34,084 nucleotides of DNA from NCBI GenBank assembly GCA_902765005.1, contig CACWYB010000026.1, positions 1,255 through 35,338 on the forward strand, given 5' to 3'. A program made the translations under genes and the position numbers. Of the stretch, positions 1 through 34,084 are shown in pieces. Numbering within the stretch: position 1 is the first letter of the stretch; every line of letters begins with the position of its first letter. This DNA is from an uncultured Eubacteriales bacterium. GTDB taxonomy: Bacteria > Bacillota > Clostridia > Christensenellales > CAG-138. The notes under the pieces are model-generated. The model searched no databases, was not told the origin of the DNA, and saw only the letters and a program-made list of their open reading frames with translations.

Positions 1-405
<405 letters not shown>

Positions 406-535
406 GGGAGTACACAACCACGGACCTGGTTCGGGTCGCGTGGCGTGAAGGGAGTTTCGGTTTGTTGGAAGTAACTGTATAGTTTTCAAGGTACTGAGAA
501 GAACCTTGAAAGGGTAAGAAAGCGGGCTGAACCAC

Positions 536-611
536 GGGGGTATAGCTCAGCTGGTAGAGCACCTGCTTTGCAAGCAGGGGGTCATCGGTTCGAATCCGTT
601 TACCTCCACCA
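536..611 (+). tRNA. tRNA-Ala (anticodon TGC)
   Basis: A 76-nt cloverleaf lies in the 16S-23S spacer. The acceptor arm GGGGGTA pairs with TACCTCC, the anticodon arm CCTGC-TTTGCAA-GCAGG presents TGC, and the T arm contains GGTTCGAATCC. The CCA end is encoded. Ala-TGC followed by Ile-GAT in the rRNA spacer is a common arrangement in Firmicutes. Confidence 0.97.
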
Positions 612-643
612 TAGAAGTGGTGAGGGGTTAAGCGCGCGAGAAT

Positions 644-720
<77 letters not shown>

Positions 721-721
721 A

Positions 722-741
722 GCACCTTGAAAACTGCATAC
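722..741 (+). other. 5' arm of the pre-23S rRNA processing stem
   Basis: The 20 nt beginning GCACCTTGAAAACTG are exactly complementary to 3722-3741 on the other side of the 23S gene. Long stems bringing the two ends of 23S together are the known RNase III-type processing substrates in bacterial rRNA operons. The function here is inferred from position and perfect pairing. Confidence 0.8.
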
Positions 742-881
742 AGAAAAAAGTAATTCGCGGAAAGAAAAGACATTGAAAGAAAAAGTAAAGTAGGTAATGT
801 AAGAATTACAAACTATACTGCGATTTCATGCCGAGAGTTCAAAGAGATTTGAACGCGAGAGAATCAGAGATTCTAAAAAAC

Positions 882-3689
<2,808 letters not shown>

Positions 3690-3721
3690 ACACAAGACTC
3701 TGATTCTTGAAGCGGATTACG

Positions 3722-3741
3722 GTATGCAGTTTTCAAGGTGC
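3722..3741 (+). other. 3' arm of the pre-23S rRNA processing stem
   Basis: Exact reverse complement of 722-741, lying between the 23S 3' end and 5S. Together they would form a 20-bp duplex closing the 23S precursor. The role in RNase III-type processing is inferred from position. Confidence 0.8.
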
Positions 3742-3755
3742 TTATGCACCCCACC

Positions 3756-3874
<119 letters not shown>

Positions 3875-3890
3875 CCCAAGGGACCCCAAA

Positions 3891-3922
3891 GAGACACTCA
3901 ACCGAGTGTCTCTTTTCTTTTT
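3891..3922 (+). terminator. rRNA operon terminator
   Basis: A perfect 9-bp stem, GAGACACTC / GAGTGTCTC, with loop AACC is followed by TTTTCTTTTT. This is a canonical intrinsic terminator 17 nt after 5S. Confidence 0.93.
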
Positions 3923-3933
3923 GCTCCGCTCCT

Positions 3934-4384
3934 TAGCGTGACTACCCCTCAGTCGCCTTTCGGCGACAGCCCCCCTGACAAGGGGGGGCTAAGACAGGTT
4001 CCGTTTTTCCGTGCAACGAAACGCAAACGGCAAAAGAAAGGACCGGGGCCTTCACGCCGCCCTGATCCCTTCCTGGCTTTTCTTTAGTGTGACTACCCAT
4101 CAGTCGCCTTTCGGCGACAGCCCCCCTGACAAGGGGGCTAAGCACAGGTCCCGTTTTTCCGTTCAACGAAACGCAAAAGAAAAAGAAAGGACCGGGGCCT
4201 ACACGCCGCCCTGATCCCTTTCTTGTTTTTCTTTAGCGTGACTACCCATCAGTCGCCTTTCGGCGACAGCCCCCCTGACAAGGGGGGCTAAACACAGGTC
4301 CCGTTTTTCCGTGCAACGAAACGCAAACAGCAAAAGAAAGGACCGGGGCCTTCACGCCGCCCTGATCCCTTCCTGGCTTTTCTT
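3934..4384 (+). repeat. three tandem copies of a ~150-bp intergenic unit
   Basis: Near-identical units begin at 3934, 4085 and 4234 (spacings 151 and 149), and the last ends near 4384. Each holds two nested hairpins, AGTCGCC-TTTC-GGCGACA and AGCCCCCCTGACAAGGGGGGCT, then CCGTTTTTCCGT, AACGAAACGCAAA, AAAGAAAGGACCGGGGCC and a pyrimidine tail CTTTT. Copies differ by scattered substitutions and small indels. Units abut with no unique spacer, so this is not a CRISPR. Open frames here read the repeat and lack coding character or ribosome binding sites. Similar CAGTCGCC...GACAG/CCCCCTGACAAGGGGG blocks occur as dispersed repeats in clostridial genomes; that comparison is from memory. Confidence 0.9.
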
Positions 4385-4389
4385 TTTGC

Positions 4390-4424
4390 GCAGCTTTTTC
4401 TTTTCTCCTGAAAAGAAAAGCTGC
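4390..4424. repeat. palindromic repeat, hairpin-only copy of the dispersed family
   Basis: GCAGCTTTT(T)CTTTTC and GAAAAGAAAAGCTGC form a long, nearly perfect stem 10 nt beyond the degV stop codon. The CTTTTCTTTTTG prefix and the TTTTCTTTTC...GAAAAGAAAA core match the palindromes at 6650, 9841, 25460 and 29213. There is no adjacent T-run on either strand, so a terminator role for degV is possible but not canonical. Confidence 0.75.
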
Positions 4425-4434
4425 ATAGAAATAC

Positions 4435-5328
4435 TTACCGCTCTCGGTTCGGCTTCTCCGTCCAGAAGAACAGGGCCACGGTACCGGGGCCAGTGTGGCT
4501 GCCGATGACGCCGCCGATGGGGTTGATGAGCACCTTCCCGTTCATGTGGGGGAACTTGGTCTCCACCTCCTGGGCCACCTTCTGGGCGTCCTCGATGCAG
4601 TCGGATTGGCACATGAATACCTTCTCCGCGTAGTCGTGGCCGTTCATAGCCTGGGCTTCCATCTTCTTCACCATCTCCCGGCGCACCAGCTTCTTGGACG
4701 GAATCTTGGCCACGGGTTCCAGTTGGCCCAGGTTGTTCACGTGGAGCAGGGGGCAGATGCCCAACAGGCCGCCCACAAAGCCCGCGGTTTTGCTCACCCG
4801 GCCGCCCCGGATGTAGGTGGTCAGGTCCGTGGAGAAGAACCAGTGGTTCAGCCGGAGCTTGTTCTCCTCGGCCCAGCGGTAGAGCTCGTCGATGCCCATG
4901 CCCTCGTCCCTAAGGTCCGCCAGCTTGTCCACCAACAAGCCGAAGCCGGAGGAGGCGCAGAGGGAATCCACAATGTAGATCTTCCGATCCGGAAACTCCT
5001 CCCGGAGCATGGACGCGGCCGCCTGGGCGGAGTTCACCGTGCCGGAGATGCCGGAGGACAGGGCCACATGGAGCAGGTCCTTGCCCGACGCCAGAATGGG
5101 ACGGAAGAAGGCCGCATATTCGTCTGCGTTCACCTGAGCCGTCCGGGTGCTGGCGCCGGCGCGGATGGCGTCGTACAGCTCCTTGGGGGGCGTGGTGATG
5201 CCCAGATCGTCCAGCCGTTCCTCCCCGTTCAGGAAGAAATGGAAGCACACATAGGGGATGTGCCGGGAATCCAAATGCTCCTTGGACAAATCCGCGGTGG
5301 AGCAGCAGCTCAATACGTATTCGGCCAT
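4435..5328 (-). CDS. DegV family fatty-acid-binding protein
   Basis: 297 residues, a normal length for DegV proteins. These bind a fatty acid between two alpha/beta domains; characterised relatives (FakB) present fatty acids to the kinase FakA for phospholipid synthesis. Seen here: the N-terminal strand and STADLS motif (near residue 10), STRTAQVN in place of the usual TSQP-type segment (~60), SSGISGTVNSA (~91), the DS pair after YIV (~118) and the hallmark RGGRVSKTAGFVGGLLGICPLL (~175). There is no signal peptide, so it should be cytoplasmic. AAAGGAGT lies 6-7 nt before ATG, and a good promoter sits at 5368-5396. It is monocistronic; no fakA homologue is nearby. DegV paralogues differ in lipid preference, so the ligand is unknown. 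Confidence 0.93.
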   Translation of the reverse strand: MAEYVLSCCSTADLSKEHLDSRHIPYVCFHFFLNGEERLDDLGITTPPKELYDAIRAGASTRTAQVNADEYAAFFRPILASGKDLLHVALSSGISGTVNSAQAAASMLREEFPDRKIYIVDSLCASSGFGLLVDKLADLRDEGMGIDELYRWAEENKLRLNHWFFSTDLTTYIRGGRVSKTAGFVGGLLGICPLLHVNNLGQLEPVAKIPSKKLVRREMVKKMEAQAMNGHDYAEKVFMCQSDCIEDAQKVAQEVETKFPHMNGKVLINPIGGVIGSHTGPGTVALFFWTEKPNRER

Positions 5329-5367
5329 ACAAGACTCCTTTCAGAGGTCACTGTTTCGATGTAATAA

Positions 5368-5396
5368 TTAATATCATGTTATCCAATATTTGTCAA
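5368..5396 (-). promoter_or_regulatory. sigma-A-type promoter of the degV gene
   Basis: On the minus strand, TTGACA (5391-5396) is followed after 17 nt by TATTAA (5368-5373), about 40 nt before the start codon. The -35 box is consensus, and the region is AT-rich against a GC-rich background. Confidence 0.8.
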
Positions 5397-5424
5397 TAGG
5401 TTCATGCGGTAAATATACATAATA

Positions 5425-5444
5425 GGAGCGCCCGAGGACGCTCC
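5425..5444 (-). terminator. possible terminator of the substrate-binding protein gene
   Basis: The minus strand reads GGAGCG-TCCTCGGG-CGCTCC about 22 nt after the stop codon, followed by TATTATGTATATT. The stem is short (6 bp) and the tail is AT-rich but not a clean T-run, so this is a weak call. Confidence 0.45.
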
Positions 5445-5466
5445 CACACATACGAATTCCTTCCGC

Positions 5467-6468
5467 TCATTCCTCGCTTTGGATGGCCTGGGCCAGGCTG
5501 TTGTCCACCAGGTCATCAAAGGGCGGCCGACCGGTCAGCTCCCCGGCCCCGTCGATCACGTCCAGCAGGCGGCCATAGTCCGCTTCGTCCATGGAAAGCG
5601 TTTGCTTCCAGGCGTCCGCCGCCCGGTAGCTGTGGGCCACGATCATCAGGCTTTCCAGGCTGGTGTCCGGGAAGCTGGGCTGCATGGCCCGGGCGATCTC
5701 CTCGTCGGTGGCGGCGGCGCACCAGCGCTGGGCCCGGTAGATGGCCCGCAGGAAGGCGGCCACGGTGTCCGGGTCGTCTGCCAGCTTCTCCGGCGTCACC
5801 ATATAGGCCGTGTAGGGGATGCTGCCGGATTCCAGCCCCACGTTGGCCACGATATAGCCCTTGCCGGCGTTCTGCATCTCGGTGGCCGTGGGCTCGAAGA
5901 GGGTCACATAGTCCCCGGTGCCGCCCTCGAAGGCCGGGCCCATCATGTTGAACTGGATGCTGTCGATGACCTCCACGTCCGTCCCGGGCTCCAGGCCGTG
6001 CTGCCGCAGCACGTAGTACAGGGTCATAAGGGGCATGCCGCCCTTGCGGCCGCCGATGATGGTCTTGCCCCGCAGGCTCTCCCAGGCGAAGGCCGGCTCC
6101 TCATGCCTCGACATCAGAAAGGAGCCGTCCCGCTTGGTCAGCTGGCCCACCACCACCGGGTGCTTCTCCTGCCCGGCGGTATACACATACACCGCCGTCT
6201 CCGGCCCGGCCAGGCAGATGTCCGCGTCCCCGGACAAGAGGGCGGTCATGGCCTTGTCGCTGCCGCCGGAGGTGGTGATGTTCACCTGCAGGCCCTCCTC
6301 CTCGAAAAAGCCCAGGTTCAGCGCCACGTACTGGGGCGCGTAGAACACGGACCGGGTTACCTCGTGGAGCTCCACAGGCTTCGCCGCCGTCTCCCCATTC
6401 CTGCATCCCAGGGGCATAATCAGCAGCCCCAGCAGCCCCAGCAGCAGGGCGCACATCCTCTTTTTCAT
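5467..6468 (-). CDS. NMT1/SsuA-type ABC transporter substrate-binding lipoprotein (orphan)
   Basis: 333 residues. The N-terminus MKKRM plus a hydrophobic stretch ends in PLGC with Cys22, a lipoprotein signal, so the mature protein should be membrane-anchored and face outwards. It contains the NMT1/THI5-like periplasmic-binding fold: FYAPQYVALNLGFFEEEGLQV (residues ~42-62), the GGSDKAMTALLSGDADICLAGPE segment (~68-90) and LRGKTIIGGRKGGMP (~131-145). Such proteins feed taurine/sulfonate, nitrate, riboflavin or thiamine-precursor ABC transporters, and the ligand cannot be read from sequence. No permease or ATPase gene is in the window, so partners must be encoded elsewhere. AAAGGAGG lies 8 nt before the ATG. 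The lipobox is slightly atypical (Pro at -3). Confidence 0.88.
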   Translation of the reverse strand: MKKRMCALLLGLLGLLIMPLGCRNGETAAKPVELHEVTRSVFYAPQYVALNLGFFEEEGLQVNITTSGGSDKAMTALLSGDADICLAGPETAVYVYTAGQEKHPVVVGQLTKRDGSFLMSRHEEPAFAWESLRGKTIIGGRKGGMPLMTLYYVLRQHGLEPGTDVEVIDSIQFNMMGPAFEGGTGDYVTLFEPTATEMQNAGKGYIVANVGLESGSIPYTAYMVTPEKLADDPDTVAAFLRAIYRAQRWCAAATDEEIARAMQPSFPDTSLESLMIVAHSYRAADAWKQTLSMDEADYGRLLDVIDGAGELTGRPPFDDLVDNSLAQAIQSEE

Positions 6469-6550
6469 GCTCGTTCCTCCTTTTGGTTGGTTTGCTATAG
6501 TATGCTTAGTTCATCAAGATGGTGTTTTTGAGAGGAAGGATTAGTATTCG

Positions 6551-6696
6551 TACCTTTTCTTAAAAGAAAAGGTACCCAAAAGAACTTTAACCATACTAAA
6601 ATGCTTGGGGGATCTATATTCATTGACGTCCCTGAGCTTTTCTTTTTGGGCGGCTTTTTCGTTTCACTGAAAAGAAAAAGCCGCAAAGAAAAAAAG
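6551..6696 (+). repeat. composite palindromic element, copy 1 (short form)
   Basis: From left to right: palindrome TACCTTTTCT-TAAA-AGAAAAGGTA (6551-6574), the conserved CCCAAAAGAACTTTAA block (6575-6590), a ~47-nt variable middle ending in CCTGAGCTTTTC, then the hairpin GCGGCTTTTTC...GAAAAAGCCGC (6650-6684) and an A/G-rich tail. The same order occurs at 25360-25506, and inverted at 9841-9965 and 29205-29350. The element fills most of the gap between the divergent lipoprotein gene and ireB, and no gene is seen in it. A GACGTCC direct repeat at 6625 and 6696 is not conserved in the other copies. Confidence 0.85.
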
Positions 6697-6739
6697 ACGT
6701 CCAAAATGCGGAATTTTCGTGAGAAAGCGCAGATAGGGT

Positions 6740-6768
6740 TTGAATTTTTAAGGCTTCTATGGTATAGT
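6740..6768 (+). promoter_or_regulatory. promoter of the ireB-ruvX-DUF1292 operon
   Basis: TTGAAT (6740-6745), a 17-nt spacer and TATAGT (6763-6768), 55 nt before the ireB start codon. Both boxes are close to the sigma-A consensus. Confidence 0.82.
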
Positions 6769-6822
6769 ATCGCCGAGAGAGACTATTCGGCCCCCACGGC
6801 TGAAGGAAAGGAACCGAACACC

Positions 6823-7092
6823 ATGGAAAACAAGGGTGGAAAAACCACACGATTCACCTCCTCCCGCAGCGAGCTCACCCCCCGTGAGGTGCTCATGACC
6901 GTCTATTCGGCCATGAAGGAGAAGGGCTACGACCCGGTGAACCAGATCGTGGGTTACCTGCTGTCCGGCGACCCCACCTACATCACCAGCTACAAGAACG
7001 CCCGCTATCTCATTCTGCGTGTGGAGCGGGACGAGTTGTTGGAGGAGCTGGTGCGTTTCTATGCCCGCCGCCAGTCCCGGGAAGAGGAATGA
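6823..7092 (+). CDS. ireB: IreB family regulatory protein (UPF0297/DUF965)
   Basis: 89 residues. The family hallmark is very strong: [20 protein letters not shown] followed by ITSYKNAR and [13 protein letters not shown]. In Enterococcus, IreB is a small phosphoprotein targeted by the PASTA kinase IreK and phosphatase IreP, and it affects cephalosporin resistance. The role here is by homology only. The N-terminal Thr-rich part ([13 protein letters not shown]) is where the phosphorylated threonines lie in characterised members. The start at 6823 was chosen because GGAAAGGAA precedes it by 9 nt and the family begins there; an open frame running further upstream only reads the repeat. Its stop overlaps the ruvX start (ATGA). 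In many Clostridia alaS precedes it; here it does not. Confidence 0.95.
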
Positions 7093-7511
7093 TGCAGCGC
7101 ATACTGGCTTTTGATGTGGGCGACCGGCGCATCGGCGTGGCCGTGTCCGACGCCCTGGGCATCACGGCCCAGCCCCTGGAGACCTACCACCGCAAGGGCG
7201 GCGCGGAGAAGGACGCCGCATATTTGCTTGCCCTGGCGAAGAAGTACGCCCCCTGCACCCTGCTCTTCGGCCTGCCCCGGAACATGGACGGCACCTACGG
7301 CGAGCAGGCGGAGAAGGTGAAGAAGTTCGCCCAGCGGCTCATCGACCAATGGGACGGCCCCCACGCCTTCTACGACGAGCGGCTCACCACCATGGCCGCC
7401 CAGCGGGTGCTCATCGACGCGGACGTGTCCCGGGAGAAGCGCAAGCAGGTCATCGACAAGATGGCCGCCGTGGTCATCCTCCAGGGCTACATGGAGAGCC
7501 GCCGAACCTGA
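7089..7511 (+). CDS. ruvX: Holliday junction resolvase-like protein RuvX/YqgF
   Basis: 140 residues with an RNase H-like fold. Motifs: the N-terminal strand [17 protein letters not shown] with the catalytic-type Asp (~9), the [16 protein letters not shown] motif (~58-73), and [10 protein letters not shown] (~95) with DERLT and a second acidic residue, then the C-terminal [15 protein letters not shown] containing the final Asp. YqgF proteins are implicated in processing of pre-16S rRNA ends, and a Holliday junction resolvase role was proposed from structure. The start overlaps the ireB stop. A second ATG directly follows at 7092 and could also be used. It is co-transcribed with ireB and the DUF1292 gene. 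Confidence 0.95.
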
Positions 7512-7536
7512 AAAACGACGCAAAGAGGATAGAGAT

Positions 7537-7818
7537 ATGGAAGAAAAGGATACCATCGTCACCCTCATCGACGAGGACAACGGCCGGGAAGTGGATTTCG
7601 ATCTGCTGCTCACCTTCTCCTACGAGGGCAAGCGCTACGCGGCCCTGCAGCCCCTGGACGACGTGGAGGGGGTGGCGGAGGACGAGATCGTGCTCCTGGA
7701 GATCGTGAAGGAGAACGGGGAGGAGACCTACCGCTCCATCGACAACGAGATCCTGCTGGACGAGGTCTTCCGGGAGTTCCAGGACCTCTTCGACGAAGAG
7801 GACGGGGAAGAGGAATAG
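7537..7818 (+). CDS. DUF1292 family protein (YrzB-like)
   Basis: 93 residues and very acidic, with a C-terminal run of Asp/Glu (DLFDEEDGEEE). The DUF1292 pattern is visible: TLIDEDNGREVDFDLLLTFSYEGKRYAALQPLDD (residues ~8-42), EDEIVLLEIVKENGEETYRSIDNEILLDEVFREFQDL. The family has no assigned function, but it sits after ireB and ruvX in most Firmicutes, as here. It begins 25 nt after the ruvX stop. The purine-rich AAAGAGGATAGAGAT stretch supplies the ribosome binding site. Confidence 0.92.
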   Translation: MEEKDTIVTLIDEDNGREVDFDLLLTFSYEGKRYAALQPLDDVEGVAEDEIVLLEIVKENGEETYRSIDNEILLDEVFREFQDLFDEEDGEEE

Positions 7819-7880
7819 TATCCCATAGAAATGCGGCAACGGACTGGGCGGGAAGAACGCCCGGCTAAGAATCCCGTACA

Positions 7881-7908
7881 ATCTGGCGACATGCGCGTCA
7901 GATTTTTC
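7881..7908 (+). terminator. candidate terminator of the ireB operon
   Basis: ATCTG-GCG-ACATG-CGC-GT-CAGAT forms an 8-bp interrupted stem immediately followed by TTTT. It lies 62 nt after the DUF1292 stop. A further hairpin, GGGCG-GGAAGAA-CGCCC, lies between (near 7848). Confidence 0.6.
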
Positions 7909-7982
7909 ACCTTGCGGCTCTGGCCACCCTATGCTGCCTCGGCAGTATAGGCCGGAGCCGGGAACCCCGCCCGCAGGCGGTG
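7909..7982 (+). other. strongly structured intergenic segment, possible small RNA or 3' UTR
   Basis: 7916-7959 folds into one long hairpin: GGCTCTGGCC pairs with GGCCGGAGCC, and inside it CTATGCTGCC pairs with GGCAGTATAG around a TC loop. It is followed by a CCGCC-CGCA-GGCGG hairpin and then by the terminator at 7985. No start codon with a ribosome binding site or coding pattern is seen, and no clear promoter was found directly in front. I do not recognise a known RNA family; 6S-like or other housekeeping RNAs were considered without a match. Confidence 0.4.
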
Positions 7983-7984
7983 CT

Positions 7985-8025
7985 CAGTCTGTTGAAATTC
8001 TTTTCAATAGACTGAATATTTTTTT
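7985..8025 (+). terminator. strong intrinsic terminator upstream of rpsB
   Basis: CAGTCT-G-TTGAAA and TTTTCAA-T-AGACTG form a 12-13-bp stem with loop TTC, followed by AATATTTTTTT. It cleanly separates the upstream region from the rpsB promoter ten bases later. Confidence 0.8.
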
Positions 8026-8034
8026 AAAAAGCCC

Positions 8035-8063
8035 TTGCAACGGGGCTTTTGCTTTGCTATAAT
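8035..8063 (+). promoter_or_regulatory. rpsB-tsf promoter with ~110-nt leader
   Basis: TTGCAA (8035-8040), a 17-nt spacer and a perfect TATAAT (8058-8063), preceded by TGC as in an extended -10. The -35 box lies in the loop of a small hairpin, AAAAGCCC/GGGCTTTT (8027-8050). The resulting 5' leader (about 8070-8178) is GC-rich; I see no defined riboswitch in it. Autogenous control by S2 is known in other bacteria but is not shown here. Confidence 0.85.
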
Positions 8064-8172
8064 AGCCAAGGTTTATCACGCACCTCCGTGGATCGGCGGC
8101 TCTCGTCCCTGCAATATGGGTTGTCGCCTCTTGAAGCGGGGGAAGGACAAAAAATAAAACGAGGAGGTTTGA

Positions 8173-8884
<712 letters not shown>

Positions 8885-8903
8885 TCGAGGAGGATAGATT
8901 TTT

Positions 8904-9794
8904 ATGGCAACGATCACTGCTAAGGACGTGGCGGCCCTCCGTGAGCGCACGGGCGCCGGCATGATGGATTGCAAGAAGGCCCTCATGGCCTGCGAAGGCG
9001 ACGTGGAGAAGGCCATCGATTTCCTGCGGGAAAAGGGCCTGGCGGCTGCCGCCAAGAAGGCCGGTCGTATCGCCGCTGAGGGCGTGGTGGCCGATTACCG
9101 GGACGGCGACGTGGCCGTGCTGGTGGAGGTCAACTGCGAGACCGACTTCGTGGCCAAGACCGACAAGTTCCTGGATTTCGTGAAGAAGATCGCCAAGCAG
9201 ATCGCCGTCACCAACCCCGCTGACGTGGACGCCCTCATGGCCACCACCATGGACGGCGACACCGTGGAGCACGCCGTATCCACCGCCGTGGCCGGCATCG
9301 GCGAGAAGATCAGCATCCGCCGCTTCGTCCGCATCGAGGGCGCCGTGGATACCTACATCCACATGGGCGGCCGCATCGGCGTCGTGGTCCAGTTCTCCGC
9401 GCCCTGCGACAAGGAAGCCATGCATGACGTGGCCCTCCAGATCGCCGCGGCCAACCCCGTGTGCGTGGGCGTGAACGATCTTCCCCAGGATTACATCGAC
9501 CATGAGCGCAAGATCCAGCTGGCCAAGGCCCTGGATGAGAACGCCCAGGCTGCCAAGCCCAAGCCCCAGGCCATCGTGGAGAAGATGGTGGACGGCCGCA
9601 TGAGCAAGTACTACAAGGAGGTCTGCCTCCTGGAGCAGGTCTACGTGAAGGACCAGGGCATCGCCGTCAAGGATATGCTCAAGGCCAAGAACGCCTCCGA
9701 GGTCGTCAAGTTCGTCCGCTACGAGATGGGCGAGGGCCTGCAGAAGCGGGAGGACAACTTCGCTGAGGAAGTCATGTCCCAGATGAAGGCGTAA
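8904..9794 (+). CDS. tsf: translation elongation factor Ts
   Basis: 296 residues, within the normal range. EF-Ts is the guanine-nucleotide exchange factor that recycles EF-Tu-GDP. The N-terminal UBA-like domain and EF-Tu-contact motif are clear: LRERTGAGMMDCKKAL (residues ~12-27), then GDVEKAIDFLREKG and VNCETDFVAKTDKF, with the TDFV motif that inserts near the Mg site of EF-Tu. The C-terminal coiled-coil/core region includes KYYKEVCLLEQVYVKD and FVRYEMGEG. GAGGAGG lies 11-12 nt upstream of ATG. It follows rpsB in the standard rpsB-tsf operon and ends at the terminator at 9811. Confidence 0.97.
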   Translation: MATITAKDVAALRERTGAGMMDCKKALMACEGDVEKAIDFLREKGLAAAAKKAGRIAAEGVVADYRDGDVAVLVEVNCETDFVAKTDKFLDFVKKIAKQIAVTNPADVDALMATTMDGDTVEHAVSTAVAGIGEKISIRRFVRIEGAVDTYIHMGGRIGVVVQFSAPCDKEAMHDVALQIAAANPVCVGVNDLPQDYIDHERKIQLAKALDENAQAAKPKPQAIVEKMVDGRMSKYYKEVCLLEQVYVKDQGIAVKDMLKAKNASEVVKFVRYEMGEGLQKREDNFAEEVMSQMKA

Positions 9795-9810
9795 GCAAAC
9801 GCGAGCCAAT

Positions 9811-9837
9811 AGCCGGTGGATATCCACCGGCTTTTTC
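9811..9837 (+). terminator. rpsB-tsf operon terminator
   Basis: Perfect 22-nt palindrome of AGCCGGTGGAT and ATCCACCGGCT followed by TTTTCTTTT, 16 nt after the tsf stop. Confidence 0.93.
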
Positions 9838-9840
9838 TTT

Positions 9841-10082
9841 TGCCGCTTTTTTCTCTTCGGTGAAGAAAAAAGCGGCGCAAAAAAGAGAAGCTCAGGAAGT
9901 CAAAGCATGTATGCTTCCCGAGCGCTTTAGTATTCCTAAAGTTCTTTTGGACACCTTTTCTTCAGGGTGCGAAGCCGAGCGCTGCCTGTGGCAGATGCAG
10001 CGAGACGAAGCACGGGCAAAACAAAGAGAAACTAAACGGAGTGCAGGTTTCGACTATGTTTTGCCCATGGTAAAAGGTGTGT
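9841..10082 (-). repeat. composite palindromic element, copy 2 (long form, inverted)
   Basis: Read on the minus strand, the order is: a ~110-nt extension (9966-10066), AAGAAAAGGTGTCC, AAAAGAACTTTAGG, a variable middle ending CCTGAGCTTC, then the hairpin built from GCCGCTTTTTTCTCTTC and GAAGAAAAAAGCGGC (9841-9874). The extension is nearly the same as 25270-25372 in opposite orientation, with about nine bases in ten matching by eye. It seems inserted into the loop of the small GGACACCTTTT palindrome; the outer arm AAAAGGTGT survives at 10074-10082. No gene is seen between tsf and feoAB. The open frame over 9860-10144 reads this repeat. Confidence 0.85.
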
Positions 10083-10123
10083 ACTATACATCCCTCCTTT
10101 CCCCATATATTTCGCACAAAGCG

Positions 10124-10152
10124 TTGCTTCCTTCGCAAAAGTAGAGTATACT
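10124..10152 (+). promoter_or_regulatory. promoter of the feo operon
   Basis: TTGCTT (10124-10129), a 17-nt spacer and TATACT (10147-10152), 54 nt before the feoAB start. No Fur-box-like 19-bp palindrome was convincingly seen. Confidence 0.75.
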
Positions 10153-10169
10153 TGTCGAAAAAAGAGTAA

Positions 10170-10187
10170 GCCCCGGCAAACCGGGGC
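10170..10187 (+). promoter_or_regulatory. GC-rich hairpin in the feoAB leader
   Basis: GCCCCGG-CAAA-CCGGGGC is a perfect 7-bp stem 19 nt before the ATG, directly next to the weak ribosome binding region GAGCGAGGCGA. It could limit access of ribosomes or protect the mRNA 5' end. This is inferred from position only. Confidence 0.5.
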
Positions 10188-10206
10188 GTGAGCGAGGCGA
10201 ACGCAT

Positions 10207-12540
10207 ATGACTTTGGATACACTTTCCGTGGGCAGATCCGCCGTGATCCGCGTCGTGGGCGGGGAAGGCGCCCTGCGGCAGCACTTTTTGGACATGGGCA
10301 TGATCCCCGGGGCGGAGGTCACCGTGGTGAAGCTGGCCCCCATGGGCGACCCCATGGAGCTCCAGGTCCACGGCTACGAGCTGACGGTCCGCATGGCCGA
10401 CGCCGCCCAGATTGAGGTCGAGCCCATCGACAGGCGCACCAACCCCCACACGGGCATCTCCTCCATAGAAGAGAGCGAGCACCCGGGCCTGGGCGAGGGC
10501 GGCAAATACCACGCCAAGGGGGACGGGGACCCGCTCCCCGCCGGCAGCCGGCTCACCTTCGCCCTGGTGGGCAACCAGAACTCCGGCAAAACCACCCTTT
10601 TCAACCAGCTCACCGGCGCCAATCAGCATGTGGGCAACTTCCCCGGCGTCACCGTGGATCGGAAGGACGGCGTCATCAAGGGCCATCCCAACACCCTCAT
10701 CACGGACCTGCCCGGCATTTACTCCATGTCCCCCTATTCCAGCGAGGAGATCGTTTCCCGCAGCTTCGTGCTGGACGAGAAACCCACGGCCATCATCAAC
10801 ATCGTGGACGCCAACAACATCGAGCGGAACCTGTACCTCACGGTCCAGCTCCTGGAGATGCACATCCCCATGGTGGTGGCCCTCAACATGATGGACGAGG
10901 TGACCGCCAACGGCGGCTCCGTGGACGTGAACGGCATGGAAAAGCTCCTGGGCGTCCCCGTGGTGCCCATCGCCGCCGCCAAGAACCAGGGCGTGGACGA
11001 GCTGGTGAAGCACGCCCTGCACATCGCCCAGAACCAGGAGCGGCCCACCCGCCAGGATTTCTGCGACAAGCGGGACCACAACGGCGCCGTCCACCGGTGC
11101 CTCCACGGGGTCATCCACCTGATCGAGGACCACGCCGATCGGGCGGGGCTTCCGGTGCGCTTCGCCGCCAGCAAGGCGGTGGAGGGGGATAAGCTGGTGC
11201 TAAATAAGCTGGATCTGGACGCCAACGAGCGGGACATGCTGGAGCACATCATCGTCCAGATGGAATCCGAGTGCGGCATGGACCGAAGCGCCGCCATGGC
11301 GGACATGCGCTTCGACTTCATCGAAAAGGTCTGCGAGGCCACGGTCATCAAGCCCCACGAGAGCCGGGAGCGGACCCGATCCGAGCGGATCGATCGTATC
11401 CTCACCGGCAAATACACCGCCATCCCCTGCTTCATCCTCATCATGGGGGCGGTGTTCTACCTGACCTTCAACGTGATCGGCGCCTTCCTGCAGGACCTGC
11501 TGGCCGCCGGCATCGACGCCCTCACCGCCCTGGTGGATGCCGGCCTCACCGCCGCCGGGGTGAGCCCCACCATCCACAGCCTCATCGTTTCCGGGATCTT
11601 CGAGGGGGTGGGGAGCGTGCTGAGCTTTTTGCCCATCATCGTCACCCTGTTCTTCTTCCTCTCCCTCATGGAGGACAGCGGCTACGTCGCCCGGGTGGCC
11701 TTCTTCATGGACAAGCTCCTGCGGCGCATCGGCCTTTCGGGCCGGAGCATCGTGCCCCTGTTGGTGGGCTTCGGCTGCACGGTCCCCGCGGTCATGGCCA
11801 CCCGCACCCTGCCCAGCGAGCGGGATCGGAAGATGACCATCCTGCTGACCCCCTTCATGAGCTGCACCGCCAAGCTTCCCATCTACGCCTTCTTCGTCAA
11901 CGCCTTCTTCCCCGGCAAGGGCGGCTTCATCATGACGGGCCTGTATCTGCTGGGGGTCCTGGTGGGCATCCTGGTGGCCTTCCTCTATAAGGGCACCCTC
12001 TTTAAGGGGGAGGCGGCGCCCTTCGTCATGGAGCTGCCCAACTACCGGCTGCCCAGCCCCAAGAACGTGGTTCGGCTTTTGTGGGAGAAGGCCAAGGACT
12101 TTTTGCAGCGGGCCTTCACGGTGATCCTGGTGGCCACGGTGGTGGTCTGGTTCCTGCAGAGCTTCGATCTGCGCCTGAACCCGGTGGCGGATTCCCAGGG
12201 GAGCATCCTGGCCCTGCTGGCGGGGGTCATCGCCCCGGTGTTCCGGCCCCTGGGTCTGGGGGACTGGCGGATCTGCACCTCCTTCATCACCGGCTTCATG
12301 GCTAAGGAGAGCGTGGTGTCCACCCTGGGCATCCTGTTCCCCGGAGGCGTGGCGGCGGCGTTGACGCCCCTTGCCGCGGCGGCGCTGCTGGTGTTCTGCC
12401 TGCTCTACACCCCCTGCGTGGCGGCGGTGGCCGCCATCCGGCGGGAGCTGGGGGGCAGGTGGGCCCTGCTGCTGGTGCTCTGGCAGTGCGCGGCGGCGCT
12501 GCTGGTGCGGCTGTTCGGCCTGCTGCTGGGGGTGATGTGA
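10207..12540 (+). CDS. feoB: FeoA-FeoB fusion, ferrous iron transporter
   Basis: 777 residues. The N-terminal ~75 residues are a FeoA (SH3-like) domain, with RQHFLDMGMIPGAEVTVVKL and GYELTVRMADAAQIEVE. After a linker comes a FeoB G domain: G1 GNQNSGKTT (~122), HVGNFPGVTVDRKDG, G3 DLPGIYS (~168), VDANNIERNLYLT and G4 NMMD (~228). The membrane permease part begins near residue 402 and contains GFGCTVPAVMATRTLPS (~522), LLTPFMSCTAKLPIYAFF (~546) and the FITGFMAKESVVSTLG motif (~693). FeoB imports Fe(II) across the cytoplasmic membrane with GTPase-dependent gating; FeoA is usually a separate small protein. The start at 10207 gives the complete FeoA domain, although its ribosome binding site is weak. 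The Cys-rich partner gene begins immediately after the stop. Confidence 0.96.
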   Translation: MTLDTLSVGRSAVIRVVGGEGALRQHFLDMGMIPGAEVTVVKLAPMGDPMELQVHGYELTVRMADAAQIEVEPIDRRTNPHTGISSIEESEHPGLGEGGKYHAKGDGDPLPAGSRLTFALVGNQNSGKTTLFNQLTGANQHVGNFPGVTVDRKDGVIKGHPNTLITDLPGIYSMSPYSSEEIVSRSFVLDEKPTAIINIVDANNIERNLYLTVQLLEMHIPMVVALNMMDEVTANGGSVDVNGMEKLLGVPVVPIAAAKNQGVDELVKHALHIAQNQERPTRQDFCDKRDHNGAVHRCLHGVIHLIEDHADRAGLPVRFAASKAVEGDKLVLNKLDLDANERDMLEHIIVQMESECGMDRSAAMADMRFDFIEKVCEATVIKPHESRERTRSERIDRILTGKYTAIPCFILIMGAVFYLTFNVIGAFLQDLLAAGIDALTALVDAGLTAAGVSPTIHSLIVSGIFEGVGSVLSFLPIIVTLFFFLSLMEDSGYVARVAFFMDKLLRRIGLSGRSIVPLLVGFGCTVPAVMATRTLPSERDRKMTILLTPFMSCTAKLPIYAFFVNAFFPGKGGFIMTGLYLLGVLVGILVAFLYKGTLFKGEAAPFVMELPNYRLPSPKNVVRLLWEKAKDFLQRAFTVILVATVVVWFLQSFDLRLNPVADSQGSILALLAGVIAPVFRPLGLGDWRICTSFITGFMAKESVVSTLGILFPGGVAAALTPLAAAALLVFCLLYTPCVAAVAAIRRELGGRWALLLVLWQCAAALLVRLFGLLLGVM

Positions 12541-12711
12541 ATGAACATATGGGATCTTCTGATCGGCGGGCTCGTCGCCCTGGTCCTCATTTTGGCCATC
12601 CGTCGCCTCATTCGCAACAAAAAGCAGGGCAAATGCACCTGCGGCTGCGATGGTTGCCCCTCCGGCTCCCTCTGCCGGAGCAACGATTCAAACACGAAAG
12701 GAAGGGCATAG
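12541..12711 (+). CDS. FeoB-associated Cys-rich membrane protein
   Basis: 56 residues: MNIWDLLIGGLVALVLILAI forms one transmembrane segment, then a basic RRLIRNKKQGK stretch, then the Cys cluster CTCGCDGCP...C (Cys at about 32, 34, 36, 39 and 45). This is the layout of the small FeoB-associated Cys-rich proteins found after feoB in Firmicutes, possibly handling metal at the membrane; their biochemical role is not established. The ATG directly follows the feoAB stop codon (no gap), which suggests translational coupling. The stop codon lies inside the terminator hairpin at 12697-12722. Confidence 0.88.
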   Translation: MNIWDLLIGGLVALVLILAIRRLIRNKKQGKCTCGCDGCPSGSLCRSNDSNTKGRA

Positions 12712-12722
12712 ACCCTTCCTTT
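12697..12722 (+). terminator. feo operon terminator overlapping the last stop codon
   Basis: AAAGGAAGGG-CATAGA-CCCTTCCTTT, a 10-bp stem; the TAG stop lies in the loop. The T-run is short. A sister hairpin with the same design, AAAGGAAGAG-CATAGG-CTCTTCCTTT, is at 12977-13002. Confidence 0.7.
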
Positions 12723-12786
12723 CAGTCTGTCGAAAAAGGCGGCAGGACATTTGCGGCAAACAAGAAGTAAAACATACCGGTAGGAG

Positions 12787-12842
12787 GAAATGGCGCAAAC
12801 CGCCATTTCTTTTGGAAATGGCGCAAACCGCCATTTCTTTTT
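12787..12842 (+). repeat. twin tandem 28-bp hairpins
   Basis: The hairpin GAAATGGCG-CAAAC-CGCCATTTC occurs twice head to tail (12787-12809 and 12815-12837), separated by TTTTG. The second is followed by TTTTTATT, so it can act as an intrinsic terminator. No gene is visible between 12712 and 13061, which otherwise holds only this repeat, the palindrome at 12947 and a terminator. Confidence 0.85.
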
Positions 12843-12946
12843 ATTGAATTGCCGCAAATTAGCCGTTTTTCCTCCCTCTCGCGGTGCTTTTGCACAGCTT
12901 CGGGTCGGAGAAAACGGTTCCTGCCATCCTTTGCTGACAGACTGCT

Positions 12947-13006
12947 CAGCTTGTCAAAAGGTTTTTTGACAAGCTGAAAGGAAGAGCATAGGCTCTTCCT
13001 TTTTTT
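12947..13006 (+). terminator. palindrome plus intrinsic terminator ahead of pyrH
   Basis: 12947-12976 is a 13-bp stem, CAGCTTGTCAAAA / TTTTGACAAGCTG with a short T/G loop. It is followed at once by AAAGGAAGAG-CATAGG-CTCTTCCTTT and TTTTT (12977-13006). The second hairpin is a canonical terminator and the first belongs to a CAGNCTG/CAGCTTG palindrome class also seen at 7985. Confidence 0.75.
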
Positions 13007-13014
13007 CGTTCGCC

Positions 13015-13024
13015 GTGCTATACT
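13015..13024 (+). promoter_or_regulatory. extended -10 promoter of pyrH
   Basis: TGC-TATACT (TATACT at 13019-13024) lies 37 nt before the pyrH ATG. A good -35 is not evident (TTCCTT at the right distance lies in the preceding terminator), so activity would depend on the extended -10 element. Confidence 0.55.
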
Positions 13025-13061
13025 CTTTAGCGAATAAAACCATCTGGGGGAGGATGAAGGA

Positions 13062-13754
13062 ATGTATAAACGGATTCTGCTGAAGATCAGCGGCGAGGCC
13101 CTCATGGGCGACAACGGCCCCATCGGCTTTGAAAAGGTGGAGAAAACCGCCCGCAGCATCGCGGCCATCGCCCAAAAGGGCATGGAGGTGGGCGTGGTCG
13201 TGGGCGGCGGCAACATCATCCGGGGCCGGGACGCCGGCCAGCACGATCGCAACCGCCGGGACCACATGGGCATGTTGGCCACGGCCATCAACGCCCTGGC
13301 CCTCCAGGACGCCTTTGAGGGCATGGGCGTGAAGGCGGCGGTCCTCTCCGCCGTGGACATGGACCGGTTCTGCGACCCCTTCTCCAGCCGCCGGGCCAAG
13401 GAGCTCTTGTCGGCCAAGACCATCGTCATCTTCGCCTGCGGTTCCGGCTGCCCCTTCTTCTCCACGGACACCGCGGCGGCCCTCCGGGCGGCGGAGATCG
13501 GCGCGGACGCGCTGCTGCTGGCCAAGAACGTGGACGCCATCTACTCTGCGGACCCCAAGACCCATCCGGAGGCCGTCCGCTACAGCCACCTGACCTATGA
13601 AAAGGTGATTCAGGACAATCTCAAGGCCACGGACCTGACCGCCATCACCCTGTGCCGGGAGCAGGAGCTGCCCATCCTGTGCTTCGCCCTGGACAAACTG
13701 GAACAGGCGGTGGAATGTGAAAATGTTGGTACTTTGATCGACAGCCGCCCATAA
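13062..13754 (+). CDS. pyrH: UMP kinase
   Basis: 230 residues, amino-acid-kinase fold. It phosphorylates UMP to UDP in pyrimidine nucleotide synthesis; the bacterial enzyme is a cytoplasmic hexamer controlled by GTP and UTP. Motifs: YKRILLKISGEALMG at the N-terminus, VGVVVGGGNIIRG (~45-57), DHMGMLATAINALALQD (~67-83), DMDRFCDPFSSRRA (~98-111), then STDTAAALRAAEIGADALLLAKNVDAIYSADPK (~137-170). Its length is slightly below the usual ~240 but nothing is missing. GGGGGAGGATGAAGG precedes the ATG. It normally lies between tsf and frr; here the feo operon is inserted between tsf and pyrH. Confidence 0.96.
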   Translation: MYKRILLKISGEALMGDNGPIGFEKVEKTARSIAAIAQKGMEVGVVVGGGNIIRGRDAGQHDRNRRDHMGMLATAINALALQDAFEGMGVKAAVLSAVDMDRFCDPFSSRRAKELLSAKTIVIFACGSGCPFFSTDTAAALRAAEIGADALLLAKNVDAIYSADPKTHPEAVRYSHLTYEKVIQDNLKATDLTAITLCREQELPILCFALDKLEQAVECENVGTLIDSRP

Positions 13755-13759
13755 ACCTC

Positions 13760-13788
13760 TTGAATTCACCATCGCCCTATTGTAAAAT
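13760..13788 (+). promoter_or_regulatory. promoter of frr and downstream genes
   Basis: TTGAAT (13760-13765), a 17-nt spacer and TAAAAT (13783-13788), 34 nt before the frr ATG, in an AT-rich gap after pyrH. Confidence 0.7.
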
Positions 13789-13821
13789 ATACAAGTTAGA
13801 ACTGGAAAGGGGACTTTAGCC

Positions 13822-14376
13822 ATGCCGGAAATTTTGGATATCGCCACCGATAAAATGAACAAGACCATCAGCGTCATGAAGCAGGAGTACAATTCCCTCC
13901 GGGCCGGCCGGGCCAACCCCCAGGCGCTGGATCGGATCACCGCCGATTACTACGGCACCCCCACCCCCATCAACCAGATGGGCAACATCTCCGTGCCCGA
14001 GCCCCGGATGCTCATCATCGCCCTGTGGGACACCAAGATGATCCCCGCGGTGGAGAAGGCCATCCAGAAGTCCGACCTGGGCATCAACCCCGCCAACGAC
14101 GGCAAGGTCATCCGCCTCATCTTCCCCGAGCTCACGGAGGAGCGCCGCAAGGATTTGGCCAAGGTCATCCGCAAGAAGGCGGAGGAAAGCAAGGTGGCCG
14201 TCCGCTCCATTCGCCGGGACGCCATGGAGGACATCAAGAAGCAGAAGAAGGACAACCTTCTCACCGAGGACGACCAGAAGAAGCTGGAGGAGAAGGTCCA
14301 GAAGCTCACCGACGAGAAGGTGAAGGAGATCGACGCCATCGCCCAGGCCAAGGAAAAGGAGATCATGTCCGTTTGA
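13822..14376 (+). CDS. frr: ribosome recycling factor
   Basis: 184 residues, the usual size (about 185). RRF splits post-termination ribosomes together with EF-G. The long three-helix-bundle sequence is typical: LRAGRANPQALDRITADYYG (~26-46), PINQMGNISVPEPRMLII, KAIQKSDLGINPANDGKVIR (~84-104), FPELTEERRKDLAKVIRKKAEE and VRSIRRDAMEDIKK. GGAAAGGGGA precedes the ATG. The next small gene overlaps its last codons. Confidence 0.97.
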   Translation: MPEILDIATDKMNKTISVMKQEYNSLRAGRANPQALDRITADYYGTPTPINQMGNISVPEPRMLIIALWDTKMIPAVEKAIQKSDLGINPANDGKVIRLIFPELTEERRKDLAKVIRKKAEESKVAVRSIRRDAMEDIKKQKKDNLLTEDDQKKLEEKVQKLTDEKVKEIDAIAQAKEKEIMSV

Positions 14377-14555
14377 CGAACGTACTCTGCTGGCCTCTTC
14401 AGGAGGCCGTGGCCCGGATGGAGGCGGAAGGATTTACGGTGGAGCTCACGGAAGCCCGCCCCCGGAAGGACCCGCCCGCCGGCCAAAAGCGGGTGATCCG
14501 GCAGCAGGCGGAGGGAAGCGTGTGCCGCCTCACCTGGTCGAATTTCAAAGCATAA
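14373..14555 (+). CDS. small PASTA-like protein encoded after frr
   Basis: 60 residues from a TTG start that overlaps the frr stop (TTGA); AAGGAG lies 10-13 nt upstream. The peptide reads TNVLCWPLQEAVARMEAEGF, TVELTEARPRKDPPAGQKRV, then IRQQAEGSVCRLTWSNFKA. The pattern (G-x-P-L-x-E-A, then GFxV, then RVIRQ) resembles a single PASTA domain, the penicillin-binding-protein and kinase-associated fold. It has no signal peptide or membrane segment. I recall similar short ORFs next to frr in other Clostridia, but no function is known to me. The start codon and the family assignment are the uncertain points. Confidence 0.65.
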   Translation: MTNVLCWPLQEAVARMEAEGFTVELTEARPRKDPPAGQKRVIRQQAEGSVCRLTWSNFKA

Positions 14556-14566
14556 GCGAACAATAG

Positions 14567-14596
14567 CGATGCAAAGCGGTTTTTCGCTTTGCATCG
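14567..14596 (+). other. perfect 12-bp hairpin between the PASTA-like ORF and uppS
   Basis: CGATGCAAAGCG-GTTTTT-CGCTTTGCATCG. There is no T-run after it (TTGCATGAAAGGAG follows), so it is not a classical terminator. It may be an mRNA processing or stability element just before the uppS ribosome binding site. Confidence 0.6.
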
Positions 14597-14613
14597 TTGC
14601 ATGAAAGGAGCCT

Positions 14614-15351
14614 ATGTCCAAGCTCACCGCGGAAGAACTCAATAGCCTGGGCCTGCGTCGGGAGACCCTGCCCCGCCACGTGGCCATCGTCATGGACGGC
14701 AACGGCCGCTGGGCCCAGAAGCGGGGCCTGCCCCGGAGCTTCGGCCACCGGGCTGGCACGGAGCGCCTCAGGGAGATCATCCGTTTCTCCTCGGACGCGG
14801 GCATCCAGGCCCTGACCCTCTACGCCTTCTCCACGGAGAACTGGCGCCGGCCGGAGGAGGAAAAGAGCGTGCTCTTTTCGCTCCTCATCGAGTATTTCAA
14901 CAGCGAGATCGACGAGCTCCACGAGAACAACGTCCGCATCACCATCTTCGGCGAGAAGGATCCCTTCCCGGAGAAGGTCCGCGCCGCCCTGCTGCGGGCG
15001 GAGGATAAGACCCGGCAGAACACGGGCCTGCGCCTGAACATCGCCCTCAACTACGGCAGCCGGGCGGAGATTTTGCGGGCCGCGCGCCTTGCCGCCCAGG
15101 AGGCGGTGAAGGCGGGCGCTTACCCCGGGGACGAGGCCTTCCTGTCCCATCTCTATTCCGCCGGCCAGCCGGAGCTGGATTTGATGATCCGCACCAGCGG
15201 GGAGGAGCGCCTCAGCAACTTCCTCCTCTGGCAGGCGGCCTACGCGGAGCTGTATTTCACCCCCGTCCTCTGGCCCGACTTCACCAAAGAGGAGTATATC
15301 CGCGCCCTGATCGAGTTTGCCCGTCGGGGCCGCCGCTTCGGAGGTCTATGA
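14614..15351 (+). CDS. uppS: isoprenyl (undecaprenyl diphosphate) synthase
   Basis: 245 residues. The cis-prenyltransferase adds isopentenyl units to farnesyl diphosphate to make the C55 carrier lipid for peptidoglycan and wall polymers. Signatures: HVAIVMDGNGRWAQKRGLPR (~22-41; the MDGNGRWA catalytic Asp is residue 28), GHRAGTERLREI, LTLYAFSTENWRRP (~69-82), LRLNIALNYGSRAEI and the C-terminal DLMIRTSGEERLSNFLLWQ (~189-207). AAAGGAG lies 6 nt upstream. The stop overlaps the cdsA start (ATGA). Confidence 0.97.
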   Translation: MSKLTAEELNSLGLRRETLPRHVAIVMDGNGRWAQKRGLPRSFGHRAGTERLREIIRFSSDAGIQALTLYAFSTENWRRPEEEKSVLFSLLIEYFNSEIDELHENNVRITIFGEKDPFPEKVRAALLRAEDKTRQNTGLRLNIALNYGSRAEILRAARLAAQEAVKAGAYPGDEAFLSHLYSAGQPELDLMIRTSGEERLSNFLLWQAAYAELYFTPVLWPDFTKEEYIRALIEFARRGRRFGGL

Positions 15352-16175
15352 TGAAAAAAGCGTTGCTGCGGATCGTCACCGGCGTGTGCCTCATCGGCCT
15401 TCTGGTGCTGTGCCTCCATCTCGGGGACATCGTGTTCCTGCTCATCTTCGGCGGGGCCTTCCTCATCACCATCAAGGAGATGGACGGCCTCATCAAGGCC
15501 ATGGGCAAGGAGATCGTCATCACCCCCGCCTATATCTTCGCCGGTTTTTTCGGCATCGTTTACTATCTCACGGCCTATAATCTATCGGTGGTCTGCGCCT
15601 TTGCCCTGCTGATGGTGGCCGCCACCATGATCGGCCAGGTCCTGCTCATGGGGGACGATTTCTCCGCCGCGGCCTACTGCCTGCTGCCCTTCGCCTACCC
15701 CATTTTGAGCGAGTGCGCCCTGGTGGCCATCTACTTTGCGCTACCCCCCTGGATGGCCAAGACCGCCTGCTGCGCGGCCATCCTGTGCCCCTCCGTGGGG
15801 GATATCTGCGCCTACTTCGGGGGCATGGCCCTGGGGAAGACCCCCCTGGCCCCCAAGATAAGCCCCAAGAAGACCGTGGAGGGGGCGGTGTTCAGCCTCC
15901 TGGGGGCCATGCTGGCCGGTGTGGGGCTCTACTATGCCCAGCGCATCTGGACGCTGGACAGGGGCATGGGCCTGTTTGAACTGTTGAGCCTGGGGTTCAT
16001 CTGCGGGGTGGCGGGCCAGTTTGGGGACCTGTTCGCCTCCTGCCTTAAGCGCAGCGCGGATTTGAAGGACTTTTCCGAGACCCTGCCCGGCCACGGCGGG
16101 GTGCTGGATCGGCTGGACAGCGTCCTGCTCTGCTCCCCGGTGGTGCTGGCCTTCTGCATCCTGGCCCTTTCCTGA
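15348..16175 (+). CDS. cdsA: phosphatidate cytidylyltransferase
   Basis: 275 residues, a polytopic membrane enzyme that makes CDP-diacylglycerol from phosphatidate and CTP, the branch point for phospholipids. Seven or so hydrophobic segments are visible from residue 4 onwards. The family signature is complete near the C-terminus: SCLKRSADLKDFSETLPGHG followed by GVLDRLD. PSVGDICAYFGGMALGKTPLAPKISPKKTVEG (~151-181) is the other conserved block. It is translationally coupled to uppS; a second ATG at 15351 is an alternative start. Confidence 0.96.
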   Translation: MMKKALLRIVTGVCLIGLLVLCLHLGDIVFLLIFGGAFLITIKEMDGLIKAMGKEIVITPAYIFAGFFGIVYYLTAYNLSVVCAFALLMVAATMIGQVLLMGDDFSAAAYCLLPFAYPILSECALVAIYFALPPWMAKTACCAAILCPSVGDICAYFGGMALGKTPLAPKISPKKTVEGAVFSLLGAMLAGVGLYYAQRIWTLDRGMGLFELLSLGFICGVAGQFGDLFASCLKRSADLKDFSETLPGHGGVLDRLDSVLLCSPVVLAFCILALS

Positions 16176-16189
16176 ATGAGGAGTTTAGC

Positions 16190-17332
16190 ATGAAACATGT
16201 TGCGATCCTGGGCAGCACCGGCTCCATCGGCACCCAGGCCCTGGACGTGGTGAAGGCCCATCCGGACCGGTTCGCCCTCTACGGCGTCAGCGCCCACAGC
16301 CGGGAGGACGCGTTCCTTGCGCTGGTGCAGGCGGAACGCCCCCGGCGGGCGGTCTTCTCCCGGCCTATAAACGCGGCGGTGCCGGGGGTGGCTTTCTCCT
16401 TTGGGGAGGAGGCCCTCTGCGACCTGGCCGCCGACCCTCAGGTGGATATCGTGGTGCTGGCCGTGTCCGGCATCGCGGCCCTCATGCCCCTGCTCGCGGC
16501 CCTGAGGGCCGGCAAGCGGGTGGCCATCGCCAACAAGGAATCCCTGGTCTGCGGCGGGGATCTGGTCAGGGAGGCCCTGCGGCAGGGCGGGGGAGAGCTC
16601 CTGCCCGTGGACAGCGAGCAGTCCGCCATCTTCCAGTGCCTGCAGAACGGCCGGCGGGAGGAGGTGGAGAAGCTCATCCTCACCGCTTCCGGCGGCCCCT
16701 TCTTCCAGCGCAAGCGGGAGGAGCTGAAGGATATCACCCCGGCCCAGGCGGTGAAGCACCCCACCTGGTCCATGGGCCGCAAGATCTCCCTTGACTCCGC
16801 CACCCTGATGAACAAGGGCCTGGAGGTCATGGAGGCGGCCCGGCTCTTCGGCTTTTCCGGGGATGAGATCGACGTGCTCATCCATCCCCAGTCCCTGATC
16901 CACAGCATGGTGGCTTACCGGGACGGCACCGTCATGGCCAACCTGAGCCGGGCGGACATGCGCCTGCCCATCCAGTACGCCATGACCTACCCGGAGCGCG
17001 TCCCCTCCCCGGCCCGGCCGCTGAAGCTCTATGAGCAGCCCAGCCTCACCTTTATCCGGCCCGACATGGACCGGTTCCCCGCCCTGAAGATGGCCTATTT
17101 CTGCCTGAAGGCCGGCGGGGGCTGCCCCGTGGTCTACAACGGGGCCAACGAGCGGGCGGCGGAGCTGTTTTTCGCCGGAGAATTAGGCTTTTTAGAGATC
17201 GAGGAGAGCGTCGCGTACGCCCTCGATGGCTTCGTGAACCGGCCCATGACGGGCCTTGACGACATCCTGGCGGCGGACGGGGAAGCCCGGCGCCTGGTGG
17301 ACGCGTTTCAACGCACAAGGAGTTTTACATGA
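16190..17332 (+). CDS. dxr: 1-deoxy-D-xylulose-5-phosphate reductoisomerase
   Basis: 380 residues. The first committed enzyme of the MEP isoprenoid pathway converts DXP to MEP with NADPH and a divalent metal. It starts with the NADPH motif ILGSTGSIGTQALDVV; next come KRVAIANKESLVCGG (~107-121) and the metal/substrate block LPVDSEQSAIFQCLQ (~140). After these are LTASGGPF (~163) and HPTWSMGRKISLDSATLMNK (~189-208) followed by GLEVMEA. Together with ispG two genes later this shows the MEP route is used, and uppS consumes its products. GAGGAG lies 7 nt upstream. The stop overlaps the rseP start. Confidence 0.97.
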   Translation: MKHVAILGSTGSIGTQALDVVKAHPDRFALYGVSAHSREDAFLALVQAERPRRAVFSRPINAAVPGVAFSFGEEALCDLAADPQVDIVVLAVSGIAALMPLLAALRAGKRVAIANKESLVCGGDLVREALRQGGGELLPVDSEQSAIFQCLQNGRREEVEKLILTASGGPFFQRKREELKDITPAQAVKHPTWSMGRKISLDSATLMNKGLEVMEAARLFGFSGDEIDVLIHPQSLIHSMVAYRDGTVMANLSRADMRLPIQYAMTYPERVPSPARPLKLYEQPSLTFIRPDMDRFPALKMAYFCLKAGGGCPVVYNGANERAAELFFAGELGFLEIEESVAYALDGFVNRPMTGLDDILAADGEARRLVDAFQRTRSFT

Positions 17333-18363
17333 CGACTGCATTGCATATCATCGAGGCCCTGCTGGCCCTTTCGTTCCTGGTCATGTTCCATGAGCTGGGC
17401 CACTACGCCGCGGGCCGGCTGCTGGGCTTCTCCATTTTGGAATACGCCATCGGCATGGGCCCCAAGCTGGTGGGCTTCAAGAAGAACGGCATCGAATACA
17501 ACCTGCGGGCCCTGCCCCTGGGGGGCATGTGCCGCTTCTACGGGGAGGACGACGGGGTGGCCGACGAGCGCTGCTTCAACGCCCAAAAGGCCTGGAAGCG
17601 GTTCATCGTCATCCTGGCCGGGCCGCTGATGAATTTTGTGCTGGCTTTCCTCATCGCCGTGGCCCTGCCCCTGGGCTGGGGCGTGGCGGACGAAAGCCAG
17701 GTGCTGGTCCGCTCCGTGGGGGAGAACAGCCCGGCTGCCGTCGGGGGCCTGCTGCCCGGGGATCGGTTCCTGTCCGTGGACGGGAAGGCCGTCGCCGGCT
17801 TTGAGGGGGTCACGGAGGCGGTCACCGCCGCGGACCCGAACCATATGGAGGTCACCGTCCTGCGGGCGGGGGAGGAGAAGTCTTTCGTTCTGACCAACCT
17901 ATATAACGCGGAGGCGGACGCCAATCTGATGGGCGTCACCATCGCCTACGGCACCAAGCGGGTGGGGCCCCTCTACGCCATAAAAGACGGGGCGTCCTAC
18001 TGCTATGAGATGGCGGGCCTGGTGTTCAAGTCCCTGGGCATGCTCTTCTCCGGCCAGGCGGGCCTGAAGGACATGGCCGGCCCCGTAGGGGTCATCCAGA
18101 TCCTGGGCCAGGCGGCGGACTCCGGCTGGTACTATGTGCTGAGCCTGTGCGTCATGCTCAGCGTGAATCTGGGCATCGTGAACCTGTTCCCCATCCCGGC
18201 GCTGGACGGGGGCCGGCTCCTGTTCATCCTCATCGAGTGGGTCCGGGGCAAGCCCGTGCCCCCGGAGAAGGAGGGCCTGGTCCATGTGATCGGCTTTGCC
18301 CTGCTCATGATACTGGTGGTGGTCATCACCTTCAACGACGTGCTGCGGCTCATACGGGGGTGA
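17329..18363 (+). CDS. rseP: site-2 intramembrane metalloprotease (RseP/RasP family)
   Basis: 344 residues. The zinc-binding HELGH lies at residues 21-25 inside the first transmembrane segment. Further motifs are LGGMCRFYGEDD (~63), FNAQKAWKRFIVILAGPLMNFVLAF (~83-107), a PDZ-like domain at ~115-170 (ENSPAAVGGLLPGDRFLSVDG), and the second catalytic block NLFPIPALDGGRLLF (~285) with the zinc-ligand Asp. Such proteases cleave anti-sigma factors and leftover signal peptides within the membrane. The site between dxr and ispG is standard in Firmicutes. The substrate here is unknown. Confidence 0.95.
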   Translation: MTTALHIIEALLALSFLVMFHELGHYAAGRLLGFSILEYAIGMGPKLVGFKKNGIEYNLRALPLGGMCRFYGEDDGVADERCFNAQKAWKRFIVILAGPLMNFVLAFLIAVALPLGWGVADESQVLVRSVGENSPAAVGGLLPGDRFLSVDGKAVAGFEGVTEAVTAADPNHMEVTVLRAGEEKSFVLTNLYNAEADANLMGVTIAYGTKRVGPLYAIKDGASYCYEMAGLVFKSLGMLFSGQAGLKDMAGPVGVIQILGQAADSGWYYVLSLCVMLSVNLGIVNLFPIPALDGGRLLFILIEWVRGKPVPPEKEGLVHVIGFALLMILVVVITFNDVLRLIRG

Positions 18364-18367
18364 GACT

Positions 18368-19417
18368 ATGACAAGACAGGTCCTGGTGGGCACCGTCCCC
18401 GTGGGCGGGGGCGCCCCCGTCACCATCCAATCCATGACCAACACGGACACCCGGGACGCCGCCGCCACCGTGGCGCAGATCCACCGCCTGGAGGAAGCCG
18501 GGTGTGAGATCGTGCGCTCCGCCGTCTTCGACATGAACGCGGCCAAAGCCCTGCGAAACATCGTGGACAATATCGCCGTCCCCCTGGTGGCGGACGTGCA
18601 TTTTGACTATCGGCTGGCCATCGCCGCCGTGGAGAACGGCTGCAGGAAGCTGCGCATCAACCCGGGCAACATCGGCTCCGCGGCGCGGGTGAAGGCCGTG
18701 GTGGACTGCTGCAAAATGCATCATATCCCCATCCGCATCGGCGTGAACGGGGGCTCCCTCGATAAGGACATGAAGGCCAAATTCCCGGAGGACCCCGTAT
18801 CCGCCATGGTGGAAAGCGCCCTTTCCCATGTGAGGCTGCTGGAACAGGAGGGCTTCTACGACACGGTCATCTCCGTGAAGCACTCCAGCGTCCGCTGCAC
18901 CGTGGCCGCCATGCGCAGGCTCCATGCCCTCGTCGACTACCCCCTGCACGTGGGCGTCACCGAGACGGGCAGCGGGGAAGCGGGGCTCATCAAATCCGCC
19001 GCGGGCATCGGGAGCCTGCTGCTGGACGGCATCGGCGACACCGTCCGGGTGAGCCTTACCGGCGACCCGGTCCAGGAGGTGCTGGCGGCTAAGAAGATCC
19101 TGGCGGCCATCGGCGTCCGGAAGGACGACGTGGAGATCATCTCCTGCCCTACCTGCGGCCGGACCCGGGTGGACCTGCCCGCCATCGCCGCCTACGTGAA
19201 CGAGCACGTGCGCCACAACGCCGGATACATAAAGATCGCGGTCATGGGCTGCGCCGTCAACGGCCCCGGAGAGGCCTCCGACGCGGACATCGGCATCGCC
19301 TTCGGCCAGGGGAACGGGGTCCTGTTCCGCCGGGGGGAGAAGGAAGCCGCCGGCCCGGTGCAGGAGATTTTAGACCGCCTGGTGGCGGAAGCCAACCAGA
19401 TGCTGGACAAGCAATAA
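18368..19417 (+). CDS. ispG: 4-hydroxy-3-methylbut-2-enyl-diphosphate synthase
   Basis: 349 residues. This [4Fe-4S] enzyme of the MEP pathway converts MEcPP to HMBPP. Blocks seen: VTIQSMTNTDTRD at the N-terminus (~18-30), VPLVADVHFDYRLAI (~74-88), KLRINPGNIG (~97), IRIGVNGGSLD (~121), DTVISVKHSS, LHVGVTETG and GIGDTVRVSLTGDP. The cluster-binding cysteines lie in SCPTCGRT (~258-265) and MGCAVNGPGEA (~292-302). It starts 4 nt after rseP, behind GGGGGTGAG. In clostridia the electron donor is usually flavodoxin or ferredoxin. Confidence 0.97.
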   Translation: MTRQVLVGTVPVGGGAPVTIQSMTNTDTRDAAATVAQIHRLEEAGCEIVRSAVFDMNAAKALRNIVDNIAVPLVADVHFDYRLAIAAVENGCRKLRINPGNIGSAARVKAVVDCCKMHHIPIRIGVNGGSLDKDMKAKFPEDPVSAMVESALSHVRLLEQEGFYDTVISVKHSSVRCTVAAMRRLHALVDYPLHVGVTETGSGEAGLIKSAAGIGSLLLDGIGDTVRVSLTGDPVQEVLAAKKILAAIGVRKDDVEIISCPTCGRTRVDLPAIAAYVNEHVRHNAGYIKIAVMGCAVNGPGEASDADIGIAFGQGNGVLFRRGEKEAAGPVQEILDRLVAEANQMLDKQ

Positions 19418-19471
19418 CCGCAGCGCAAGCGCGTCATAAGCGCGCACGCAACAGACGTAAGTGAGGTATAC

Positions 19472-22400
19472 ATGGAGCAGCCCCTGAGAGCGGCGTACGA
19501 GCAGGCAGGCATCACGGAACAGCAGATCACCATCGAGAACGTGCACCTCTTTCGAAGCACCGGCGCGGTGGAGGTTTCCTGCGCCCTCAGCGCCCCCTTG
19601 CCCCAGGAGAAGCTAAGCGCCTTTGAGGCGGCCATGCGGGCCCTGCTGGATCGCTACAGCCTCACCTTTACCTATGCCGTCCGGCCCCCTGAAGCGCCGG
19701 AACAGCAGGCGGAACCTGTCCCCGCGCCCCGGGCCGCGGCCCCTGCGCCTGCCCCCGCCGTGCCCCCCACGGCGGCGGTGGCCGTGAAGAAGAAGACCAA
19801 CGTGATCGAAGCGGACCTGCCGGAGAACGGCATCCTGCTGGGCAGCCGGATCCCCGGGGGCAAGCGGGCTCCCATCCACGATCTGGCGGAGGGGGACAGG
19901 CTCTTTACCATCGAGGGCCGCCTGGTGTCCGCCACCTTGCGGGAGGGCTGGGGCAACCGGAAGGAGAACGGCAAGAGCAGCTGGCGGATCCAGATGAACG
20001 TGACGGACTTCACCGATTCCGTCTACTGCGAGGCCACCTTCTTTGAGGAGTGGAAGGCCCAGCGGTTTTTGTTCTGGATCGAGTCCGCCAAGAAGAAGGG
20101 GAAGAACTTCGTCCTTCGGGGCACCTGCCGGAGCCGCAAATACAACCCGGAACTGAATTTCTATATCAACGACTGCAACCTTTCCGACCGAGTATTGCGC
20201 CAGGACACGGCCGAGAGCAAGCGGGCGGAGCTCCATCTGCACACCCGCATGTCCACCATGGACGGGCTCACGGACCTGACCGAGGCCTTCAAGACCGCCG
20301 CCCGCTGGGGCCACAAGGCCCTGGCCATCACGGACCACGGCAACGTGCAGGCCTTTCCCGAGGCCGCCAAGGCCTCCAAGGCCACCGGCGTCAAGGCTCT
20401 CTACGGGGTGGAGGGTTACCTGCTTCCCGACACGGTGGACGTGCCCATGGAGGGGGAGTTCGTGGCCTTCGACATCGAAACCACGGGCCTGAAGGCCGAG
20501 CAGTGCGACATCATCGAGATCGGCGCCGTCCGCCTGGTGGACGGCCAGGTCACCGAGCGGTTCGACACCTTCATCGACGACGGGGTGGTCATCCCCAAGA
20601 AGATCACCGAGCTCACCGGCATCACGAAGGATATGCTTGCCGGCGCCCCGTCCAGCCGGGAGGCTCTCAAGCGTTTTCGGGAATTCTGCGGCAACGCCTG
20701 CCTGGTGGCCCACAACGCCAAGTTCGACACGGGCTTTATCACCTTCCACGGGGAGAAGTTCGGCATCCGCTTCGATTTGCCCTATGCGGACACCCTCATG
20801 CTCTCCCGCTATATCCTCCATGACGACGTGCCCAACCACAAGCTGGACACCCTCTGCGAACATTTTTCCATCGACATGGGCAGCCACCACCGGGCGGACG
20901 ACGATGCCAACTCCTGCGCCATGCTCCTGCTCAAAATGATGGAGGAGCTGAAGAAGATGGGGGTGCAGAGCCTGCCCGTGGTGCCGGACGCCGCCGCCGA
21001 GCGGGATCGGCACCTGAAGAAGGAGAAGCAGAAGACCTACCATATCATCATCCTGGCCGAGGATCAGCCGGGCATGAAGAACCTCTACAAGCTCATCAGC
21101 TTTTCCAACCTGGATCATCTTCGGGGCGGCAAGCCCCAGATCCCCCGGAGCATGCTCTCCGTCTTTCGGGGCGGCCTCATTTTGGGCTCGGCCTGCGAGG
21201 CGGGGGAGCTGTATCGGGCGGTTTTGGCCGGGGAGCCGGAGGAGAAGCTCCTGCAGATCGCTTCCTATTACGACTACCTGGAGATCCAGCCCGACGGCAA
21301 CAACGCCTTCCTCCTGCGGGAGGGCCAGGTGAAGGACGCGGAGGGCCTCCACGACATCAACCGCAGGATCCTCGCCCTGGGCGACAGGCTGGGCAAGATG
21401 ACCGTGGCCACGGGAGACGTGCATTTTCTGGAGCCCGAGGACGCCATCTATCGCCAGATCCTGCTTTACAAGCTGGGCTTCGACGACGCGGCCTTCCAGG
21501 CTCCCCTGTATTTTAAGCCCACCCAGGAGATGCTGGAGGAGTTTTCCTACCTGGGCGACCGGGCACAGGAGGTCGTCATCGACAACCCCAACGCCATCGC
21601 CGATCGGATCCAGGTCCTCAAGCCCTTCCCCGACGGCACCCACGCCCCCATGATCCCCGACGCGGAGAACGAGCTCACCCGCATGACCATGGACAAGGCC
21701 CACAGCATCTACGGCGACCCCCTGCCCGAGGTGGTGCAAAAGCGCCTGGACAAGGAATTGAAGTCCATCATCGGCAACCACTTCGCCTCCCTGTATCTCA
21801 TGGCCCAGCGGCTGGTCCACAAGTCCAACTCCGACGGATACCTGGTGGGCTCCCGAGGCTCCGTGGGCAGCTCCTTCGTGGCCACCATGTCCGGCATCAC
21901 GGAGGTGAACCCGCTGCCGCCCCACTACGTGTGCCCCCAGTGCAAGTTCAGCGACTTTGACATCGACCCCCTCCAATACAACACCGGCGTGGACCTGCCG
22001 GACCGGGTCTGCCCGGTCTGCGGGGCGCAGCTGAAAAAGGACGGGTTCGAGATCCCCTTCGAGGTCTTCCTGGGCTTCAAGGGGGACAAGACCCCCGATA
22101 TCGACCTGAATTTCTCCGGCGAGTACCAGCACCGGGCCCACAAGTATGTGGAGGAGATGTTCGGCGAGCACCACGCCTACCGGGCGGGCACCATCGCCGG
22201 CATCGCGGAGAAGAAGGGCTTCGAGTGCGTCTACCACTACGCCGAGGTCACGGGCCAGACCCTGCGCCGGGCGGAGATCGAGCGGCTGAGCCAGGGGTGC
22301 CTCAACGTGAAGGTGACCACGGGCCAGCACCCGGCGGGCATCGTCATCGTCCCCAAGGACGAGGATATCTACATGTTCACCCCCATCCAGTACCCGGCGG

Positions 22401-23533
22401 ACAAGGTGGAGCAGGGGACCATCACCACCCACTTCGACTTCCACGCCATGGACGACCGGCTGGTGAAGCTGGACATCCTGGGCCATTATGATCCCACCGC
22501 CCTCAGGATGCTCCAGGATCTAACCGGCATCGACCCCACCACCATCCCCCTGGACGACCCCGAGACGCGCAAGATCTACTCCTCACCGGAGCCCTTGCAC
22601 GTGGACTTGTCCGCCCTGGAGTGCACCGTGGGGACCCTGGGCGTGCCGGAATTCGGCACCAGCTTCGTGCAGAAGGTTTTGGAGCAGACCCGCCCCACCA
22701 CCATGGAGGAGCTGGTCCGCATCTCGGGCCTGACCCACGGCACGGATGTGTGGCTCAACAACGCCGAGCCCCTGGTGGTCAACGGCATCGCCAAGCTCAA
22801 GGAGGTCCTTTGCACCCGGGACGACATCATGAACTACCTCATCGCCCACGGGATGGAGGCCTCCCTCTCCTTCAAGATCATGGAGCGGGTCCGCAAGGGC
22901 AAGGGCCTGACCGACGAGATGGAGGACGCCATGCACCAGGGGAAGATCCCCGCCTGGTTCATCGACTCCTGCAAGAAGATCAAGTATATGTTCCCCCGGG
23001 GCCACGCCGTGGCCTACACCATGATGGGCTTCCGCATCGCCTACTTCAAGGTCCATCACCCCCTGGAGTTCTACACGGTCTACTTCACCGTCCGGGCGGA
23101 CTCCTTCGATATCTCCCGATCGTTGGGCGGGGCCAAGGCCGTTCTGGAGCAGATCCACACCCTGGAAAAGAACCTGAATGCCGCCGACGCCGACGCCTCC
23201 AAGAAGGACAAGGACCTGATCACCATCCTCGAGGTGGTCTATGAGATGAACATGCGGGGCATCGAGCTCTTGCCCGTGGACATCTACAAGTCCCAGGGCA
23301 CCAAGTTCACCATCGAAAACGGCGCCATCCGGCCCCCCTTCAACTCCATCCCCGGCGTGGGGGACAACGCCGCCGTGGCCATGGCCGAGAACCGGGGCAG
23401 CGAGCCCTTTAGGTCCATCGAGGAGTTCGCCGCCCGCACCGGCGCCAACAGCGGCGTCATTTCCGCCCTGGAAGGGGTGGGGTGCTTCGAGGGCCTGCCC
23501 AAGAGCGACCAGATCTCCCTGTTCGATTTTTGA
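19472..23533 (+). CDS. polC: DNA polymerase III PolC-type, alpha subunit with proofreading
   Basis: 1353 residues, somewhat shorter than the ~1440 of Bacillus PolC, mainly because of a short, Pro/Ala-rich N-terminal part (residues ~75-105). Domain order: N-terminal and OB region to ~245, PHP start AELHLHTRMSTMDG (~251), the inserted DEDD exonuclease FVAFDIETTGL (~329) to HHRADDDAN, the rest of PHP, then the polymerase core with SDGYLVGSRGSVGSSF. The zinc-site cysteines CPQC...CPVC are near 820-850, catalytic PDIDLNFS is at ~876, then TTGQHPAGI, FPRGHAVAY and the C-terminal helix-hairpin-helix region IPGVGDN (~1290). It ends in a beta-clamp-binding-like QISLFDF. This is the main replicase of low-GC-type Firmicutes. 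There is no terminator before the rny promoter. Confidence 0.97.
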   Translation: MEQPLRAAYEQAGITEQQITIENVHLFRSTGAVEVSCALSAPLPQEKLSAFEAAMRALLDRYSLTFTYAVRPPEAPEQQAEPVPAPRAAAPAPAPAVPPTAAVAVKKKTNVIEADLPENGILLGSRIPGGKRAPIHDLAEGDRLFTIEGRLVSATLREGWGNRKENGKSSWRIQMNVTDFTDSVYCEATFFEEWKAQRFLFWIESAKKKGKNFVLRGTCRSRKYNPELNFYINDCNLSDRVLRQDTAESKRAELHLHTRMSTMDGLTDLTEAFKTAARWGHKALAITDHGNVQAFPEAAKASKATGVKALYGVEGYLLPDTVDVPMEGEFVAFDIETTGLKAEQCDIIEIGAVRLVDGQVTERFDTFIDDGVVIPKKITELTGITKDMLAGAPSSREALKRFREFCGNACLVAHNAKFDTGFITFHGEKFGIRFDLPYADTLMLSRYILHDDVPNHKLDTLCEHFSIDMGSHHRADDDANSCAMLLLKMMEELKKMGVQSLPVVPDAAAERDRHLKKEKQKTYHIIILAEDQPGMKNLYKLISFSNLDHLRGGKPQIPRSMLSVFRGGLILGSACEAGELYRAVLAGEPEEKLLQIASYYDYLEIQPDGNNAFLLREGQVKDAEGLHDINRRILALGDRLGKMTVATGDVHFLEPEDAIYRQILLYKLGFDDAAFQAPLYFKPTQEMLEEFSYLGDRAQEVVIDNPNAIADRIQVLKPFPDGTHAPMIPDAENELTRMTMDKAHSIYGDPLPEVVQKRLDKELKSIIGNHFASLYLMAQRLVHKSNSDGYLVGSRGSVGSSFVATMSGITEVNPLPPHYVCPQCKFSDFDIDPLQYNTGVDLPDRVCPVCGAQLKKDGFEIPFEVFLGFKGDKTPDIDLNFSGEYQHRAHKYVEEMFGEHHAYRAGTIAGIAEKKGFECVYHYAEVTGQTLRRAEIERLSQGCLNVKVTTGQHPAGIVIVPKDEDIYMFTPIQYPADKVEQGTITTHFDFHAMDDRLVKLDILGHYDPTALRMLQDLTGIDPTTIPLDDPETRKIYSSPEPLHVDLSALECTVGTLGVPEFGTSFVQKVLEQTRPTTMEELVRISGLTHGTDVWLNNAEPLVVNGIAKLKEVLCTRDDIMNYLIAHGMEASLSFKIMERVRKGKGLTDEMEDAMHQGKIPAWFIDSCKKIKYMFPRGHAVAYTMMGFRIAYFKVHHPLEFYTVYFTVRADSFDISRSLGGAKAVLEQIHTLEKNLNAADADASKKDKDLITILEVVYEMNMRGIELLPVDIYKSQGTKFTIENGAIRPPFNSIPGVGDNAAVAMAENRGSEPFRSIEEFAARTGANSGVISALEGVGCFEGLPKSDQISLFDF

Positions 23534-23555
23534 GCATAAAAGGAGAGTAAAACGC

Positions 23556-23584
23556 TTGACAGTGGGGAGGCGAAATCGTATAAT
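23556..23584 (+). promoter_or_regulatory. perfect-consensus sigma-A promoter of rny
   Basis: TTGACA (23556-23561), 17 nt and TATAAT (23579-23584): both boxes and the spacing are exact consensus. Transcription from here gives a leader of about 165 nt, AT-rich in contrast to the surroundings. Confidence 0.92.
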
Positions 23585-23711
23585 AATTTCAAGTAATCTG
23601 CACGCTCGGTGCGTTCATAGATAGATATATATATAGATGCTGGGAAGATAAGCGAATAAAGGCTTTTAACATATACAGCGAATATATACACCCATGGTAT
23701 GGACTATTATG

Positions 23712-23738
23712 ACCGGGCGTCTGCCCGGTTATATTTTT
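23712..23738 (+). promoter_or_regulatory. terminator-like hairpin in the rny leader
   Basis: ACCGGGC-GTCT-GCCCGGT followed by TATATTTTTAT, ending just before the GGGAG ribosome binding site of rny. It looks like an intrinsic terminator placed inside the 5' leader, so it could attenuate transcription from the very strong promoter, or block RNase entry. It might instead be a real terminator for a short transcript from 23591. Confidence 0.65.
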
Positions 23739-23757
23739 ATAGATGGGAGATGAAACT

Positions 23758-25235
23758 ATGCAGTGGTGGTATTTGATCCCCGCCATCGTGCTGGGGGCAT
23801 TCATCGGCATCGCGATCGGCTATATCTACCGCAAGAACGTTGCGGAAGCCAAAATCGCCAAGGCTGAGGACGCCGTCCGCACCATGCTGGATGAAGCACA
23901 GAAAAAGGCTGAAGATATTCGCAAGGAGAAGGAACTGGAAGCCAAGGAGGAGATCTACAAGCTCCGCACCGAGGCCGAGAAGGAGAACCGGGACCGCCGC
24001 AACGAGCTGCAGCGCACCGAGCGCCGGCTCTTCCAGCGGGAGGAGTCCCTGGATAAGAAGATCGAGGCCGTGGAGGCCCGGGAGCAGGCGCTGAACCAGC
24101 GCGCCGCCAAGGTGGACCAGCGGGAAGCGGACGCCGAGGCGCTGGTGGAGAAGCAGGAGCAGGAGCTGGAGCGGATCTCCGGCCTGACCGTGGACTCCGC
24201 CAAGGAGATGCTCCTTGCCCGGGTGGAGGAGGAAGCCAAGCACGACGCCGCCATCCTGCTCCGGGACATCGAGCAGAAGACCAAGGAGGAAGCGGACCGG
24301 AAGGCCCGGAACATCGTCACCCTGGCCATCCAGCGCTGCGCCGCCGACCATGTGGCCGAGGCCACCGTGTCCGTGGTGCCCCTGCCCAACGACGAGATGA
24401 AGGGCCGGATCATCGGCCGTGAGGGCCGGAACATCCGGGCCCTGGAGACCGCCACCGGCGTGGACCTTATCATCGACGACACCCCCGAGGCCGTCATCCT
24501 CTCTGCCTTCGACCCGGTCCGCCGGGAGATCGCCAGGATCGCCCTGGAGAAGCTCATCATGGACGGCCGCATCCACCCCGCCCGCATCGAGGAGATGGTG
24601 GAGAAGGCCAAGAAGGAGGTCAGCAACCAGATCCGGGAGGCCGGCGAGGCCGCCGTGCTGGAGGTTGGCGTCCATGGGCTCCACCACGAGCTCATCCGCT
24701 ACCTGGGCCGGATGAAGTACCGCACCAGCTACGGGCAGAACGTGCTGAACCACTCCATCGAGGTGGCGCACCTGGCCGGCATCATGGCCGCTGAGGTGGG
24801 CGCCAACGTGGCGCTGGCCACCCGGGCGGGCCTGCTGCACGACATCGGCAAGTCCATCGACCATGAGGTGGAGGGCTCCCATGTGGAGATCGGCGCGGAC
24901 CTGGCCAAGAAGTACCGGGAGAACAACCAGGTCATCCACTGCATCATGGCTCACCACAACGACGTGGAGCCCCAGACCCTGGAGGCCGTGCTGGTCCAGG
25001 CCGCGGACGCCATTTCCGCCGCCCGCCCCGGCGCCCGCCGCGAGACCTTGGAAACCTACATCAAGCGCCTTGAAAAGCTGGAGGAGATCGCCAACTCCTT
25101 CGACGGCGTGGACAACTCCTACGCCATCCAGGCCGGCCGCGAGGTCCCAAGCGCATCGAGAACGAGATGGAGTACCCCGGCCAGATCAAGGTCAACGTGA
25201 TCCGGGAGACCCGGACCATGGAGCTGGCGAAATAA
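23758..25235 (+). CDS. rny: ribonuclease Y, reading frame broken near the 3' end
   Basis: RNase Y is the membrane-anchored endoribonuclease that starts mRNA decay in Firmicutes. The order is one N-terminal transmembrane helix ([20 protein letters not shown]), a long Glu/Lys/Arg coiled coil to ~200, a KH domain ([20 protein letters not shown], ~215-234) and an HD domain with [13 protein letters not shown] (~360) and AHHNDVEPQ. After [10 protein letters not shown] the frame is lost. The true C-terminus [20 protein letters not shown] then TRTMELAK resumes in another frame and stops at 25235. About 22 residues (RVMVKPEEVDD..LLARDIA-type) are absent. This fits a 64-nt gap with 2 nt left over, matching the observed shift. 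The start at 23758 fits GGGAG 8 nt upstream; the ATG at 23743 lacks one. Confidence 0.93.
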
Positions 25236-25269
25236 AGGAACGTATTGAAAGCCGGTATCCCTGTACCGG

Positions 25270-25506
25270 GTGCAAAACATAGTCGAAACCTGCACTACGT
25301 TTGGTTTCTCGTTGTTTTGCCCGTGCTGCGCCTTGCTGTATCTGCCACAGGCAGCGCAATGGCTTCGCACCCTGAAAGAAAAGGGACCCAAAAGAACTTT
25401 AAGAAGGAGGCTGAGTAGGTTTACATAGCCTCCTTTTGCTTCTTAAGCTTTTCTTTTTGGGCACCTTTTTCTTTTCACTGAAAAGAAAAAGGTGCAAAAG
25501 AAAAAA
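25270..25506 (+). repeat. composite palindromic element, copy 3 (long form)
   Basis: The order is: a ~105-nt extension (25270-25372) containing GCAAAACATAGTCGAAACC and GCCACAGGCAGCG, then GAAAGAAAAGGGACC, CCAAAAGAACTTTAAG, a variable middle with GGAGGCTGAGTAGG/CATAGCCTCC pairing, then GCTTTTCTTTTTG and the hairpin GCACCTTTTTCTTTTC / GAAAAGAAAAAGGTGC (25460-25494). It matches copy 2 (9841-10082) in inverted orientation along its whole length. It fills the gap between rny and the dipeptidase gene, and its 3' edge is only 15 nt from the dipeptidase ATG. No gene is seen in it. Confidence 0.85.
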
Positions 25507-25521
25507 GTAAAGGTGGTCCAT

Positions 25522-26448
25522 ATGAACTTTCCCATCGCCGACGCGCACTGCGATTTTCTCTACGGGGCCATGGAGTATGGCTACGACATCAACACCCTGC
25601 GCCGGGACCAGGTGATCCACCTGCCGTACCTCAGGCAGGGCAACGTGAAGATGCAGTTTTTCGCCTGCTGGTACGATTCAAAGCTCAAGACCCCGCCGCT
25701 CCAGCAGGGCCTGACCATGGTGGACTGCTACAACCGGATGCTGAAAAACAACCCTGTCTTCGTGCCCTTCACCCGTGACTTCAACCCCAACGGCGACAGG
25801 ATCGCGGCGGTCCTCACCATCGAGGGCGGGGAGATCTGCGAGGGGAGCCTGGCCATGCTCCGCATCTTTAAGCAGCTGGGCGTGAAGACCATGACCTTCA
25901 CCTGGAACGAGAACAACGAGCTGGCCGGCGCGGCCATGGCCCGGCGGCAGAAGGGCCTCACCATCCTGGGCCGGGAGATGCTCCGGGAGATGAACGAAAT
26001 CGGCGTGGCGCTGGACGTGAGCCACCTTTCCGACGACGGCATCCGGGACGCCCTGGAATTCTCCACGAAGCCCATCTTCGCCTCTCATTCCAATGCCCGG
26101 GCCCTGATGGATTCCCCCCGGTGCCTGCCCGACGACCTCATCCGCCAGATCGCCCTCCAGGGCGGCGTCATCGGCGTAAACTTCTACGGCCCCCAGCTCA
26201 CCCCCAACAGGCAGGCCTGCATCGACGACATCGTCCGGCATATCCTGCACATCGTCAGCATCGGCGGCGTGGACTGCTGCTGCTTCGGCTCCGACTTCGA
26301 CGGCATGAGCGTCTACCCCCGGGACCTGAAGAACAGCGCCGACTACCCGGCCCTCTGCGAAGCCCTCCTCAAGGCCGGCTTCAACGAGGAGCAGGTCTCC
26401 CGCATCGCCTACTGGAACCTGCACCGGTATCTTTCACAATTCGTTTGA
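25522..26448 (+). CDS. membrane dipeptidase (peptidase family M19)
   Basis: 308 residues, like other bacterial M19 enzymes, which are binuclear zinc dipeptidases of the TIM-barrel amidohydrolase superfamily and hydrolyse short peptides, often with D-residues. Motifs: IADAHCDFLY (~5-14) with the HxD metal ligands, LTIEGGE (the bridging Glu, ~96-102), VALDVSHLSDDG (~164), IFASHSNARALMDSPR (~189) and CCFGSDFDGM (~252-261). There is no signal peptide, so it is probably cytoplasmic despite the family name. The start at 25522 was chosen because AAAGGTGG precedes it and the family begins just before the HxD motif. An upstream ATG at 25492 lies within the repeat. It is monocistronic; its stop codon lies inside the tRNA-Trp promoter. 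Confidence 0.93.
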   Translation: MNFPIADAHCDFLYGAMEYGYDINTLRRDQVIHLPYLRQGNVKMQFFACWYDSKLKTPPLQQGLTMVDCYNRMLKNNPVFVPFTRDFNPNGDRIAAVLTIEGGEICEGSLAMLRIFKQLGVKTMTFTWNENNELAGAAMARRQKGLTILGREMLREMNEIGVALDVSHLSDDGIRDALEFSTKPIFASHSNARALMDSPRCLPDDLIRQIALQGGVIGVNFYGPQLTPNRQACIDDIVRHILHIVSIGGVDCCCFGSDFDGMSVYPRDLKNSADYPALCEALLKAGFNEEQVSRIAYWNLHRYLSQFV

Positions 26449-26474
26449 CAAACACGGCACCGGTGTGCTATACT
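26445..26474 (+). promoter_or_regulatory. tRNA-Trp promoter
   Basis: TTGACA (26445-26450) overlaps the dipeptidase stop codon. It is followed after 18 nt by TATACT (26469-26474) with TGC in front, 29 nt before the tRNA. Confidence 0.82.
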
Positions 26475-26502
26475 GCTTCCGTTGCCGAAATCGGCGCTTA
26501 TT

Positions 26503-26576
26503 AGGGGCATGATGTAATGGTAACATAGCGGTCTCCAAAACCGTTCTTGAGGGTTCGAGTCCTTCTGCCCCTGCCA
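26503..26576 (+). tRNA. tRNA-Trp (anticodon CCA)
   Basis: A 74-nt cloverleaf: acceptor AGGGGCA pairs with TGCCCCT, the anticodon stem CGGT-CTCCAAA-ACCG presents CCA, the T arm is GAGGGTTCGAGTCCTTC, the discriminator base is G and the CCA end is encoded. It stands alone with its own promoter and terminator. Confidence 0.96.
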
Positions 26577-26579
26577 AAA

Positions 26580-26612
26580 GAGATACCACCCATCCGGGTG
26601 GTATCTCTTTTT
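26580..26612 (+). terminator. tRNA-Trp terminator
   Basis: GAGATACCACCC-ATCC-GGGTGGTATCTC, a perfect 12-bp stem followed by TTTTT, 4 nt after the tRNA. Confidence 0.93.
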
Positions 26613-26621
26613 GATTAGATT

Positions 26622-26725
26622 GGGCAGAAGGACTCGAACGGCTTCGGTAATGAATCAGGCCCCTGTGGGGCCCGAGAGCCGAAGCCCGACCAAGCCCGCA
26701 GGTGCGAATTCGAGTCCTTCTGCCC
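26622..26725. repeat. inverted repeat derived from the tRNA-Trp 3' end
   Basis: The 17-nt TTCGAGTCCTTCTGCCC of the tRNA T arm and acceptor (26554-26570) recurs exactly at 26709-26725, and as its reverse complement at 26622-26638. The two copies can pair to close a ~104-nt structure. Inside it lies a nested hairpin, GGCTTCGG (26640-26647) with CCGAAGCC, and GGCCCC-TGT-GGGGCC at its tip. No coding gene is present; open frames antisense to the tRNA are the familiar artefact. A tRNA-derived repeat or a remnant of an element that recombined at the tRNA are both possible. Confidence 0.75.
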
Positions 26726-26731
26726 TCCCCC

Positions 26732-26760
26732 TTGCAAATCGTGGTTTTTCCTGCTATCAT
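26732..26760 (+). promoter_or_regulatory. promoter of the GNAT gene
   Basis: TTGCAA (26732-26737), a 17-nt spacer and TATCAT (26755-26760) with TGC in front (extended -10), 28 nt before the ATG. Confidence 0.7.
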
Positions 26761-26788
26761 CTTATAAAATCATACTCAGGAGGCGCCC

Positions 26789-27736
26789 ATGACCCCCATC
26801 TTCACATCCGAAAGGATAGACTTCGTTCCCGTGTCCGAGAACCTGGTGCCGGACTATCTCGCCATGATCAACGACAGGGAGCGCGTGGGCCGCTTCATCG
26901 GCCGTATCCAGCCTATCACAGCGGAACAGGACCGCCTGTGGGTCCAAAAGAAGCTGGCCGAGAAGGCTCCTGTCTTCTCCATGGTGGATAGGGCCACCGG
27001 CGCCTTCATCGGCAACATCGAGCTTATGGACGTGGCGGACGGGGCGGGGGAGCTGGGCATCGCCATCACCGCCGCCAGGCAGGAGCAGGGGTACGGCTCG
27101 GAAGCCATCCCCGCTTTTGTTCGCTATGCCATGGACGAGCTGGGCCTTTCCCGGGTCTATCTCAAGGCCTTCCCCTTCAACGCCCGGGCCATCCACGTGT
27201 ACGAAAAATGCGGCTTTCGGGAATACGACCGCACCGAGGACGATGTGTTTATGGAGATCCTTCGCCCCGTTCCACGGGAGGAAAGCCTGTCCATTCTGCC
27301 CTACACCGGGGATAGGCTGGAGGACGTCCTTGCCTTCGAGCGCCGCCTGCGGGAGGAGGAGGACGTGTGGGGCTGGGCCATCGACGACGCCTACATCGCC
27401 CAAGTGAAGGCCAGCTTCGAGGACGACGCCTTCCGGGATTCCCTGTCGTTCCTGGCTTATGAGGCGGGGCAGGTGGTGGGCCGCATCGACGCCGCCCTGA
27501 TCCGCAGCCGGTTCGACGGCTCAACGAAAGCCTATCTGGACTGGATCTGTGTGCTTAAGAGCCGCCGCCATCGGGGCGTGGGCCAGGCCCTGCTGGAAAC
27601 CCTGCGCCGGGCGCTGAAGCAGCGGGGGATCGACACCCTCATCGCCCTCACCGCCGCCAACGAGGAGGCCCAGCGGTTCTATACAAGCGTGCCCAATTCC
27701 CTCATGCGGGACGTGGGCATCTGGATCGATATCTGA
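26789..27736 (+). CDS. tandem double-GNAT N-acetyltransferase
   Basis: 315 residues with two acetyl-CoA-dependent GNAT domains. The first (residues ~1-160) is RimJ/RimL-like: FTSERIDFVPVSE, GELGIAITAARQEQGYGSEAIPAFVRYAMDELGLSRVYLKAFPFNARAIHVYEKCGFRE, with the Q/R-x-x-G-x-G/A acetyl-CoA loop as RQEQGYGSEA. The second (~170-315) has YLDWICVLKSRRHRGVGQALLETLRRALKQRGIDTLIALTAANEEAQRFY, with RRHRGVGQA as its loop. Substrates of this class range from antibiotics to ribosomal-protein N-termini and cannot be predicted. AGGAGG lies 6 nt before the ATG. The TmrB-like gene follows after 11 nt, so they are probably co-transcribed. Confidence 0.9.
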   Translation: MTPIFTSERIDFVPVSENLVPDYLAMINDRERVGRFIGRIQPITAEQDRLWVQKKLAEKAPVFSMVDRATGAFIGNIELMDVADGAGELGIAITAARQEQGYGSEAIPAFVRYAMDELGLSRVYLKAFPFNARAIHVYEKCGFREYDRTEDDVFMEILRPVPREESLSILPYTGDRLEDVLAFERRLREEEDVWGWAIDDAYIAQVKASFEDDAFRDSLSFLAYEAGQVVGRIDAALIRSRFDGSTKAYLDWICVLKSRRHRGVGQALLETLRRALKQRGIDTLIALTAANEEAQRFYTSVPNSLMRDVGIWIDI

Positions 27737-27747
27737 GGAAGATGCCC

Positions 27748-28263
27748 ATGATCTATTGGCTCAACGGCGCCTATGGCGTCGGCAAGACCACTGTGGCGGA
27801 AGCGCTGCAGCCTCTGCTGCGCAACGCCCATATCTTCGACCCGGAAATGGTAGGCAACGGCATTCGGGACAACTATCCCGACAGTCTGTTCTGCGAGACC
27901 TACGAGGAGTACCCGATCTGGCTGGAAACGAACTATAAGCTGCTGAAGGACCTATATGAACGGTACGACGGCGATATCATTGCGCCCATGACCCTGCTGC
28001 AGGAATCGTCCTATACCGCCATTATCGGACGATTGCTGGGCGACGGCATCCCGGCGCGGTATATCTATCTGGACGCCGACGAAGCTACACTGAAGCACCG
28101 CATGATCGACTCAGGCAGGGAGGAGCCGGACAGCTGGTGCGTCCGACATATCCCCGCTTGTCTGGACGCCCAGGCCGCCGATACCCGCGCCGTCCATATC
28201 GATACCGTGGGCAGGACCCCACAGGAGCTCGCCGCTTTGATTGCGGCATTGCCTTCGAAATGA
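27748..28263 (+). CDS. TmrB-like P-loop ATP-binding protein
   Basis: 171 residues. The sequence opens with a strand and Walker A, MIYWLNGAYGVGKTT, then FDPEMVGNGIRDNY, YEEYPIWLETNYKLLKDLYERYDGDIIAPMTL, AIIGRLLGDG and YLDADEATLKHRMI. This line-up resembles Bacillus TmrB (tunicamycin resistance), which has WINGAFGSGKT, YDPE..G, YPLW..NY and VPMT in the same order. It may therefore be a small-molecule kinase or drug-sequestering ATPase, but the ligand is unknown. The start at 27748 is preferred because AGGAAG lies 6 nt upstream; the ATG at 27742 directly abuts that site. Codon use is a little less GC-biased than in its neighbours, a mild sign of transfer. Confidence 0.8.
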   Translation: MIYWLNGAYGVGKTTVAEALQPLLRNAHIFDPEMVGNGIRDNYPDSLFCETYEEYPIWLETNYKLLKDLYERYDGDIIAPMTLLQESSYTAIIGRLLGDGIPARYIYLDADEATLKHRMIDSGREEPDSWCVRHIPACLDAQAADTRAVHIDTVGRTPQELAALIAALPSK

Positions 28264-28275
28264 TCCCGACGGCTC

Positions 28276-28304
28276 TTGAAAAATCTGTCATACGATACTA
28301 AACT
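28276..28304 (+). promoter_or_regulatory. possible promoter of the EamA gene
   Basis: TTGAAA (28276-28281), a 17-nt spacer and TAAACT (28299-28304). The predicted transcription start falls within a base or two of the ATG at 28312, so the transcript might be leaderless. Confidence 0.5.
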
Positions 28305-28311
28305 ACTCAGC

Positions 28312-29202
28312 ATGGACAGGAAAAGACGGTTCAAGTTAATTCTGGCGGCCATCGTGAGCCACGGCGCCTGGGGCTTCAGCTTTCTGGCCTCCCGCAAGGG
28401 GCTGGACGCGGCCCCGGTGTTTGTGCTGCTGAGCCATCGGTTCGGACTGTCCTTCCTGGTGATGAATCTGCTCCTCCTTATGGGCGTGGGCAAGGTCGAC
28501 CTGCGGGGCAAGGCCCTGTGGAAGCCCATCCTTTTGGGGCTCATGGAGCCGGTGGTCTACTTCTTTGGGGAGCAGTATGGCATCCTTCACTCCAATACCA
28601 GCTTTTCCGGGGTCATGATCGCCATGATCCCCATCGTGTCCACCCTGGCGGCGGCGCCGGTGCTGGGGGAGAAGCCTACGGTGGGGCAGCTCCTTTTCAG
28701 CCTCCTGTCCATCGGCGGCGTGGTGGGCATCGGACTCATGAACCGGAACTCCGGCGCTCTCGACTGGATCGGCGTGGTTGCCCTTATCGTAGCTGTCCTT
28801 TCCGCCGGGGCCTATACCCTCATCGGCCGGGGCATCTCCCGGGCGTACACCCCTTTTGAGCGGACCTATATGATGATGGGGGTAGGTACGGCGGTGTTCA
28901 CACCCATTGCCCTCATACAAACCAGGGGCAGCTTCACGGACTATATCCGGCCCCTGGGGCAGTCCACCTATCTCGCGGCCATCCTGTTCCTGGCCCTGGT
29001 CTGTTCTGTTGCCTGCTATTTCCTGTCCAGCTACACCATCACCTATATGACTGTGGCCCGGGAGACGGTGTTCTCCAACCTGACCACCGCCGTGTCCGTC
29101 TTCGCCGGTGTGATCTTCCTCCACGAGCCCTTCACCTGGTTCGGCGCTCTTTGCTGTTTGGTGATCTTCGTAGGTATCTATGGGGTGCAGAAGACGGGAT
29201 AA
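28312..29202 (+). CDS. EamA/DMT family transporter
   Basis: 296 residues with about ten hydrophobic segments in two EamA repeats. The first half includes FKLILAAIVSHGAWGFSFLA, the charged LASRKGLDAAPVF loop and LLGLMEPVVYFFGEQYGILH; the second includes FERTYMMMGVGTAVFTPIAL, ACYFLSSYTITYMTVARET and the typical LTTAVSVFAGVIFLHEPFTW. EamA proteins export or import amino acids and other metabolites; the substrate is not predictable. The start at 28312 gives the usual short basic N-terminus MDRKRRFK. No good ribosome binding site is seen before it, and a TTG at 28276 would be the only in-frame alternative. Confidence 0.88.
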   Translation: MDRKRRFKLILAAIVSHGAWGFSFLASRKGLDAAPVFVLLSHRFGLSFLVMNLLLLMGVGKVDLRGKALWKPILLGLMEPVVYFFGEQYGILHSNTSFSGVMIAMIPIVSTLAAAPVLGEKPTVGQLLFSLLSIGGVVGIGLMNRNSGALDWIGVVALIVAVLSAGAYTLIGRGISRAYTPFERTYMMMGVGTAVFTPIALIQTRGSFTDYIRPLGQSTYLAAILFLALVCSVACYFLSSYTITYMTVARETVFSNLTTAVSVFAGVIFLHEPFTWFGALCCLVIFVGIYGVQKTG

Positions 29203-29204
29203 CC

Positions 29205-29350
29205 ATTTCTTTTGCCGCTTTTTCTTTTCGGTGAAAAGAAAAAGCGGCGCAAAAAGAAAAGCACAGGGATAGCAATAGGGAAGTACCGCGCAAGCAATAC
29301 TCCCCAAATAAAGTTCTTTTGGACACCTTTTCTTTCAAGAAAAGGTGTCC
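29205..29350 (-). repeat. composite palindromic element, copy 4 (short form, inverted)
   Basis: On the plus strand the order is: hairpin GCCGCTTTTTCTTTTC / GAAAAGAAAAAGCGGC (29213-29248), CAAAAAGAAAAGCACAGGG, a variable middle, then TAAAGTTCTTTTGG and the perfect 14-bp palindrome GGACACCTTTTCTT-TC-AAGAAAAGGTGTCC (29321-29350). The order is opposite to copies 1 and 3. It lies between the convergent ends of the EamA gene and asnA, where its hairpins could serve as a two-way terminator. No gene is seen in the gap. Confidence 0.85.
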
Positions 29351-29364
29351 GTTTTACTGTATCC

Positions 29365-30372
29365 TTATAAAAGCAGGATGCCCGCTTTTTCGCAGGCCTT
29401 TCGGGTTTGCTCATCCCACAGGCTGCTCTGGACCTCGCCGATGTGGCAGGTGCCGATCATGAGCATGCAGAGCCGGCTTTGGCCGATGCCGCCGCCCATG
29501 GTTTGGGGCAGTTCGCCGCTGAGCAGCATCCGGTGGAAGGGCAGCTGCGCCCGCTCCGGGCAGCCCGCCGCCTGCAGCTGGCGAAGGAGGGCCGGCGGGT
29601 CCACCCGAATGCCCATGGAGGAGATCTCCATGGCCGAGGAGAGGACCGGGTGCCACATGAGGATGTCCCCGTTCAGCGTCCAGTCGTCGTAGTCCGGGGC
29701 CCGGCCGTCGTGGGGTTGGCCGCTTTTGAGCGGGCCGCCGATCCGGGAGATGAACACGGTGCCGTGGCGGCGGGTGATCTCGTTTTCCCGCTCCTTAGGG
29801 GAGAGGGCGGGAAACAAATCCTCCAGCTCCTGGCTGCGGATGAAGAACACCTCCCGGGTAAGGCCCATGGGCAGGCTGGGGAAGGCCACGGACAGGGCGT
29901 CCGCCGTCTCGCAGATGGCGTCCACGATGGCCCGGACCGTTCGCTGCAGGGTCTCCTCGTTCCGCTCCTCGGGCCGGATGATCTTCTCCCAGTCCCACTG
30001 GTCCACGTACACGGAGTGGAGGTTGTCCAGCTGCTCGTCCCGGCGGATGGCGTTCATGTCCGTGAACAGCCCCTTGCCCGGGCGGAACCCGTAGCGCTTC
30101 AGGGCCAGCCGCTTCCATTTGGCCAGGGAGTGGACCACCTGGCCCTCCGCCTCCGCCGCCGGGATGGAGAAGGACACGGGCCGCTCCACGCCGTTGAGAT
30201 CGTCGTTGAGGCCGGAGCCCGCCGCCACGAACAGGGGCGCGGACACCCGCCGCAGGTTCAGGGCGCTGCCCAGGTTCACCTGAAAGCTGTTTTTGATGAA
30301 TTCGATGGCCCGCTGCAGCTCATACACGCTCAGCGGCGCCCGGTACCCCGCGGGGATGACCACATGGCTCAT
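29365..30372 (-). CDS. asnA: aspartate--ammonia ligase
   Basis: 335 residues, close to the 330 of E. coli AsnA. This class II aminoacyl-tRNA-synthetase-like enzyme makes asparagine from aspartate, ammonia and ATP. Blocks seen: ELQRAIEFIKNSFQVNLGSALNLRRVSAPLFV (~18-49), GLNDDLNGVERPVSF (~54-68), HSLAKWKRLALKRYGF (~80-95), GLFTDMNAIRRDE, LHSVYVDQWDWEK and the C-terminal LSGELPQTMGGGIGQSRLCM (~289-308). The start at 30372 has GAAGGAGG 8 nt upstream; longer upstream frames have none. It is divergent from the hydrolase operon and monocistronic. It relies on free ammonia, in contrast to the glutamine-dependent AsnB. Confidence 0.96.
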   Translation of the reverse strand: MSHVVIPAGYRAPLSVYELQRAIEFIKNSFQVNLGSALNLRRVSAPLFVAAGSGLNDDLNGVERPVSFSIPAAEAEGQVVHSLAKWKRLALKRYGFRPGKGLFTDMNAIRRDEQLDNLHSVYVDQWDWEKIIRPEERNEETLQRTVRAIVDAICETADALSVAFPSLPMGLTREVFFIRSQELEDLFPALSPKERENEITRRHGTVFISRIGGPLKSGQPHDGRAPDYDDWTLNGDILMWHPVLSSAMEISSMGIRVDPPALLRQLQAAGCPERAQLPFHRMLLSGELPQTMGGGIGQSRLCMLMIGTCHIGEVQSSLWDEQTRKACEKAGILLL

Positions 30373-30399
30373 AGCCGCCCCTCCTTCCTGTTTCGTGCT

Positions 30400-30428
30400 A
30401 ATATAATATATAATCCTCCCCTTGTCAA
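30400..30428 (-). promoter_or_regulatory. asnA promoter
   Basis: Minus strand: TTGACA (30423-30428), 17 nt and TATATT (30400-30405), 27 nt before the start codon, within a short AT-rich island. Confidence 0.82.
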
Positions 30429-30438
30429 CTGTCTGGGG

Positions 30439-30467
30439 TTGCGTCCGGTGGGGGCCTGTGGTACAAT
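30439..30467 (+). promoter_or_regulatory. promoter of the hydrolase/acyltransferase operon
   Basis: TTGCGT (30439-30444), 17 nt and TACAAT (30462-30467), 32 nt before the ATG. It is divergent from the asnA promoter, with about 10 nt between the two -35 boxes. Confidence 0.68.
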
Positions 30468-30499
30468 GCACCTAACGTTTTTGGAAAGGAGGCGAGCCT

Positions 30500-31375
30500 A
30501 TGCACGCGGCTTTCGTGCGCCGGCGGCTCCGCCGGCTCAAGGCCCTGCAGGAACCGCTGCAGGTGGAGCGCATGACCCAGGAGCTGGCGGGCGCCCTGCT
30601 GGGGAAGGACCGGCGGCGGCTCCAATCCCAGGAGATCCAGCTCCCCCGGTGCCGGGCGGCCCTGCTCAGCCCCAAACAGGGGGCGGGGGAGGGGGCCATC
30701 CTCTATCTCCACGGCGGCGGCTACTGCTGCGGGGATCTGACCTACGCCTGCGGCTACGGCTCCGTCCTTTCAGCCGACGGGTCGGCCCACACCCTGTGCC
30801 CGGCCTATCGTCTGGCCCCGGAAAGCCCCTTTCCTGTCGCCCTGGAGGACGCCCTGGACGCCTACCGCTTCCTGCTGGACCGCTGCAGCGCCCAAAAGAT
30901 CGCCCTGGTGGGCGAAAGCGCCGGCGGCGGGCTGATCTACGCCCTGTGCCTTCAATGCAAAGCCCTGGGATTGCCCCTGCCCGGGGCCCTCATCCCCATC
31001 TCCCCCTGGGTGGATCTGACCCAGTCCGGCCCCTCCTACGCACAGAACAGGGAGGCTGACCCCTCCATGACCAAGGAGCGGCTGGACCGGTTTGCCGCGG
31101 CCTACGTCCCGGACCCGGCGGATAGGATGCAGCCCCTGGTTTCGCCCCTCTACGGGGACCTGTCCGGCCTGCCGGAGAGCCGCATCTACGTGGGCGGGGA
31201 CGAGATCATGCAGAGCGACGCCGTTCGGCTCCATGAGGCGCTGACAGAGGCCGGCTCCCCCTCCCGGCTCACCGTGGCGGAGGGGATGTGGCACGGCTAC
31301 GTCCTCTACGACCTGAAGGAGCGGCGGGCCGACCGGGAGGCTATCGCCGCCTGTTTGCGGGAGGTGACCCGATGA
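30500..31375 (+). CDS. alpha/beta hydrolase, HSL-type esterase
   Basis: 291 residues. The hormone-sensitive-lipase family oxyanion motif HGGGYCCGD (~70), the PAYRLAPESPFPVALEDALDAY block (~99-120), nucleophile elbow GESAGGG (~137, catalytic Ser), ISPWVDLTQSG (~165), and the Asp and His of the triad in VGGDEIMQSDAVRLHE and MWHGY are all present. Such enzymes hydrolyse carboxyl esters of short to medium acyl chains. There is no signal peptide, so it is probably cytoplasmic. AAAGGAGG lies 8 nt upstream. The stop overlaps the start of the next gene (ATGA), so the products are probably made in step. Confidence 0.9.
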   Translation: MHAAFVRRRLRRLKALQEPLQVERMTQELAGALLGKDRRRLQSQEIQLPRCRAALLSPKQGAGEGAILYLHGGGYCCGDLTYACGYGSVLSADGSAHTLCPAYRLAPESPFPVALEDALDAYRFLLDRCSAQKIALVGESAGGGLIYALCLQCKALGLPLPGALIPISPWVDLTQSGPSYAQNREADPSMTKERLDRFAAAYVPDPADRMQPLVSPLYGDLSGLPESRIYVGGDEIMQSDAVRLHEALTEAGSPSRLTVAEGMWHGYVLYDLKERRADREAIAACLREVTR

Positions 31376-32646
31376 GCAAGGTTTGGATGCCCCTGGACAA
31401 CGCGGCCCTCATCTTTCCCGCCATCCGGCGGAAAAACTGGAGCAACCTGTTTCGCCAGTCCGTCACCCTGACGGAGGCGGTGGACCCGGCCCTTTTGCAG
31501 CAGGCGGTGAACGAGCTCATGCCCCGGTTCCCGTCCTTTTATCTGCGGCTTCGGCGGGGGGTCTTCTGGTACTATCTGGAGGAGGTGGAGGCCCCGCCCC
31601 GGGTCCAGGAGGACTACGCCTACCCCCTGACCTTCATGACCAAGAAGGAGATGAGGCGCTGCTGCCTCAGGGTGTTCTACTATCGGAACCGGATCGCCGT
31701 GGAGTTCTTCCATGTCCTGTCCGACGGGGGCGGGGCCATGGTGTACCTGAAGACCCTGGCCGCCCGCTATCTGACCCTTCGCTACGGGGCGGACATCCCC
31801 CCGGAGGAGGGGGTGCTGGATATGGCGGCCCCTCCGGACCCGGCGGAGCTGGAGGACAGCTTTCAGCGCTACGCCGCGGACCATGCGGCCTACTGCCCGG
31901 AGGCGGAGGCCTACCGGCTGCCCGGCAAGCGGGAGCTGGGCTGCTTCTTCCCCCTGATCACGGGCCTGATCCCGGCAGAGGTCCTTCACGAGAAGGCCAA
32001 GGCCCACGGCTGCACGGTCACGGTGTTCCTTTCGGCGGTCATGGCGGAATCCATCCTGGCCATCCAGAATCAGCGCCTGCCCAAGCGGCGGCAGAAGCCC
32101 GTGAAGATCACCATCCCCGTGGACCTGCGGCGGCTCTTTCCCAGCCGGACCCTGAGGAACTTTGCCCTGACGGTGAACCCCGGGGTGGACCCCCGCCTGG
32201 GGCGATACACCCTGGAGGAGATCTGCCGGAGCTTCACCCATCAGCTGGCGGCGGAGATCACCCCCCAGCGCATGGCGGGCCGGATCGCGGAGAACGTGGA
32301 GCCCCAGAGGAATCGGCTGCTGAAGGCCGTGCCCATCCTGCTCAAGACCCCGGTCATGCGGGCGGTGTACAACCGCCGGGGGGAGAGGCTGGGGTGCCTG
32401 AACATCTCCAACCTGGGGGTGCAGAAGCTCCCCGCGGCCATGGCCCCCTATGTGGAGCGGATGGAGTTCATCATCGGCGTTCAGTATTCCTATCCCAACA
32501 ACTGCTCGGTGGTCACCTGCAACGGCATCACCTGCGTGAGCATGATCCGCAGCACCCAAAGCACGGAACTGGAACGGCGCTTCTTCTCCCGGCTGGTGGA
32601 GCTGGGGGTGCCGGTGTCCATCGAATCCATTGAGGAGAAAGCATAG
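31372..32646 (+). CDS. alcohol acetyltransferase-like / condensation-fold acyltransferase
   Basis: 424 residues. It opens with MSKVWMPLDNAALIFPAIRR, typical of a family often labelled alcohol acetyltransferase in clostridia. The two-lobed chloramphenicol-acetyltransferase/condensation fold is suggested by FFHVLSDGGGAMVYLKTLAA (~114-133), which fits the HxxxDGG active-site motif in place of HHxxxDG. The later VKITIPVDLRRLFPSRTLRNFALTVNP (~244-270) and ISNLGVQKLPAAM (~344) fit it as well. It probably transfers an acyl group from an acyl-thioester to an alcohol or glycolipid; this is inferred from fold only. It overlaps the esterase gene by 4 nt, and its stop is directly followed by the next ATG. 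A longer upstream frame is ignored because the ATGA coupling fits better. Confidence 0.75.
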   Translation: MSKVWMPLDNAALIFPAIRRKNWSNLFRQSVTLTEAVDPALLQQAVNELMPRFPSFYLRLRRGVFWYYLEEVEAPPRVQEDYAYPLTFMTKKEMRRCCLRVFYYRNRIAVEFFHVLSDGGGAMVYLKTLAARYLTLRYGADIPPEEGVLDMAAPPDPAELEDSFQRYAADHAAYCPEAEAYRLPGKRELGCFFPLITGLIPAEVLHEKAKAHGCTVTVFLSAVMAESILAIQNQRLPKRRQKPVKITIPVDLRRLFPSRTLRNFALTVNPGVDPRLGRYTLEEICRSFTHQLAAEITPQRMAGRIAENVEPQRNRLLKAVPILLKTPVMRAVYNRRGERLGCLNISNLGVQKLPAAMAPYVERMEFIIGVQYSYPNNCSVVTCNGITCVSMIRSTQSTELERRFFSRLVELGVPVSIESIEEKA

Positions 32647-33342
32647 ATGTATTGCGTAAAATGCGGCGTCAAGCTCGCCGAGGGCGTCAAGACCTGCCCC
32701 CTGTGCGCCACCCCCGTCTGGTGCCCGGATGAGGCGGGGGAGAAAGAGGAGCGAACCTCCTATTCCCGCCGGTATCCCGTCATCAGCCGGCAGGAGCGGC
32801 TCACGGCCATGGCCGCCCTGACGGCGGTGCTGCTGGCGGCCATGCTGGCGTGCCTGTCCATCTGCCTGAACATGACGGGCCGGGTGGGCTGGTCCTTCTA
32901 CGTGATCGTGGGCACGGCGGCCTTCTACTTCGCCTTTTTGCTGCCCCTCTGGTTCAGAAAGCCCCACCCCATGGTCTTCGTGCCCGTGTCCTTCGCCTCG
33001 GTGTGCCTGCTGCTCCTGCTGCTTTCGGGCTACACCGGGGGCCACTGGTTTTTGACCTTCGCCTTCCCCCTGACCCTCCTGCTGGCGGCGTTGACCATCG
33101 GCGCCCTGGCCCTCTACCGCTATGTGAAGAAGGGCACCCTGTTCATCACCGGGGGCCTGCTCATGGCCTGCGGCGGGGCGTGTCTGTTGGCGGAGTTCTT
33201 CGAGCATCTCACCTTCGGCACGGACATGTTCACCTGGTCCGTTTACGCGGCGGTGGTGTTCTTCCTCTTCGGCGGCTTTTTCATCCTGGCGGGGATGATC
33301 CAGCCCCTCAAGGAGCATCTGCAGCGGAAATTCTTCATCTGA
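32647..33342 (+). CDS. zinc-ribbon membrane protein (DUF6320-like)
   Basis: 231 residues. The N-terminus MYCVKCGVKLAEGVKTCPLC is a zinc ribbon with CxxC...CxxC, followed by a Cys in VWCPDE. A charged stretch (EKEERTSYSRRYP) leads to about six transmembrane segments from residue ~55 to 222, and a short basic tail LQRKFFI. I recall proteins of this kind (DUF6320) next to acyltransferase and hydrolase genes in Lachnospiraceae, but no function is known. The ATG directly abuts the preceding stop with no gap, so it is clearly the third gene of this operon. It may anchor or regulate the acyltransferase at the membrane; that is a guess. Confidence 0.72.
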   Translation: MYCVKCGVKLAEGVKTCPLCATPVWCPDEAGEKEERTSYSRRYPVISRQERLTAMAALTAVLLAAMLACLSICLNMTGRVGWSFYVIVGTAAFYFAFLLPLWFRKPHPMVFVPVSFASVCLLLLLLSGYTGGHWFLTFAFPLTLLLAALTIGALALYRYVKKGTLFITGGLLMACGGACLLAEFFEHLTFGTDMFTWSVYAAVVFFLFGGFFILAGMIQPLKEHLQRKFFI

Positions 33343-33388
33343 AAAGATGGATTCGCCAAAAGAATCCCGCGGATATTCGGTAACAGAA

Positions 33389-33417
33389 TTGACAATCCGC
33401 CGCTTTTGTGTTATAAA
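33389..33417 (+). promoter_or_regulatory. promoter of the BMP-family lipoprotein gene
   Basis: TTGACA (33389-33394), 17 nt and TATAAA (33412-33417). It is strong by sequence. The ~70-nt leader contains an AGCAG-GTCTTCTT-CTGCT hairpin near 33438-33455; no known riboswitch core was recognised. Confidence 0.85.
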
Positions 33418-33494
33418 AAACGTGTATTTGCGCAGGGGAGCAGGTCTTCTTCTGCTGCAGATAAATCCAAATCAAATTGGGAAAGGAAACAGAA

Positions 33495-34084
33495 ATGAAA
33501 TTCTCTAAGATTCTGGCTGTCGTTCTCTGCCTCGCCATGGTGTTCGCCCTGGTGGCCTGCACCTCCGGCGCCAAGACCGAGACCAAGACCGAAGAGCCCG
33601 CGGCCGCTGCCGTGAAGGTCGCCATGATCACCGACTACGGCGATATCACCGACCAGTCCTTCAACCAGACCACCTATGAAGCCTGCAAGGCGTTCTGCGA
33701 GGGCAAGGGCCTGGACTTCCAGTACTACAAGCCCGCTTCCGACTCCGATGAGGATCGTATCTCCTCCATCGAGAAGGCCATCGACGACGGCTTCAACACC
33801 ATCGTGATGCCCGGCTACGCCTTCGGTCCCGCCATCAAGGCCACCGCCGAGAACAACGCTGAGGTCACCTTCATCGCCCTGGACGTGAGCGAGTTCGATC
33901 TGGGCTATGAGGGCGCCATCCCCTCCAACCTGTACTCCGCTGTGTACCAGGAAGAGCTCTGCGGCTACATGGCCGGTTACGCGGCTGTGAAGCTGGGCTA
34001 CAAGAAGCTGGGCTTCCTGGGCGGCATGGCCGTTCCCGCCGTGGTCCGCTATGGCTACGGCTTCGTGCAGGGCGTGGACGCCGC
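33495..34084 (+). CDS. BMP family (PnrA/TmpC-like) substrate-binding lipoprotein, 5' part
   Basis: The start codon at 33495 has GAAAGGAAA 6-7 nt upstream, and the gene runs off the window. The N-terminus MKFSKILAVVLCLAMVFALV followed by AC gives a lipobox LVAC, with the lipidated Cys at 22 and a Thr/Glu/Ala linker. The start of the mature BMP fold follows: VKVAMITDYGDITDQSFNQT (~41-60), then SDEDRISSIEKAIDDGFNTIVMPGYAFG, VTFIALDVSE and LCGYMAGYAAVKLGYKKLGFLGG. Characterised members bind purine nucleosides for an ABC importer, whose ATPase and permease genes usually follow; here they would lie beyond the window. The ligand is inferred from family only. Confidence 0.93.
   Translation, partial: MKFSKILAVVLCLAMVFALVACTSGAKTETKTEEPAAAAVKVAMITDYGDITDQSFNQTTYEACKAFCEGKGLDFQYYKPASDSDEDRISSIEKAIDDGFNTIVMPGYAFGPAIKATAENNAEVTFIALDVSEFDLGYEGAIPSNLYSAVYQEELCGYMAGYAAVKLGYKKLGFLGGMAVPAVVRYGYGFVQGVDA

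What the first reader, a model, noticed from the sequence alone, without database searches (positions are those of the whole stretch)
6551..6696. A four-copy composite intergenic element with two palindromes and a conserved core
Copies at 6551-6696, 9841-10082, 25270-25506 and 29205-29350 share the same order: a GGTGTCC/GGTACC-type palindrome, CCAAAAGAACTTTA, a variable ~45-nt middle, GCTTTTCTTTTTG and a long CTTTTTCTTTTC/GAAAAGAAAAAG hairpin. Stem arms vary in a compensated way (GCGGC/GCCGC, GCACC/GGTGC, GCAGC/GCTGC), so pairing is kept while sequence drifts. That suggests a structured RNA or a mobilised miniature element. Every copy lies between genes, and a hairpin-only copy sits at 4390.
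Basis: seen in the sequence. Interest (0 to 1): 0.7.

Follow-up and report, generated by a model that had tools for sequence, protein, structure and literature searches.

The report
Repeated gene-end terminator cassette
A short DNA cassette made of three hairpins is scattered between genes in all twelve genomes searched of one gut-bacterial genus, usually right after stop codons and often between two genes that face each other, where it probably stops transcription from both sides; its outer hairpins also keep an odd mirror symmetry that suggests a three-stranded structure.

Summary
The four-copy element is real and belongs to a large family: 44 exact core matches in the window's 77%-complete genome (reversed control 0), and matches in all 12 genomes of the genus searched. 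Anatomy: hairpin A, purine tract, 47-52 nt middle (M), pyrimidine tract, hairpin B; B is an A-like module in opposite orientation.

Copies sit at gene ends. A stop codon lies within 60 nt of the A side in 80 and of the B side in 88 of 140 elements (random sites 23 of 600); 24 of 99 convergent gene pairs hold one against 1 of 99 divergent pairs. The finding's own copy (6551) is a divergent exception. At two orthologous junctions without it an ordinary-looking terminator stands instead. I read it as a bidirectional terminator / 3'-UTR cassette whose content is replaced as a block at fixed sites.

Unexpectedly, each stem arm is mirrored, not inverted, by the neighbouring tract, and the two covary (194 of 220; shuffles 44). 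At the variable tract positions 366 of 370 pairs follow triple-helix rules. I know only triplex or H-DNA logic that reads mirror symmetry, but the clamp strains that geometry; the physical basis is unproven. Closest known: REP/BIME repeats and BoxC/PIT triplex repeats.

The parts
6550..6575 (+). copy 1, hairpin A (clamp GTACC/GGTAC, core TTTTCTT..AAGAAAA)
   Evidence: sequence; RNA fold
6578..6585 (+). copy 1, purine tract R3 (AAAAGAAC), mirror of the A stem arm
   Evidence: sequence; family-wide relation
6586..6636 (.). copy 1, middle segment M, candidate bidirectional terminator stem
6637..6647 (+). copy 1, pyrimidine tract Y3 (CTTTTCTTTTT): candidate U-tract of M and mirror of the B stem arm
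   Evidence: family-wide relation
6650..6684 (+). copy 1, hairpin B (clamp GCGGC/GCCGC)
9842..9876 (-). copy 2, hairpin B
9879..9890 (-). copy 2, tract beside B (AAAAAAGAGAAG on the + strand)
9891..9940 (.). copy 2, middle segment M
9941..9948 (-). copy 2, tract beside A (GTTCTTTT on the + strand)
9950..10081 (-). copy 2, hairpin A split by a nested repeat at about 9962-10072
25265..25388 (+). copy 3, hairpin A with nested repeat inside (outer limits approximate)
25390..25397 (+). copy 3, R3 tract
25398..25447 (.). copy 3, M with a long stem
25448..25495 (+). copy 3, Y3 tract and hairpin B
29214..29261 (-). copy 4, hairpin B and its tract
29262..29312 (.). copy 4, M
29313..29350 (-). copy 4, tract and hairpin A; this copy lies between convergent genes
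4377..4424 (+). solo B module (Y3 tract + hairpin), 9 nt from the called end of a minus-strand gene

Best explanation
It is a repeated, exchangeable gene-end cassette. The middle (M) forms a stem with an A-rich tract before it and a U-rich tract after it when read from either side, so it can act as an intrinsic terminator for both converging transcripts. Hairpins A and B then lie between each stop codon and the shared terminator, in the 3' UTR of each mRNA, where they plausibly block 3'-to-5' decay. Shown: family, structure with compensatory change, position behind stop codons, bias to convergent junctions, two junctions with terminator-like hairpins in its place, and replacement of content at fixed sites. 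Inferred: actual termination, RNA protection, and the route of replacement (gene conversion between copies is most likely). The mirror covariation between each stem and its neighbouring tract is shown; reading it as selection for a three-stranded (triplex/H-DNA) form is inference.
For: A called stop codon lies within 60 nt of the A side in 80 and of the B side in 88 of 140 testable elements (47 both, 19 neither; 10 of 150 dropped as too near an edge), median distance 20 and 12 nt; random single positions 23 of 600. Of 40 own copies, 21 are convergent, 16 codirectional, 3 divergent. In 850 gene pairs from 61 stretches a two-hairpin element lies in 24 of 99 convergent, 29 of 652 codirectional and 1 of 99 divergent pairs; at least one hairpin in 39, 46 and 6. 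Two orthologous junctions (L009/L086; L034/L166 and L193) lack it and by eye carry GC hairpin terminators. In genus g26 the A module alone sits between gene ends and terminator-like hairpins: of 11 sites, 8 have a called stop within 11 nt and 9 a terminator-like hairpin downstream. M folds better than mononucleotide shuffles (median z -2.25; 82 of 150 below -2). Clamp covariation. Block replacement: of 10 shared sites between two species with 95.8% identical flanks, M is 0.94-1.0 identical in 7 and 0.65-0.71 in 3, near the 0.61 median for pairs of different copies within G006.
Against: The simple terminator scan, run over copies 1 and 2 only, listed no site at M, and its total (7) was hardly above shuffles (6.2). 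68 of 150 M segments do not fold below z = -2. Copy 1 lies between divergent genes and copy 2 follows tsf's own terminator-like site at 9811-9832. 19 of 140 elements have no called stop codon close on either side. Both g11 sites lack a called stop in the module's orientation and a terminator-like hairpin. Gene calls come from my own codon-usage caller, not an annotation. There are no transcript data. A terminator needs neither a fixed M length (47-52 nt in 150 of 150; the extraction allowed about 37-66) nor a mirror relation.
Confidence: 0.6

Rival explanations
1. A non-autonomous mobile element (MITE or REP-like) without a host role, tolerated mainly behind stop codons because insertion elsewhere is harmful.
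For: High copy number of related sequences, one inverted orthologous copy (L012 against L157), junctions with and without it, a second repeat nested inside its hairpins.
Against: 103 of 126 cross-species comparisons find it at the same junction in the same orientation (16 partial, 6 called empty, 1 inverted; comparisons are directional and not independent); no RAYT hit in the own genome; no target duplication seen; the narrow distances to stop codons and the convergent bias look like more than tolerance; clamps stay paired while they diversify.
Confidence: 0.2
2. The main function is the three-stranded form: H-DNA or an intrastrand triplex on each side acts as a transcription or replication barrier that insulates converging genes. 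(Not exclusive of the terminator reading.)
For: Mirror tracts match in 194 of 220 parsed modules (2000 shuffles: mean 44.5, max 65); within class (C,2) 85 of 94 against mean 52.4, max 64, and within (CTC,2) 32 of 33 against 21.3, max 28. At the tract positions where both T and C occur in the stem, the third tract follows (A with T; C or G with C) in 366 of 370. Eleven matched types, in 1 to 11 genomes and with 1 to 23 clamps each. 66 of 87 solo hairpins keep the mirror tract on one side. In B, substitutions fall 34 on R, 8 on the third tract and 1 on Y1.
Against: The paired clamp (about 5 bp) lies between stem arm and third tract within a spacer of 5-12 nt, so an intrastrand triplex with the clamp closed looks strained; arms are short (7-12 nt). 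Class (C,4) hardly varies and so tests nothing (58 of 65 against a shuffled mean of 57.2); in class (CTC,3) 17 of 19 match but shuffles also reach 17. True mismatches exist: by eye 8 of the 220 parsed and 4 of the 8 unparsed. Just outside the tract the rule fails (A position -6: T with C in 3 of 3). The strand asymmetry is absent in A (R 8, third tract 8, Y1 9). Types are few and may be inherited as blocks.
Confidence: 0.25
3. A chromosome-organising site (binding site of gyrase or a nucleoid protein) placed between convergent genes, as proposed for BIMEs (recalled).
For: Convergent bias and the strikingly constant spacing of the two hairpins.
Against: 16 of 40 own copies lie between codirectional genes; single modules occur behind single genes in another genus; no binding evidence.
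Confidence: 0.08

Closest known systems
BoxC / PIT / TM_ECO intrastrand triplex repeats of Enterobacteria (Holder et al. 2015, PMC4666352)
   Same: Interspersed, intergenic, conserved repeat of one pyrimidine and two purine tracts, the third mirroring the stem; sometimes two copies in inverted arrangement. The paper ties them to genomic instability; here cassettes are replaced as blocks.
   Different: TM_ECO is G/C-rich, has short loops without a paired clamp, lies more often upstream of ORFs, and showed no terminator activity in earlier work. Here: A/T-rich, covarying clamp, paired around M, behind stop codons.
REP / BIME elements with RAYT transposases (recalled; PMC1525189 and PMC2817692 seen in search listings only)
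   Same: High-copy extragenic palindromes in inverted pairs; association with gene ends.
   Different: No PF01797 hit in the own genome; three-hairpin plan with M and a mirror relation.
Bidirectional intrinsic terminators between convergent genes (recalled; PMC5381666 on compensatory evolution of terminators seen in a search listing only)
   Same: A-tract, stem-loop, U-tract usable from both strands.
   Different: Ordinary ones are not a homologous repeated family and lack the two flanking modules (recalled).
MALAT1-type 3'-end triple helices (recalled)
   Same: U-rich tract, U-rich stem arm, A-rich arm in the same order on one strand.
   Different: Bacterial, repeated, and on the strand antisense to the adjacent gene; triplex not shown.

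Membership tests
Intrinsic (bidirectional) terminator | Stem-loop followed by a U-rich tract in both directions | tested here: inconclusive
   U-rich tracts on both sides in 50 aligned copies; M folds below z -2 in 82 of 150; the simple scan listed no site at M of copies 1 and 2, but was hardly above shuffles (7 against 6.2)
Intrinsic (bidirectional) terminator | Position at gene ends, enriched between convergent genes | tested here: met
Intrinsic (bidirectional) terminator | RNA 3' ends at the site | not testable with these tools
   no transcript data
REP/BIME with RAYT | REP-associated Y1 transposase in the genome | tested here: not met
   PF01797: 0 of 1 own genome (77% complete, so a missed gene is possible); the search rang in 5 of 14 control genomes; other genomes of the genus not searched
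MITE | Terminal inverted repeats and target-site duplication at insertion | tested here: inconclusive
   no clean empty/filled pair: at the compared junctions the whole intergenic region differs
BoxC/PIT intrastrand triplex motif | Stem of at least 6-7 nt mirrored by a third tract that gives canonical triplets | tested here: met
BoxC/PIT intrastrand triplex motif | Loops of 1-6 nt between the three tracts (search range in PMC4666352) | tested here: not met
   spacer between stem arm and third tract is mostly 7 or 9 nt because of the paired clamp, and 5 or 6 nt in a minority
BoxC/PIT intrastrand triplex motif | Triplex formation in solution | not testable with these tools
   needs CD, NMR or probing
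Any Rfam family | Score at or above the gathering threshold | tested here: not met
   only rRNA and tRNA in the window; in the permissive search over 6400-10300 (copies 1 and 2) no match reached its gathering score, the best by E-value being RefA5 with 33.5 of 91 bits

The most novel reading that the evidence does not exclude
A bacterial gene-end element under selection for a three-stranded nucleic acid structure: its stem arms and third tract change together by triplet rules (T.A-T to G.G-C or C.G-C) across a genus, which would be evolutionary covariation evidence for a working triplex or H-DNA in bacteria, coupled to termination between converging genes.
Probability: 0.27. Interest if true: 0.85.

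Novelty: new variant of a known kind. Interest (0 to 1): 0.6.

Why it matters
If right, a whole bacterial genus has turned one repeated cassette into a common gene end, shared between converging genes and swapped as a unit. The mirror covariation offers a direct, testable handle on whether triple-stranded structures are selected for in bacteria; the published triplex repeats had no specific function assigned beyond a link to genomic instability (PMC4666352).

Tried and rejected
The first hairpin regex found only 6 and was replaced by an explicit scan (the row listing was cut in the output, as was that). The parse misread stems with trailing GGA and was redone. Of the 26 mismatches, by eye, 18 are parsing artefacts (the hairpin arm had swallowed the first bases of the third tract, or a tract was split wrongly) and 8 are real; of the 8 unparsed modules 4 are real mismatches by eye. 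(fuzzy B modules) mixed the two sides of the hairpin (its counts, Y1 55, R 6, Y3 54, are not used); one search replaced it, but counts only hairpins to which a type could be fitted. Of the 6 comparisons called empty I trust 3 (two sites); the others look like alignment artefacts. Wobble counts (B, T.G 15 against A.C 2; A, T.G 2 against A.C 7) were too few and too related to decide RNA against DNA. Watson-Crick pairing of the A tract with the B tract, or of the outer T-rich tract with the third tract, was considered for the mirror relation; by inspection neither co-varies, but I ran no formal test. Four of the 66 stretches (L081, L083, L131, L134) show no hairpins by eye and were dropped as chance hits. 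No covariance model was built. Paper searches showed no listed title that reports this element; lists were capped and only the held open-access library was searched.

Full report
Observation. The four copies in the window are real and share the order hairpin A, purine tract R3, middle M, pyrimidine tract Y3, hairpin B. The window is C26:1255-35338 of a 2.38 Mb, 45-contig, 77% complete genome. One 146-base query gives 57 match rows there, 40 at separate places and 17 on the opposite strand of these palindromic arms, with only 40 of 113 candidates scored. The R3-M-Y3 pattern occurs 44 times in this genome, 27 in G006 and 18 in G001, with 0 for the reversed control, and 0 in G021 and G036. By DNA similarity 12 of 12 genomes of the genus match, 2 of 25 of other genera in the family (weakly) and 0 of 24 from the rest of the order, with at most 14 candidates scored per genome. 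An exact pattern for module A alone is found in 23 of 103 family genomes and 4 of 26 genera: 12 of 12 genomes of this genus, 7 of 8 in g11, 2 of 2 in g16 and 2 of 2 in g26. Named hits are MAGs titled uncultured Clostridiales or Clostridia bacterium, such as RUG472, RUG10656, RUG14713 and, from sheep jejunum, RGIG5880; that RUG stands for rumen genomes is recalled.

Structure. Anchored only on the inner core, the outer clamps co-vary strongly: A positions 2-5 are paired in 153, 147, 129 and 145 of 159 modules with all four pair types at each; B positions 2-4 in 139, 139 and 142 of 144. The pairing stops beyond the clamp (B position 6: 8 of 144). M varies in sequence but is 47-52 nt long in 150 of 150 elements; the extraction would have accepted about 37-66 nt. 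No Rfam family reaches its threshold.

Where it sits. In 40 own-genome copies (36 fetched loci and the 4 in the window; locus L036 skipped) 21 lie between convergent, 16 between codirectional and 3 between divergent genes, with no overlap of a called gene. In 61 stretches (1.11 Mb; the window, nine stretches around feoB, and the rest mostly chosen because they hold a copy) two-hairpin elements lie in 24 of 99 convergent, 29 of 652 codirectional and 1 of 99 divergent pairs; pairs more than 1500 bases apart were left out. A called stop codon lies within 60 nt of the A side in 80 and of the B side in 88 of 140 testable elements, 121 of 140 on at least one side, against 23 of 600 for random single positions; the median distance is 20 nt to A and 12 nt to B. 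The window holds one divergent (6551), two codirectional and one convergent copy, so the copy named in the finding is atypical.

Orthologous sites. Flank comparison of 113 elements gave 126 cross-species comparisons, which are directional and not independent: 103 same orientation, 16 partial, 6 called empty, 1 inverted (L012 against L157). At two sites the species without the element carries what looks by eye like an ordinary GC hairpin terminator (L009/L086; L034/L166 and L193). Between G001 and G006 (flanks 95.8% identical) M is 0.94-1.0 identical at 7 of 10 shared sites and only 0.65-0.71 at 3; pairs of different copies within G006 have a median of 0.61. So content is replaced as a block at fixed sites. 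Across 70 orthologous pairs the median M identity is 0.70 with flanks at 88%. In genus g26 the A module stands without a second module in the scan: of 11 distinct sites 8 have a called stop within 11 nt upstream and 9 a terminator-like hairpin within about 110 nt downstream; the 2 g11 sites have neither in the module's orientation.

Mirror relation. Oriented with the hairpin first and M downstream, the tract R3 beyond the clamp is the mirror image of the R arm, not its complement. Of 315 hairpins in 183 partly overlapping records (deduplicated by sequence), 228 have exactly one partner hairpin on one side. R3 was not used to find them. 220 could be parsed and 194 match in all three parameters, with 2000 shuffles giving a mean of 44.5 and a maximum of 65. 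By class: (C,2) 85 of 94 against a mean of 52.4, max 64; (CTC,2) 32 of 33 against 21.3, max 28; (CTC,3) 17 of 19 against 12.0, max 17; (C,4) 58 of 65 against 57.2, max 59, and (C,3) 6 of 6 against 6.0, both uninformative for lack of variation. By eye 18 of the 26 mismatches are parsing artefacts, which would make 212 of 220, and 4 of the 8 unparsed modules are true mismatches.

In a fixed register (217 modules whose R3 core could be recognised: A 103, B1 64, B2 50), the positions inside the tract where both T and C occur in the stem give: A -4, 92 of 93 T with A and 10 of 10 C with C or G; A -5, 17 of 17 and 86 of 86; B2 -5, 49 of 49 and 1 of 1; B2 -6, 28 of 28 and 21 of 22; B1 -6, 0 of 2 and 62 of 62; together 366 of 370. 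One step further out, in the A clamp, the rule fails (T with C in 3 of 3). On the other strand the kept combinations are T.A-T, G.G-C and C.G-C triplets (TAT and CGC of the parallel motif as in PMC4666352; a parallel G.G-C triplet is recalled). Of 293 fitted modules 241 are perfect on all three strands (A 124 of 141, B 117 of 152); substitutions in B fall 34 on R, 8 on R3 and 1 on Y1, in A 8, 8 and 9. 66 of 87 solo hairpins keep the mirror tract on one side. Caveats: copies are related, types may travel as blocks, and the paired clamp between R and R3 (spacer 5-12 nt) leaves little linker for an intrastrand triplex. H-DNA in the duplex would not need the clamp, but the arms are short. A mirror repeat offers no two-fold or direct-repeat symmetry to a protein dimer, so I know no other structural reading; none is proven.

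Mechanism. Most likely: a two-way intrinsic terminator (M with an A-tract on one side and a U-tract on the other) shared by two transcripts, each of which carries A or B between its stop codon and the terminator. Against: the simple scan over copies 1 and 2 listed no site at M, though it was hardly above shuffles itself (7 against 6.2); 68 of 150 M segments do not fold below z = -2; and copy 2 follows tsf's own terminator-like site.

Comparison. The nearest published things are the BoxC/PIT/TM_ECO intrastrand triplex repeats (PMC4666352: abstract, first part of the introduction, sections 15, 16 and 18 and passages read), which are G/C-rich, more often upstream of ORFs and without terminator activity, and REP/BIMEs (recalled; listings). 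The element shares features with both but fails the RAYT test and differs from TM_ECO in composition, clamp and spacer, pairing around M, and location. I call it a new variant of a known kind.

Noticed in passing
window 9962-10072 and about 25270-25375; also L044, L051, L066: A second repeat of about 110 bp (9 matches in the own genome), with its own hairpins, sits inside hairpin A or B of the main element in several copies and species.
   Followed up: partly
all 150 extracted elements: The middle segment keeps a length of 47-52 nt although its sequence varies widely; no explanation.
   Followed up: partly
window 3930-4385: Three tandem copies of a repeat of about 150 bp directly behind the 5S rRNA gene, ending at the solo B module.
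   Followed up: no
window 8179-8884: The ORF that looks by eye like rpsB (S2) is split into two frames around 8320-8330, perhaps an assembly error or deletion.
   Followed up: no
L012 against L157: The whole element, including its conserved lead sequence, is inverted in place between two species.
   Followed up: partly
G001-G006 shared sites: Elements at the same site are either nearly identical or largely different, which suggests block replacement.
   Followed up: partly
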